The notes under the pieces: model-generated | Databases searched by the model: none | What the model was told of the DNA's origin: nothing | The model's input: only the letters and a program-made list of their open reading frames with translations | Position numbers and translations under genes: made by a program | NCBI GenBank assembly: GCA_913061145.1 | Contig: CAJXUQ010000016.1 | Span: 1 to 64,000 of the forward strand | Direction: 5' to 3' | DNA length: 64,000 nt | Source: an uncultured Haliea sp. | GTDB taxonomy: Bacteria > Pseudomonadota > Gammaproteobacteria > Pseudomonadales > Halieaceae | Part shown: piece by piece, positions 1 through 64,000 of the stretch | Layout of the letters: each line of letters begins with the position of its first letter | Numbering within the stretch: position 1 is the first letter of the stretch

Positions 1-1
1 T

Positions 2-52
2 GATTACTTCTTCCTGAAGATCAAAGCCGCCTTCCCCGGAAATGCGCGATGA
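2..52 (+). CDS. C-terminal end of an unidentified CDS (truncated by window start): ...DYFFLKIKAAFPGNAR*
   Basis: Open frame from base 2 to TGA at 50-52, followed by an intrinsic terminator hairpin. Confidence 0.4.
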   Translation, partial: DYFFLKIKAAFPGNAR

Positions 53-56
53 ACCT

Positions 57-92
57 AAAAAAAAGGGGCTGCAGCGCTGCAACCCCTTTTTT
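57..92. terminator. Bidirectional intrinsic terminator (A-tract, GGGGCTGCAG/CTGCAACCCC stem, T-tract)
   Basis: Inverted repeat flanked by A and T tracts. Confidence 0.75.
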
Positions 93-105
93 ATCTCGAA
101 CTGGG

Positions 106-150
106 CTCCGCCTGCTGGGCTCGAACCGGCGACCCTTTGATTGACAGTAT
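106..150 (-). pseudogene. 3'-half fragment of tRNA-Asn (duplicate of 1125-1169)
   Basis: About 45 nt nearly identical to the 3' half of the intact tRNA-Asn at 1123-1198; D-arm and 5' acceptor half missing. Confidence 0.75.
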
Positions 151-169
151 CTCCGAGAATCGCGATCAA

Positions 170-391
170 CTAGCGCTTGGCTTTTTCATCACGGCGAGCC
201 CTTTTTGTCAGGGGTCTACCGTCTGCATCAACAGTGCTTTTCGGCTTCTCGCCCTTGGCAGTCTTTGATGCGCGGCTACGAATAATCAGCCCCAGCGTTT
301 CCTCATCGCGCAATTTGATCGCATTCTTCTCCAGAGTATCGAGCTCTTCAAAACTGTATACGTCATTTTTGAGCTTCTCTATTCGATTCAT
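170..391 (-). CDS. Small charged hypothetical protein (73 aa)
   Basis: ORF with ATG start; Lys/Arg-rich C-terminus; no family recognised. Confidence 0.45.
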   Translation of the reverse strand: MNRIEKLKNDVYSFEELDTLEKNAIKLRDEETLGLIIRSRASKTAKGEKPKSTVDADGRPLTKRARRDEKAKR

Positions 392-497
392 ATTGTGCTC
401 TTATGCGTGAGTGGGCAAAGTTGGGTGCAAATAGCGGTAACAGTCGCCACCTGATCTGACAGTTATCGGCCCGATCAGGCTTAACTCGGCTGACTGA

Positions 498-1046
498 TCA
501 AGCGGCAGCCGATTCTGCCTTGGCCTCGACAGTCTCCCCATCTTCCGGTGCCAGCTCGGCTACTTTGGCTTCCAGCTCCGCCACCTTGCGCTGCAGCTCC
601 GCGTTTTCCTTCTTGGTCTCGCTGAGCGTTTTCTGCAGCAGGTCGGTGGCGCGGGTCTTTTCAGCCAGCTTCTTCTTGCTGGTGTCGAGGTTCTTCTTCA
701 TGCGCACCGGGTCGAATTGCGTGAGGGTCTTGTTCTCCTCGCGCGCCGCCGCCAGGTCCTTCTGCAGGGTCTTGATCCGCTGCTTGAGTTCGGCGATTTC
801 CGCCACCAGCCGTTCACTGCGATTGTGCAGCTCGCGAGCCCGCTGTTCGGCTTTCTGGCTGTCCGTCGCCTTGCCGGTCAGTTCGGTGATGGTCTCCAAC
901 TGCTTATCAACGGCCGCCTGGAGTTCTGACTCTCGGGCGCTGAGGCGGTCGATCTCGACGGTCTTGGCATCGAGCTGTTGCTGATATTCGGCGCGGAGAT
1001 TCGCCTCGAGTTCCATGATTTTTTCAAGTTTGCTGGCTGTGAGCAT
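498..1046 (-). CDS. Coiled-coil hypothetical protein (start likely MLTASKLEKIMELEANLRAEY)
   Basis: Heptad-rich Leu/Glu/Lys sequence; the longer ORF start at 1157 would overlap tRNA-Asn. Confidence 0.65.
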   Translation of the reverse strand: MLTASKLEKIMELEANLRAEYQQQLDAKTVEIDRLSARESELQAAVDKQLETITELTGKATDSQKAEQRARELHNRSERLVAEIAELKQRIKTLQKDLAAAREENKTLTQFDPVRMKKNLDTSKKKLAEKTRATDLLQKTLSETKKENAELQRKVAELEAKVAELAPEDGETVEAKAESAAA

Positions 1047-1076
1047 AGGGATTCCGGGGTGTGCTTTAGTGGTCTG

Positions 1077-1112
1077 AAAAAAAAAGGGCTGCATCGCTGC
1101 AACCCCTTTTTT
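1077..1112. terminator. Intrinsic terminator downstream of tRNA-Asn; near copy of 57-92
   Basis: A-tract / GGGCTGCA-TGCAACCC stem / T-tract. Confidence 0.7.
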
Positions 1113-1122
1113 GTCTCGTATA

Positions 1123-1198
1123 TGGCTCCGCCTGCTGGGCTCGAACCAGCGACCCATTGATTAACAGTCAATTGCTCTACCAACTGAGCTAAGGCGGA
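1123..1198 (-). tRNA. tRNA-Asn (anticodon GTT)
   Basis: Reverse complement TCCGCCTTAGCTCAGTTGGTAGAGCAATTGACTGTTAATCAATGGGTCGCTGGTTCGAGCCCAGCAGGCGGAGCCA folds as a cloverleaf with GTT anticodon. Confidence 0.95.
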
Positions 1199-1346
1199 AT
1201 GGTGTTAACCGAGGCCGCGTATGATAATGATGCACCCCATACAGGTCAACAGCCTGTGGGGTATTTTTCGCAATCTCGCCTGCGGCTGCAAATCGCCTGC
1301 CAGTAGCCCATAATAGCCGGTTAGCGAATTATCGGGCCTTTTCTTC

Positions 1347-3365
1347 ATGTCCAAACCGTTCAAAGTGCATTCCAGTTACGCCCCCGCCGGTGACCAGCCC
1401 CGGGCCATACGGGAACTTGTGGAGGGCGTGAACGCAGGTCTGGCCTCCCAGACACTACTCGGGGTAACCGGGTCCGGGAAAACCTTCACCATGGCCCACG
1501 TGGTAGAGCAGTTGCAGCGTCCGACGATCGTCATGGCCCACAACAAGACATTGGCGGCGCAGCTCTACGGTGAGTTCAAGGAGTACTTCCCGGACAACGC
1601 CGTCGAATACTTTGTATCCTATTACGATTATTACCAGCCCGAAGCCTATGTGCCTTCATCGGACACCTTCATTGAGAAGGATGCCTCTGTGAACGAGCAC
1701 ATCGAGCAGATGCGTCTGTCGGCGACCAAGGCGCTGATGGAGCGTTCGGATTGCCTGGTGGTGGCTACGGTGTCGGCCATTTATGGTCTCGGTGATCCGA
1801 AGTCCTATTTCAAGATGGTGCTGCACCTCTCGCGCGGCGAGATGATTGATCAGCGTCAGGTACTGCGCCATCTTGCCGAGCTGCAGTATACCCGCAACGA
1901 TGTCGACTTCCATCGCGGCACCTATCGCGTGCGCGGCGACGTCATCGACATCTACCCCGCAGACTCCGAGCGCGAAGCGGTGCGCGTGGAGCTGTTTGAT
2001 GATGAGATCGATAATCTCTACTTCTTTGATCCCCTGACAGGTGTGGTCGAGCGCAAGGTGCCGCGGGTGACCATTTTCCCAAAGAGCCACTACGTGACCT
2101 CGCGCGATGTGATGCTGGAAGCCGTTGCGCATATCGAGGCTGAGCTCGAGCAGCGCGTCGCGCAGCTCAAGGAGAATGACAAGCTGGTCGAGGCGCAGCG
2201 CCTGCAGCAGCGCACGCGCTACGATGTCGAGATGATTCGCGAGCTGGGTTACTGCAACGGTGTGGAGAACTATTCGCGCTATCTGTCGGGTCGCGGGCCG
2301 GGTGAGCCGCCGCCTACCCTTTTCGAATATCTGCCGCAGAACGCGCTGGTGATTATCGACGAGTCCCACGCCACCATCCCGCAGATCGGCGGCATGTACC
2401 GCGGTGACCGCTCCCGCAAGGAAACGCTGGTCGAGTACGGCTTTCGCCTGCCCTCTGCGCTGGATAACCGACCATTGCGCTTCGAGGAGTGGGAGCGGCT
2501 GGTGCCGCAGGCCCTGTTTGTTTCCGCGACACCTGGCCCCTATGAGCAGGAGCATGCCGGGCGCACGGTGGAGCAGGTGGTGCGCCCTACAGGTCTCATC
2601 GACCCGGACCTGGAGGTGCGCCCTGCAACAACCCAGGTGGACGACTTGCTGCAGGAGATCCACAGCACCGTGGCAACGGGTGACCGGGTCCTGGTGACCA
2701 CACTGACCAAGCGCATGGCGGAGGACCTGACGGAGTACCTTACGGAACACGGTGTCAGGGTGCGCTACCTGCACTCGGATATCGATACCGTAGAGCGGGT
2801 GGAGATTATTCGCGATCTGCGTCTGGGTGAGTTTGACGTCCTGGTGGGCATCAACCTGCTGCGCGAAGGCCTGGATATGCCCGAAGTTTCGCTGGTGGCG
2901 ATTCTCGATGCCGACAAAGAAGGGTTTCTGCGTTCTGACCGTTCTCTCATTCAGACCATCGGGCGCGCGGCGCGCAATCTCAAGGGCCGGGCTATTCTCT
3001 ATGCCGACAAGGTAACGGGGTCGATGGAGCGGGCGATGGCGGAAACCGCCCGACGCCGGGAGAAGCAGCTGGCCTACAACGCCGAGCACGGTATTACCCC
3101 CGTGGGTGTCAACAAGTCCGTGAAGGACATCATGGAAGGGGCGCGGCGCATGCCAACCCGTGGTCGCGCCAAGGGCAACAAGGTGGCCGAGCAGTCGCTG
3201 GCGTTCAGCGCGGACATTGCCCGACTCAGCCCGGCGGCCCTCGCGCGGAAATTGCAGCAGATGGAAGCGCAAATGCAGGAATATGCGCGCAATCTGGAAT
3301 TTGAGCAGGCCGCAGCGCTGCGCGACCAGCTGGCAGAGGCCCGCCAGCTCGCATTTCTCAGCTGA
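1347..3365 (+). CDS. uvrB: Excinuclease ABC subunit B
   Basis: 672 aa; Walker [16 protein letters not shown](T), C-terminal UVR motif; canonical UvrB. Confidence 0.98.
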
Positions 3366-5430
3366 TCGGGTCGTCGTCCCGGGGCAACAGCAGGGTAAAC
3401 ACGGCACCGCTGCCATCGTCCCCGGTCGCAGCGTGCGCGCTGCCTTGGTGATATTCGGCGATCAGGCGAACCACATACAGCCCCAGCCCGAGGTGCACCG
3501 AGTCGGCACTGCGTGATTTGCGCAATGAGACCATGGCCTCGAAGAGGCGACCCTGCATGTCGGAGGGCAGGGCAGGGCCGCTATTGCTGACGCTGATTGC
3601 CCAGTCCGGCCCCTGCGGTAGCAGGCGCACTGCGATCTCGCTGCCACGGGGCGCAAACGACGCGGCGTTGTCGACCAGTTTGTCCAGCGCCTGAACCAGC
3701 AGGTCGGCAGCCCCGGTCACCCAGGCGCCCCCCCGGGGTACAGAAAGCGCGACGGTGTGGTTGTTGTACACGTTGCGATAGGCGGCACAGAGTGATTCCA
3801 GCAGTGGCACCAGGTCCAGTCGCGTAACATCGCGCTGGCGCAGGCTTTCTTCCAGCCGCGTTGCCTCGGTCATCGCATCGAGTATTCCGCTGAGACGCGA
3901 CAGGCCCTGGCGTGCGCGTTGTACATAGACGTCGCGCTCGCCAGCCAGTTCGTCGGCGGCCAGATTGTCCAGTGATGACTGGATAACGGCGATGGGGGTG
4001 CGCAGTTCGTGGGACAGTTTGCGGCTCAAGGTGCGCAGGTATTCATTGTACTCGTGCAGCTCTTCCAGCAGGCGCGCGTAGCTGCGCGACAGGTCTCCGA
4101 TTTCATCGCGCGCGCGGCTGCGCGGAAAGCGCGAAAGTTGCACACCTTCGCGGCCGAGGACGCGGCTTGCAGCCCGACTCAGGCGTCGTATGCGCCATGA
4201 CAGCACGCTGGCGAACAGCAGCAGACCCAGCGCCGCCGAGGCGAGCGCCAGGGCGCTGTAGCCAAGCAGGCGGCTGAAAGCCCGATCGGTGAGCGACAGG
4301 TACTGCTCGCTGTTCTGTTCCACCACAACCGCGCCGATCACCTGTCCCGCATTGCGCACCGGGGCGGCGCCCGCCAACAGATGCCGCCCCGCGCTCTCCG
4401 AGCGGTACCAGTGCTGGATGGCTGTTCCCGCCAGTGCCGCGGTGATTTCATTCCCGCGCAAATAGCCATTCCCCTGCGGCGGCGCCCTGTCGTCAGTGAC
4501 TTCTTCCGCCAGTATTCGCCGGTACAGCGCCTGCAGCAGCCAGAAGGTGTCACCGTCGTCATCGGCACGGTCCGTGGTGGGTGCCAGCGCTTCCGCGAGT
4601 AATCGCCCGTGCCGGTCTGTGACGCGGAGCCGCTGGCCCGGCTGTGCGAATCGTGCCAGATCGGCTTGCAGCGCCTGCGGCGGGTAGATCAGCCAAGGGG
4701 GTGCCGTGAGGTCCATGGGGCCAGTATTACCGGCGGTGCGCCAGCCGCTGCTGCGATGTCCGTCGACATCAATGGCATACACGCCGAGCCGCTGTCCGGT
4801 GATCGACAGTGGCAGTGCGAGCTCTATCGCGTAGCCCTCCCGGGTGTCCTGCCAGAAGCCGCGAATCTGCCCGGCGTCCACCCCGGGATGGCGCGGGCTG
4901 GCGTATTGGGCGCGCACGCTGCCCGGGGCGGGGGTGGCGATGACATAGTCCTGGCGCCTGTTATCCAGCCAGGTGCGCAGTATCAGCCGGTCACCGTTGG
5001 GCTCCGGGCTCAGACCAGGGTCGTGATAGGTGACGGATTCGTCAGTCACCTGCAGCATCAGGTAGAGCGTGCCGGCGTGTACCCCCGCACGGTAGTTCAG
5101 GCGGGGTACACGGGTCTCCAGGCTGCTGTAGTGCCCCTGAATGAACGTATCCCAGCCATCTTCATAGCCGTCCAACAGCGGTGGGCTGTCCAGCAGCGGG
5201 GCATACAGCGAACCCTCGGGATCATCCGCAGTGCGCAGACGTTCGCGGTTGGGATACAGCGCATCGGGCCGCTCGGCGAGGCTGGCGGCAACGGCGCTAG
5301 CAGCTGCGGCGACGGCCTGTGCTTGCCCCTGGCGCAGGGCGATCTCCATTTCACGCAGGAACTGGCAACCGGCCCAGGGCAGGGTGAGCAGCAGGAGGCT
5401 GACCAGCACGAGTTGTCGACGCAGGTTCAC
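3358..5430 (-). CDS. pdsS: Sensor histidine kinase of the proteobacterial dedicated sortase system
   Basis: 690 aa; N-terminal TM, large periplasmic region, [21 protein letters not shown]-box, HATPase; adjacent to matching response regulator, sortase and target. Confidence 0.8.
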
Positions 5431-5433
5431 GCG

Positions 5434-6126
5434 CTAGCTGCCCTGCCAGCGGTAGCCCATGCCATAGGCGGTTTCGATGCAGTCGAAGGCGGGGTCGAGG
5501 GCAGCAAACTTGCGGCGGATGCGTTTGATGTGCGATGTGATCGTGTTGTCGTCCAGCACGACATTGGCGCTGTCCATCAGCTGCTGGCGGTTCTTCACAT
5601 GCCCGGGGTGCCGCGCCAGCGTATGCACCATCCAGAATTCCGTGACGGTCAGGGGCACCGGTGTTCCGCTCCAGTGTGCGGTCATCCGCTCCAGGTTAAG
5701 GCTCAGCGCGCCCTGCTCGACGACGTGCTCCCGTAACTCCGGTGTCCGCAGTGCCTGCACTCGCCGAAACAAGGCAACAATGCGCGCCAGCAGGTGCGCC
5801 TGACTGATGTTCTTGGTCAGGTAGTCGTCGGCGCCCAGGCGCAGGCCGGAGATGACATCCAGTTCGCTGTCGCGCGCTGTCAGAAAGACGATGGGTACCA
5901 CCGCGCACAGGCTGCGCAGTTCACGACACAGTTCAAAACCGCCTTCGATGTCATCACCCAGCCCGACGTCGATGATGGCCAGATCGGGCAGCTGGCGACG
6001 AAACGCATCGCTGGCACTGCGCCGGTCGCAGAACAGCGATACCCGGAAGCCCTGGCGCTGCAAGGCATCGCGGTAATTCGCGGCCAGTGCGGCCTCGTCT
6101 TCGACAATGGCGATGTGGTGTCGCAT
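5434..6126 (-). CDS. pdsR: Response regulator of the dedicated sortase system
   Basis: Receiver domain plus winged-helix; 3 nt upstream of kinase gene; sortase locus context. Confidence 0.82.
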   Translation of the reverse strand: MRHHIAIVEDEAALAANYRDALQRQGFRVSLFCDRRSASDAFRRQLPDLAIIDVGLGDDIEGGFELCRELRSLCAVVPIVFLTARDSELDVISGLRLGADDYLTKNISQAHLLARIVALFRRVQALRTPELREHVVEQGALSLNLERMTAHWSGTPVPLTVTEFWMVHTLARHPGHVKNRQQLMDSANVVLDDNTITSHIKRIRRKFAALDPAFDCIETAYGMGYRWQGS

Positions 6127-6293
6127 GCAGTGCTACCCGGCGGGAGAGGCTGCCATGGTTCCAGAATCAGGCCGCGCGCTCAAGCGCTGCCACAATTGGT
6201 CACAATTCAGCATCAGCCTGCCACAGCGATGCCATCAGATCGACAGCTCCGGGCGTTTCAATAGCGCGGTCTATCACAGAGGGAGAGGTTACG

Positions 6294-8435
6294 ATGGCGA
6301 TGCATCTGTTGAATCGTGGCGGCACAGCGGGTGTCCTGCTGCGAGTCTGTTTCCGGATTCTGCCGCAATGGCTGGCGGCTGTGCTTTGCCTGCTGGTATT
6401 GAGCGCAGGCACGGTACGAGCGGACATCGACGAGACCCCCGGTTCTGGCCAGCTCCTGCTCCAGCGCCCGGGTTTGCCCCCCGTGCCGGCACTGCTCCAG
6501 CACAGCCGCTTCGACGTGCAGGTGGCGGGCATGGTCGCGGTGGTGCGGCTGCAGCAGACCTTCGAGAATACCAGCGCGGATTGGGTGGAGGGTGTCTATG
6601 TTTTTCCGCTGCCGGGTAATGCGGCGGTGCGCGCCATGGAAATGCGTGCGGGTGACCGCCGCATCGTCGGCCGGGTGCGTGAGCGGCAGGAGGCGCAGAC
6701 CCTGTATCGGCAGGCGGCCAGCAGCGGGCGCAAGGCCAGCCTGGTCTCGCAGCAGCGGCCGAACCTGTTCCAGAATAGGATAGCGAATGTGGCTCCCGGC
6801 GAGACGGTTACGGTGGTTCTGGAGTTCGTGCAGCCGGTAGAGTTTGCCGACAGCGTATTCAGCCTGCGCCTCCCCATGACATTGACCCCGCGCTACATCC
6901 CCGGTGTGTCTCTGCCGCGGGATGGTGGGGAGCCGGCGGCGCCGGACTATCTGGCCTGGCACCCGGCCACGGACCAGGTGCCTGATGCGCCCCTGATCAC
7001 GGCCTGGCAGCACACCGTGGAGGGCTCCGATGCCCTGCCGCTGAACCCGGTGTCGATTGCTGTCGAGCTCAATGCGGGTTTGCCCCTCGCCCGCGTGGAT
7101 ACGCCCAGCCACGCCATGCGCCTGTCCCGCGCAGGGAACCGCTATGAGCTGCAGCTGGCGCGTGGCCCCAGTGAGATGGACCGGGATTTTGTGCTGCGCT
7201 GGACGCCCGCCACCGGCAGCGAACCCCGGGCTGCCTTGTTCACGGAAGCCATAGACGGGGATCACTATGGAATGTTGCTGGTGGTGCCGCCCGGGTTACA
7301 GCAGGCAACCGGCGCGCCCCCACGTGAGCTCGTGTTTGTGGTGGATACCTCTGGCTCGATGGGCGGTGTGCCTCTGCAGCAGGCGCGTCAGAGCCTCGCC
7401 GCTGCGCTGGATGGGCTCCGCCCCAGCGATCATTTCAATATCATCGCCTTTGATCATGGGTACCGATCCCTGTTTCAGGAGGCACGCGCGGCGTCTGCAG
7501 ACGCGCTGCAGCGAGCCCGCCGGTTTGTCGGCAGGTTGGAAGCCGGGGGCGGTACCGAGATGCTGCCGCCCTTACGGCATGCCCTTGGTCAGGGGCGCGA
7601 CAGCAACGGTGAACGGCTGCGCCAGATTGTGTTTCTCACCGATGGGGCCGTAGGCAATGAGCAGGCCATTATCGACATGATCGCATCGCAGCTGGGCGCC
7701 TCCCGCCTGTTTACGGTGGGTATCGGGTCGGCGCCGAACAGCTGGTTCCTGCGCAAGGCCGCGGAGCTGGGTCGTGGCCGTCACCTGCATGTAGGCGAGT
7801 TGAGTGAGATCAGTGCGCAGATGGACGCGCTGGTGGGGTATCTGGCGGCACCCCTGTTGACCGATGTGCAGGTGCACTGGCCGCAGGCGGTTGCAGACGC
7901 AGGGGGTCCCGTGCCGGACCTGTACGCAGGGGCACCGCTGGTGCGCAGTGTGCGCTTCAATACGCCGCCGCAGGGGGGCGTGATTCGGGTGACGGGTACC
8001 CTGGCCGGTCAGCCCTGGGAGCAGGCGCTGATGCTGGACGGGCAGGCACAGTCAGCAGCCCCCGGGGTCGGCAGCCTGTGGGCGCGTGCACGTATACAGA
8101 CGCTGCTGGATGAGCGCTTCACCGGTACCCGGGAGGAGGTGATCAGGGCCAATGTCCTCGCGGTCGCGTTGCAGCATCAGTTGCTGAGCCCCTACACCAG
8201 CTTTATCGCCGTAGAGGAGCATGCCCAACGTCCCGCCGATGTACCGCTGAAACCCGACGCGGTGCGCAATACGCGTCCCCGTGGTCAGGAGCCGCAGGGC
8301 TTTGCCTATCCGCAAACCGCAACCACTGCCGCGGCGAAACTGTTTATCGCCTGCCTGCTGCTGTTCTTTGCCCTGCTGGTCTGGGTGATGCGCGGACCGG
8401 AGCTGGACCATGTGCCCGATGACGCTGCCCAATAA
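6294..8435 (+). CDS. Marine proteobacterial sortase target protein (VIT + vWA domains, C-terminal sorting-like signal)
   Basis: Signal peptide; VIT region (QQTFENTSADWVEGVYVFPLP); MIDAS motif DTSGSMGG; C-terminal YPQTAT + TM; next to sortase. Confidence 0.88.
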   Translation: MAMHLLNRGGTAGVLLRVCFRILPQWLAAVLCLLVLSAGTVRADIDETPGSGQLLLQRPGLPPVPALLQHSRFDVQVAGMVAVVRLQQTFENTSADWVEGVYVFPLPGNAAVRAMEMRAGDRRIVGRVRERQEAQTLYRQAASSGRKASLVSQQRPNLFQNRIANVAPGETVTVVLEFVQPVEFADSVFSLRLPMTLTPRYIPGVSLPRDGGEPAAPDYLAWHPATDQVPDAPLITAWQHTVEGSDALPLNPVSIAVELNAGLPLARVDTPSHAMRLSRAGNRYELQLARGPSEMDRDFVLRWTPATGSEPRAALFTEAIDGDHYGMLLVVPPGLQQATGAPPRELVFVVDTSGSMGGVPLQQARQSLAAALDGLRPSDHFNIIAFDHGYRSLFQEARAASADALQRARRFVGRLEAGGGTEMLPPLRHALGQGRDSNGERLRQIVFLTDGAVGNEQAIIDMIASQLGASRLFTVGIGSAPNSWFLRKAAELGRGRHLHVGELSEISAQMDALVGYLAAPLLTDVQVHWPQAVADAGGPVPDLYAGAPLVRSVRFNTPPQGGVIRVTGTLAGQPWEQALMLDGQAQSAAPGVGSLWARARIQTLLDERFTGTREEVIRANVLAVALQHQLLSPYTSFIAVEEHAQRPADVPLKPDAVRNTRPRGQEPQGFAYPQTATTAAAKLFIACLLLFFALLVWVMRGPELDHVPDDAAQ

Positions 8436-9036
8436 GCAGTGGCGCCGAGTGCTGCTGATGCTGGTGCTGCTGCTGGCGGCCTGGCAACTCGCCGGCGCCG
8501 GGTGGATACACGCCAAGGCCATGCTTGCCCAGCACCTGCTGGCACGCGCCTGGGAGCATACCCGGGAGGAGGGCGTGCCGCACAAGCCCTGGCCCTGGGC
8601 AGACACCTGGCCGGCGGCACGCCTGCAGGCACCTGCATTGGGCGCTGACTACCATGTGCTCGCCGGCACTTCCGGTCAGGCGCTGGCCTTCGGTCCGGGG
8701 TTGCATGAAGCTTTCGACGGGTCAGCGGAGCGCTGGACTGTTATCGCCGGACATCGCGACACGCACTTCCGCTTCCTGCAGGCGCTGCAGCCCGGCATGA
8801 CCCTGCGACTGGAGGACATCGCAGGGCGGGTTCGACACTTTCGGGTGGTTGCCATCCGTGTGGTGGACAGCCGTGTGGAGACGTTGCAGCCGCCTGCATC
8901 AGGCGCCGACGGCCTGCTGCTGGTGACCTGCTATCCCTTTGACAGCTGGCAGACCAACGGGCCGCTACGCTATGTCGTTGAGGCGCAGCCTAGTCCAGCA
9001 GCTCGCCGACCTGTTCGGGACTCAGGGGATGGCTGA
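8410..9036 (+). CDS. Class GN sortase
   Basis: 208 aa; N-terminal TM; catalytic His in AGHRDTHF and Cys in LLVTCYPF, C-terminal Arg in GPLRY. Confidence 0.92.
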   Translation: MCPMTLPNKQWRRVLLMLVLLLAAWQLAGAGWIHAKAMLAQHLLARAWEHTREEGVPHKPWPWADTWPAARLQAPALGADYHVLAGTSGQALAFGPGLHEAFDGSAERWTVIAGHRDTHFRFLQALQPGMTLRLEDIAGRVRHFRVVAIRVVDSRVETLQPPASGADGLLLVTCYPFDSWQTNGPLRYVVEAQPSPAARRPVRDSGDG

Positions 9037-10792
9037 AATAGTAGCCCTGGCCCTGAATACCGTGCTGGTGGCGAATGAAATCGGCCTGCTCTGCATTCTC
9101 GATGCCCTTGGCGACGACCTTCATGCCCAGTGCCCGGCCCATGGCGATCACGGTGTTGGCAATGATCGCCTGCTCCGGGTCGCCCGGTACGTCGCGCATG
9201 AAAGCGGCGTCAATTTTCAGCGTTGTGACGGGCAGGGCGCGCAAGTACTCAAGGGCGGCGTAGCCCGACCCGAAGTCATCCACAGCGATGTCGACGCCCA
9301 GGGCAATCAGCGCCTTCAGGCAATCTCTGGCCGCCGGTCGCTCGCCCAGCAGGGCCAGCTCCTTGATTTCGATCTGCAGATGATGGGCGGGAATGGCATA
9401 GTCGTGCAGTAGGCCGGCCACGGCCTCTGGCAGGGTTTCGTCGGTGAGTGAGTGAATGCTCAGATTCACGCTCACTGCCCCCGGATCATGCCTCTCCTCC
9501 AGCCAGCGGTGCAATTGCCGACACGCCGACTCCAGCGACCAGCGATCGAGGCGGCGGGCCAGCCCCGCCTGTTCCGCCAGCGTGATAAAACGCTGGGGCC
9601 CCAGGCTGTCGCGCCCCGGGCGAGGCCAGCGGGCCAGAGCCTCTACGCCGACGCTGCGCCCGGTCTCGCAATCGAACTGGGGTTGGTAGAGCTGGGTCAG
9701 GCTGTTGTCTTCCAGCGCAGCGCGCAGGGCCTCAATCAGCTCAAGGTGCTCCATCGCCGCGCGGGTCATGTCCGCCGTATAGAAGCGCCAGTCATTGCGG
9801 CCCTGTTGTTTGGCCCGGTACATCGCCGTGTCGGCGTAACTGAGCAGGCGGGAGGCGTTGTCGGCGTCGTCCGGGAAGATGCTGATACCGATGCTGCAGC
9901 TGATCACCACTTCCGTACCTTGCAGGTCGAAGGGGGTGCACATGTCGTTCATCAGTTTCCGGGCAACCCCCGACGCGCTGTCAATGCTCTCCAGATCGTC
10001 CAGTACGACCACGAATTCGTCGCCGCCGACACGTGCCAGGGTGTCACTTTCGCGCAGCGTGCTTTGCAGGCGCCGGGATGCCAACTGCAGCAGCAGGTCA
10101 CCCGCTGCGTGCCCGAGAGTATCATTGACATCCTTGAACCGGTCGAGGTCGATGAACATCACGCCCATGCGCTGCTGGTTGCGCCTGGCAGAACGCACAC
10201 TCTGCTCGAGCAGCTTGTCGAGCAGCGCACGGTTGGCGAGGCCGGTCAGGGCGTCGTAGTGAGCCATGGACTCCAGCTGTTTCCGCGCTTCGTGCAGCTC
10301 GCTGAAGTTACGCACGACACACACGGCCTGCTGGTGGTCACGCAGCGCGCTGATGCGCGCCTCGAACCAGGCCTCCGCACCGCGGACGGAGAGCTGGTAT
10401 TCGAAGGTGACCACGTTATCGGTCTGCGCGGCCTCGCTGAGGGCCTGTACGAACTGCGCGGCTACAGGTGCCGGCAGGACCTCCTCTACATGATGGCCGA
10501 GGAATGCCTCTGGCGGCACGTACAACTCGTCCAGCTGGCGGCCGCGGAAATCCTGGATAACTCCGTCCATAGTCAACAGGAAATAGAGGTCCGGCATGGC
10601 CTCAAACAGGGCGCTGAGGAAGTCAATCTGCAGGTACTGTTGGGGGATCTGCGAGGATTTCACGGCAGCGGACGCCCCGGCAGAGGTGCAGCCGACTGGC
10701 TGGAAGTCCGGCGGGGTCGGCCCGGTAGTGTCTTGAGCGCTCTGGTTTCCTGCATGGTGCCGCTCTCGAAGTGGGTGCACGTGCCGGGCCAC
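8990..10792 (-). CDS. PAS-GGDEF-EAL cyclic-di-GMP protein
   Basis: RVGGDEF motif intact; EAL domain with VEALARW, DDFGSG, TLKID; AKGIE in place of AEGVE. Confidence 0.92.
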   Translation of the reverse strand: MARHVHPLRERHHAGNQSAQDTTGPTPPDFQPVGCTSAGASAAVKSSQIPQQYLQIDFLSALFEAMPDLYFLLTMDGVIQDFRGRQLDELYVPPEAFLGHHVEEVLPAPVAAQFVQALSEAAQTDNVVTFEYQLSVRGAEAWFEARISALRDHQQAVCVVRNFSELHEARKQLESMAHYDALTGLANRALLDKLLEQSVRSARRNQQRMGVMFIDLDRFKDVNDTLGHAAGDLLLQLASRRLQSTLRESDTLARVGGDEFVVVLDDLESIDSASGVARKLMNDMCTPFDLQGTEVVISCSIGISIFPDDADNASRLLSYADTAMYRAKQQGRNDWRFYTADMTRAAMEHLELIEALRAALEDNSLTQLYQPQFDCETGRSVGVEALARWPRPGRDSLGPQRFITLAEQAGLARRLDRWSLESACRQLHRWLEERHDPGAVSVNLSIHSLTDETLPEAVAGLLHDYAIPAHHLQIEIKELALLGERPAARDCLKALIALGVDIAVDDFGSGYAALEYLRALPVTTLKIDAAFMRDVPGDPEQAIIANTVIAMGRALGMKVVAKGIENAEQADFIRHQHGIQGQGYYFSHPLSPEQVGELLD

Positions 10793-11034
10793 TATAGAAC
10801 ACGTGGCGTCGATTTACTGCACACGCCGCGCTTTACAATCACGAGCAGCCTGTGCTCGCAGCGCCCGCGAACGCCGGGTAGGCTGTAGTTTGTGACCTGT
10901 CGCGCGGCTTGTGTTATGCTGCGCGGCCCGATTTTCGGCGAAATGGGGCTGCACGAACACTGATCCTCAGCCTCCGATTGTAGCCCGCTCACGTGGCCTT
11001 TAGTAGGGGTCACCACTGACACCAAGGAAAACGC

Positions 11035-12966
11035 ATGCTTTCTATTACCCTCCCCGACGGCAGCCAACGTCAGTTCGAGGCACCCGTATCGGTTCACGAT
11101 GTCGCCAGCGCGATTGGTCCGGGCCTGGCCAAGGCCGCACTGGCAGGTGTTGTGGACGGGCAGCCGGTGGATACCAGCCATATCATTGACCGCGATGCCA
11201 GCCTGGCGATTATCACGGAGCGCGATGAGGCGGGCCTTGAGGTGATACGGCATTCCACAGCGCACCTGCTGGCCATGGCGGTACAGGAACTGTTCCCTGG
11301 CACCCAGGTGACTATCGGCCCCGTGATCGAGGATGGCTTTTACTACGACTTCGCCAGCGGCCACCACTTCACCCCGGAAGATCTCGAGAAGATCGAGCAG
11401 CGCATGGAGCAGATCGTCGCCGACGACCTGCCTGTGGAGCGGCTGGTGATGGGGCGCGAGCGCGCCATCGAACTGTTCCGCAACATGGGCGAGCACTACA
11501 AGGTGCAGATTATCGAAAGCCTGCCGGCAGGCGAGGAGCTGTCCATCTACCAGCAGGGCCCCTGGATGGACCTGTGCCGCGGGCCGCACGTGCCCAGCAC
11601 CGGCAAGCTCAAGGCCTTCAAGCTGACCAAGGTCGCGGGCGCCTATTGGCGCGGCGACTCCAACAACGAAATGTTGCAGCGTATCTACGGCACTGCCTGG
11701 GCCAACAAGAAACAGCTCAAGGAATACCTCACCCGCATCGAAGAGGCAGAAAAGCGCGATCACCGCAAGATCGGCAAGAAACTGGACCTCTTCCACACGC
11801 AGGAGGAGGCCCCGGGGATGGTGTTCTGGCACCCGGATGGCTGGACGCTGTACCAGGCGATCGAGCAGTACATGCGGCAGGCGCAGCGCGCTCAGGGCTA
11901 CCAGGAAATCCGCACGCCACAGCTTGTGGATATGTCGTTGTGGGAGCGTTCCGGGCATGCCGACAAATTCGGCGATGACATGTTCATGCTGCAGGCGGAA
12001 GATCGCCAGTTCGCAGTCAAGCCGATGAACTGCCCCTGCCACGTGCAGGTGTTCAATCAGGGTTTGAAGTCCTACCGCGACCTGCCGCTCAGGCTGGCCG
12101 AATTTGGCAGCTGTCACCGCAATGAACCCTCCGGCTCACTGCACGGCATCATGCGCGTGCGCGGTTTCACCCAGGACGATGCGCACATCTTCTGCACCGA
12201 GGAGCAGATCCAGCCCGAAGTGGCAGCGTTCATCGATTTCCTGCACGCCGTCTATGCCGATTTCGGTTTCAGCGAGGTCATCTACCGGCTGTCGACCAGG
12301 CCGGCGCAGCGCGTGGGGTCCGATGCCGACTGGGACCGGGCCGAAAAAGCCCTGGCGGACGCCCTCGACGCCCATGCGTTGCCCTGGCAGGAGCTGCCCG
12401 GCGAGGGGGCTTTCTATGGCCCGAAGATCGAATTTTCGCTGAAAGACTGCATTGGTCGTGTCTGGCAGCTGGGTACTATCCAGGTCGATTTTTCCATGCC
12501 GGGGCGTCTGGGCGCACAATATGTCGCCGAGGACGGCTCGCGGCAGGTGCCTGTGATGTTGCACCGCGCCATTCTGGGTTCGTTCGAACGTTTTATCGGG
12601 ATTCTCATCGAGCACTACGAGGGCGTATTCCCCACGTGGCTGGCGCCTACCCAGGCGGTTGTGCTGAATATCACGGATAAACAGTCCGATTATGTCCGTT
12701 TTGTGGAAGATTCCTTGAAAAACAAGGGCTTTCGGGTCCAATCGGACTTGAGAAATGAGAAGATCGGCTTTAAAATCCGCGAGCACACTCTCCGTAAGGT
12801 GCCCTACCTGTTGGTGGTAGGGGACAAAGAGGTGGAAACACAGACTGTGGCCGTGAGGGCTCGTCGTGGTGAAGACCTGGGTTCAATGAGCCTGGAGGCG
12901 CTACAAGCGCTGATCGCCAACGATGTAGCGCGTCGCGGCCGTATTGTATTGGAGAATCAGCATTAA
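11035..12966 (+). CDS. thrS: Threonyl-tRNA synthetase
   Basis: 643 aa; TGS domain, class II aaRS motifs; followed by infC. Confidence 0.98.
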
Positions 12967-13498
12967 GAAAGACATGGGAAAGGGTTCCTCCAAAAAAGCC
13001 CTGATAAATGACCAGATTACTGTCAGCCCCGTCCGCCTGATTGGCCCGGACGGTGAGCAAGTGGGTATTGTGCCCCTTAAAGAGGCTCTGGCCGTCGCGG
13101 AAGGCGCCGGTGAAGACCTCGTGCTGATTGCCGACTCCGATCCGCCTGTCTGCAAGGTGATGGATTACGGCAAGCATATCTTCGAAGCGAAGAAGCAGAA
13201 AAACCTGCAGAAAAAGAAGCAGAAACGAACACAAGTCAAGGAAATGAAGTTTCGTCCAGGGACGGAGGAAGGAGACTACCAGGTAAAACTACGCAACCTG
13301 GTGCGTTTTCTGGAGCAAGGCGATAAGGCCAAGGTCACGTTGCGTTTTCGCGGTCGTGAAATGGCTCACCAGGAAATCGGCATGGAGCTACTCAAGCGGG
13401 TAGAAGCTGATCTGGCCGAATTGGGCGCCGTCGAGCAATTCCCGAAAATGGAAGGCCGACAGTTGACCATGGTGATCGCACCCAAGAAGAAGAACTAG
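12962..13498 (+). CDS. infC: Translation initiation factor IF-3, ATT start overlapping thrS stop
   Basis: IF-3 sequence ([15 protein letters not shown]...); GGAG at 12951-12954 is 7 nt upstream of ATT 12962. Confidence 0.9.
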
Positions 13499-13556
13499 GG
13501 CCTGTGAATGCCTTTTTTCTTCACTTTTTATTGATGCCAATGCGGAGTATCTGACG

Positions 13557-13751
13557 ATGCCAAAAGCAAAAATTCACAGCGGGGCAGCCAAGCGTTTCAA
13601 GAAAACGGCTGGCGGCTACAAGCGCAAAAGCGCTTACAAGAGCCACATCCTGACCAAGATGACCACCAAGCGCAAGCGCCAGCTGCGCGGAACCTCCATG
13701 GTTCACGCCAGCGACAAGGTGCACGTAGACCGCATGATGCGGGCCTGCTGA
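13557..13751 (+). CDS. rpmI: 50S ribosomal protein L35
   Basis: 64 aa canonical L35, operon context. Confidence 0.97.
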
Positions 13752-13781
13752 CGCTTACCCATCTGATATTAGGAGTAGACT

Positions 13782-14138
13782 ATGCCTCGCGTAAAACGTG
13801 GTGTAACGGCACATCGCCGTCACAAGAAAATCCTGAAACAGGCCAAGGGTTACTACGGTGCCCGCAGCCGCGTGTTTCGTGTTGCCAAGCAGGCTGTTAC
13901 CAAGGCCGGCCAGTATGCGTACCGTGACCGCCGTCAGCGCAAGCGTCAGTTCCGCGCGCTGTGGATCACGCGTATCAATGCCCAGTCCCGTGCCAACGGC
14001 CTGAGCTACAGCCGCCTGATCAACGGCCTGAAGAAGGCCGATATCGGCCTGGATCGTCGTGTCCTGTCGGACCTGGCGGTGCATGACAAGCCGGCTTTTG
14101 CAGCGATTGTGGAGCAAGCGAAGGCCGCTCTGGCCTGA
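13782..14138 (+). CDS. rplT: 50S ribosomal protein L20
   Basis: 118 aa canonical L20. Confidence 0.98.
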
Positions 14139-14171
14139 GCCCACCCTGCCGCCTGTGCGGCTCGCTGGTGA

Positions 14172-15287
<1,116 letters not shown>

Positions 15288-15308
15288 CAGACCACGGAGA
15301 GACAATCA

Positions 15309-17708
15309 GTGAAAATCAGCGAACAATGGCTCCGTGAATGGGTCGACCCGGCACTCTCCACCGATGAGCTGGCGCACCAGATCACCATGGCCGGGCTGGA
15401 AGTTGATGCCGTCGAGCCGGTGGCCGGGCATTTCAGCGATGTGGTGGTGGCAGAAATCCTGGAAGCGGTGCAGCATCCGGATGCCGACAAACTGCGTGTG
15501 TGCACCGTCGATGCGGGGAGTGAGACGGTGCAGATCGTCTGTGGTGCGCCCAACGCGCGCGCGGGCATCAAAGTGCCGCTGGCCCGAGTGGGTGCCGTGC
15601 TCCCGGGCGATTTCAAGATCAAGAAAGCGAAACTGCGGGGTGTGGAATCCCACGGTATGTTGTGCGCGGAAGCCGAGCTCGGGCTGTCTGATGCCAATGA
15701 AGGCCTGATGGAGCTGCCAGTGGATGCGCCCGTGGGGGCGGACCTGCGCGGCTACCTGCAGTTGGACGACCACCTGATCGAAATCGGCCTCACGCCGAAT
15801 CGGGCAGACTGCCTCGGCATCGCAGGTATCGCCCGCGAAGTGGGCCTGCTCAACAATCTCCCGGTGGCGGCGGTGCCCTGCGAGCCGGTAGCGGCGACCA
15901 TTACCGATGCCCTCACCGTGACCCTGGAGGCGCCAGAGCGTTGCCCGCGCTATGTCGGGCGCGTCATTCGCAACGTGGATGTCTCGCGGCCCTCACCGCT
16001 GTGGCTGCAGGAAAAACTGCGTCGCTGCGGTTTGCGCAGCATTGATGCGGTGGTGGACGTCACCAACTATGTGTTGCTCGAGCTTGGTCAACCGATGCAC
16101 GCCTTCGATCTGGAGAAGCTGCACGAGGGTATTGTGGTGCGCACCGCGCGTACCGGCGAATCCCTGCAACTGCTGGATGGCCAGACTGTTGACCTGCGCC
16201 CCGACACGTTGGTGATTGCAGACCACCGCGGCCCCCTGGCCATGGCGGGCATCATGGGTGGTGAGCCCAGTTCAGTGGGTGAAGCCACCAGGCACCTGTT
16301 TCTCGAGTCAGCCTTTTTCGCACCGGGCCACCTGGCGGGGGAAGCACGCCGCTACGGTTTGCACACCGACTCCTCGCACCGCTTCGAGCGCGGTGTCGAT
16401 TTCGCCCTGCAGCGTCGTGCGCTGGAACGCGCAACGCAGTTGATACTCGACGTTGTCGGAGGTGAGGCGGGCCCGGTGGTAGAAACGGTAGTCGAAGCGC
16501 ACTTGCCCGAGCGACCTGACGTTGTGCTGCGCCGTGCGCGCATCCGCCGTCTGCTCGGCTTTGAGCTTGTCGACGCCGAGGTTGAACGTATCCTGACGGG
16601 ATTGGGCCTCGGCGTATCGGCGCTGGAAGACGGGTGGCGCTGTAGCATACCGAGCTGGCGGTTCGACATCAGCATCGAGGCCGATCTGCTGGAGGAGCTG
16701 GCGCGGGTATACGGCTACAACCGCCTGCCGGTCAGTCACGTGCAGGCGGATCTGGTGATTCCCGCGCAGCCGGAAGCGAAGCTCTCACTGCGCAGCGTGC
16801 GTCGGCACCTTGCTGCGCGCGGCTATCGCGAGGCGATTACCTATAGCTTTGTCGACCGCAAGTTGCAGCAGCTGTTTGATCCCGAGGTGATGCCCATCGC
16901 GCTGGAGAATCCCATCTCTGCCGAGATGGGCGTGATGCGCAGCAGCCTGCTGCCGGGGCTGGTCGGCGCCGTGCAACGCAGCGTGCATCGCCAGCAGCCG
17001 CGCGTGCGCCTGTTTGAAACCGGCCTGCGATTTTTGCCCGGTTCGGAAGGCAACGGCCTGCAAGGGCTGCGCCAGACCCCATCGCTGGGCATGGTGATCA
17101 GCGGCCGGCGTTTCGACGAGTCCTGGTCTGTGGCCTCTGTTGCAGCGGATTTCTACGACATGAAGGGCGACGTTGAGAGTGTGCTGGGGCTTGGTCGCTG
17201 TGCCGGGCAGTTCAGCTTTGCCGCCGCGACGCACCCGGCGCTGCACCCTGGACAGACAGCCGCCATCAGCCGCAATGGCAAGCAGGTAGGGGTTGTCGGT
17301 GCCCTGCACCCGGATGTGCTGGGGGCACTGGATATCAGCGGCCCCGTGCTGGTCTGTGAACTGGATCTGGATGCGTTGCTGAGCGCGCAACTGCCCGTTT
17401 TCAGCGAGCTGTCACGGTTTCCGGAAGTGCGCCGTGATATTGCCGTGATCGTCGATAAAGAAGTACCGGCCGCTGAACTCATGCAGCATGTGAGAGGGGC
17501 GGCGGGGGCTTACCTGCGTCAGTTAAGGTTGTTTGATGTCTATGAGGGCAAAGGTATTGATCCTAAAAGAAAAAGCCTTGCATTTGGTTTGACTTTCAGG
17601 GATCAATCGCGCACTCTAAGCGACGATGTGGTTAACCAGTCCATGAATCAAGTCATTGATTCCTTGGAAAAAAACTATAACGCTGAGCTCAGGAACCAGG
17701 CGCTGTAA
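15309..17708 (+). CDS. pheT: Phenylalanyl-tRNA synthetase beta subunit
   Basis: 799 aa, canonical PheT. Confidence 0.98.
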
Positions 17709-17713
17709 CAACG

Positions 17714-18019
17714 ATGACCGCTCTTACCAAATCTGAAATGGCTGAACGCCTGTTTGAAGAGCTGGGGCTCAACAAACGAGAGGCCAAGGAGATCGTGGAG
17801 CTGTTTTTCGAGGAAATCCGCGCCAGTCTGGAGGGTAACGAGCAGGTAAAGCTTTCCGGCTTCGGGAATTTCGACCTGCGCGACAAGAGCCAGCGCCCTG
17901 GTCGCAACCCCAAGACCGGTGAGGAAATCCCGATTTCGGCGCGACGGGTGGTTACCTTCCGTCCCGGGCAAAAGTTGAAGGCGCGAGTAGAAGAGTATGC
18001 TGGAACCGAGTCACAATAA
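17714..18019 (+). CDS. ihfA: Integration host factor alpha subunit
   Basis: 101 aa HU/IHF family after pheT. Confidence 0.97.
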
Positions 18020-18359
18020 CGAACTGCCGGCCATCCCCGGCAAGCGCTACTTCACCATCGGGGAAGTCAGCGAATTGTGTGCGGTGAAACCGCACGTGCT
18101 GCGTTACTGGGAACAGGAATTTCCCCAGTTGAAACCGGTCAAACGCCGCGGCAACCGTCGCTACTACCAGCGCGAGGATGTGCTGACCATCCGCCAGATC
18201 CGCAGCCTGCTGTATGACCAGGGTTACACCATCGGCGGCGCGCGGCAACGCATGACCACTGAAGAGCCCGATGCACTGCAGCTGGACATACAGGCGGTCA
18301 TCAAGGAGACCATCGAAGAGCTGGAAGATGTGCTGAAGGTGCTCGCGCCGGGCAAATAG
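17997..18359 (+). CDS. MerR-family transcriptional regulator
   Basis: [40 protein letters not shown]; usual ihfA neighbour. Confidence 0.92.
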
Positions 18360-18413
18360 GCTTGTCATCAGGGGCTCATTCAGTATAATGCCGGCCTCGC
18401 ATTCGCGACTTCT

Positions 18414-18490
18414 CGGGGCGTAGCGCAGCCTGGTAGCGCACCACACTGGGGGTGTGGTGGTCGCAGGTTCAAATCCTGCCGTCCCGACCA
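18414..18490 (+). tRNA. tRNA-Pro (anticodon GGG)
   Basis: CGGGGCGTAGCGCAGCCTGGTAGCGCACCACACTGGGGGTGTGGTGGTCGCAGGTTCAAATCCTGCCGTCCCGACCA; cloverleaf with encoded CCA. Confidence 0.96.
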
Positions 18491-18496
18491 ATTACC
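18477..18496 (+). repeat. attL core: tRNA-Pro 3' end TGCCGTCCCGACCAATTACC
   Basis: Matches 27555-27573 with a one-base gap. Confidence 0.78.
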
Positions 18497-18524
18497 CATC
18501 CGACAACATCCGCAAACGTCCGCA

Positions 18525-18549
18525 AAGCCCTGTAAATCAGGGCTTTTTT
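18525..18549 (+). terminator. Intrinsic terminator inside the element, downstream of tRNA-Pro
   Basis: AAGCCCTG-TAAAT-CAGGGCTTTTTT. Confidence 0.8.
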
Positions 18550-18574
18550 GTCTATACTCATTCCATACCAGTCC

Positions 18575-18654
18575 GGGGGTATCCGGCGACATACCCCCAA
18601 AATTGGGGGTAATTCTGGGGGTATTTTGCATGCCCCCAAGTGCGATACCCCCAA
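18575..18654. repeat. Cluster of GGGGGTA repeats in both orientations (candidate integrase arm sites, left end)
   Basis: GGGGGTA at 18575, 18605, 18617 and TACCCCC at 18592 and 18646. Confidence 0.6.
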
Positions 18655-18683
18655 ATCGGCATATCCCCAGTGGGAGAGCAGGT

Positions 18684-19916
18684 ATGGCAAAGCTGACAGC
18701 AACCGAGGTGAAACAGGCCAAGCCGACGGAGAAGCCGCGCAAGCTGGCGGACGGGGGCGGGCTGTTCCTGTTGATCAAACCTGCTGGCGGCAAGCTGTGG
18801 CATTACAAGTACCGCTTTGCCGGTAAGGAGAAGTTGTTGTCACTGGGGGTGTACCCGGATGTGAGCCTGGCGACGGCACGCAAGCGCCACCAGATAGCAC
18901 GCGACAAGCTGGCGGATGGCATCGACCCCGGCAATCAGCGCAAGGTGGAGAAGCTGACCCGACACTTGGCGTCGGCAAACAGTTTCGAGGCCGTGGCACG
19001 CGAGTGGTTCAACCAGGTGATGCCCACTAAATCAGCCAGCTACCGTGACCGCACTGGCCGCATTCTGGAAAAAGACCTGTATCCGCCGCTAGGCTCCCGC
19101 CCCATTGCATCCATTACCGCGCCTGAGCTGCTGGCGGCATTGCGCCGTGTTGAGAGCAGGGGTGCGTATGACATTGCTCACCGTGCCAAGCAAACTGCCG
19201 GGCAGGTATTCCGATTCGCTGTTGCCACTGGCCGGGCTGAGCGTGACCCTTCCGCCGACCTGAAAGGCGCACTAACCCCCAAGCGTGCCAAAAAACACCA
19301 CGCTGCAATCACTGACCCTGCTGGTGTCGGCAGGCTGCTGGTGGCAATGGATAACTTTGAAGGTACGCCGGTAGTGAAGGCTGCGCTGCTGTTGTCCCCA
19401 CTGCTGTTCCAGCGCCCCGGAGAGATTCGCGCAATGGAGTGGGCAGAAATCAACTGGGACGCCGCGCAGTGGGAGATACCCGCAGAGAAGATGAAGATGC
19501 GCCTGCCCCATGTTGTGCCGCTATGCAATCAGGCGTTAGAGCTGATACGCGAGCTGCAACCGCTGACCGGCCGGGGGCGGTATGTATTCCCCAGCGCGAG
19601 AGGTGCCAGCCGCTGTATGTCTGATAACGCTGTCAGAATTGCACTGCGCACTATTGGCTACGACAACGACACCATGACACCGCACGGTTTCCGAGCAATG
19701 GCGCGCACGCTGTTGGATGAAACGCTGGGATACCGCGTGGATTGGATAGAGCACCAGCTTGCCCACGCAGTGAAGGATGCCAACGGCAGAGCCTACAACC
19801 GCACCAGCCACCTAGAGAACCGACGGGGCATGATGCAGGGCTGGGCGGATTACCTGGATAGTTTGAAGGCCCAAGCAAAGGCCGGAAATGTGATTACCGC
19901 TCAGTTTAGGAAATAG
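18684..19916 (+). CDS. int: Tyrosine recombinase / P4-type integrase
   Basis: [66 protein letters not shown]; catalytic [11 protein letters not shown]; next to tRNA. Confidence 0.96.
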
Positions 19917-19984
19917 GCATAGGGCATCGCGATTTACCACTTCGTTCAGATTCGTTCGGGCGGACTGCATTTAATAATTTACGG

Positions 19985-20371
19985 ATGAGGAAGGATAAGA
20001 ATATGAGCAGTTGGAAAGCACCAAGCTTCATGTTGCTTTGGGATATGCAACCTATAGGTAAAGTACAGGTCGGCTTTTTTCAAACACCCGAATACTCAAA
20101 GCCTGAATACTATTCGTTGAAACACACAGACGACCTAGTAGCGATTACGAAGATTATTGAAGAAAACATCACTGTTATTGATCTGAATACTAGGAAAGAG
20201 GCAAGTGATTATGCGGAGAGTGCAAACCTCGCCTTCATTGGCGGCAGAAGCGACTATGACAATTATTGGTCTTACAGGTTTAGAGCTACAGTTCACGGTA
20301 CCCCCGATGATATTTGGATGACCGATTTAGTGAACGGAAAGCTAACTGGGCTTTTACGCAGTTATAGCTAG
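19985..20371 (+). CDS. Hypothetical island protein (128 aa; start may be M at MSSWKAP)
   Basis: ORF with AT-richer composition, within element; no family recognised. Confidence 0.6.
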   Translation: MRKDKNMSSWKAPSFMLLWDMQPIGKVQVGFFQTPEYSKPEYYSLKHTDDLVAITKIIEENITVIDLNTRKEASDYAESANLAFIGGRSDYDNYWSYRFRATVHGTPDDIWMTDLVNGKLTGLLRSYS

Positions 20372-20405
20372 CAGGTGTTTTCACCGCCAACCACGATACT
20401 GTAAA

Positions 20406-20462
20406 TTGCAGCGCCTAGGATGGCCCCCGAAAAGCCGCGACCCTGGCGGCCTGGCGCTGCAA
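20406..20462. other. Structured intergenic element: 10-bp perfect inverted repeat TTGCAGCGCC...GGCGCTGCAA with inner GCCGC/GCGGC stem
   Basis: Inverted repeats read directly; no T-tract. Confidence 0.5.
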
Positions 20463-20496
20463 CCTTACACCAAGGGATGCACTGAGGGAGGCATGT

Positions 20497-21345
20497 ATGG
20501 CGGAGAAGCCTGCAAACTGGTACCTGTTCGACTCAGATTTATTGGCCCAGCGTCGTGAAGACCTCAAGAATGAATCCGACGACGCGCTGGAGGAAGCGGT
20601 AATGGATGGCAATCAGTGTGAGACGCATTATGCGTTTCAGCTGATCGCGCTTGGGGCTGTCGAGCCAAATGTTTTTGGTTCCTCCGAGTGGCTTGCAGAA
20701 GTACAGGAGCGTTTTAAAAGACCTGACGATACTCCAGTGCAACTATCTCTTTTGTTAGATGCTGCTCCGGCCCTTGGATTTACAGAAGACCCGCCTGAGA
20801 TAGAGCCAGAAACGGAGCCGAACCTAGTGGGCAACGGTCCACAGGAAGCACTATCTGGATTGAACGAACAATGGAACACCTTGCGTGGGGGGCAAAGCCA
20901 TGAGTTACGCGAGCTTATGAATAAAGTCCCCAACTTCCATAATTTAACGACCGCCCAAGCTTTCATGAATAATGTACTGGAATTCGGCGAATATCCAACG
21001 CCCGAGATACTACTGGCTATTGCCAAGGCATTTGAACTTTACTTTGTCGCTGCGGGTGCTCTGACTCTTGAGGAGGTATTTTTTGGGCGACCCGTGAAGC
21101 GTGCCGGAAATTTCGCAAAGCGTTCAAAGCGGGAACAACGCTACCTGATATTTCACGATACCGTTCGACGAGAGCGGGCAATCTCTGAAGTGCTCGAAAA
21201 GCCATGTGCATTACAGCCAATGGCGGAATATTTCTTGCGCCAAGAGCGTGAAGACTTTGGCAAGGGCTACACCGACTCTGACACTTTTTTGCGCGGTTAT
21301 CGTGAATGGAAAGCTAAGCACCCGGACCTAGCGCCGGACGATTAA
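20497..21345 (+). CDS. Hypothetical island protein (282 aa)
   Basis: ORF with ATG and nearby AGGGAGG; within element. Confidence 0.7.
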   Translation: MAEKPANWYLFDSDLLAQRREDLKNESDDALEEAVMDGNQCETHYAFQLIALGAVEPNVFGSSEWLAEVQERFKRPDDTPVQLSLLLDAAPALGFTEDPPEIEPETEPNLVGNGPQEALSGLNEQWNTLRGGQSHELRELMNKVPNFHNLTTAQAFMNNVLEFGEYPTPEILLAIAKAFELYFVAAGALTLEEVFFGRPVKRAGNFAKRSKREQRYLIFHDTVRRERAISEVLEKPCALQPMAEYFLRQEREDFGKGYTDSDTFLRGYREWKAKHPDLAPDD

Positions 21346-21427
21346 CCCGCTTATTTCTCCTCACGGTTGGCAGGCGAAGGCTAGTAGATTTCCATGCATC
21401 CAACAAAGCCCAGGGAGGGCCGGAAGC

Positions 21428-21649
21428 ATGGCAACACAACCGAACAACTCCACCACCTTACTGCGCTTGCCGGAAGTCGAAAGCGCGACCGGCAAAAAGC
21501 GCAGTGCAATCTACGCTGAAATTTCGGCAGGAACCTTTCCGGCACCAGTGAAGATAGGTGCCCGCGCATCCGCATGGGTGGCTGCTGAGGTGCAATCCTG
21601 GATAGCGTCCCGTATCGCTGAGCGTGACCAAGCGAAGGGGGCCGTATGA
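21428..21649 (+). CDS. alpA: AlpA-family regulatory protein
   Basis: LLRLPEVESATGKKRSAIYAEISAGTFPAPVKIGARASAWVAAEVQSWIASRIAERD is a typical AlpA MerR-like HTH. Confidence 0.92.
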   Translation: MATQPNNSTTLLRLPEVESATGKKRSAIYAEISAGTFPAPVKIGARASAWVAAEVQSWIASRIAERDQAKGAV

Positions 21650-21864
21650 GCTTGCGTAAGGCAATCAACGATAAATGCCGCGAATGTATCTATGACCCAA
21701 TGGCAGAGGGTAACTGGCGGCAGCAAATCAGCGCGTGTACGTCCCCAAATTGCCCGCTTTACGCTCACCGTCCCACCAGCCAAGGGTATGCCGCTAATCG
21801 CGCTAATTCGGTCGATTCTGGGGCCAAATTGGACGCTTTGCAGGTGGTGGAGGTGGTCAGATGA
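21646..21864 (+). CDS. Small Cys-motif phage/island protein (CRECIYD...CTSPNCPLYAHRP)
   Basis: Overlaps alpA stop by 4 nt; possible zinc-binding Cys pattern. Confidence 0.7.
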   Translation: MSLRKAINDKCRECIYDPMAEGNWRQQISACTSPNCPLYAHRPTSQGYAANRANSVDSGAKLDALQVVEVVR

Positions 21865-22100
21865 GCGAGGGAGAAGCCAGCGCCCCGGCACAGGGCGCTA
21901 ACCAGTACAGCCACGGCAAGTTTACCTACGTTTTCGAGGCGCGTCACACAACGACAGTGCATGTTGCCGTTTCTGCGGATAGTGAGCAGGAAGCACGCCA
22001 GCGCATCATGAACGGCGACCCGCTAGTGGAGCTTTACGATAGCGAGCCGGACAAGCTGGAGCTGATACTTCGGCACAGTGGTGGCGAGCATGGGGCGTAG
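21861..22100 (+). CDS. Hypothetical island protein (79 aa)
   Basis: ATGA overlap with upstream gene. Confidence 0.6.
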   Translation: MSEGEASAPAQGANQYSHGKFTYVFEARHTTTVHVAVSADSEQEARQRIMNGDPLVELYDSEPDKLELILRHSGGEHGA

Positions 22101-22623
22101 TTACACCAAATCAAAGGGGCGTGCGGGTAGTGGAGCGGGTCATGGTGCGCTGCCCCGTGTGGTGTGGGAGCACCCAAGTTATTGCAACCTGTCTGGCGCT
22201 GGCGCAAAGCTGCTGATGGACTTCGCCTGTCAATTCAACGGGCACAACAACGGCGACCTGCAAGCCGCATACTCGGTATTGAGCAAGCGAGGGTGGCGGT
22301 CACGCCAAACCATTAGCCGGGCCGTCGCGGAGTTATTGAGTGCGGAATTGATAGTAAAAACACGTGAGGGCAAGTTTACCAATCCCGGCGGGCAATGTGC
22401 CCTGTACGCTCTGGCATGGATACAGATACACGATTGCGAGGGTAAGTTAGAGGTGCCGCCGACAAGTAAGCCGCCGAGGCAATTCTCATTGGAAGCTATC
22501 AAAACACCCAGTCCAGAACATGGACTAGGCTCGGTCCATAGACGGGGACGACAGCGTGCAAGGGACGGTTCTGGCAGGTACCAGTCGGTCCATAAACGGG
22601 TACGATTGGTGGATACCGCTTAG
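22078..22623 (+). CDS. HTH protein, possible replication initiator-like
   Basis: Winged-helix-like region KRGWRSRQTISRAVAELLSAELIVKTREGKFTNPGGQCALYALAW; 3' end of gene and adjacent DNA contain iteron-like repeats. Confidence 0.6.
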   Translation: MVASMGRSYTKSKGRAGSGAGHGALPRVVWEHPSYCNLSGAGAKLLMDFACQFNGHNNGDLQAAYSVLSKRGWRSRQTISRAVAELLSAELIVKTREGKFTNPGGQCALYALAWIQIHDCEGKLEVPPTSKPPRQFSLEAIKTPSPEHGLGSVHRRGRQRARDGSGRYQSVHKRVRLVDTA

Positions 22624-22637
22624 TCCATAACGTGGAC
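22511..22637 (+). repeat. Four iteron-like imperfect palindromes GTCCAtaaacgTGGAC
   Basis: GTCCAGAACATGGAC (22511), GTCCATAGACGGGGAC (22534), GTCCATAAACGGGTAC (22588), GTCCATAACGTGGAC (22623), followed by AT-rich TTTATATATTTA. Confidence 0.6.
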
Positions 22638-22775
22638 GCCTTTATATATTTACCAAGGGGTTACCCTTTTCAATGGAGCTGCAAAGCAGTCAATGGCAAG
22701 CGAGCTGGTGCAGAATTGAGTCGCGTTCCGCCGTAAATTCTGCCGGGGAAACCCTGGCACAGGAGAGTTGAGACT

Positions 22776-22970
22776 ACGAGCACTAACCCCCGCCGCCTAC
22801 GAAACCCGGAGCGCCTGATTGTATCTGTGGAGTCGGTAACCGTTGCCGCCGTGGATAGAGTCATGGCGCAGGGCAGTCACCACCAGCACCGCAACCGTTC
22901 GGAGTTCGTGCGCCTGGCTATTGAGCGTGAGTTAGTGCGCTGTCAGAGTGATAATTTTCAGAAGCCATAG
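22776..22970 (+). CDS. Ribbon-helix-helix (CopG-like) protein with non-canonical or uncertain start; absent from ORF track
   Basis: TSTNPRRLRNPERLIVSVESVTVAAVDRVMAQGSHHQHRNRSEFVRLAIERELVRCQSDNFQKP*; no ATG/TTG in frame before the beta-strand; in-frame GTG only at 22827. Confidence 0.5.
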   Translation, partial: TSTNPRRLRNPERLIVSVESVTVAAVDRVMAQGSHHQHRNRSEFVRLAIERELVRCQSDNFQKP

Positions 22971-23158
22971 AAGGCTTAGAGTGATGATTTTCTCATCCCA
23001 TAAAAAGGGAGTTACGCGGGACGGGTACTTGGGGACATCTTTCAAGGTATGCAACGCTCCTAGACGCGGTACTAATCTTAGAAAATCTGTTTAATTCCAT
23101 AAAGAGCGTCACCGTTTCTTCAATCGCCACCTTGTTACCCTGAAGGATCTGGTTGTCA

Positions 23159-23611
23159 CTACAAACTGTTTGTAGCAGAAACCAAGACGGAGCGGCGGCT
23201 CCAGATGCCAGCCTCTTCAAGCAATTTTTCCGATTTTTTCTCGATTTCCGCGGCTTTTTTGAAAGCGCTTGTTATTTCATAGTTGTCGCTCTTAATGTCT
23301 AGGAATTGAGATAGCTCTTTTAAGTCTGCTTTTAAGAAAAGGATTTGCATTCTGACATTGTGAAGCTTTCCGTGTAGGTTTTCAGCTTCCTCCAGCTTCT
23401 CAGGTCTATCATCCTGCATCAGGATTATCCTAAGCTCGCGTGCACTAATTGCCAGTTGGATTTCGTAGTGATCTAGTCGTGCTGCAATTTCATAAATCCG
23501 CTTCAATGCTGCTGTTCGTTCAATAGACTGAGTTCTGAAGCCCTTCAATTGAAAATAAACTACGGTGCCTAGAAGGACCGCGAGCAGAGCGAAATTTAGT
23601 TCTGTATTCAT
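23159..23611 (-). CDS. Hypothetical membrane-anchored helical protein (150 aa)
   Basis: N-terminal TM followed by Leu/Glu/Lys-rich helices. Confidence 0.65.
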   Translation of the reverse strand: MNTELNFALLAVLLGTVVYFQLKGFRTQSIERTAALKRIYEIAARLDHYEIQLAISARELRIILMQDDRPEKLEEAENLHGKLHNVRMQILFLKADLKELSQFLDIKSDNYEITSAFKKAAEIEKKSEKLLEEAGIWSRRSVLVSATNSL

Positions 23612-23687
23612 GGCAAGTCTTTATCCGCGTGATCCCTCGGTCGGGGGCAATATTTTTCTATCAAGATGCTAGACGCACGGGCGGAAA

Positions 23688-24374
23688 TCATAGGCGGCCC
23701 GGCTTGACCTCAAAGAAGTCTACATTTTCAGCCTCGACGTTGTAGCGACACCGATAGATATAGTTTTCCCATGCGCCGAAGCCATTCTGTAACTGCAAAC
23801 TGTCCCCTGAGTAAACAAAAGTATTTTTCTTCTCTGTTGCACTAACACGTGAGAACTTCGGCTGAAGCCAGCTATCCGTCCAACGAAAATCATATTTTGC
23901 CTGATTCTCAATTTGCGGCTGGCAAGACAGGATCGCCCTGAGTGAATGGCGCTCTGCCCAGCACTGCCAGTCAGTCTTGCACTTAGCCTCCTCTTTAGCA
24001 CTCGCTAACCTGCGTCCCTCAATTTCTGCTCGGGTTGCTTCCTCTCGCGCAAGGCGCTCCGCCTTTTCTGCTTTCCCTCCGGCTATGCGCTCAGCTTTTT
24101 TGGCCTCGTACTCCGCACTCTGCGCCTGGCTTCGTTTGTTTTCGGTAGTTATTGCGACGAACAACGTGCCCCCTACCAAAACAAAGGGCAGGAGAATGAT
24201 TACTGATCCTCGAAGCAATCTGCGTAACCAGCGTGGAATACCCCCTGCACTCCGTCCGATGCGCTTGGCATCTTCAGCTTTATTGCTAGGCTCACCAATC
24301 CCGAGGCAGTCTCGGCAAAGGCTGCCCGGTTTATCGAGAGGCGCGCCACAGTTGGGACAATATTTGTTTTGCAT
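23688..24374 (-). CDS. Zinc-ribbon membrane protein (228 aa)
   Basis: CPNCGAPLDKPGSLCRDC zinc ribbon, one TM (VIILLPFVLVGGTLFVAI), coiled coil. Confidence 0.75.
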   Translation of the reverse strand: MQNKYCPNCGAPLDKPGSLCRDCLGIGEPSNKAEDAKRIGRSAGGIPRWLRRLLRGSVIILLPFVLVGGTLFVAITTENKRSQAQSAEYEAKKAERIAGGKAEKAERLAREEATRAEIEGRRLASAKEEAKCKTDWQCWAERHSLRAILSCQPQIENQAKYDFRWTDSWLQPKFSRVSATEKKNTFVYSGDSLQLQNGFGAWENYIYRCRYNVEAENVDFFEVKPGRL

Positions 24375-24386
24375 AGCGGTGCTTCT

Positions 24387-24533
24387 CTAGCCCCACCGCT
24401 CCATCACCAGTACAGCCGCCCCGAAGCCCAGCAGAGCGCCCGGCAGGAACAGCCACGCGATGAGCTTGTGATGGGAGCGCCGGTCAGCGGCTTTCTGGCG
24501 TATCTGAGCGGGCCTGTTGTCGGCTGGTTTCAT
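24387..24533 (-). CDS. Small membrane protein, paralogue A (MKPADNRPAQIRQKAADRRSHHKLIAWLFLPGALLGFGAAVLVMERWG)
   Basis: Shares N-terminal MKPxDxRPxQIRxxAADR and upstream sequence with 26552-26719. Confidence 0.65.
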   Translation of the reverse strand: MKPADNRPAQIRQKAADRRSHHKLIAWLFLPGALLGFGAAVLVMERWG

Positions 24534-24830
24534 GGTTTGAGTGTAGCACCAGCATAGTCCACTGCCGGGGGGGGCGTCGAAAGTCATTTGGCGTCATCTC
24601 GGGACACCGCGACCAACCGTAAATCCGCGCATCCACAATTCAGATAATGGACTGGAGGGGGGCGGTTCAGAGGTGGAATGCTATCGAACCGGACACCGCG
24701 CCGGTAATCTCCGCGACATTAATTTGTACTTTTTCGTGCCTGCTACCCGGCAGGGGTGGGTAAAAGTCAAAGGGGCTTCACCGGCAAGACCGCGTGGGTA
24801 CCCTACCTGAAATCAAATTGAGTATTCCCT

Positions 24831-25152
24831 TTGAAAAAATCCACCGCACCAAAGCACTTGAGTACCGAGGCGCGGAGCTGGTGGGATCGCCTGCTGACCG
24901 AGTACGGAATAACCGATGATGCTGGCTTGCTGCTACTGCAAACCGCCCTGGACATTCGACCGGATGCGCGGCTGCCAGAAGGCTGTCAGCGATGACGGGG
25001 CTATGGTTAAAGACCGCTTCGACCAGTTGAAGCCGCACCCGCTGCTGGCCACTGAGCGCGATTCAAGGGCACAGATGCTGTTTGCACTGAAGGCCCTGAA
25101 CCTTGACGTTGAGCCGCTGCGGGATAGCCCCGGCAGGCCGGGAGGACTGTAA
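24831..25152 (+). pseudogene. terS: P27-family phage terminase small subunit, frameshifted near 24951-24955
   Basis: Frame 1 KKSTAPKHLSTEARSWWDRLLTEYGITDDAGLLLLQTALD continues in +1 frame as FDRMRGCQKAVSDDGAMVKDRFDQLKPHPLLATERDSRAQMLFALKALNLDVEPLRDSPGRPGGL, matching the P27 TerS pattern. Confidence 0.8.
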
Positions 25153-25361
25153 TGCCCACCAAACGACGCCGTACAAGCCGCCAGAGGGATGCAGGACTAT
25201 CTCTACAGGTTAGGGCATTGTTTGTTGTTGGCTGCGGCTGGCAGTCCTACGGTGAGGCTGAGGCGCAAAGGCTGTGGAATGAGCATGGCCAGGACTATCT
25301 GCGCCTGCACCCTGATCCCACCTGTTTTGCCCTACTGCAACTTGGCGAGCCTGAAGGCTGA
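25152..25361 (+). CDS. Small basic hypothetical protein coupled to terS (69 aa)
   Basis: TAATG overlap with the terS stop. Confidence 0.5.
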   Translation: MPTKRRRTSRQRDAGLSLQVRALFVVGCGWQSYGEAEAQRLWNEHGQDYLRLHPDPTCFALLQLGEPEG

Positions 25362-25601
25362 TCCCTGCTAGTACCCATAAGGTGAGGCACAATGTCGACA
25401 AGGGGCATTCCAATCCCTTTGCGCGCAATGAGAAACGACGAGTTGAGCGCCACCTTAGAATTACGGCAAGCTCCGCATCGTCGGCCACGGTAGCGCATGT
25501 CACCCCACGAGCGTGAATTGCCTTGCTACCCTTGAAGGGTAGCGCCTGATTGAGGTGGGCGCTATGCTCATCGGTGTGGCATCCACGGAAGGAAAATAAC
25601 A

Positions 25602-26453
25602 ATGGGGAAGTGCAGGTATTGCGGCAAGCCAGCGGGCTTTTTTAAAAAGGCACACAAGCATTGTGAAGTGGTTGCCGCACAGAAACACCGGGAGCGCGAT
25701 AATCAGCGCCAGAGGATAAGCGAGCTGTTTGAGAGCGCGATACGGGGTGATATTGACGTAAACGGCGTATTTTCTGAGGTGGCCAATTACGCGGCGAGTA
25801 AATCCATTAAGCTCGATGCCCTGCCTAGTCTCGCTGCGAGCGCGTGGGAAGATTCCGTGCAAGTTGCTTTGGAGGACGACCTTCTTAGTGAAGAGGAAGA
25901 GAAAGTACTTTCTGAGTTGGCGGAGATGTTCAAGCTGTCCAAGTATCAGCTAGATAAAAACGGCGCTCAAACAACGTTGGTCAAGGCAGCGACCCTGCGT
26001 GATCTAATGAAAGGTGAAATCCCCCAGCGAATCAAGGTTCAAGGAAACTTGCCGTTCAATTTCCAGAAAACCGAGAAATTGATATGGGTTTTCCAGGATG
26101 TATCGTACTTTGAGCAGAAAAAGCGAACCCAGTATGTCGGTGGATCTCAGGGCGTTAGCCTCCGTGTTGCCAAAGGCGTTTACTATCGGATGGGTTCTTT
26201 CAAGGGGCACAAGGTAGAATCTCACGAAACGATCCACGCCGATACTGGCTTGATGGGCGTAACCAATAAGCACATTTACTTTTCTGGAGCAACAAAGAGC
26301 TTTCGTGTACGCCTAGACAAAATTGTTTCTTTCGAGCCATTTTCCGACGGGATAGGTATCCAGAGAGACGCTGCAACGGCAAAACCGCAACAGTTTAAAA
26401 CAGGAGACGGTTGGTTTACCTACAATCTGGTGATGAACGCCTCGCAGCTGTAG
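25602..26453 (+). CDS. Zinc-ribbon / TerB-like / bacterial PH-like domain protein (283 aa)
   Basis: MGKCRYCGKPAGFFKKAHKHC; VALEDDLLSEEEEKVLSELAEMFKLS (TerB-like); GVTNKHIYFSGATKSFRVRLDKIVSFEPFSDGIGI (PH-like). Confidence 0.75.
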   Translation: MGKCRYCGKPAGFFKKAHKHCEVVAAQKHRERDNQRQRISELFESAIRGDIDVNGVFSEVANYAASKSIKLDALPSLAASAWEDSVQVALEDDLLSEEEEKVLSELAEMFKLSKYQLDKNGAQTTLVKAATLRDLMKGEIPQRIKVQGNLPFNFQKTEKLIWVFQDVSYFEQKKRTQYVGGSQGVSLRVAKGVYYRMGSFKGHKVESHETIHADTGLMGVTNKHIYFSGATKSFRVRLDKIVSFEPFSDGIGIQRDAATAKPQQFKTGDGWFTYNLVMNASQL

Positions 26454-26551
26454 GTGGGCATAAAGGAGTCTGCGGTCACAATGCACTCCGTTAGCCTCAT
26501 TCACCGGCCTCGACCAACAGGTCGCCCAAGCGCGGGCTTTTTTGTGTCTGG

Positions 26552-26719
26552 CTACCTGATCCCCAGCGCGACCACCGTAACGGCCACCGCAGCGACCACC
26601 AGCGTCATGAAGCCCACCAGGGTATACCGTGCCCGCCTGTACCCCCGCTGTGCCCTGACAACCCTGTCTGCGGCTTCCCGGCGTATCTGGTTGGGCCTGT
26701 CTGTGTCGAGTGGTTTCAT
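26552..26719 (-). CDS. Small membrane protein, paralogue B (MKPLDTDRPNQIRREAADRVVRAQRGYRRARYTLVGFMTLVVAAVAVTVVALGIR)
   Basis: Paralogous to 24387-24533 including upstream GCTACACTCA. Confidence 0.65.
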   Translation of the reverse strand: MKPLDTDRPNQIRREAADRVVRAQRGYRRARYTLVGFMTLVVAAVAVTVVALGIR

Positions 26720-26738
26720 GCTGTGAGTGTAGCGGGCA

Positions 26739-26850
26739 ATGGTGGCCGCGAACATGGCGAACCTTGAGCAAGGAGCCAACCAGCATTCAGCCTCTGCAAA
26801 TTTGCAGACCCAGACCCGCGCCAAAGCAGCCGAACTATTCAACGTGTCTA
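26739..26850 (+). pseudogene. Fragment of a ParB/DNA-methylase-associated HTH protein
   Basis: MVAANMANLEQGANQHSASANLQTQTRAKAAELFNVS resembles the conserved (A)NLxxG...SANLQ...QAxAAxLLNVS segment; truncated on both sides. Confidence 0.5.
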
Positions 26851-27471
26851 AAGGTACTCCCAGACAGTTTGACGCTACGGGGGCGAGGAGGCGTAAGTCC
26901 CTGCTATGTATGAAATTTTTTACTATGTGGTTGCGTTGTTTATGCGAATGGCGCGCATGAACCACCACCCCCCACCAGTGCCGAAAAACTGCCGTAATTC
27001 ACGATTCCGCGCCCCCGTGCGGCTGGTGCTGGGGAGTACCTTTGTGCAGACATAAACAACAACCAGGCACCCGGATGAACGTGTCTAGCAGAATGCCGCG
27101 ACTCTGCGCCCCCGCATGGCGAAAGTCTTTCGGAGTACCTTTATGCGTTTCAGGTTTTATAAGGTTCTACCCCACCCCCCGGTTAGGTTCTTTCTGGCTA
27201 TCTGTGAGATACGGGTGGCGGGCTGCGCGCATTCTCGGTATTGGCGGGCATTTTCTGGCGGGTGGGTTGTTGATGATGATGTATTCATCGGCTGACAGTG
27301 GGGGGTATGCAAATACCTTGAGCGTTCAGGCCGGGCACCGTCGGGGGAGGCACACTTCTACGCCTCCAAAATGGGAAGCGCAGGGCTATGGCAGAGATAT
27401 ATTTGTGTTAAGGAATGCTAAGGTTGCGCCCGCCGACCGGCTGGCGTGAAAAGGTAGTGAAAAAAAGAATT

Positions 27472-27490
27472 GGGGGTATTTTTGGGGGTA
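27472..27490 (+). repeat. Two GGGGGTA repeats (candidate integrase arm sites, right end)
   Basis: AATTGGGGGTATTTTTGGGGGTACTTTTG at 27469-27497 mirrors AATTGGGGGTAATTCTGGGGGTATTTTG at 18601-18628 with the same 12-nt periodicity. Confidence 0.6.
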
Positions 27491-27554
27491 CTTTTGATTA
27501 TTTTCGCTGTAGGAAATCAATTAAAACAGTGAGTTACATATACTATTCGGGCGG

Positions 27555-27573
27555 TGCCGTCCGACCAATTACC
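27555..27573 (+). repeat. attR core TGCCGTCCGACCAATTACC
   Basis: Duplicate of tRNA-Pro 3' end plus flank. Confidence 0.78.
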
Positions 27574-27596
27574 ACTGTAAAATCAGCATCTTGCAG

Positions 27597-27619
27597 ACGA
27601 CCCTCTTGGGTCGTTTTTT
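27597..27619 (+). terminator. Intrinsic terminator just outside attR, probably the original tRNA-Pro terminator
   Basis: ACGACCC-TCTT-GGGTCGTTTTTT. Confidence 0.8.
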
Positions 27620-27867
27620 GCGTTCGGGGGAAATTCGGGGGCTCTACCCAGTTAACGGGGGATGCGCCGATATTCACTAAACCCTGTTGATAATATCATC
27701 CGGCTCGCGACCCAATTTTGGGGTCGCGAGCCCCACGCACGAGTCAAACTACTAAGGCTAGATGTAAGGACCCCATAGCCTGCAAATGTCAATATATTTT
27801 ACACTGCAGTTTCCATCTCTTCTAAAAAAATCCGTAACCATATGTTTTTATGGCATAAAAATTTCAA

Positions 27868-27882
27868 TGGCTTGGTTATTGC
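27868..27882 (+). promoter_or_regulatory. Candidate sigma-54 (-24/-12) promoter upstream of PEP-CTERM gene
   Basis: TGGCTTGGTTATTGC: TGGC and TTGC with canonical spacing. Confidence 0.5.
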
Positions 27883-28022
27883 GTTCAGAGAACTCGCGGT
27901 GGAAGGTTGGCGCAATTTCGCTGTGCTAAGTGCATGATGCGAGGGGCTAACTTTAACCAAAACAACAGTTTCTAGCTGTCCGGCGCGACGGTATAAGCGC
28001 CGCTAATCAAGGGGAAAGAATT

Positions 28023-28625
28023 ATGAAAACAAATATCATCTGGAAGTGGCTGCCCATTGCAGGTTTTCTTACTGTTTTTTCCAGCAGTGGCCTGGCACTT
28101 CCCATGACCAGTCTTGTCGGAGATAAAGACTGCTTTGGCACCGGAGGTGCTTGTATTGAAGATGGATCAACCTGGCTTCCAGGTGGATGGGGGGCTGTGA
28201 CTGCCACTGCAGCCGATCCTGCTTTTACCGATGTGCGATTAAGCGGAGGCGCCCCTTCCTGGACGCATTTGTTCGCTTCGGGTTCATATTCAAGTGCTCT
28301 GCTTAACATCAGGACGGCGGGAATTGCCGACATAGCCGGTCCGTATTCTGTGCTGGTGGATGGCACTGAAGTCGGTTCCATGCCAAATGATGGTTTCGGT
28401 CATATATTAGTTGAAACCTTCAGTTTCGCCTTTAACCCGTCATTGCTGGCAGATGGCACGGCAATTGTGAGTATAGCCGGAATAGCTTCAGGTGATTCCT
28501 GGGCTGTTGATTATTCAGAAATTGTTTTCGAGGGTGCAGCTGAGCCGGTTCCTGCTCCCGCAACGCTGGCTCTGTTTGGCTTGGGCCTCGTGGGCCTCGG
28601 CTGGTCAAGGCGCAAGAAAGCATGA
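28023..28625 (+). CDS. PEP-CTERM sorting domain-containing protein
   Basis: Signal peptide; C-terminal VPAPATLALFGLGLVGLGWSRRKKA. Confidence 0.9.
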   Translation: MKTNIIWKWLPIAGFLTVFSSSGLALPMTSLVGDKDCFGTGGACIEDGSTWLPGGWGAVTATAADPAFTDVRLSGGAPSWTHLFASGSYSSALLNIRTAGIADIAGPYSVLVDGTEVGSMPNDGFGHILVETFSFAFNPSLLADGTAIVSIAGIASGDSWAVDYSEIVFEGAAEPVPAPATLALFGLGLVGLGWSRRKKA

Positions 28626-28642
28626 AGATAGAGCTCCTATCC

Positions 28643-28684
28643 GTTAGCACGCTTGGTCTGGGTTTTATAGACCAACCGTGCTAA
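28643..28684 (+). terminator. Long hairpin after PEP-CTERM gene (terminator or processing site)
   Basis: TTAGCACG-c-TTGGTCT-loop-AGACCAA-c-CGTGCTAA. Confidence 0.55.
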
Positions 28685-28951
28685 TGGGGAGACCATCGGG
28701 TTGGGCTGGTGCCAAGGTGGTTGTTGTTGACCAGCAGAACGCCAGGTGTTTTTTTCTCTCCGTTGCGTGTAAAGCCCTGTGTTGGGGGCTTTACGCCTAC
28801 GGGATCGCAGGCACCCCCGGACGGTAATCCTCCAAGTTCAAGTTCCGCCCCGGATGAGACAGCCTGGAGACAGTGAAGCGGAGTGATCGGTAAAATTCCC
28901 GCTATCAGTCCAGTCCGGAGCCGTGTATAACGTGCGCTATTCGCGCATTGA

Positions 28952-29296
28952 GTGCACTTTTGCCCCGTGTCTAACCCGCTTTGGATTGCCAGCATCGCCC
29001 GCTGCGGAGCGTATCTGCTTCTGTCCGGGGTCATTCTCTCCTGCCTGCTTGTCTGGCAATCTCCCGGCGCCAGTGAGGGCAAGCTGGAGCCACTGTGGAG
29101 CTTTGGGTCGGCGCTGCCTGGCGAGCGCTCCGTGGGCGACACCACTGACGACGTCATGCCCGACGCGGCGCCGGTTGCCCACGATTTTTCCATCTCTCAT
29201 CACGTCCTGCACACGGTGCCGCTGGCTGAGGCCGCGGTACGCCTTCATGTTACCCGCTATCCGCTGATTCCCCAGGGGCCCCCCGGGCTCGTCTGA
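28952..29296 (+). CDS. Hypothetical small protein with N-terminal TM/signal (start uncertain, GTG)
   Basis: ORF with hydrophobic segment CGAYLLLSGVILSCLLVW. Confidence 0.4.
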   Translation: MHFCPVSNPLWIASIARCGAYLLLSGVILSCLLVWQSPGASEGKLEPLWSFGSALPGERSVGDTTDDVMPDAAPVAHDFSISHHVLHTVPLAEAAVRLHVTRYPLIPQGPPGLV

Positions 29297-29393
29297 TCCA
29301 CTGCCCAATGCGGCGCTGCAAGCGCGTGATGCCGGAATCTCCGGTATCGGCTGGTGCCGCGATCCATGGTGTGTTTATGACGGGTAACTTTCG

Positions 29394-30308
29394 ATGCAAG
29401 TAATTGATTTTATGGGCTGGCGCAAACTGGCGCTGGCTGTTTCCGCGGTGTTGCTGCTGGTATCAGTGGCGTCTTTTTTTGGTCGGCAGCTCGCCTGGGG
29501 CCTGGACTTTACCGGTGGTACGCTGGTCGAGGTGCACTTTGCCGAAAGCGCCAACCTCGCGGCGGTGCGTGGCACGTTGGAGCAGGGCGGGTTTCCGGGC
29601 GCCATTGTTGTCGCCTTCGGTACCGACCGGGATGTTCTGATCAGGCTGCCCCAGGGGCATTCGCAGATGGCAGGTGAGACCGTGTTGAGCGTTTTACGCG
29701 ATGCGGCCGATGGCGGTGTGGAACTTCGTCGCACGGAGTTTGTCGGCCCGCAGGTGGGTGACGAACTGCGTGAGCAGGGAGGCCTGGCGATGCTGCTGGC
29801 ACTGGGGCTGATTACCCTGTACATCGCGTTCCGCTTTCAGTTGAAGTTTGCAGTCAGTGCCGTGATTGCACTGGTACACGACATTGTCATTACCATCGGG
29901 TTCTTTTCATTGACCGGCCTTGAGTTTGACCTCACGGTGCTGGCGGCGGTACTGGCGGTTATCGGCTACTCGCTCAATGACACCATCGTGGTCTACGACC
30001 GTATCCGCGAGAACTTTCGCAAGCTGCGCGGCCTGACACCCGCAGAGGTCATCAACCGCTCGATCACGGAGACACTGGGGCGTACCCTGGTGACATCACT
30101 GACCACGGTGCTGGTGTTGATCTCCCTCGCGATCTTCGGTGGCGACATGATTTTCGGCTTCGCGGTGGCGCTGCTGGTCGGCATTACGGTAGGCACTTAC
30201 TCGTCGATCTACATGGCGTCGAACATTCTGCTGATGCTGGGCGTGACCAAGGAGGATCTGATGCTGCCGGTGCGCGAGGGCGCGGATCAGGACGGGCTTG
30301 CCCCCTGA
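29394..30308 (+). CDS. secF: Protein translocase subunit SecF
   Basis: 304 aa; GLDFTGGTLVEV, multiple TM, IGYSLNDTIVVYDRIREN motif. Confidence 0.96.
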   Translation: MQVIDFMGWRKLALAVSAVLLLVSVASFFGRQLAWGLDFTGGTLVEVHFAESANLAAVRGTLEQGGFPGAIVVAFGTDRDVLIRLPQGHSQMAGETVLSVLRDAADGGVELRRTEFVGPQVGDELREQGGLAMLLALGLITLYIAFRFQLKFAVSAVIALVHDIVITIGFFSLTGLEFDLTVLAAVLAVIGYSLNDTIVVYDRIRENFRKLRGLTPAEVINRSITETLGRTLVTSLTTVLVLISLAIFGGDMIFGFAVALLVGITVGTYSSIYMASNILLMLGVTKEDLMLPVREGADQDGLAP

Positions 30309-30310
30309 AT

Positions 30311-31615
30311 TCAGCTGGCGAGCAGTTTTTTCACCGCCGGGGCGCAGGCGATTTCGCCCCGGTTGAGGAACGCTTCGTGATGCTCTTCAACCTCCTCCAG
30401 GTCGTAGGCGTAGTTCACGAGCAGCCCGGCCGATTGGCGCAATCCTTTTGCCGACGTGTCCCCCAGCCAGTTGAGCCGCGCCACGCTGGCGCCGTTGCCC
30501 AGGTGGAAGCGCGCAACCGGGTCCAGTGGCGAACTGCCGCGTTTTTCCTGCACCAGGTAGCGGGCACAGAGCCTCATCAGCAGCGGCTTGAGGCGTGCCT
30601 GCAGGGCGCTGTCTTCAAGCCAGCGTGGCGTATCCAGTGCGGTGAGCAATGATGCGTCCTCGGCTGAGAGTAGCGGCTGCTGCTCGTTGGCCAGGACCGA
30701 ATTCAGCCACTTGCGGAAGCCGGGAATCGGTGAGAGTGTCGCGAACTCGTTGAGTTGTGGCATTTCGTCCTTCAGTCGCATTACCACCTGCTTGATCAGG
30801 AAGTTGCCGAAGCTGATGCCGCGCAGGCCGGGTTGGCAGTTGCTGATGGAGTAGAAGATGGCTGTGTTGATGCGCTGCTGTGGCACCACGCCCTCATGGG
30901 GCGCGAGGATGGTCTGCACTGAACTGGAGATGGCCGTGACCAGCGCCACTTCCACGAAAATGAGCGGCTCGTCGGGCAGCGCGGGGTGAAAAAACCCGAA
31001 GCAGCGGCGGTCCTTGGCGTCCAGGCGCCGGCGCAGATCGTCCCAGCCCTGCATTTCATGCACGGCTTCATACTCAATGAGCTTTTCCAGCACCACTGCC
31101 GGGGTCTGCCAGTCCATGGTACGCAACTGCAGGAAGCCGGGATTGAACCAGGAGCTGAGCAGGTGCTGAAGGTCATCATCCACCATGCGCAGTTCCGGAT
31201 GTGCAGGCAGGCGCTCGAGCAGGTCTTCCCGCATGTTAACCACGGTGCGAGTGCCTGTTGGTGCCATGTTGATGCGTCTGAACAGGGTTTGCCGCGGTGA
31301 TTCAACAGCGCGCGCCAGGGCACGGTAGGCCTCGGGTGTGAGCGCCGCTCGGTAGGCCTCGGCGCAGCGATTTATCAGCTCCGGGTCGGGGCTGTAGTCG
31401 CGCAACAGCACATCGAAGAACGCCGCTTTCTCGTCGCCGGTAAGACCGTTATACGCCTCGACTACTTCGTCTGCGAGAGCAATGCCAAGCGCTTCACCCT
31501 TGTTTGAGTAGAGTTCACTGCACAGTGATGCAATGGAGGGACGCTCGCGTGTCGAGCGGCGCAGGAGGTGCTTGCCCGCGGAGGCGACTGAGTTCAGCCA
31601 GCGGTTGATAACCAT
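30311..31615 (-). CDS. Malonyl-CoA decarboxylase
   Basis: 434 aa; conserved MCD sequence (RRLDAKDRRCFGFFHPALPDEPLIFVEVALV). Confidence 0.92.
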   Translation of the reverse strand: MVINRWLNSVASAGKHLLRRSTRERPSIASLCSELYSNKGEALGIALADEVVEAYNGLTGDEKAAFFDVLLRDYSPDPELINRCAEAYRAALTPEAYRALARAVESPRQTLFRRINMAPTGTRTVVNMREDLLERLPAHPELRMVDDDLQHLLSSWFNPGFLQLRTMDWQTPAVVLEKLIEYEAVHEMQGWDDLRRRLDAKDRRCFGFFHPALPDEPLIFVEVALVTAISSSVQTILAPHEGVVPQQRINTAIFYSISNCQPGLRGISFGNFLIKQVVMRLKDEMPQLNEFATLSPIPGFRKWLNSVLANEQQPLLSAEDASLLTALDTPRWLEDSALQARLKPLLMRLCARYLVQEKRGSSPLDPVARFHLGNGASVARLNWLGDTSAKGLRQSAGLLVNYAYDLEEVEEHHEAFLNRGEIACAPAVKKLLAS

Positions 31616-31698
31616 GGGGTGTTCCTGTCGGCATGTGAGCCGCGGATGCTACCGCCTTACGGTTGCTGTTGCCAACAGACACGTCGCCGGCCGGACGG

Positions 31699-32763
31699 CT
31701 AGCGGCAGCCCTCCGGCCCGGCGCAGTGTATATCCTCTACGGCGCCGCCATTGATCAGTGACCTCACCCAGTCAACGGCGCGCACGCCGCCGGCTTCCCG
31801 GGTGTAGAGTTCGCTGTAGCGCAGCAGGGTGTGGAACTCTCCCGGGCTGACGTAGCTGCGCAGCGCAGGGAGATCGGCCTTCAGTTCAGCCAGGTTGGCG
31901 TCCAGCCCGGGTAGCAACTCGGCAGGGTGGCCCAGCATGCGCAGGAAGTCTTCCTGTACCGCGTCGTAGGCGTGGTCGAAAAGGTGGAAGCGCACAGTGG
32001 GCGCGGCAGCGGCGGCCAGCCGGTAGAGATCCGGCATGGTCAGGGTTTCCGGCGTTTCTTCCGGTGCGTTGTACCAGTCGGGAAACGCCTCGAAAACACC
32101 CCACTGGCGCCAGAGAGCGGCTGGTGGTGGCAGGCGATAGCCGCCCGCACCGCCGGCGAAGTGGATCACGCGGGCCTGTGTGTAGTGTCGTGCGATGATA
32201 GCGGCGAAGAGCGGTGATGACAGGGCGCCTGCGCTGCCCCCTGACACCACGACCTGCCCAGGTTCCGGAAACCTCTTGAACAGGTACTCCAGAGCCGCAT
32301 TACTGTTGGCCCAGCCCTGGTGGGCAACGGTGAAGCGACTGCCGTCCACTCGTGTGTACTCCCGGTCCTGCGTGCCGAGATGCACGTCGCCCGTACAGTA
32401 GGAGACAACAATCTGCGACCATTCCAGGAACGGGTTTTCCGCGTTATCCAGCGCAAAAGCGCCGTCAAAGTTGCGGGGGTCGTTCCCCGCCTCGGCAGTG
32501 GCAAAGGGGCGATAGGTGGGGCGTGCAGTGACATCGCAGCTGCCTGCATCCCAGCAGGCCCCGCCGCCGTTGAAGAAGATCATGACCCTCTTCGGGTCAG
32601 CCTCGCGCACATGAAAGTTAAAGGGTGTGCCGGTCGCACAGCGCGTGGCACCGCCCGGGTGGATGGTTTCCCAGGAGGTGCTGTCCTCGGCGATGGCCGC
32701 CAATGGCACGAGGGTAAACACGCCACCCAGCAAGGTGCGGGTTATGCGGCACAGAAGGCTCAC
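31699..32763 (-). CDS. Pectinacetylesterase-family secreted hydrolase
   Basis: FNGGGACWDAGSC, SGGSAG nucleophile elbow, signal peptide. Confidence 0.85.
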   Translation of the reverse strand: MSLLCRITRTLLGGVFTLVPLAAIAEDSTSWETIHPGGATRCATGTPFNFHVREADPKRVMIFFNGGGACWDAGSCDVTARPTYRPFATAEAGNDPRNFDGAFALDNAENPFLEWSQIVVSYCTGDVHLGTQDREYTRVDGSRFTVAHQGWANSNAALEYLFKRFPEPGQVVVSGGSAGALSSPLFAAIIARHYTQARVIHFAGGAGGYRLPPPAALWRQWGVFEAFPDWYNAPEETPETLTMPDLYRLAAAAAPTVRFHLFDHAYDAVQEDFLRMLGHPAELLPGLDANLAELKADLPALRSYVSPGEFHTLLRYSELYTREAGGVRAVDWVRSLINGGAVEDIHCAGPEGCR

Positions 32764-33227
32764 GGGGCAGCTGCGCCGGAATCAGCCGCAATGCACTCGA
32801 CCTCTGCACGGGCACCGAGGCCCAGTCCGTTGGCGCCAAAGGCACTGCGGGCCGGGTAGGGCGGGGTGAAGAAGCTGCGGTATATCGCGTTGAAGGTGCC
32901 CCACTCAGACATGTCGGCCAGCATCACCGTGCATTTCACCACGTCGTTCATGGAGAGGCCGTTGGCCTTCAACACCGTAGCGATATTCTCCATGGTCTGC
33001 CGGGCTTCCGCCTCTATGCCGCCCTCGACCAGAGCCATCGTGCCGGGCTTGATACCCAGTTGGCCCGACAAAAAATACAGGTTGCCGACTCTCACCGCCT
33101 CAGAGAAGGGCAGGTTCGGAGGCAGAGCCCCGCTGCCATTCAGATGTTCGACATCAGCAGCGAGTGTGGTGGGCAGGGTGGCCACCAGCAGCAGGCTGGC
33201 GGCAAGGTAACGAAGGTTGGCAGGCAT
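32760..33227 (-). CDS. RidA-family protein with signal peptide
   Basis: FSEAVRVGNLYFLSGQLG and VVKCTVMLADMSEWGTFNAIYRSFF; N-terminal LAASLLLVATLPTTLAA. Confidence 0.88.
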   Translation of the reverse strand: MPANLRYLAASLLLVATLPTTLAADVEHLNGSGALPPNLPFSEAVRVGNLYFLSGQLGIKPGTMALVEGGIEAEARQTMENIATVLKANGLSMNDVVKCTVMLADMSEWGTFNAIYRSFFTPPYPARSAFGANGLGLGARAEVECIAADSGAAAP

Positions 33228-33322
33228 CGCGGGTGTCCTTGGGCTGGAATCGGGCTATCTGTTCCGATGACAGTATCCCGATTGTGCCGAGCAGTAAACA
33301 GCCGCCACTCAAAGCCCCGGGT

Positions 33323-35464
33323 TCAGAAGGTATAGCGCAGTTTCACCCAGCCCTGGCGCCCGGGCTCATTGACACGCACCGCTTCGGGGTTGAACGGGTC
33401 CAGGTTGCCAGCGTTGACGTGGTAAGCGTAGGCGTGATCAAACAGGTTTTCGATACCGGCCTCCAGCAAGAGCTGGCCTGTCAGGTTCCAGTGGCCGTAG
33501 GCGTGCAGCACACCGAAGCCCGCGGTGGGTGAATCGACATCAACCGCGGGGTCGAAGTTATTCTGCCGGGACGCGGCAACCCACTCCAGGCCCAGAGCCC
33601 AGCCGCGTTGCTGGTAGTCCAGATTCAGTCGTGTCTCCAGTGGCGCGATCTGGGCGAGATCGCCGTTATCGCCATAGCCGCGTGTGTAGGCGATGCCCAC
33701 ACGCGCGCGCCAGCGCTCGTTGATCTGCAGGGCAGCATCCAGTTCGGAGCCGAACAGTGTGGCGTCGATGTTGCGATACAGGTCTGCGCTGCCCGCGGCG
33801 AAGCGTTCGATATAGTCGTCGACTTCGTTCACAAACAGGCTCAGGTTCCAGTTCAGGCGCCCGCTGTCGTGCATGAGCCTGACGTCCATCTGTTGATGCA
33901 CCTCGGCGTCCAGAGTTGGATTGCCCACCCAGAAATCGCCGTTTGCGCTGCGCGCGATCCACTGCTCCGAGCTGTCCGGCGTGCGCACGGAGCGGCTAAG
34001 GTTCACGCTCATCAGGTGCGCATCGTCCAGGCGGCGATCCCACCCCAGCACTGCGCTCACGCCGTGATCGTCGTTGCGGGTCTGGGTCGTCGCATAAAAC
34101 TGCTCATACAGGCGAACCGGGGTTGCACTGCCCATCATGCCGGCGCTCAGCTCAGCCTCGCCCACCTCGGAGTCGAAGCGATCCACTCGCAGACCCAGCC
34201 GCCATGTATCTACGGCGCTGCTGCGGTAGTCGGCTTCTGCGAACAGGCCAGTCTGGCGCTGCTGCGCATCCGGCCACATGCGCGCCACCAGCATGTCATA
34301 GCTGCCGTCCTTGCCCATGTCCGTATACAGCTCGGCGCGGCGATCGTTGGCGCGATAGTCAACCCCGGTGCGCAGCTCCGCATCCGCCGACGACAGGGTA
34401 GCGAGCAATCGACCTCCCCAGGTGGTGGAGCTTGACGGCGCCGCGGCACCGTTGGGCATCATCGACCGGTTGCGCACGGTGTAGTTGTCCATCAGGTGGT
34501 CGACGTCGCTGAAGTAGGCAGTGAATTCCAGCGTATCGATAATACCCACGGACCGCTGTACCCACTTGGCACTGGTGCTGGCGGAATCGGCAAATACCGC
34601 ATCCATGCCGTTGCCCGCATACCAGGCGTCGTCTTCACTGGCCTGCTCGTGGCTGATCTCGAGGTAGGTCTCGGGGGAGAGGTCGATACCCGCCACCAGC
34701 CCAGCGCTGGTTGACTCGAAGGCGGAGGCCACGCGGTCTCCGTTGCCGTCTTCATAATTCCCGGATTCGCGGATTGCGCCGAACGCGCGTATGTAGCCCC
34801 GGTCATTGCCGATGGCGAAATCGCCACCCAGGCTGCCGAGGTCGGAGTTGCCGGTGTAACCGGTGGTCACTGAGCCGGTCATGCCGTCGCTGCCCAGTTC
34901 AGGGCGCAGGTGTTCGAAAATCAGGGTGCCGCCGCTGCCCCCTGCGCCGTAGATGACCGAGCGGTGTCCCTTGATCACTGATACGGAGTCGAAGCTGTCA
35001 ACGCCCACATAGGTGCTGGGTGGGTCCATACGGCCCGGGCAGGCGCCATAGCTGTAGGCGCCGTTGGCGATGACGTTGAGGTTACTCTGGCTCTGGCCGC
35101 GAATGATGGGGTCGAAGCCGCGGCCGCCCCGGCGCAGTGCGGTCATGCCGGTCACTGAACGCAACAGTTCGCCTGCGTCATGTGTGGGGCGCGTGATGGG
35201 TGCCTCGCTGAGCAGCGTGCTGCCGTCGGCGGGCTCGGCGCGCGCGGTGACCTCCACGAGTTCAATGGCGAGGTCGTGGCCCTGGGCGGGCGCGACCATC
35301 GTGACGCTTGCCAGCATGACAGCTGTTGCCAGCGCGTTCGGATTGCGGGTGAATCGCATGAGCCAATATCCTGGTGACCAATTCAGGGGCGCTATTATAG
35401 AAACCGGCGCGAGCGGTGGTATGCGACATATTGGCGCACCCCTCACCCAAATGAAGGAGGACAA
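33323..35464 (-). CDS. TonB-dependent copper receptor (OprC-like)
   Basis: 713 aa; plug domain MTALRRGGRGFDPIIRGQSQSNLNVIANGAYSYGACPGRMDPPSTYV; C-terminal aromatic beta-strand. Confidence 0.9.
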   Translation of the reverse strand: MSSFIWVRGAPICRIPPLAPVSIIAPLNWSPGYWLMRFTRNPNALATAVMLASVTMVAPAQGHDLAIELVEVTARAEPADGSTLLSEAPITRPTHDAGELLRSVTGMTALRRGGRGFDPIIRGQSQSNLNVIANGAYSYGACPGRMDPPSTYVGVDSFDSVSVIKGHRSVIYGAGGSGGTLIFEHLRPELGSDGMTGSVTTGYTGNSDLGSLGGDFAIGNDRGYIRAFGAIRESGNYEDGNGDRVASAFESTSAGLVAGIDLSPETYLEISHEQASEDDAWYAGNGMDAVFADSASTSAKWVQRSVGIIDTLEFTAYFSDVDHLMDNYTVRNRSMMPNGAAAPSSSTTWGGRLLATLSSADAELRTGVDYRANDRRAELYTDMGKDGSYDMLVARMWPDAQQRQTGLFAEADYRSSAVDTWRLGLRVDRFDSEVGEAELSAGMMGSATPVRLYEQFYATTQTRNDDHGVSAVLGWDRRLDDAHLMSVNLSRSVRTPDSSEQWIARSANGDFWVGNPTLDAEVHQQMDVRLMHDSGRLNWNLSLFVNEVDDYIERFAAGSADLYRNIDATLFGSELDAALQINERWRARVGIAYTRGYGDNGDLAQIAPLETRLNLDYQQRGWALGLEWVAASRQNNFDPAVDVDSPTAGFGVLHAYGHWNLTGQLLLEAGIENLFDHAYAYHVNAGNLDPFNPEAVRVNEPGRQGWVKLRYTF

Positions 35465-35518
35465 GTCGCTGCGACCGAGGCATCATGGTCACTCGATTTA
35501 TCCTCGGAGTGGCACCTC

Positions 35519-37477
35519 ATGGCGTTGCAGTCCACACCCGCTTTGCAGCCGATCACTGAAAGCCCGGAGGTCATAGCGGGGTACCTGAAGGAGCTCAATA
35601 CCGCGGCACTGATCATGTCCGTCGTGCATATGACGGGCGATACACGCTTGCTGCAGGAACTGCCTACGCCGCGTACGCTGGACGTGGTGGCTGCGGGCGC
35701 TGAGGCCGGTGAGGAACTGCTCGAGGGTGGATATACGCCGGCTCAGGTAGCGGATCTGCACCAGCGGGCGCTGACGGCGATCGCCGACTGGCAGGCGCGC
35801 GGCTGTACCCTGGAACCGCTCACAGACACCACCATCCAGGCGCTGTACCGCTTCATGTGTGGCGCAGACGTCGACCCTGAATACCTCGAGTTTATCGACG
35901 AAGAGGTCGCGATTGACGGTGTGGACCGGCGGGGGCTGCACTTCGACGATCCGGCACTGCAGGCGCGCGCGGCCGAGTTCCCTGTGGTTGTCATTGGTGC
36001 CGGTATGGGTGGTGTGCTTGCCGGTATCCGCCTGGCGGAGGCGGGGATTCCCTATACAATTATTGAAAAAAATCCGGGAGTCGGCGGCACCTGGTACGAA
36101 AATCGGTACCCCGGTTGTCGCGTCGATGTCCCGGGGCACAGTTACAGCTATTCGTTTGCGCCCAATCACGACTGGAGCAGCCACTTTCCGCTGGCGGATG
36201 AGATTCGCGCCTATTTCGACAACTGTGCCCGCCGCTTCGACGTGACACCCCATATCCGCTTCAGCACCGAAGTTGTGGCAGCGCACTACAACGACGAGAC
36301 TGCTTGCTGGCAGGTGTATGTGCGGGACGCTCAGGGTAAGGAATCTGTGCTGCAGGCGCGTGCAGTGATCAGTGCGGTGGGCCAGCTGAACCGGCCTAAA
36401 ATGCCGGATATCCCCGGCCTTTCCGAGTTCCAGGGCCCCGTCGTGCACTCGGGGGCGTGGCCGCAAGGCCTGGACCTCGCCGGCAAGCGCGTGGCGGTCA
36501 TAGGCTCCGGCGCCAGCGCCTTCCAGATTATCCCCGAGCTGGCAGCCACCGCGTCGCATCTGGTGGCTCTGCAACGCTCTCCAGTGTGGATGTTTCCCAA
36601 CCCCGGGTACCATGCGGACGTGGGGCAGGGGCAGCGCTGGGCCCTGGAGAAGCTGCCGTATTATTCCAAGTGGTACCGGTTCTGGCTGTTCTACACCTCG
36701 GTTGAGGGTGTGTACAGCAAGACGCTGGTGGACCCGGAGTGGAACAGTACCCGTTCGGTGAGTGCGTCCAATGATGCCATGCGAGAGGCCCTGACGGCCT
36801 GGATCGAGTCCCAGATCCAGGACCCGGAACTGCTGGCAAAGGTGCTGCCAACCTATCCCCCGTTTGGCAAGCGCATCCTGCAGGACAATGGCACTTACCT
36901 CGCGGCGCTGCAACGCGACAACGTCGACGTGGTACCCGACGGTATCCGCAGTGTGGATCGCGAGGGCATCGTCACTGAAGATGGTCGTCATCACGCGGTG
37001 GACGCCATCGTCTGTGCGACGGGCTTTCACGCCGACCGCTTCCTGTTCCCCATGCAGTTCACAGGGCGCGGCGGGGTGCAGCTCAACGCCCAGTGGTCGG
37101 AGACCAATGGCCGCGCCTACCTGGGCATCACGGTGCCCAATTTTCCGAACCTGTTCTGCATCTACGGGCCGAACACCAACCTCGTCGTGGCGGGCAGCAT
37201 CGCACACAACGCCGAGTCCCAGGTGCACTACATACTTGAGTGCATCCGCCTGCTGCTGGAGCGCGACCTGCGCAGCCTGGAGTGTCGTCAGGATGTGCAC
37301 GACCGCTACAACGAGCGGGTTGACGCGGTGAACGCGGCAACCGCCTGGGGCTCACCGCTGGTCGATAACTGGTACAAGAACGCCGCCGGGCGGGTCACCG
37401 CCAACCTGCCGTTTCGCATTATCGACTACTGGAAGATGACCCGGCACGCCAATCCGGATGACTTTCTGCTGCGCTGA
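35519..37477 (+). CDS. Flavin-containing / type I Baeyer-Villiger monooxygenase (HAPMO-like)
   Basis: GAGMGGVLAGIRLAEAG and GSGASA Rossmann motifs; FQGPVVHSGAWP fingerprint; N-terminal extension. Confidence 0.9.
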   Translation: MALQSTPALQPITESPEVIAGYLKELNTAALIMSVVHMTGDTRLLQELPTPRTLDVVAAGAEAGEELLEGGYTPAQVADLHQRALTAIADWQARGCTLEPLTDTTIQALYRFMCGADVDPEYLEFIDEEVAIDGVDRRGLHFDDPALQARAAEFPVVVIGAGMGGVLAGIRLAEAGIPYTIIEKNPGVGGTWYENRYPGCRVDVPGHSYSYSFAPNHDWSSHFPLADEIRAYFDNCARRFDVTPHIRFSTEVVAAHYNDETACWQVYVRDAQGKESVLQARAVISAVGQLNRPKMPDIPGLSEFQGPVVHSGAWPQGLDLAGKRVAVIGSGASAFQIIPELAATASHLVALQRSPVWMFPNPGYHADVGQGQRWALEKLPYYSKWYRFWLFYTSVEGVYSKTLVDPEWNSTRSVSASNDAMREALTAWIESQIQDPELLAKVLPTYPPFGKRILQDNGTYLAALQRDNVDVVPDGIRSVDREGIVTEDGRHHAVDAIVCATGFHADRFLFPMQFTGRGGVQLNAQWSETNGRAYLGITVPNFPNLFCIYGPNTNLVVAGSIAHNAESQVHYILECIRLLLERDLRSLECRQDVHDRYNERVDAVNAATAWGSPLVDNWYKNAAGRVTANLPFRIIDYWKMTRHANPDDFLLR

Positions 37478-37583
37478 GAAGGCTGTGCAGCCTGGCGGTG
37501 CTCCAGTACTCTATGGGGCGCAGGTGAAATAATCTCGCGCCCGCCAACGGCGCAACAATAACCGAGAGGGAAGGAGAGTCCCC

Positions 37584-38447
37584 ATGCATCTGGGCTTCAG
37601 TTTTATGAACACCCCGCACGACCCGGACCCGCGCGATCTGGCGCGAGCGCTCGAGGAGCGGGGCTTTGAGTCGCTGTGGACCGGGGAGCACAGCCATATA
37701 CCGGTGTCCCGCAAGACGCCTTACCCCGCAGGCGATGAGTTGCCCGAGGCGTACAAGCTGATGGGTGATCCCTACATCACGCTGATGGCGGCGGCGTCTG
37801 TGACATCCACGCTGAAGCTGGGGACAGGTATCGCCCTGCTCATGGAGCGGGAACTGTTCTCCCAGGCCAAGACCATCGCCAGCCTTGACCGTTTGAGTGG
37901 AGGCCGGTTGATGATCGGTACCGGCGTCGGCTGGAACGAGGAAGAGTTCACCAATTGTACGCGGCAGCCGTGGGGTAAACGCTATGGCGTGATGCGGGAA
38001 ACCGTCATGGCGACACGTGCGCTGTGGCGGGATGAAGAGCCCGAGTTTCACGGTGACTATATCGATTTCGACCCGGTGTGGTGCAACCCCAAGCCTGCGC
38101 AGGCGGGTGGTCCGCCGGTCATCTTTGGCGCCATGGGGCCGTTGGGTGTGAAACATGCGGCACAGTGGGCGGACGGATGGATGCCGGTGGACGTGGCGAT
38201 GGGGGATGTGCAGGAGGGCTTGCGCGCCTTCCGTCAGCAGGTCGCCGAGAACGGCCGCAACCCGGATACTGTCCCGGTGACCTTGCAGACGCTGATTACC
38301 CCCGATCTGGATACCCTGAAGCGCTACCGCGACCTCGGTGTCGAGCGGGTTGTGATCGGGGTCGCGGTGGACATGTGGGACCAGCCCGAGAAGATCATGC
38401 CGATGATCGACAAGTTTGCCGGATTGATCCCGCAGATCAACGCCTGA
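37584..38447 (+). CDS. LLM class F420-dependent-like oxidoreductase
   Basis: 287 aa; LGTGIALLMERELFSQAKTIASLDRLSGGRLMIGTGVGWNEEEF. Confidence 0.92.
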   Translation: MHLGFSFMNTPHDPDPRDLARALEERGFESLWTGEHSHIPVSRKTPYPAGDELPEAYKLMGDPYITLMAAASVTSTLKLGTGIALLMERELFSQAKTIASLDRLSGGRLMIGTGVGWNEEEFTNCTRQPWGKRYGVMRETVMATRALWRDEEPEFHGDYIDFDPVWCNPKPAQAGGPPVIFGAMGPLGVKHAAQWADGWMPVDVAMGDVQEGLRAFRQQVAENGRNPDTVPVTLQTLITPDLDTLKRYRDLGVERVVIGVAVDMWDQPEKIMPMIDKFAGLIPQINA

Positions 38448-38479
38448 CGCGGTGTCGCTGCGCCGGGCGTCGGTCTGTA

Positions 38480-39784
38480 TCAGAGGCCGCCGCGTCCCGC
38501 GTAGTCCATGGCGAAGCCCACCAGCGTGCGCACGCCGACAATCAGGGCGTCTTCCTGTGCGGTAAAGAACGGGGAGTGGTTGGAGGGGCGTTCGCTGCGC
38601 GGCACGCTGGGGTCGCCGGCGCCGAGCAGGATGAACAGGCCGGGGATGTGTTCCTGGTAGTAGGAGAAGTCCTCGGCGCCGGTAATCAGGCTGCCTTCGA
38701 ATACACGGTCCTCTCCCGCGGCGCGGACCAGGGTCGGCATCATCTGCCGCAGCAGCTGGGGATCATTGCCGGTCACCGGTGTCGAGTAGGTGACCTCCAC
38801 CGTTGCGCTGGCACCGTTCGCCTCGGCGATGGCGGTGACGGTGGCATCCAGGCGTTCCAGCAGCCGCTCGCGCTCGCCCCGGTCGAAGGTCCTGACCGTG
38901 CCCAGCATGGTCACCGCGTCGGGAATGATGTTGCCCCGTACACCACCCTGGATACTGCCGATGGTGAGCACGGCGGGCCCGCGTGTGATGTCAATGTGAC
39001 GTCCCGGAATGCCCTGCAGGGCGCTCAGCACCTGGCCCGCCACATAGATGGGGTCAACCCCCAGCCACGGCGATGAACCGTGGGTCTGGCGTCCGGTGAT
39101 GGTGATTTCGATACTGTCCGCCGCCGCCATGAAGCTGCCGCCGCGGTATACGAGAGAGCCGGAATCATCCGGCCAGACGTGCAGCCCGATAATGGCTTCC
39201 GGGGCATCTGGCCCTTCCAGTATGCCCTCCTTGACCATCAGCGCCGCCCCCCCTTCTTCGCCGGGTGGTGCGCCTTCCTCGGCGGGCTGGAAGATGAACT
39301 TGACTGTGCCGGCGAGCTCGTCGCGGTGCTGCGCCAGCACTTCAGCCGCGCCCATGAGCATGGCAACGTGGGCATCGTGGCCGCAGGCGTGCATCACGGG
39401 CACGTCCTTGCCCATGTACTCCCCGCGGGCAGCGGAAGCAAAGGGCAGACCGGTCTGCTCCAGCACGGGCAGTCCGTCCATGTCGGCGCGCAGTGCAATC
39501 ACAGGTCCGGGTTTGCCGCCCTTCAGTGTGCCGACCACACCGGTGTGGGCTATCCCGGTTTCGACCGCATCGAATTTCAGCGCGCGCAGATGTGCCGCCA
39601 CTTTCTCAGCGGTGCGGAACTCGCGGTTGGAGAGCTCCGGGTTCTGGTGCAGGTCGCGGCGCCACTCAATGACCCGCGGCTCAACTGCCGCGTAGGCGGC
39701 GTCCAGCTGCGCCCGGTCGGCGGCCTGTGCGACGCTTGCTGCGAGCAGCATCGCGGCCGCGAAAAAAGTGGATTTTGTGTGCAT
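38480..39784 (-). CDS. M20-family amidohydrolase, exported
   Basis: Signal peptide MHTKSTFFAAAMLLAASVAQA; MHACGHDAHVAMLMGAAEVL, EEGAPPGEEGGA. Confidence 0.93.
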   Translation of the reverse strand: MHTKSTFFAAAMLLAASVAQAADRAQLDAAYAAVEPRVIEWRRDLHQNPELSNREFRTAEKVAAHLRALKFDAVETGIAHTGVVGTLKGGKPGPVIALRADMDGLPVLEQTGLPFASAARGEYMGKDVPVMHACGHDAHVAMLMGAAEVLAQHRDELAGTVKFIFQPAEEGAPPGEEGGAALMVKEGILEGPDAPEAIIGLHVWPDDSGSLVYRGGSFMAAADSIEITITGRQTHGSSPWLGVDPIYVAGQVLSALQGIPGRHIDITRGPAVLTIGSIQGGVRGNIIPDAVTMLGTVRTFDRGERERLLERLDATVTAIAEANGASATVEVTYSTPVTGNDPQLLRQMMPTLVRAAGEDRVFEGSLITGAEDFSYYQEHIPGLFILLGAGDPSVPRSERPSNHSPFFTAQEDALIVGVRTLVGFAMDYAGRGGL

Positions 39785-39904
39785 GTGCGCGTCTCCTCTC
39801 AATGCCTGCACTGGAGTGTAGCCTGATGGCCCTCCGCGTTGAAGGAAGTGTGCCGACAAAAAAGGGGGCGATTGCCCCCAAGGTCTCCTGTTTCTTGCCA
39901 GCGC

Positions 39905-40255
39905 CTACCGGTGTGGTGCGTAGTGCGCAGGGTGTTCGTGGCGGTCGCGGCAGCTGGCGCCCTGATGTTCATGCATCAGGCCGTAGGTGAGCGCGGAGCC
40001 CAGCACAAACGCACCGACGGTGTAGCGGTGGTCGATGTCGTGGTGATGTCTGGCACCATACCAGGGCTGACGATAGTGCTTGTTTCGGTGCCAGCGCGCG
40101 GGAACCCGATACTGTGGATGCGCAGGATGCAGTGCCGCGGCATGACCCGCACTGTGGTAGTAGGTGATGACTCCGTGGCTGTGCGCGGGGCCCGCCGCGG
40201 CGGGGATAGCCGCCAACAGAGTGAAAAGTGCGGGAAGAACGAGGTGTTTGTACAT
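39905..40255 (-). CDS. Histidine-rich exported protein
   Basis: MYKHLVLPALFTLLAAIPAAAG signal peptide, then a very His-rich mature region. Confidence 0.75.
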   Translation of the reverse strand: MYKHLVLPALFTLLAAIPAAAGPAHSHGVITYYHSAGHAAALHPAHPQYRVPARWHRNKHYRQPWYGARHHHDIDHRYTVGAFVLGSALTYGLMHEHQGASCRDRHEHPAHYAPHR

Positions 40256-40504
40256 ACTGTGACTCCAGGTTGCCGGTGTTACAGCTGCGATACTGCATGC
40301 CTGCGTCTGAACCACGCCTGAACGACGGTCGGCTCATTTGCGGTCCTCGTTCAGCGACGGTTCAGCTTGCAGTGGGTATGCTGGGTATTTCCCGGGAGTC
40401 GGCTGCGTCCCGCATGGCCTCTACCGCTGAGGGTGTGGCATCTGGCACACTCCTGCCTGTGGCGGCATGTCGCGGCCAGATTCGAATCGTGTGTGAGGAC
40501 AGGT

Positions 40505-40765
40505 ATGGGTGATCGTTTGCGGGTTTTCCTGCTGCTGGTATGCCTGCTGGTAGTCGCTGGAGGCTGGAGCGCGTCCACGCCGGTGCTGGCGCAGCAGGCG
40601 GGTTCCGCCGCCCAGAAAAGCATCATGACCCCGCGCGAGGCGGCCGCCAAGGCCCGCGCGCAGCATGGTGGCAAGGTCCTGAATGTGTCTCGGCAGGGTA
40701 ACGCCTACCGGGTGAAGCTGCTGCTCGATTCCGGTCGGGTCATCACTGTAACGGTCAAGGGCTGA
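40505..40765 (+). CDS. PepSY-like small exported protein
   Basis: Signal peptide; ARAQHGGKVLNVSRQGNAYRVKLLLDSGRVITVTV; upstream of RR/HK pair. Confidence 0.8.
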   Translation: MGDRLRVFLLLVCLLVVAGGWSASTPVLAQQAGSAAQKSIMTPREAAAKARAQHGGKVLNVSRQGNAYRVKLLLDSGRVITVTVKG

Positions 40766-40768
40766 GCC

Positions 40769-41452
40769 TTGCGCATGCTGGTGGTTGAAGATGATGTCCG
40801 TCTGCGACAACGGCTTGTCGGGCACTTCAGCGCGCTGGGCTGGGTGGTCGGCGAGGCCCCGGGGGGCAGTGAGGCGGACTATCTGGCTCGCGAATTGCCC
40901 TGTGACCTGGCCATCGTGGATCTCGGTTTACCCGACGTGCCCGGCATCGAACTGATTGCGCGCTGGCGCGCCATGGGCCTTGCATTCCCAGTGCTCGTCC
41001 TCACCGCCAGGGCAGATTGGCAGGAGAAGGTGCAGGGGCTGGAGGCCGGTGCAGACGATTACGTCACCAAGCCGTTCTATCTGGAGGAGCTGGAGGCGCG
41101 CGTGAACGCCCTGCTGCGACGGGTGTCCGGTCGCATCACCGAGCGGGTTCACTATGGCGCCATCGCCATTGACTACAGTGCGCGCTCGGTAACTGTTGAC
41201 GGCGCCGTGCTGGAACTGACGGCGTTTGAATACAACACGCTTGCCTACCTGGCGCATCGCGCGGGTACGGTGGTCTCGAAAACAGAACTCACCGAACACC
41301 TCTATCAGCAGGAGCACGACCGCGACAGCAATGTTATCGAGGTTTTTGTGGGCCGCCTGCGACGCAAGCTGGACCCGCAGGGCCACTTGCAGCCGATCGA
41401 AACGGTGCGTGGCGCCGGCTACCGCTTTGCGCTTGTGCCGGTGACCGAGTGA
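40769..41452 (+). CDS. OmpR/PhoP-like response regulator
   Basis: Receiver and winged-helix domain; start TTG 40769 or ATG 40775. Confidence 0.93.
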   Translation: MRMLVVEDDVRLRQRLVGHFSALGWVVGEAPGGSEADYLARELPCDLAIVDLGLPDVPGIELIARWRAMGLAFPVLVLTARADWQEKVQGLEAGADDYVTKPFYLEELEARVNALLRRVSGRITERVHYGAIAIDYSARSVTVDGAVLELTAFEYNTLAYLAHRAGTVVSKTELTEHLYQQEHDRDSNVIEVFVGRLRRKLDPQGHLQPIETVRGAGYRFALVPVTE

Positions 41453-42777
41453 GGTCGGGGCTGTCTCTTGCGGCTCGCCTGTCCCTTGCCAGCGCCCTGA
41501 TTCTGCCCGTGTTCCTGGGGGCCACTGGCTGGTACCTGGAGCATAGCCATCGCCTCAGCATAGAGGCCGCCCAGGCCGAGCGCCTGGAATTGCAATTGCT
41601 CAACCTGCTGGCACAGGCAGAATTCGACGCGGCGCTGGAAGTGCCTGCTGATTTGCTGGAGCCGCGTCTGGCGCAGCCGGGGTCAGGGTTCTACGCCGTG
41701 ATCAGCGATGCTGACGGGACTCTCCTGTGGTCGTCGCGCTCCGCGCTGAGCCTGGACCTCAGCCGCATCCCCCTCGCCATGCCGCCACTGCGTCCGGGCG
41801 GCACTGCCAGCTCCCGGGTGAATGGGCTGCTCCGGGTTTCGCTACAGGTGCTCTGGGAGACGGCGTCCGGCTCGGACGTGCCCCTGCGCTTCACTGTGCT
41901 TGAAACCACCGCGCCGATCGAGGCCGATCTGGCGCAGTACCGGCGCAGCCTGCTGCTCTGGCTCGGCGGTTCCGCACTCGCTCTGCTGGGCTGTCAATTG
42001 CTGATTCTCGGCTGGGGCCTGCGCCCCTTGCGCGCGCTGGCGGTTGACATCGCGCGCCTGGAGGCGGGCGAAACGGCCCTGCTACAGCGTCCCTACCCGA
42101 GAGAGGTGGAGGTGCTCACACACAACCTCAATACCCTTTTACAGGGGGAGCAACAGCGACGCGAACGGGTGCGGCGCACCCTGGGCGACCTTGCGCACAG
42201 TTTGAAAACACCACTGGCGGTGATCAGGACAGCAGATCCGCAGGCCCGGGATTACCCCGAGGTGGTCTCGGAACAGACCGATCGCATGGAAGAGATCGTG
42301 AGCTACCAGTTGCAACGTGCGACCGGCGGCGGCGCCCGCCTGCTGCAGCGTGTTCCCGTGGCACCGGTCCTGGAGCGCCTGCGCGGCAGCCTGTTGAAGG
42401 TCTATGCGGGTCGCGCTATCGACATCCAACTGCTGGTGGAGGCGGGCTGCACGTTCCGTGGTGACGAGCGCGACCTCATGGAGATGCTGGGCAACCTGAT
42501 GGACAATGCCTGCAAGTACGCGCAGCGGCGCATTCGTATCAGCGCCGCCGGGGGCGAGGAACATCCGCTGGACATCATCGTTGAGGACGATGGGCCCGGC
42601 GTCGCCCCGGCGCTCTGCCGGACTATCCTGCAGCGCGGCTTTCGTGCCGACAGCCGCGGTGAGGGGCAGGGCATTGGACTGTCGGTGACGGCAGACATTG
42701 CCGCGAGTTATCAGGGCAGCCTGACCATTGACTCCGGCGGTCAGGGTGGTGCGCGTGTCCGCCTGCGCTTTGACTGA
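41449..42777 (+). CDS. Sensor histidine kinase (PhoQ-like)
   Basis: HAMP, DLAHSLKTPLAVIR H-box, HATPase; overlaps RR stop. Confidence 0.92.
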   Translation: MRSGLSLAARLSLASALILPVFLGATGWYLEHSHRLSIEAAQAERLELQLLNLLAQAEFDAALEVPADLLEPRLAQPGSGFYAVISDADGTLLWSSRSALSLDLSRIPLAMPPLRPGGTASSRVNGLLRVSLQVLWETASGSDVPLRFTVLETTAPIEADLAQYRRSLLLWLGGSALALLGCQLLILGWGLRPLRALAVDIARLEAGETALLQRPYPREVEVLTHNLNTLLQGEQQRRERVRRTLGDLAHSLKTPLAVIRTADPQARDYPEVVSEQTDRMEEIVSYQLQRATGGGARLLQRVPVAPVLERLRGSLLKVYAGRAIDIQLLVEAGCTFRGDERDLMEMLGNLMDNACKYAQRRIRISAAGGEEHPLDIIVEDDGPGVAPALCRTILQRGFRADSRGEGQGIGLSVTADIAASYQGSLTIDSGGQGGARVRLRFD

Positions 42778-42813
42778 TCGCCAGAGTCGTCGTAAACCAA
42801 GGGAGAAATCATC

Positions 42814-43542
42814 ATGAAAAACCTGCCGCACAGTATCCGGTGCCTGTTTGCCCTGCTGCTGTTGTTCACGCACACGGCCGTCGCAGCGGAGGGCCGGCCC
42901 TATCCGCAGATCCGCGTCACCGGTGAAGGCGTGGCAACCCTGCCTCCGGATATGGCGCTGTTGTCCCTGGCGGTGACGCGGGACGCGCCGACGGCCGCAC
43001 AGGCCCTCGAGGAAACCTCCAGCGCGATGCGGGATGTACTGGCGGCCATGCGCAAGGCGGGTATTGAGGAGCGCGACCTGCAAACCGAACAGTTTGCCAT
43101 TCACCCCCGATACCGGGATGAGCCAGCGCAGGTCAAGGGCGAGCCCCCCACACCCCGCATCGTCGGCTACACCGTCAGCAATGGGCTCAGCGTGCGCGTG
43201 CGCCAGCTCGACAGCCTGGGCGCGATTATCGACATGTCGGTGCGGCTGGGCGTGAATCAGGGTGGCGGCATCCAGTTTCTCAACGATGATCCGGCTGCCG
43301 CTATTACGGCGGCCCGCACGGCGGCAATGCAGGATGCCCTGGCCCGGGCCCGAACCCTGGCTGCCGCGGCCAACGTGGGCCTCGGTGCCATTCTCGACAT
43401 CTCGGAGCAATCCTATCAACCCCGTCCGATGATGATGGCGAGAGCAGACATGGTGATGGCCGATGCCGGTGCTGTGCCCATTGCCGGCGGCGAGAACAGC
43501 TACCGGGTGACGGTCAATGTTGTGCTGGCTCTGGAGCAGTGA
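42814..43542 (+). CDS. SIMPL (DUF541) domain protein
   Basis: IRVTGEGVATLPPDMALLSLAVTRDAPTAAQALEETSSAM. Confidence 0.92.
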   Translation: MKNLPHSIRCLFALLLLFTHTAVAAEGRPYPQIRVTGEGVATLPPDMALLSLAVTRDAPTAAQALEETSSAMRDVLAAMRKAGIEERDLQTEQFAIHPRYRDEPAQVKGEPPTPRIVGYTVSNGLSVRVRQLDSLGAIIDMSVRLGVNQGGGIQFLNDDPAAAITAARTAAMQDALARARTLAAAANVGLGAILDISEQSYQPRPMMMARADMVMADAGAVPIAGGENSYRVTVNVVLALEQ

Positions 43543-43844
43543 GTCGCGCGGGGAAAAAATTACCGTTTGCAGGGAATAAGCGGCAGCTGCCAGACGTCTT
43601 AGGTTTGAAAGTGGAGTGAAACACTACTTTGAGGGGGCGGCGAAGTGCCGTTTGGGTAGTGTCCCGGATGCGCAAGCAGTGGGGCACACGGCCTTCCCCG
43701 TCAGCCTCCATTTTCGTTGAAGGTCCGCTGAACCTGAGCGTACAGAAGGTGCTAACCAACCGGCTGGGTGTAAAGGGGAGGGGAGTTTCAACGCCTCAGG
43801 ACAGGATGGGGAACGCTAGCCCCCCAGCCCTGGAACTACAGGGT

Positions 43845-44585
43845 TTATTGCCAGCTTCTGGTAATAAGCCCTGCTTCTCTTTTCGCACTTGCCGCATCAC
43901 CACTCGCATTGCTCTCCACGAAGGTGGCGACCGGGTCGCTGTCCGCTGCGCTGGCGGGACGGTAGGCGTCTGCAGCACCGTTCTGCAGGGAAGTTTGTAC
44001 TGCGGCTACGCGGGTCTCCCAGTGCCCATCATCACGGCAGGCAACACCGCGGATGGTTTGCGCCTCGTTGGCCAGGAGGTATTCCCGGCACCAGGTACCC
44101 TCATGGTTAGGGAAGCTCAGTACCGGACGCAACCTGCTGCCATCGGCCAGTGTTTCCCAGCCGTCGGCTCGCGAAGGTAGCTGTTCCAGCGCCGCGGACA
44201 GCACCGCGCCACTGTCGCCATGTTGTTCAGCTTGCCATTGGGGTACCAGAAGCAATGCGGCAGCCGCCGCCAGTGATGCCGCAACGGCGAATCCACGCGC
44301 GTTGTTCATGGTAAACCGGTGCAGGCGATGGGGTTGTGTCTGAATCCGTACCGGGGCGTTCTCCAGCATTGCGCTCACCCGTTCAGGCAGGGGTTGCCGG
44401 GCGGCCGCCGCACGCAGTGTCCCGCGCAGTTGTGCCTGCAGTGCGCGCATCGCCTCCAGATTCGCCGCGAGGGCGGCATCCTCTGCAATACGGCGCTCAC
44501 AGGCCGCGCGTTCTGCGGGCAGCAGCTCGCCGTCCAGGTATGCTGACAGTATTTCCCAGTCCTGATCTGTCATGTCGCCTTTCAC
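43845..44585 (-). CDS. Anti-sigma factor
   Basis: N-terminal ILSAYLDGELLPAERAACERRIAED; single TM; downstream of ECF sigma. Confidence 0.85.
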   Translation of the reverse strand: MKGDMTDQDWEILSAYLDGELLPAERAACERRIAEDAALAANLEAMRALQAQLRGTLRAAAARQPLPERVSAMLENAPVRIQTQPHRLHRFTMNNARGFAVAASLAAAAALLLVPQWQAEQHGDSGAVLSAALEQLPSRADGWETLADGSRLRPVLSFPNHEGTWCREYLLANEAQTIRGVACRDDGHWETRVAAVQTSLQNGAADAYRPASAADSDPVATFVESNASGDAASAKREAGLITRSWQ

Positions 44586-44592
44586 ATCGTCC

Positions 44593-45090
44593 TCATTCCG
44601 GGGTCTCCCGGTTTTTCAGCAGCTGCGCCCTCGCCCGGGCCACCCTGCTCATGATAGTGCCGACGGGCACCTCCAATATGTCAGCGGCCTCGGCATAACT
44701 CTTGCCTTCCACCGCGACCAGCGACAGCGCCATGCGCTGCTCGGGCGGCAAGGCATCCAGCGCCATTGCAACCGCCTCCAGCGCACGTTCGCTGTCTGCG
44801 TCGTCCTCGGCCGACGGCGCCTCATCGGTGTCCCATGCCATCTGTAGCGGGTAACGCTGGCGGACCTCGCGCGAGCGAAGTTCGTCAATCCACGCGTTCC
44901 TGCACACCCTGTATGCCCATTTCGCCGCGTCGGCGTCATCGGGCATGCCCTTCTCCAGGATGCGCTCTACGGTCATCTGCAGCAGATCGTCAGCGTCAGC
45001 CGACGTTCCGCTCAGTGACAGGCAGAACCGACGCAAATTGCTCAGTTCTGCCATCAGAACTTCTCGCTGTGAGTGGCTCAGCGATGGCAT
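44593..45090 (-). CDS. ECF-family RNA polymerase sigma factor
   Basis: Region 2 ADDLLQMTVERILEK...; region 4 LPPEQRMALSLVAVEGKSYAEAADILEVPVGTIMSRVARARAQL. Confidence 0.93.
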   Translation of the reverse strand: MPSLSHSQREVLMAELSNLRRFCLSLSGTSADADDLLQMTVERILEKGMPDDADAAKWAYRVCRNAWIDELRSREVRQRYPLQMAWDTDEAPSAEDDADSERALEAVAMALDALPPEQRMALSLVAVEGKSYAEAADILEVPVGTIMSRVARARAQLLKNRETPE

Positions 45091-45111
45091 AATGATCCTG
45101 TTACTGGAGAT

Positions 45112-45137
45112 GACGATTAGCCGCCGGATTCTATTCC
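45112..45137 (-). promoter_or_regulatory. Candidate ECF promoter for sigma/anti-sigma operon (GGAAT-N17-CGTC)
   Basis: Minus strand TGGAATagaatccggcggctaatCGTCAT. Confidence 0.5.
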
Positions 45138-45144
45138 ATTTGGG

Positions 45145-45170
45145 GGAATTAATCGCGCTATGATTCGTCT
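45145..45170 (+). promoter_or_regulatory. Candidate ECF promoter for subtilase gene (GGAAT-N16-CGTCT)
   Basis: GGAATtaatcgcgctatgattCGTCT just upstream of CDS. Confidence 0.55.
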
Positions 45171-45179
45171 TTACTATAG

Positions 45180-46895
45180 ATGGCATTGGCCATGTGGAGG
45201 GTGAAAGCTGTGCGACAGTCTACCGTAATGTCCCCTTTTCAGTGTATTGCACCGGCGGCGTGCTCCACGCTGCGGGCCGCTTTGCTGTTCCTCCCGGCCT
45301 GTATTTTCGCCACAGCACTGTTCGCCCTTGCGCCGACCCCGGTGCTCGCGCAGGTTCCCTGCTGCCTCGATGAAGAGGAGTTCGAGGAGTATCTCGAAGA
45401 GTCCATCGAAGAGGAAGTTGCGGAGAACGTCGAAGAGGAAGTGGCCGAGAATATCGAGGAAGAACTCGAGGTTGTCGTTGACCAGGCGGTCGGGGAAACC
45501 ATTGAGGATTCCATCGAGGATTCCATCGAGGAAACGATCGACGATTCGGTGGAGAAATCGGTTGAGGAAACGGTCGCCGACAGCGTGGAAGAGTCGGTGG
45601 AAGACGCCGTCGAAAGCACGGTTGAAGAGTCGGTGGCGGGTGCGGTAGAGGATTCCGTGGAAACCTCCGTTGAGCAGAATGTTGCCAGTGCGGTTGAAAA
45701 ATCGGTTGAAGAAACCGTGGAGCAGACGGTAACCGCGTCGGTCGAGGGCCAGGTTGAGGTCGGCATCGCGGCGGCGATTGAAGATCGTCTGGAAAGCGAA
45801 ATCGCGACTGTGCTAGAGGATCTCGAAAGTCAGTTGGAGATCGATGAGGCGCGCATCAAGACACAGCAGTGGCTGGTGATGGCAGAGCCCGAGGTATTCG
45901 ACGAGCTGGCGGTCAAGGGATACCTGTTTGACCGCGTGACAGACTTGCCGGGTATGGGGTTGCTGCTGGCAGAAGTGGAAGCCCCTTCCAGCTTTGAAAT
46001 CTATGATGTGCGTGAAGGTGTCATCGATGTCGTGGGGCGCGGGCGCGCCGAAGTGGATTTGAACCACATTTATACGGCGAGCGCTCCGGTGCACCATACG
46101 GTAGAAGGCGCGAGACCGCGCAATGTATTGCATTTTCCTGCGGGAATGGACGATCTGGCGTTGCGTCTGGGCATGATTGACAGTCTGGTGGATACCGCGC
46201 ACCCCGCGTTGCAGAAGGCCAATATTCACAGCCGTGCGTTTGCCACGGAAGGGGCTACGTTGCCCGCCTTCCACGGTACGGCGATCGCGTCCATTTTTAC
46301 CGGTCGGGATACGGACTACCTCGGCCTGGCGCCCAGTGCTGAACTCTACGCCGCCGCCGTGTTCGAGCAGGACGCGGCGCGCGGTGAAATCGCCAGCACT
46401 GTCAGCCTGGTGCGTGCTCTCGACTGGTTGATCTCATCCGGTGTCGACGTGGTGAACATCTCTCTGGCGGGGCCACCCAATCGCCTGTTGGAGAAAGCGC
46501 TGAGCCGCGCTGCGTCGCGTGGCGTGCTGATTCTCGCTGCAGCGGGAAACGGTGGTCCCATGGCCAAACCCATGTATCCCGCCGCCTATCCGTCAGTCAT
46601 GGCAGTGACGGCAGTCGATGCCCACGGGCGCGTGTTCAGGCTGGCGAACCGCGGCGACTATGTTGACCTGGCGGCGCCGGGTGTCGGCCTGTTGCATGCG
46701 CGGTCCGGCGGTGGCTATGCCACCTCGTCAGGCACGTCCTTTGCCGTGCCGTTTGTGGCTACCGCCGCTGCCCGTTTGCGTCTGCTGTCGCCTTATGAAG
46801 ATGTGCGGGAAGCGCTGCTCAGCAGTGTGCAGGACGAGGGTGTGCCCGGGCGCGATGATGTGTACGGCTACGGGGTGTTGCGCGTAAACGGCTGA
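45180..46895 (+). CDS. S8-family (subtilisin-like) serine peptidase with N-terminal Val/Glu-rich repeat region
   Basis: Signal peptide; GMIDSLVDTAHP (D), FHGTAIASIFTG (H), SGTSFAVPFVAT (S); repeats (S/T)VEESVEDAVES... Confidence 0.9.
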   Translation: MALAMWRVKAVRQSTVMSPFQCIAPAACSTLRAALLFLPACIFATALFALAPTPVLAQVPCCLDEEEFEEYLEESIEEEVAENVEEEVAENIEEELEVVVDQAVGETIEDSIEDSIEETIDDSVEKSVEETVADSVEESVEDAVESTVEESVAGAVEDSVETSVEQNVASAVEKSVEETVEQTVTASVEGQVEVGIAAAIEDRLESEIATVLEDLESQLEIDEARIKTQQWLVMAEPEVFDELAVKGYLFDRVTDLPGMGLLLAEVEAPSSFEIYDVREGVIDVVGRGRAEVDLNHIYTASAPVHHTVEGARPRNVLHFPAGMDDLALRLGMIDSLVDTAHPALQKANIHSRAFATEGATLPAFHGTAIASIFTGRDTDYLGLAPSAELYAAAVFEQDAARGEIASTVSLVRALDWLISSGVDVVNISLAGPPNRLLEKALSRAASRGVLILAAAGNGGPMAKPMYPAAYPSVMAVTAVDAHGRVFRLANRGDYVDLAAPGVGLLHARSGGGYATSSGTSFAVPFVATAAARLRLLSPYEDVREALLSSVQDEGVPGRDDVYGYGVLRVNG

Positions 46896-47849
46896 TTACC
46901 AGCGATAAACATAGCGGCTGCCGACAATGCCCTGTTCGAAGTCGCTGATCTGGAAGTTGGAGCGGTAGTCCCCGTAGGCGAAGTAGAGCTGCAGCGCGCC
47001 CTGTTTTGACAGGGGGTACTCCAGGTCCAGCTGCACCCGATGCCGCTCATCCCGACGCTGCTCTCCCTCTATGCTGCCTATTCCCGGCGTCAGTCCACTG
47101 TAATCGCGGTTTTCATAGCGGTAGGCCATTTCCAGCTTGAGCACTTTCTCACCAACATCGACCCGGCGTATGTAGCGCAGCTTGGCAGCGTGGGATGTGA
47201 AATCCAGACGCTCAAGGTTGGCGTCCTCAGAACGGAACCGGTAACCCATATTGAAGTAGCTGCGCAAGCCGCGCGCGAAAAAATAGACATCGATTTCTCC
47301 CGTGTGCGTGGTGGCGTCGCGCTCTGCACGCTCCTTGATCTGCTTGTCGGAGAAGACATAGGCGGCCCTGCTGAACCACTTCTGGCTGAGGAAGCCGGAG
47401 ACATAAGGTGACGCCCTGTAGAGTTCCAGGAAGCCGTTGCCGTCCAGCAGTGAATTGACATAAAACGTGGAGAATCCGGCGTCAACGCGACCCGCCTGGG
47501 TTTTCAGGTTGGCGCCAAGGATATGCGTTTGCCGGTTCAGGTCTGAAAAATCCTGGTACATATCCTGGTTGAAGTCGTAGGTCAGGCGCAGGTCAGTCTC
47601 GGGACTGAAATAAGTGCGCATACCCAATTTGCCTTCAACGGTTACCGCGGAATCCCCTTCCCGTGTGCTGGCATCCAGTTCATCAATGGTGACGTTGGTA
47701 TCGTACTCGGCACCTACGCCCAACTCGGCAAAATAGCTCGTTGGCGGAGTGCTTTCGGTTCTGGTGTCCTCTTCGGCTGCGGCACCCAGGGACATCAAGC
47801 ACGCAGTCAGGGCGACGACTCCGGCCAGGTTAAATCTCGGCTGTGGCAT
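46896..47849 (-). CDS. Outer-membrane beta-barrel protein
   Basis: Signal peptide; alternating amphipathic strands; C-terminal GSRYVYRW. Confidence 0.75.
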   Translation of the reverse strand: MPQPRFNLAGVVALTACLMSLGAAAEEDTRTESTPPTSYFAELGVGAEYDTNVTIDELDASTREGDSAVTVEGKLGMRTYFSPETDLRLTYDFNQDMYQDFSDLNRQTHILGANLKTQAGRVDAGFSTFYVNSLLDGNGFLELYRASPYVSGFLSQKWFSRAAYVFSDKQIKERAERDATTHTGEIDVYFFARGLRSYFNMGYRFRSEDANLERLDFTSHAAKLRYIRRVDVGEKVLKLEMAYRYENRDYSGLTPGIGSIEGEQRRDERHRVQLDLEYPLSKQGALQLYFAYGDYRSNFQISDFEQGIVGSRYVYRW

Positions 47850-48056
47850 GCCAAGGGTCCTGATGGTGGTCGAGACGGAAACGCGAGACTAACCAATGGC
47901 GGCGTTTGCGACAAGGGCTTGCGCGGTACTCTCGCCTATGCTCAGCGTCGGTGAGCGTAATTTGCTCCCGCCGACGCAACGGCGCAGAATGCGCTTCGAC
48001 GATTGCAGCCCAGAGATCGCTATCCCGTGCCCTCGCCAATACCGTACCTACCGCAC

Positions 48057-48875
48057 ATGAGCAACTCGCAGGTGTTGAGCATGGGGCTTGCGCCACTTGA
48101 TGCGCAGCGGTGGATAGAGCCCGATGCAGCTCTCCCGTTTTGGCACGCGCACAAGCAGGCGGTACGTGCCCGTCTCGGCAGCCGTGTTTGTTGCGCTACG
48201 CCGGAATCGTTGCCGGCACAGCGCGAGGCGAGCACGCTGTTGGCCACGCACCTGGTACGTGATCATCCCGATCTCTACCGTCGTGCCGGACCCAAACTGC
48301 ACTGCGGGAAGTACGCAGTCGATGTCGTTGGGGAACATCCGGAGCCGCTGTGGGCGATATCACTCGCGATGGCGGATGACCTGTTGCTTCTGCAACCCCG
48401 GGGTGACGAGTACGTGCTGACCGCTGCGAGTTTGTGTAGCCCAAGCCACTGGCGTCTGGAGGAGAAATTCGAGCAGCCGATGTCCACGATTCACGGCACC
48501 ATTCCAGGATTTACCGGGGTACTGCAGCCACGTGTGGAACGCTTTCTCCAGCACCTGCAACCTGCGCGCCCGGTCGAGCGTTTTAACTGGGGGTTGCAGC
48601 GGGGTGCTGCGCTCTGTGCCAGGCAGACCGAGGCGGCCGAAGGTGCGCTGCACTATCGCTGTGAGCGCCAGACCTTGTCCCGGTTGCCCGGCACCGGGGC
48701 TATCCTGTTTACAATACGGGTGTATCTGAGCCCCTTGAGCAGTTTGAGCGCGGTCCCTGGGGCGCTGCAGACGCTACTGCAGGCCATTGATGCGTGCCCG
48801 CCGGCACTGGCGGTCTACAAGGGATTCGATCGCCTGCAGGATGACCTGGAAGACCTGCGGGGGACGTATGGCTGA
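48057..48875 (+). CDS. DUF3445 / heme-dependent oxidative N-demethylase-like protein
   Basis: DDLLLLQPRGDEYVLTAASLCSPSHWRLEEKFEQPMSTIHGTIPGF. Confidence 0.88.
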   Translation: MSNSQVLSMGLAPLDAQRWIEPDAALPFWHAHKQAVRARLGSRVCCATPESLPAQREASTLLATHLVRDHPDLYRRAGPKLHCGKYAVDVVGEHPEPLWAISLAMADDLLLLQPRGDEYVLTAASLCSPSHWRLEEKFEQPMSTIHGTIPGFTGVLQPRVERFLQHLQPARPVERFNWGLQRGAALCARQTEAAEGALHYRCERQTLSRLPGTGAILFTIRVYLSPLSSLSAVPGALQTLLQAIDACPPALAVYKGFDRLQDDLEDLRGTYG

Positions 48876-49671
48876 CCTCGCCTGGTGGCAGATGACGCTG
48901 ATAGGCCTGCTGTTTGTGTGGGGAGGCTTCGTCCGCTCGGGTCTCGGTTTCGGCGGGGCGGTGCTGACACTGCCGTTCCTGCTGATGGTATACAACGCAC
49001 CGTTGGTCTACCTGCCGATTATCTCCGTGCACTTGCTGTTTTTCTCCGGGTTGACCATTCTCCAGGCCCATCTGCGGGCGCGCAGCGCCCGGCGCGACGG
49101 CGCCGCTGCACCGGAGGCCGCCGGCACGGTGAACTGGCCGTTTTTACGCTACGCTTTTGCGTTGATGCTGGTCCCGAAGCTGATTGGGGTTGCCGGTGTG
49201 CTCACCTTGCCGACGACGGTGGTCAGCAGTTTCATCTTTGTGGTGGTCGGGGCATACGCGGTGAGTTACATCCTGCAACGCCCGTTTAAGAGCAACAGTC
49301 CGCGTGTCGATGCCGGCCTGCTCATGCTGGGAGGTTATGTGAGCGGCACCTCACTGATTGCCGCGCCGCTGGTCGTGCCGGTAGCGGCGAGCCGGGTTGC
49401 CCGACACGAACTGCGCGACACCCTGTTCGTGCTCTGGTTTGTGCTGGTTGCGATAAAGCTGGCGGCGTTTGCCTGGACCGGCGTCGACCTGCAGTGGCGG
49501 CAGCACCTCTGGCTGCTCCCCTGCGCCGCTATCGGCCATGTTCTGGGCCTGCGTTTCCACGCCTACACCCTGCGTGCTGACACCGCCGTGTTCTTTCGCG
49601 TACTCGGTGTGGGCCTGCTTGCCGTCAGCCTCGTCGGCCTGGCGCGCATGGTCAGTCAGGCCCTGGGCTGA
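48868..49671 (+). CDS. TSUP-family (TauE/SafE) membrane transporter
   Basis: Multiple TM; GLGFGGAVLTLPFLLMV; 8-nt overlap with upstream gene. Confidence 0.9.
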   Translation: MADLAWWQMTLIGLLFVWGGFVRSGLGFGGAVLTLPFLLMVYNAPLVYLPIISVHLLFFSGLTILQAHLRARSARRDGAAAPEAAGTVNWPFLRYAFALMLVPKLIGVAGVLTLPTTVVSSFIFVVVGAYAVSYILQRPFKSNSPRVDAGLLMLGGYVSGTSLIAAPLVVPVAASRVARHELRDTLFVLWFVLVAIKLAAFAWTGVDLQWRQHLWLLPCAAIGHVLGLRFHAYTLRADTAVFFRVLGVGLLAVSLVGLARMVSQALG

Positions 49672-49690
49672 CCCCGCACAGGCCCGGCAC

Positions 49691-51493
49691 TCAGGCGCGG
49701 GGCTTGCGCTTCGCCGGCTTCTTGCCAGGCTTCAGCCCAGGTTTGCTGCTGCGCTTGCGAGCAGCCGGGGGCTTGCCGTCAGAAGCCTGGGGAGTGGATG
49801 AATCCCGCTGCAGGTTCAGTTTTTGCCCGCTGACCCAGACGCCGCGAAGGTGGTCGAAGATCTCTGCTGGCATGCCCTCTGGCAGGTCGACTGTGCTGTA
49901 CTCATCGTGAATGATAATGCGGCCGATGTGCTCACTGTCGATATCAGCTTCGTTGGCAATCGCGCCCACGATGTTGCCGGGCTTGACGCCGTGTTTGTGG
50001 CCCACATCAATGCGGAACCGCTCCATGCCTTTAGACAGCTCGCTGTCGCGCTGTTGCCGGCGTGGGCGTTCCCGGGGCTCACGGGCCTCTCGCGCTTCGC
50101 GCGCCGGTCTTTCGGCACGCGCTGGCTTGTCACGGCCGCTCGCAGCCGCTGGGGCACTGTCCTGTGTTTTGCTTGCCACGTCTGACTTGCCGCCGCCCGC
50201 CAACAGGACCAGCGCGGCAGCCACATCAACCATGGGTACGCCATACTCGTGCTGATAGTCGCTGACCAGTTTGCGCGCTGCGTCCAGGTCGCGGGTGTCG
50301 AGGGTGGCCGTGATCTGCTGTTTGAAGCGATCGCTGCGCTTGTCCTGCACTTCCTGCGCACTCGGTAACTGCATGGGTTCAATGATGTTCGACGTGGCGC
50401 GCTCAATGGCCTTCAGCAGACGCCGCTCGCGGTTGGCCGCAAACAGAATGGCTTCGCCCTTGCGCCCGGCCCGGCCGGTGCGGCCGATACGGTGCACGTA
50501 GGCTTCCACATCGTGGGGGATATCGTAGTTGATGACATGGCTGATGCGTTCCACGTCAAGTCCGCGTGCGGCGACATCGGTGGCCACCAGAATGTCGAGG
50601 TTTCCGTTCTTCAACCGCTCCACGGTTTTCTCGCGTTGCTGCTGAGGGATGTCGCCATTCAGCGGGGCGGCTGAGTAGCCGCGGGCCGAGAGTTTTTCCG
50701 CCAGCTCCGTTGTGGCGATACGGGTGCGCACAAAGAGGATGATCGCATCAAAATCCTCCATTTCGAGAATACGGGTCAGGGCATCGAGCTTGTGCACACC
50801 GGCCATCATCCATACGCGTTGTCGAATGGATGAATTCGCCATGGATGTCACCTGAATGGTGATTTCCTGCGGTGATTGCAGGTGGTGCTGTGCGATACGT
50901 CGAATGGCTGTGGGCATGGTGGCGGAGAACAGGGCGACCTGGCGTGTCGGCGGGGTCTGTTCCAGAATCCACTCGACGTCGTCGATGAAGCCCATGCGCA
51001 GCATCTCATCTGCCTCGTCCAGTACGAGAGAGCGCAGCCCTCCCAGGTCCAGCGAGCCGCGGCGCATGTGGTCCATCACGCGGCCGGGTGTGCCGACAAT
51101 GACATGCACGCCACGTTGCAGCTGGCGCAGTTGGCCGCGGTAGTCTGAGCCACCGTAGATGGGCAGCACGTGAAACCCGGGCAAGTGCGCGGCGTACTTC
51201 TGGAACGCTTCGGCAACCTGAATCGCCAGCTCCCGGGTGGGTGTCAGCACCATGACCTGCGGCGTTTTCTGCTTGATATCCAGCTTTGCCAGCAACGGCA
51301 GGGCAAAGGCGGCGGTCTTGCCGGTGCCCGTCTGCGCCTGACCCACCAGGTCGCTGCCCGACAGCAGTGGCGGTATGGTGCGTGCCTGGATGGCTGACGG
51401 GGTTTCATAGCCGACATCGGTCAGCGCACGAAGGAGGAAATCGGGCAGGTTCAGGTCCGCGAAGCGAGTCGCGTCGGAGAGTTCGGCGGTCAT
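49691..51493 (-). CDS. deaD: DEAD-box ATP-dependent RNA helicase, DeaD/CsdA type
   Basis: AQTGTGKTAAFALPLL, DEADEML, SATMP, HRIGRTGRAGR; C-terminal DbpA-like RNA-binding domain and basic tail. Confidence 0.93.
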   Translation of the reverse strand: MTAELSDATRFADLNLPDFLLRALTDVGYETPSAIQARTIPPLLSGSDLVGQAQTGTGKTAAFALPLLAKLDIKQKTPQVMVLTPTRELAIQVAEAFQKYAAHLPGFHVLPIYGGSDYRGQLRQLQRGVHVIVGTPGRVMDHMRRGSLDLGGLRSLVLDEADEMLRMGFIDDVEWILEQTPPTRQVALFSATMPTAIRRIAQHHLQSPQEITIQVTSMANSSIRQRVWMMAGVHKLDALTRILEMEDFDAIILFVRTRIATTELAEKLSARGYSAAPLNGDIPQQQREKTVERLKNGNLDILVATDVAARGLDVERISHVINYDIPHDVEAYVHRIGRTGRAGRKGEAILFAANRERRLLKAIERATSNIIEPMQLPSAQEVQDKRSDRFKQQITATLDTRDLDAARKLVSDYQHEYGVPMVDVAAALVLLAGGGKSDVASKTQDSAPAAASGRDKPARAERPAREAREAREPRERPRRQQRDSELSKGMERFRIDVGHKHGVKPGNIVGAIANEADIDSEHIGRIIIHDEYSTVDLPEGMPAEIFDHLRGVWVSGQKLNLQRDSSTPQASDGKPPAARKRSSKPGLKPGKKPAKRKPRA

Positions 51494-51668
51494 GGGGAGA
51501 ATACCTTGGGGATGGAACTGCAATCAGGGCGATAGTATACAGGCATACGGTGCCGCAACAACGCGGTGGTGGCGTGAATATGCCGTGTTCACAGCCGACG
51601 ATTGGCTTCCGTCCACAGCCCCCTCAGCTATACTCGTCAGTGAATCAGCAACGCGCGGAGAATTCGCC

Positions 51669-52097
51669 ATGACCCAACCCAGCACCGTCAACGACTGCAT
51701 GCATCGGCAGCCCCTGACCATACGTCCGGATGCCAATCTGGTCGAGGCTGTCGGCATCATCACCGAGCACGGTCTCACAGGGCTCACGGTCACGGATGAC
51801 AGCGGAGCGGTGCAGGGCGTGCTGTCAGAGCTGGACTGCCTGCGCGGCATACTCGCCGCGATCTACAACGACGGTGATCCGGAACACGCCCTGGTCAGTG
51901 AGGTGATGACGCACCAGGTCAACGCCTGCGGCCCGCAGGACAGTATCGTCGAAGTGGCCCAGTCCATGCTGGAGACCCGTCAGCGTCGGCGTCCCGTTGT
52001 GGAAAACGGTGTACTGGTCGGTCAGGTGAGCTCGCGGAATATCCTCTGGGCGCTGATGGAGCACTCCCGGCGCCGGTTGCAGGACCGGCGCCGCTAG
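51669..52097 (+). CDS. CBS-domain protein
   Basis: Two CBS motifs (VNDCMHRQPLTIRPDANLVEAVGIITEHGLTGLTVTDD; SEVMTHQVNACGPQDSIVEVAQSM). Confidence 0.93.
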   Translation: MTQPSTVNDCMHRQPLTIRPDANLVEAVGIITEHGLTGLTVTDDSGAVQGVLSELDCLRGILAAIYNDGDPEHALVSEVMTHQVNACGPQDSIVEVAQSMLETRQRRRPVVENGVLVGQVSSRNILWALMEHSRRRLQDRRR

Positions 52098-52112
52098 CGG
52101 CAGCAGGCAGCT

Positions 52113-54848
<2,736 letters not shown>

Positions 54849-55022
54849 GGCAATGCCTCTCATTCGGGTGAACAAGCGGGAACCTTGTGTCCCGTTCAGT
54901 TACCCTAGCACAGGTCGGCGTATCTGGCAGACTGAGACGATTTGCCGCGGAGCGCGTATCCAGCCTGTCGTCGGCGAGCGCCGAGGGGCCGGCAAAATGC
55001 AGGTGAAAAACGGGAGAGCAGC

Positions 55023-56129
55023 GTGCAGCACGGGAGAGGACAGTCGGGAGGGGCCAGATTCAGGCGGGGGCGCAGTAGCGCGCTGCTGCTCTGGCTTGTG
55101 GCGGCTGTGTGTATGGCGGACGCGGGTGTTCGCGTCAGTCTGACCACGGTCGAGACGACCGATATCCTGCGTGAGTTGCGCCTGACGGGCACAGTCACGG
55201 CGCAGCACAACGCGAGTCTGTCGGTCGCCGCCGCAGGACTGGTACAAGACATCCTCGTGGACACTGGAGCGACGGTGGCCCGGGACGATGTCCTGTTGCG
55301 CATGGATGCAGAGCTGGCCGAACTGCGCCATGCAGCCGCCAGGGCCGCGGTGGCCCAGGCGCAGGTGCGCGCCCGGGATGCCGAACGGCGCCTGCAGGAA
55401 GCAGAGTCGTTGCTCCCGCAGCGGGGCATTGCCGAGACCACTGTGCGGGAACTGGCTGCAGACCGTGATGCGGCACAGGCGCAGCTGCAACAGGTGACCG
55501 CAGAGGCAGCGCTGGCGCAGGCATTGCTCGACCGACATACGCTGCGTGCACCATTCCCCGGGGTGATCAGCCTGCGCCGCACGGAACGTGGAGAATGGCT
55601 GAACCCCGGTCAGGCCGTATTCGACCTGGTGGGGCTGGACGACCTGCGACTGGATTTTGCCGTGCCCGAGGACTACCTGTCCTCGCTGCAGGTCGGCGCG
55701 CCGCTCACCTTTACCACTGCCGCCGCTCCCACGCGGGAACTGACCGGCCGTGTCGCCAGCCTGGTGCCGGTTGCCGACACCGCGGCACGCACCTTCCTGC
55801 TGCGCATCGCACCGGCTGATGACGCCCACTCCGGCCTATTGCCGGGAATGTCGGTCAGCGCGCGGCTGGCCCTCGCCACCGGGCGTCGCGGCATCGCGGT
55901 GCCGCGCGATGCGCTGGTGCGCTACCCGGATGGTCGGGTTGTAGTCTGGACAGCGCAGGCCGATGGCGATGCACTGGTTGCCCGTGAGAACACCGTGACC
56001 ACCGGGTTGGCCTTTGCCGGGCAGATTGAAATTCTGCAGGGCCTCGCGGCGAACGAGCAGGTGGTGGTGCGAGGCAATGAAGCCCTGCAGCCGGGGCTGC
56101 TTTTGCTGCCTACGGGAGACGCGCAATGA
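55023..56129 (+). CDS. RND efflux periplasmic adaptor (MFP)
   Basis: GTG start; lipoyl/hairpin/beta-barrel organisation; overlaps permease start. Confidence 0.9.
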   Translation: MQHGRGQSGGARFRRGRSSALLLWLVAAVCMADAGVRVSLTTVETTDILRELRLTGTVTAQHNASLSVAAAGLVQDILVDTGATVARDDVLLRMDAELAELRHAAARAAVAQAQVRARDAERRLQEAESLLPQRGIAETTVRELAADRDAAQAQLQQVTAEAALAQALLDRHTLRAPFPGVISLRRTERGEWLNPGQAVFDLVGLDDLRLDFAVPEDYLSSLQVGAPLTFTTAAAPTRELTGRVASLVPVADTAARTFLLRIAPADDAHSGLLPGMSVSARLALATGRRGIAVPRDALVRYPDGRVVVWTAQADGDALVARENTVTTGLAFAGQIEILQGLAANEQVVVRGNEALQPGLLLLPTGDAQ

Positions 56130-59100
56130 CCGAGGGCGCAGCGGGCTTTTTTGACCGCATCGTCGGGCGCGGCATTCTGGTCACCGTCATCGCACTGATT
56201 GTGACGGTGGTGGGGATCATCGCGGCGCTGCGGATTCCTGTGCAGATGATTCCCGACCTCGATGTCCGGGTGATCAGTATCCGCACCACCTGGCCGGGTG
56301 CGACGCCGCAGGATGTCGAAAAAGAGATCCTTATCGAGCAGGAGGAGTACCTGCGTAATCTTCCCAGTCTGTCCCGCATTGTGGCGACTGCGCGCGCGGG
56401 CAGTGCCGAAATTGAGCTGGAATTTCCCTTTGGTACCGATGTCACCGAAATGCTGATTCGGGTCAGCAATGCCCTGAGCCAGGTGCCGGATTACCCCGAG
56501 AACGTCGACGAACCGCGTATTTTCGCCAATTCCTTTTCGGCGAATGCGTTTATGTTCTTCAGCATTACGCCCCTCCCCGGTAACCCGCGGCAGGTGGACG
56601 TGGACCTGGCACTGGATTTTATTGAAGACACAGTGAAGCCGCGCATGGCCCGGGTGCCGGGTGTCTCCGAAGTCGGTGTGGGAGGGGGCGCGGAACGGCA
56701 GATCCAGATTCTCATCGACCCCGCTCGCCTGGCGCAGCGCGGCCTCACGCTCAGCGATGTGCGCGAGGCCGTGCGTGCGCGCAACCGCGATCGCTCGGCG
56801 GGTGACGTGGAATCGGGTAAGCGCGAGTACCTGTTGCGTACCATCGGGCGTTTTGAGGATGTGGCAGCACTGGAGCAGCTGATCCTGCTGCGCCGTGGCG
56901 ACGCGATCACCCGCTTGAGTGACGTCGCCGAAGTGAAACTGGGCAGCTTTGAGCAGCGCAGCCTGTCTTTCTTTAACGACCAGACCAACCTTTTTCTCTC
57001 CGTGCGTCGGGAATCCGGCTCCAACGTGATCGCGATAAAGCGGGCGATGATGGCCGAACTGGATGCGATCAATGAAGAAGTGCTTGCCCCGGCCGGGTTG
57101 GAGATGCTGCCGGTGTCGGACGATGTACGCTACGTACAGGATTCGGTGCGCAACGTCTGGCAGAACCTCCTGCTGGGCGCCCTGTTTGCCACGCTGGTGA
57201 TGTATTTGTTCCTGCGCTCTGCCCGCGCCACGCTGGTCGGGGTGATGGGCGTGCCGCTGTGTATTATCGTGGCCTTTCTGGGCCTGCTTCTGGCCGGGCG
57301 CACCGTGAACGTCATCTCGCTGGCCGGCATTGCCTTCGCCATTGGCATGACGCTGGACAATAGCATTGTGGTACTGGAGAGCATCGCCCTGGAGCGCCGC
57401 CGGGGTGCGAATCGCCTGCGCGCTGCGGTGGACGGCGTGCGTCAGGTCTGGCCCGCGGTATTTGCCTCCACCGCAACGACGATTCTGGTGTTCATCCCCG
57501 TCATCTTCGTGGAAGAAGAAGCGGGGCAGCTGTATTCCGATGTCGCGATTGCAATCTCGGCGGCGATTCTGGCCTCCATGCTGGTCGCCATTACCGTATT
57601 GCCCGCCGCCGCAGCGCGCCTGAACCTCGGGCGCAGTGGCACCGGCGAGGAAGGAGCAGGTCTGCGCCTGCGAGAGCGCACCCTGGACGGCGTCGCCTGG
57701 CTTCTTGCCAGTGGCAGCCGACGGGTCGCCTGCGTGGCCGCCGTGGCGGCCGCCAGTCTGCTGGCGGTGATGGTACTCACGCCGGCCGCAGAGTACCTGC
57801 CTGAGGGTGAGGAGCCCAAGGTATTCGCCCTCATGAGCGCACCCCCCGGATACAACCTTGCCGCGATGGCAGATATTGCGGAAGAGGTGCGCAGGGAGTT
57901 GCTGCCCTTCGTGGACGCGGACCCCGCTGCATTCCGGCGCGGCGAGGCGAGCGTGCCCGCCCTGGCCTACATGAACATGCGCGTCGCCCCTGACCAGGTG
58001 CGTATCATCGCCGAGCCGATCAATGCCGCGGATGTGGACGCCCTGATGGATGCGCTGGCTGCGGTGTTTGAACGGTATCCCGGCATGCGCGCTTTTGCCG
58101 CACGCGGCTCGATCATTACCAGTAACGATGGCGGCACGCGCAGCGTGAACCTGGATGTGTCTGGCACGGAGTTGACGGACATTTATGCCGTGGCGCTGGC
58201 CGCCTACCGCCGCGCCGACGCGGCCTTCGAGAATCCGCGTATCCAGAGCCGGCCATCGTCACTGACGCTGGCCCAGCCGCTGGTCGAAGTGCGACCCGAT
58301 TGGGAGCGTGCCGCCGAACTCGGGCTGGATGCCGAGGCGATCGGGTTCACCGTGGCCGCGCTGACCGACGGTAGCTATATCGATGAATTCTTCCTCGCCG
58401 ACGACAAGGTGGACATCTACCTGTACAGCGAGGCGGGTCAGTCCGGGTCGTTGGACGCCTTGCCGCATCTTCCGGTATACACGCCGGTCGGGACCGTCGT
58501 GCCGCTGGGTTCGCTGGCCAGCATTACCGAGACGGTGGACACCGCCCAGGTAAGACGAGTCAACGGGCGCCGCACGGTCACGCTGAATATTATCCCGCCA
58601 AGGTCGGTACCCCTGGAGACTGGCGTGGCGATTGTTCGTCAGGATGTGGTGGGTGGCCTGATGGCGGCAGGGGAGGTGCCCGCCGGGGTGACGCTGGCAA
58701 TTTCCGGTGCCGCGGACCAGTTGGACGCCACGCGTGCCTCACTGCTGGGCAACTACCTGGTGGCGCTGCTGATTGTGTACCTGCTGCTGGTGGCGATCTT
58801 CAGTCACTGGGGCTATCCCCTGTTGATCATGACCTCTATTCCGCTGGGCATCGCGGGCGGCATGGTTGGCCTGTGGTTGCTGAATGCAGTGGGGGGCTGG
58901 CTGCCACTGTTCGGTCTGGCGGAGATTGTGCAGCCCTTTGACATGATTTCCATGCTGGGCTTCCTGATCCTCATGGGTACAGTGGTGAACAACCCCATTC
59001 TTATCGTGGATCGGGCGGTGGCCAATGTGAGCGCCGCCGGTATGGAGGTGGTAGCGGCCGTGCAGGAGGCAGTGGACGCGCGTCTGCGGCCTATTGCCAT

Positions 59101-59305
59101 GTCTACGATTACCACCCTGAGTGGCCTGGCGCCGCTGGTCTTGTTGCCGGGAGCAGGCACGGAACTGTATCGCGGCGTGGGCGTCATCGTCATGTTTGGC
59201 ATTCTGGGCTCCGCAGCTGTTACCCTGACGCTGCTGCCAGCCCTGACAGTGATTGTGCTGCAGTGGCAGCAGCGCCGTCGCGCTCTGCCAGCAGGTGTCG
59301 AATGA
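56126..59305 (+). CDS. RND efflux permease
   Basis: 1059 aa; AcrB/MexB-like TM blocks and GxxLDNSIVVLE motif. Confidence 0.96.
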   Translation: MTEGAAGFFDRIVGRGILVTVIALIVTVVGIIAALRIPVQMIPDLDVRVISIRTTWPGATPQDVEKEILIEQEEYLRNLPSLSRIVATARAGSAEIELEFPFGTDVTEMLIRVSNALSQVPDYPENVDEPRIFANSFSANAFMFFSITPLPGNPRQVDVDLALDFIEDTVKPRMARVPGVSEVGVGGGAERQIQILIDPARLAQRGLTLSDVREAVRARNRDRSAGDVESGKREYLLRTIGRFEDVAALEQLILLRRGDAITRLSDVAEVKLGSFEQRSLSFFNDQTNLFLSVRRESGSNVIAIKRAMMAELDAINEEVLAPAGLEMLPVSDDVRYVQDSVRNVWQNLLLGALFATLVMYLFLRSARATLVGVMGVPLCIIVAFLGLLLAGRTVNVISLAGIAFAIGMTLDNSIVVLESIALERRRGANRLRAAVDGVRQVWPAVFASTATTILVFIPVIFVEEEAGQLYSDVAIAISAAILASMLVAITVLPAAAARLNLGRSGTGEEGAGLRLRERTLDGVAWLLASGSRRVACVAAVAAASLLAVMVLTPAAEYLPEGEEPKVFALMSAPPGYNLAAMADIAEEVRRELLPFVDADPAAFRRGEASVPALAYMNMRVAPDQVRIIAEPINAADVDALMDALAAVFERYPGMRAFAARGSIITSNDGGTRSVNLDVSGTELTDIYAVALAAYRRADAAFENPRIQSRPSSLTLAQPLVEVRPDWERAAELGLDAEAIGFTVAALTDGSYIDEFFLADDKVDIYLYSEAGQSGSLDALPHLPVYTPVGTVVPLGSLASITETVDTAQVRRVNGRRTVTLNIIPPRSVPLETGVAIVRQDVVGGLMAAGEVPAGVTLAISGAADQLDATRASLLGNYLVALLIVYLLLVAIFSHWGYPLLIMTSIPLGIAGGMVGLWLLNAVGGWLPLFGLAEIVQPFDMISMLGFLILMGTVVNNPILIVDRAVANVSAAGMEVVAAVQEAVDARLRPIAMSTITTLSGLAPLVLLPGAGTELYRGVGVIVMFGILGSAAVTLTLLPALTVIVLQWQQRRRALPAGVE

Positions 59306-59306
59306 T

Positions 59307-60323
59307 ATGAAATCCGCACTGGACAACGATTACCGTTCCTCGCTGTGGCAGCTGCCACCCAGGCTGTACACGGCAGAGGGTGCTGCGCGCCGTGTCGGTG
59401 TTGAGCTGGAGTTCTCCGGCATTCGCCTGGCGCAGATTGCGGACCTGATTCGCGAGCAGCTCGGCGGCGAACTGGACACGGTTTCCCCGTATGAAAGCCT
59501 GGTCAGGAACACTGAGCTCGGTGACTTCAAGGTCGAGCTCGATTCGGCGTGGCTCAAGCGCCGCGGTCGCGAACGGGCTGATGTTGCGCCGGATGAGCTC
59601 GCCATGCTGGGCGAGAACATGCTCAAACTGGCCGCGGAACAGCTGGTTCCGTTTGAGGTGGTCAGTCCACCCATCGCCATGTCCGAACTGTGGCGCCTGG
59701 GTGCCCTGCTGCAGATGCTGCAACGCAGCGGTGCACGGGGCACCGCCGATGCGCCGCATTATGCCTTCGGATTGCACCTCAACCCTGAATTACCCGGGCT
59801 GGATGCGGCTACCATTCTCGCCTATCTGCGCGCTTTCTGTTGCCTGTCGGATTGGCTCCGGATGCGCAGCAAGGTGAACCTCAGCCGGCGTATCACCCCG
59901 TATATTGATCCCTACGAGAAATCCTATGTCAGCCGGCTGCTCGATCCGGAGTATGCACCGGATGAGCAGCAGCTGATGTCGGACTATCTGGCCGCCAACC
60001 CCACGCGCAACCGGGCGCTGGACATGCTGCCACTGTTTTCTCACCTCGATAAGCAGCGCGTCCGCGAAGCGATCCCGGACGACCGTGTGGTCTCACGCCC
60101 GACGCTGCATTACCGGCTGCCGAACTGTGAGATCGATGATCCTAACTGGTCGCTGGCCAGGCCCTGGCGCGACTGGCTGCAGGTTGATGCGCTGGCCTGC
60201 GATGCTGTGCGGCTGGAGGCGGCGATGAGCCGCTACCGCGAGCATCTGGGGGGATTCAGCGGCGGACTGTTTGGGGATTGGGCTCAGGCCAGCGCGGAAT
60301 TTCTCCTGCCTGAGCTGTGCTAG
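59307..60323 (+). CDS. Putative amidoligase family protein
   Basis: RRVGVELEFSGIRLAQIADLI...; GDFKVELDS; HYAFGLHLNPEL; ATP-grasp/GCS-like amidoligase pattern. Confidence 0.85.
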   Translation: MKSALDNDYRSSLWQLPPRLYTAEGAARRVGVELEFSGIRLAQIADLIREQLGGELDTVSPYESLVRNTELGDFKVELDSAWLKRRGRERADVAPDELAMLGENMLKLAAEQLVPFEVVSPPIAMSELWRLGALLQMLQRSGARGTADAPHYAFGLHLNPELPGLDAATILAYLRAFCCLSDWLRMRSKVNLSRRITPYIDPYEKSYVSRLLDPEYAPDEQQLMSDYLAANPTRNRALDMLPLFSHLDKQRVREAIPDDRVVSRPTLHYRLPNCEIDDPNWSLARPWRDWLQVDALACDAVRLEAAMSRYREHLGGFSGGLFGDWAQASAEFLLPELC

Positions 60324-60407
60324 GTGGCGTTTGTTCCCTTGCGCCGGTGAACACCGGGCCTTCTGGTGCTAAACTGGCGCGCATAACTTTCAGGAGAACG
60401 CCTTCCC

Positions 60408-60680
60408 ATGAGTGCAGCTGACGCAGAAAACCACCAACAGTGCATGGAACGATTCATCGCACTGGCCAATACCATGAAGAACGAAGGGGTGCCTACGCGG
60501 GTGGTTTCCGCGGCATTGATGACCGCGTCCGGGGTGTATGCCACCTATTCAGTGGCGGGCAATTCCGGCGGTTTGCATGCATCAGGCGTGGAAAAAGTCG
60601 CTGCCGCCTATAAGCAGAATCTGGAAAATATCCAGCGCCTGAAGCGCGCGGAGTCCGGCGAGGGGCAGGGCGAAGGCTGA
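60408..60680 (+). CDS. DUF3144 domain-containing small protein
   Basis: ALANTMKNEGVPTRVVSAALMTASGVYATYSVAGNSGGLHASGVEKVAAAYKQNLENIQ. Confidence 0.85.
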   Translation: MSAADAENHQQCMERFIALANTMKNEGVPTRVVSAALMTASGVYATYSVAGNSGGLHASGVEKVAAAYKQNLENIQRLKRAESGEGQGEG

Positions 60681-60696
60681 AACCCTCGCCGACGCA

Positions 60697-63012
60697 TCAC
60701 AGGTCGGCGCGGATCTCGCGAATCTGTTCCATAAAGTAGCCCGGTGCCAGCATGGGTTTCAGTTCCTCCGCCGTGACAGGCCGGCTGAACAGGTAGCCCT
60801 GGATGACGTTTGCACCCTGGGTGGTGAGGAAGTTGAACTGCTCGCTGGTTTCCACGCCCTCCGCAACGAGGTCCAGGTTCATTGACTGGCCCATCGCGAT
60901 GATGGCGCGTACCAGGCTAGCATCGTTCTCACTCTTGTCGAAATCGATAACGAAACTGCGGTCTATCTTCAACTCGTCCAGCGGGAAGCGGCTCAGGTAG
61001 CTTAGCGACGAATAGCCGGTGCCAAAGTCGTCGATTGACAGGCGCAGGCCCATGGCTTTGAGTTCGCGCAGCGCGCGGACCGTGGTTTCGCTGTCCTCTA
61101 CCAGAATGCTTTCGGTCAGCTCCAGTTCCAGTGAGGAGGCCGGCAGGCCACTGGTCTGCAGCGCTTCGCGCACCATCGGGCAGAAATTACGGGTGAACTG
61201 CAGTGCCGATACGTTGACGGCGATCTTGGGCAGCGCGTAGCCCTGCTGCCGCAGATCGACCAGCTCGCGACAGGCCTGGCGGATGCCCCAGCTGCCGAGC
61301 TCGCCAATCAGGCCGATTTCCTCGGCCACAGGCACAAAGCGGAAAGGGGGAATCATGCCCTGCTCGGGGTGCTGCCAACGAATCAGCGCTTCCACGCCGA
61401 TCACTGTCCCGGTGCGCGTGTCCACCTGCGGCTGGTAATGGAACAGCAGTTCGTTGCGTTCCAGCGCCTTGCGTAGGTCGGTCTCCAGGCGCAGGCGCTC
61501 CACACCGGCAGCGTCCATGTCCGGGGTGTAGAACATATACGTATTCTTGCCCTGGGATTTGGCGTGGAACATCGCGGTGTCAGCGGCCTTCAACAGTCCC
61601 TCAAGGTCGCTGGCATGATCCGGCGCCATAGCGATACCGATGGAGGGGGTAATCACCAGCTCGTGGTCACCGATTGATACCGGCTGCAGCAGCGTATCCA
61701 GCAGCCGCTGCGCCACGGTGCGCACCGCCCGTTCGTCTTCCACCTGATTCAGTACCACGGTGAATTCATCGCCACCCAGTCGCGACACATCAATACGCGA
61801 CTCCGAATCGACGAAGTGGGCCACGACATCACTTTCGCGCACACAGGCGGCGAGACGCCGTGCAACCTCTTTCAGCAGTGCATCACCGGCGCTGTGCCCG
61901 AGAGAATCGTTGACACGCTTGAAGTTGTCCAAGTCAAGAAACAACAGTGCGAGCTTCTCGTTGTTGCGCTTGCTGAGACGCAATAACAGGTCCAGCTGTT
62001 CGGTGAAGAGCCGTCGGTTGGGCAGCGAGGTGAGGCTGTCGAAATAGGCCATCTGCCGCAACCTGTCCTTGGTCTCGGTGACCTGCCGCACAGCCTGGTT
62101 CAGTTCCTGGTTGCGCTGGGAGAGCTGGGCCGTGCGCTCTTCCACCTTCATGCTCAGCAGCTGGTGGTCAACGCCAATCTGGGTCTTGTAATTGTGCAGG
62201 CCACCGATGATGGCGTTCAGGACATTGGCGATTTCCTTGACCTCGCCTTCTCCGTCTATGGTGAGGGGTTCGCCGACGTTGCCTGCGGTAATATCGTCGG
62301 CCATCCGCGCCAGCCTCGCCAGCGGCCCGGTCAGCTTGCGGGTGTAGCGGGTGACGATGAAGCTGCCGACCAGCAGCAGCCCCAGGGCGATGCCTGCCAG
62401 TGTGCCAAGGGTAGGGAGCAACAGAACCAGCAGCATGCTGCGGCTGACGCCGACATGCACATAGCCGGCGACGAACTGGCTGCCGGTGGGCTGTGCCAGT
62501 GACTCGCCGAAGTCGCGGCGGGTCAGGTCCTCCCGCAGCGGATTTAGTCCGGACAGAATGGGGATGGAGGCATTCAACACCAGCTCACCTCCCGTCAGGC
62601 TGGCCATCAGCCCCGCCGCTTCCGGAGGCGGCAGACCCTCCTGCGGAGACAGGCCGGTTTCGGCATTGGCCGCCCCGCCGCGCAATACGTTCAGCGGCGG
62701 CAGTTTGCCCTCAATCTCCTCAATGCGTGACTGCTCCACGACTTCAATGCCATCCACGGTGTCGATGCGCACATAGGTGATTGCAGGCGACAAGGTCTGC
62801 AGTCGTTCCAGGAAGTCATGCAGTGTGCGCCGTTCGCGCAGCTGCAGGTCGGCAGCCAGCGCTGTTTCCCGGGTGATTTCAGTGGTCAGCTCGCTGACCA
62901 GCCCATCGCGCAACACGAAGTATTCCCTGATGCCGCTGCTGATGAGGATGAGCAAGGCCATGACACTGGCGGTGCTGACCACCATCAGGTTGATTCTGCC
63001 TGCGACGGTCAA
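60697..63012 (-). CDS. Membrane GGDEF-EAL protein with periplasmic sensor and HAMP
   Basis: RLGGDEF, VEALIRW, ELTES, DDFGTGYSSL, LKIDRSF, VAEGVET all intact. Confidence 0.95.
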   Translation of the reverse strand: MTVAGRINLMVVSTASVMALLILISSGIREYFVLRDGLVSELTTEITRETALAADLQLRERRTLHDFLERLQTLSPAITYVRIDTVDGIEVVEQSRIEEIEGKLPPLNVLRGGAANAETGLSPQEGLPPPEAAGLMASLTGGELVLNASIPILSGLNPLREDLTRRDFGESLAQPTGSQFVAGYVHVGVSRSMLLVLLLPTLGTLAGIALGLLLVGSFIVTRYTRKLTGPLARLARMADDITAGNVGEPLTIDGEGEVKEIANVLNAIIGGLHNYKTQIGVDHQLLSMKVEERTAQLSQRNQELNQAVRQVTETKDRLRQMAYFDSLTSLPNRRLFTEQLDLLLRLSKRNNEKLALLFLDLDNFKRVNDSLGHSAGDALLKEVARRLAACVRESDVVAHFVDSESRIDVSRLGGDEFTVVLNQVEDERAVRTVAQRLLDTLLQPVSIGDHELVITPSIGIAMAPDHASDLEGLLKAADTAMFHAKSQGKNTYMFYTPDMDAAGVERLRLETDLRKALERNELLFHYQPQVDTRTGTVIGVEALIRWQHPEQGMIPPFRFVPVAEEIGLIGELGSWGIRQACRELVDLRQQGYALPKIAVNVSALQFTRNFCPMVREALQTSGLPASSLELELTESILVEDSETTVRALRELKAMGLRLSIDDFGTGYSSLSYLSRFPLDELKIDRSFVIDFDKSENDASLVRAIIAMGQSMNLDLVAEGVETSEQFNFLTTQGANVIQGYLFSRPVTAEELKPMLAPGYFMEQIREIRADL

Positions 63013-64000
63013 TGGATCGCCCTCGTGTGGCTGCCGTTGCTGGCCTGTGGCGAGATGTAGACCTCGGACAGGGGTACCGGCAGCCCCTGGGGGTTGATGA
63101 CCCGGGCATGGCGTCGGTCCAGCAGGCGCGGCTCCGGCACGCCGCAGGAGTGGGCGATGATTTCCACCTCGTGCATCAGGTTGGTGGCGTAACTCGCCAC
63201 TCGCACTGCCTTGTCTGTAGGGTCGAGTCCGCGCTGCAGTTCGGGGTCGTGGGTGGTGACGCCGGTAGGACAGGTGTTCTTATTGCACTGCAGTGCCTGT
63301 ATGCAGCCCAGCGCGAACATGAAACCGCGCGCAGAATTGACGCAGTCGGCGCCCATGCACAGGGCTGCGGCGACGCCGGAAGGGTTGATCATCTTGCCGG
63401 AACAGATTACCCGGATACGTTCGCGCAGTCCGTATTCCAGGAGCTTGTCGACCACCAGCGGCAGGCTGCTGCGCAATGGCAGCCCCATCAGGTCGATCAG
63501 GCTCTGCGGTGCCGCGCCGGTGCCGCCATCGGCACTGTCGATGGTCACAAAATCCGGCGCGTGGTCCAGGCCCAGTTCATTGATGCGCTGGCAGAACTCG
63601 TCCAGCCAGCCGCTTTCTCCCAGTGCGAACTTGATGCCGGTAGGTTTGCCGGTGACTTCGCGCACGTGGCGGATCATGCCCAGCAGGTCGTCGATGGTGC
63701 GTACCTCGGGGTGCCGATTGGGGCTGATGGAATCCTGCGCTTCGGGAATGCCCCTCGTCGTGGCAATGAGCTGAGTGACCTTTGCTCCGGGGAGGATGCC
63801 ACCCTTGCCCGGTTTGGCACCCTGGGAAAGCTTGATTTCAAACATGCGCACCTGTTCGTGGCTGGCGATCTCCCGGAGCCGGTCGTCACTGAGCCTGCCT
63901 TCCGCGTCGCGCACGCCGTATTTGGCGGTACCGATCTGGAAGACAATGTCGCAGCCACCCTCATAGTGGAAGGGTGAGATGCCGCCTTCCCCGGTGTTCA
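63009..64000 (-). CDS. FMN-binding glutamate synthase family protein (truncated at window end)
   Basis: SQGAKPGKGGILPGAKV, TIDSADGGTGAAPQSLID; frame continues open to base 64000. Confidence 0.93.
   Translation of the reverse strand, partial: NTGEGGISPFHYEGGCDIVFQIGTAKYGVRDAEGRLSDDRLREIASHEQVRMFEIKLSQGAKPGKGGILPGAKVTQLIATTRGIPEAQDSISPNRHPEVRTIDDLLGMIRHVREVTGKPTGIKFALGESGWLDEFCQRINELGLDHAPDFVTIDSADGGTGAAPQSLIDLMGLPLRSSLPLVVDKLLEYGLRERIRVICSGKMINPSGVAAALCMGADCVNSARGFMFALGCIQALQCNKNTCPTGVTTHDPELQRGLDPTDKAVRVASYATNLMHEVEIIAHSCGVPEPRLLDRRHARVINPQGLPVPLSEVYISPQASNGSHTRAIH

Follow-up and report, generated by a model that had tools for sequence, protein, structure and literature searches.

A probable Gram-negative AlpA-type phage-satellite island at tRNA-Pro(GGG) of a marine Haliea-type bacterium

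The Antarctic Pseudomonas element phiAH14b (KU708005) is a satellite of phiAH14a and has been reported to be packaged by this helper (PMC4936722). Both phiAH14b and the PICMI of the Vibrionaceae are mobile without a terS gene of their own (PMC4936722, PMC10803314). The combination of a tyrosine integrase with AlpA is also found in islands that are moved otherwise, for instance the I55 island, whose carrier is a jumbo phage; I55-type islands possess IntY and AlpA at tmRNA or tRNA genes and lack packaging genes (PMC12595487). Gram-negative PICIs are defined, among other traits, by att sites that prophages never use and by induction and packaging in phage particles that depend on a helper. Here we describe an island found in the window, a 64,000-nucleotide stretch of DNA from an uncultured Haliea sp., which works like a PICI, a PICMI or phiAH14b and conforms to the full definition of none of them. 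The gene order of Gram-negative PICIs, integrase, master regulator (AlpA/MerR) and replication module, is present, the last of these in the form of an initiator with iterons.

The island comprises ~9.08 kb between its att sites and resides at a proline tRNA gene (Table 1). In a near-identical genome (G020), whose flanks are 98-100% identical, the site is empty and the joined flanks are present uninterrupted; the island is consequently a true insertion, and its absence from this relative reflects either a recent gain or a precise loss. The GC content drops from ~60-65% outside to ~44-59% across most of the island. An island in tRNA-Pro(GGG) bordered by attL and attR had been proposed in the original prediction, and both the 13-bp repeats and the empty site confirm it. 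Judged from these sequence comparisons, the 9-kb stretch is a real mobile element.

Table 1. Features of the island, with positions counted in the window.
Feature	Position	Strand	Evidence
tRNA-Pro(GGG), integration target	18414..18490	+	ARAGORN; unbroken in G020
attL CCGACCAATTACC	18484..18496	+	13-bp perfect repeat; empty-site comparison
Tyrosine integrase, 410 aa, P4/phiAH14b type	18684..19916	+	Pfam; Ka/Ks 0.07 vs sister
128-aa ORF, cargo slot 1	19985..20371	+	no Pfam, PHROG or PADLOC match
282-aa cargo gene, int-alpA slot	20497..21345	+	no named domain (Pfam)
AlpA/Vis-type regulator-excisionase	21428..21649	+	PF05930 6e-16; Ka/Ks 0.20 vs sister
Cys-motif small protein (CxxC...CxxxxCPLY)	21646..21864	+	Ka/Ks 0.15 vs sister
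79-aa Icd-like / P4-repressor-like protein	21861..22100	+	NF033153 1.7e-4, below cut-off; phrog_1743
Replication initiator, RepA_N/O-like winged-helix profile	22078..22623	+	phrog_678 O-like; Ka/Ks 0.12
Predicted replication origin, four iterons at 22508, 22531, 22585, 22620	22508..22635	+	
Small RHH-like regulator, 47 aa with a GTG start (start uncertain)	22827..22970	+	94% to sister; Ka/Ks 0.09
150-aa membrane-anchored coiled-coil-like protein, accessory	23159..23611	-	93% in sister; Ks 0.06
228-aa zinc-ribbon/transmembrane protein, accessory	23688..24374	-	89% in sister; Ks 0.14, Ka/Ks 0.17
Direct repeat, left copy, flanks terS cassette	24480..24547	.	imperfect 71-bp; 80% identity to 26663-26733
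terS pseudogene, P27-type terminase small subunit, frameshifted	24831..25149	+	two pieces match phrog_83
69-aa ORF paired with terS	25152..25361	+	53% to ORF behind intact L093 terS
283-aa cargo gene, zinc-ribbon-like start, weak TerB	25602..26453	+	TerB E=0.05, below cut-off
Direct repeat, right copy, flanks terS cassette	26663..26733	.	
attR CCGACCAATTACC	27561..27573	+	13-bp perfect repeat; empty-site comparison

The integrase carries the Pfam domains Arm-DNA-bind_3, Phage_int_M and Phage_integrase and is 42% identical to the integrase of phiAH14b and 38% to that of P4, while AlpA shares 44% identity with P4 Vis and 35% with AlpA of phiAH14b. These domain assignments agree with the integrase and AlpA genes foreseen in the original prediction, and the RHH-like ORF named there is kept in the sister island described below. 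The 79-aa ORF, previously listed without a name, can now be called P4-repressor-like and, weakly, Icd-like, the latter by a match below cut-off. Four related islands (L059, L065, L092, L093) encode homologues of the Cys-motif protein, as does a second element in the genome that harbours the island; the DNA of the region encoding the Cys-motif and Icd-like proteins had no match among phages.

The family profile of the initiator matches solved RepA_N initiators (4pta at 3.6e-4, 4pql, 5kbj and 4pt7), its likeness to O and RepA_N being one of profiles only; a single-sequence AlphaFold model was poor (pLDDT 46). The iteron array, missed by exact 11-mer counting and found by a spacing-aware test, overlaps the 3' end of the initiator gene and scores 52/64 against a codon-shuffle null with a mean of 43.4 and a maximum of 46. 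Its 23-54-35 bp spacing is common to the homologues even though the iteron sequences have diverged, and this conserved spacing provides an origin signature that can be searched for and tested. An HTH/rep-like gene with iterons had been predicted and is borne out by the array and by the O/RepA_N profile matches. At the level of profile and sequence, the replicon fits the RepA_N/O type, with a predicted winged-helix initiator and iterons inside its own gene.

Structural and lytic genes, capsid and protease genes included, were not detected in the island by Pfam and PHROG searches, and its packaging class consists of the terS pseudogene only. The proposed terS remnant is substantiated by its two frame-shifted phrog_83 pieces and by alignment to an intact homologue in a related element, L093 (phrog_83 8.9e-12, PF05119 6e-8), which confirms the frameshift. 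The original list of genes had overlooked the 69-aa ORF directly behind terS. Together, terS and this ORF align with L093 over ~570 nt at 75% nucleotide identity, and genes for a protease and an HK97 capsid lie directly upstream of the aligned stretch there. The imperfect 71-bp repeat is contained in the ORF at 24387-24587 and in a copy near 26550-26730; this ORF had been taken for a small membrane gene, a call that we abandon as replacement changes exceed silent ones and a coding signal is lacking.

Cargo is placed in two slots, one between int and alpA and one downstream of rep. The 128-aa ORF has no homologue in related islands, whereas three of these islands (L063, at 58%, L079 and L081) carry a homologue of the 282-aa gene in their cargo region on the int side. 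Zinc-ribbon matches of the 228-aa protein are below cut-off. The 283-aa protein had no match among phages, and its earlier description as TerB/PH-like was not accepted, given the sub-threshold TerB value. A defence annotation of the cargo was rejected, since the PADLOC matches were unconvincing; the PDC-S48 match of the 283-aa gene (E=0.008) was not trusted.

A sister island of Haliea alexandrii occupies tRNA-Pro(CGG); it is 92% identical over the backbone, carries different cargo and lacks terS. Comparison of the two reveals purifying selection on the genes for the integrase, AlpA, the Cys-motif protein, the initiator, the RHH-like protein and the 228-aa protein. Ks amounts to 0.06-0.14 for the Icd-like, 150-aa and 228-aa genes, far below the chromosomal Ks of 0.55-0.74, which shows horizontal exchange of these modules; to judge from these values, the exchange postdates the species split. 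Movement between sites and species can hence be read from the DNA itself, as can the insertion, the genes, their constraint and the iteron architecture.

Matches to the integrase, 33 in number, are distributed over 24 of 140 Halieaceae genomes. The objection that the island might be present only in this strain therefore falls, the element type being widespread. These relatives sit at tRNA-Pro, tmRNA, tRNA-Cys, -Met, -Val and other sites, and nearly all have an AlpA-like gene; at tRNA-Pro in Halieaceae, this search for integrase relatives met related small elements only. Defence cargo is known for satellites, and relatives of the island carry PD-Lambda-1 and a BsuBI/PstI restriction-modification system. 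An element of a sister species (L063) likewise occupies tRNA-Pro(GGG), carries the 282-aa cargo and possesses homologues of the phiAH14b primase (43%), helicase (36%, residues 22-596/600) and orf13. Three others (L064, L070, L073) carry DUF3987- or DUF5906-type genes, and L137, from another bacterial family, is a 5.3-kb element with int, alpA, rep, an intact TerS gene and 14-bp att sites. HK97 capsid genes, with protease and TerS, are found in the relatives L093, L108/L112, L140 and L109; in the capsid-bearing relatives examined, neither TerL nor portal adjoins the capsid gene. Larger prophage homologues, named originally as grounds for reading the island as a deleted prophage, yielded a divided answer. 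No complete phage with the int-alpA-rep backbone was found, and large integrase relatives carry R-M-like or primase cargo in place of phage modules, so that an ordinary deleted prophage was rejected; on the other side, the terS relatives adjoin HK97 protease and capsid genes, as in L093, and a head module may thus have been lost from the lineage.

Collectively, the evidence makes it likely that the locus holds an integrated island of phage-satellite type, belonging to the Gram-negative AlpA kind. The description of a PICI-like satellite stands as regards the way the island would work, given its tRNA insertion, its int-AlpA-replicon order, the link to phiAH14b through L063, the L137 element and the failure to detect structural, lytic or conjugation genes in it; strict PICI membership does not. 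By homology, we infer excision driven by AlpA and packaging dependent on a helper. Infection by the helper would raise AlpA, which together with the tyrosine integrase would release the island from tRNA-Pro(GGG). Binding of the initiator to the four iterons located at its gene's 3' end would then start replication with the helicase and primase of the host or the helper, and island DNA would enter helper particles and reintegrate at the proline tRNA gene of the next cell. As its own TerS is frameshifted, any packaging would have to rely on a cos/pac-like site or on the TerS of a helper, for which PICMI and EcCICFT073 set precedents; otherwise this copy is becoming a relic.

The broken terS, a sister island without terS and the lack of a detectable helper speak against the satellite reading. 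Terminase_6N, the sole TerL family searched for in the island's own genome, is absent there and from five genomes overall, and the only Phage_capsid match in this genome belongs to another small element; no helper phage was found. A second TerL test, phrog_2, was dropped because it matches general ATPases (11 of 14 controls were positive). The island might be viewed as an inert relic: having once been a satellite, it would have lost packaging and survive only as vertically inherited cargo. The terS frameshift, the supposed membrane ORF without coding signal and the failure of the Terminase_6N search all lend weight to this interpretation. We regard it as unlikely nonetheless: int, alpA, rep and the RHH-like gene have stayed intact under constraint, the unoccupied site in G020 implies recent gain or precise loss, the low-Ks modules were exchanged after the species split, and PICMI and phiAH14b move without a terS of their own (PMC10803314, PMC4936722).

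Doubtful to a similar degree is a derivation by deletion from a capsid-encoding satellite or prophage, with terS and the 69-aa ORF as leftovers of a protease-capsid-TerS module. The alignment with L093 and the repeat on both sides of the terS cassette are in keeping with this origin; however, both terS and capsid are missing from the sister island, no capsid remnant was found in the island, and a partial cassette could equally well have been gained between the repeats. Quite improbable, finally, is a generic tRNA/tmRNA island like Pseudomonas I23/I44/I55, transduced occasionally or by jumbo phages and no dedicated satellite. I55-type islands share the IntY-AlpA pair and the lack of packaging genes (PMC12595487), and several Halieaceae relatives sit at tmRNA with mostly type I R-M-like genes, but the dedicated replicon with its conserved iterons, the terS in the lineage, the 9-kb size and the primase-helicase homology to phiAH14b through L063 are at odds with such an island.

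With the satellite reading preferred, AlpA-type phage satellites now extend to the Halieaceae. Their frame is modular, the same int-AlpA front being joined to a phiAH14b-type primase-helicase, to PICMI-type DUF3987/DUF5906 genes or to an iteron initiator. We tentatively propose, as a possibility short of an even chance, an unnamed gammaproteobacterial satellite group with an initiator-only replicon (RepA_N/O-like, with a four-iteron origin in or next to the gene) and swappable packaging, which would consist of nothing, of TerS only, or of a partial head module of protease, capsid and TerS without TerL or portal; the member in the window would have lost, or be losing, the head/TerS step. If true, a partial head module would put the satellite's shell on the helper's packaging motor.

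Among described elements, P4 shares a homologous integrase and Vis/AlpA with the island, as well as a weak likeness of its repressor and Icd to the 79-aa gene; membership was rejected, since only Int and Vis match and no homologue of alpha, epsilon, cI, sid, delta or psu was obtained at E<0.1. Scans of the island proteins with Pfam, PHROG and NCBIfam found no relaxase or conjugation gene, and a conjugative or mobilisable element was likewise dismissed. Gram-negative PICIs (EcCICFT073 and relatives, PMC6092414) resemble the island in integrase, AlpA, replication module, cargo and, in some, terS, but it lacks Pri-Rep, has a broken terS and measures 9.08 kb instead of ~12-15 kb. PICMI (PMC10803314) are similarly small, with the order int, gene, alpA and replication gene, defence cargo in the family and no working packaging gene; the island differs in its tRNA-Pro(GGG) site in place of fis, the absence of a DUF3987/DUF5906 primase and the presence of a terS remnant. 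With phiAH14b it has a homologous integrase and AlpA and the order int, cargo, alpA in common, yet it is 9 kb rather than 16.8 kb long, contains an iteron initiator and no primase-helicase, and bears a terS pseudogene. The cfPICIs encode their own capsid (reviewed in PMC11389934), and capsid genes occur in relatives of the island but not in the island itself. Provided that these relatives are real satellites, their partial head modules would stand midway between PICIs, which borrow the whole head, and cfPICIs, which build their own.

The island is bounded by the 13-bp att repeat CCGACCAATTACC. In a near-identical genome (G020), whose flank is 98-100% identical to that of the window, the tRNA gene and the right flank are contiguous; because they adjoin at this empty site, about 9.08 kb were either gained in the window genome or lost precisely in G020. 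The gene order of the original prediction was right, yet it needed corrections, for example at the 66-aa ORF, which displays no constraint when the window and its sister island are compared. This sister, from Haliea alexandrii (NZ_RFLW01000001, L014/L059), is 92% identical to the window island, is integrated at a different locus, tRNA-Pro(CGG), and carries a different gene (240 aa) in the int-alpA gap. Ka/Ks values between both islands are 0.07 for int, 0.20 for alpA, 0.15 for cys, 0.12 for rep, 0.09 for RHH and 0.17 for m228. Silent divergence ranges from 0.06 (79-aa and 150-aa genes) and 0.14 (228-aa gene) to 0.44 (rep) and 0.81 (int), with the chromosomal genes ihfA and merR at 0.55 and 0.74; given this unevenness, some modules were swapped well after the split of the two Haliea species. 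In the window's own genome, the end of contig C22 (60592-60734) carries tRNA-Pro(CGG), the usual site of sister elements, and the assembly gap there may conceal another related island.

Positions of the island and its iterons in the window
Feature	Start	End
Island, from tRNA-Pro(GGG)	18414	27573
tRNA-Pro(GGG)	18414	18490
Iteron 1 (imperfectly palindromic 16-mer)	22508	
Iteron 2 (imperfectly palindromic 16-mer)	22531	
Iteron 3 (imperfectly palindromic 16-mer)	22585	
Iteron 4 (imperfectly palindromic 16-mer)	22620	

RepA_N-type plasmid initiators and lambda O have iterons within their own genes. The island's initiator (177-181 aa in the family) resembles O-like families only weakly (phrog_678, 1.7e-4), but a profile built from 17 homologues hits RepA_N initiators of solved structure: 4pta (3.6e-4), 4pql, 5kbj and 4pt7. 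Its four iterons score 52/64 (codon-shuffle null: mean 43.4, maximum 46). Their 23-54-35 spacing is kept in six relatives (L060, L061, L066, L071, L081, L090) despite different iteron sequences, such as CACCAGAAACTGGTG in L060; L093 and L094 have a variant spacing (31-52-43) with the array beyond the stop codon, and several more distant homologues from other families possess less clean repeated palindromes at this position. Fixed geometry with diverging sequence is the pattern expected of a co-evolving initiator and origin, and suggests protein-DNA contact. Four perfect GGTACAGAAACTGTAC copies (spacing 22-54-35) occur in PP003913.1 (L111; 16.2 kb), deposited as 'Pseudomonas phage vB_Pae_U1', which encodes an integrase, a cox-like gene and the same initiator type; its annotation lists no capsid and no terminase, and it is probably an integrative element or satellite rather than a phage.

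Of 140 Halieaceae genomes, 24 carry the integrase (E<1e-120; 33 copies in all) and 14 carry the initiator; across the class, 19 of 369 genomes, the window's included, carry the initiator. The Halieaceae relatives occupy tRNA-Pro(CGG, GGG), tmRNA and other sites, and nearly all have an AlpA-like gene shortly downstream of int. Cargo sits in the int-alpA gap and at the far end, including PD-Lambda-1 (L060), BsuBI/PstI restriction-modification (L065) and, identified by eye in several relatives, type I restriction-modification-like genes. Replication modules are exchanged as well: Toprim plus DUF3987 (L064, L070), DUF3631 (L080) or DUF5906 (L073). In the wider set, L137 is only 5.3 kb long: it has the order int-alpA-rep-TerS and sits at tRNA-Ser, bounded by 14-bp att sequences. 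An island of a sister species, L063, likewise occupies tRNA-Pro(GGG), its copy of the 282-aa cargo protein is 58% identical, and it has a primase, helicase and orf13 of phiAH14b type. phiAH14b was reported to be packaged in its helper's capsids and to encode neither a terminase nor structural proteins (PMC4936722). This homology is the island's closest tie to a demonstrated satellite.

The 13.9-kb 'viral' contig IMGVR_UViG_2831348850_000001 (L181) is the same element as L079, which occupies tRNA-Cys of a Halieaceae genome; such elements are being catalogued as viruses. The environmental contig IMGVR_UViG_3300018079_000176 (L183) has a 57%-identical integrase, an AlpA-like gene and a primase-like ORF; another ORF, of 729 aa, looks by eye like a GpA-type large terminase, and the contig is possibly a relative retaining TerL. 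On contig C14 of the window's own genome (L097), a partial integrase at the contig start, an AlpA-like gene and a primase-like ORF precede a type I-C-looking CRISPR-Cas operon with GAPRGARGLK-type repeats, which adjoins or sits within an island.

The window's terS is split into two pieces by a frameshift. Since imperfect 71-bp repeats flank it and the sister lacks it, the terS stretch is a gain/loss cassette. In the same genus, the terS homologue of L093 is intact and has the same 69-aa ORF behind it; genes for prohead protease (PF04586) and HK97 capsid (PF05065) lie upstream, with a related initiator ahead of both; as its contig ends right after the 69-aa ORF, it may encode TerL too. L112 is a complete 8.6-kb element with a 14-bp att at tRNA-Arg (reverse orientation), ordered int, xis-like gene, D5/DUF5906 primase, protease, capsid and TerS; no TerL or portal could be recognised between TerS and its end. 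L107 (right end, tRNA-Leu) and L140 (rep, TerS, capsid) have a similar make-up. With L109, these small integrative elements combine HK97 protease and/or capsid with TerS or HNH, and neither TerL nor portal was detected alongside their head genes (in L093, up to its contig end). If real, they would be intermediate between PICI and cfPICI; there is a precedent for capsid homologues as capsid redirectors, SaPIbov5 Ccm (PMC8569155). The window's genome holds another small element near tRNA-Arg(TCT) (L176; contig C2, ~189.7-198.7 kb), in which an integrase, an excisionase-like gene, a Cys-motif gene and an initiator-like gene are followed by HK97 capsid and portal (PF04860, 7e-81); TerL was not seen in it, and a satellite bearing yet another partial head module is a possible reading.

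In PICMI, AlpA expression alone induces excision in the absence of phage (PMC10803314), and AlpA overexpression in EcCICFT073 leads to induction and replication, for which int and pri are required (PMC6092414). By homology, helper infection would cause AlpA to release the window island; the initiator would then replicate it with the helicase and primase of the host or helper, because the island encodes neither, and packaging would now depend on a helper TerS or a cos/pac-like site.

Our limited search of the open-access literature returned no named initiator-type satellite, a result that is not certain. As judged from its genes, the island functions like a PICI, PICMI or phiAH14b satellite, yet it departs from each of these families in at least one tested defining feature. 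It is consequently a variant of known satellites, one that works like all three and is a full member of none.
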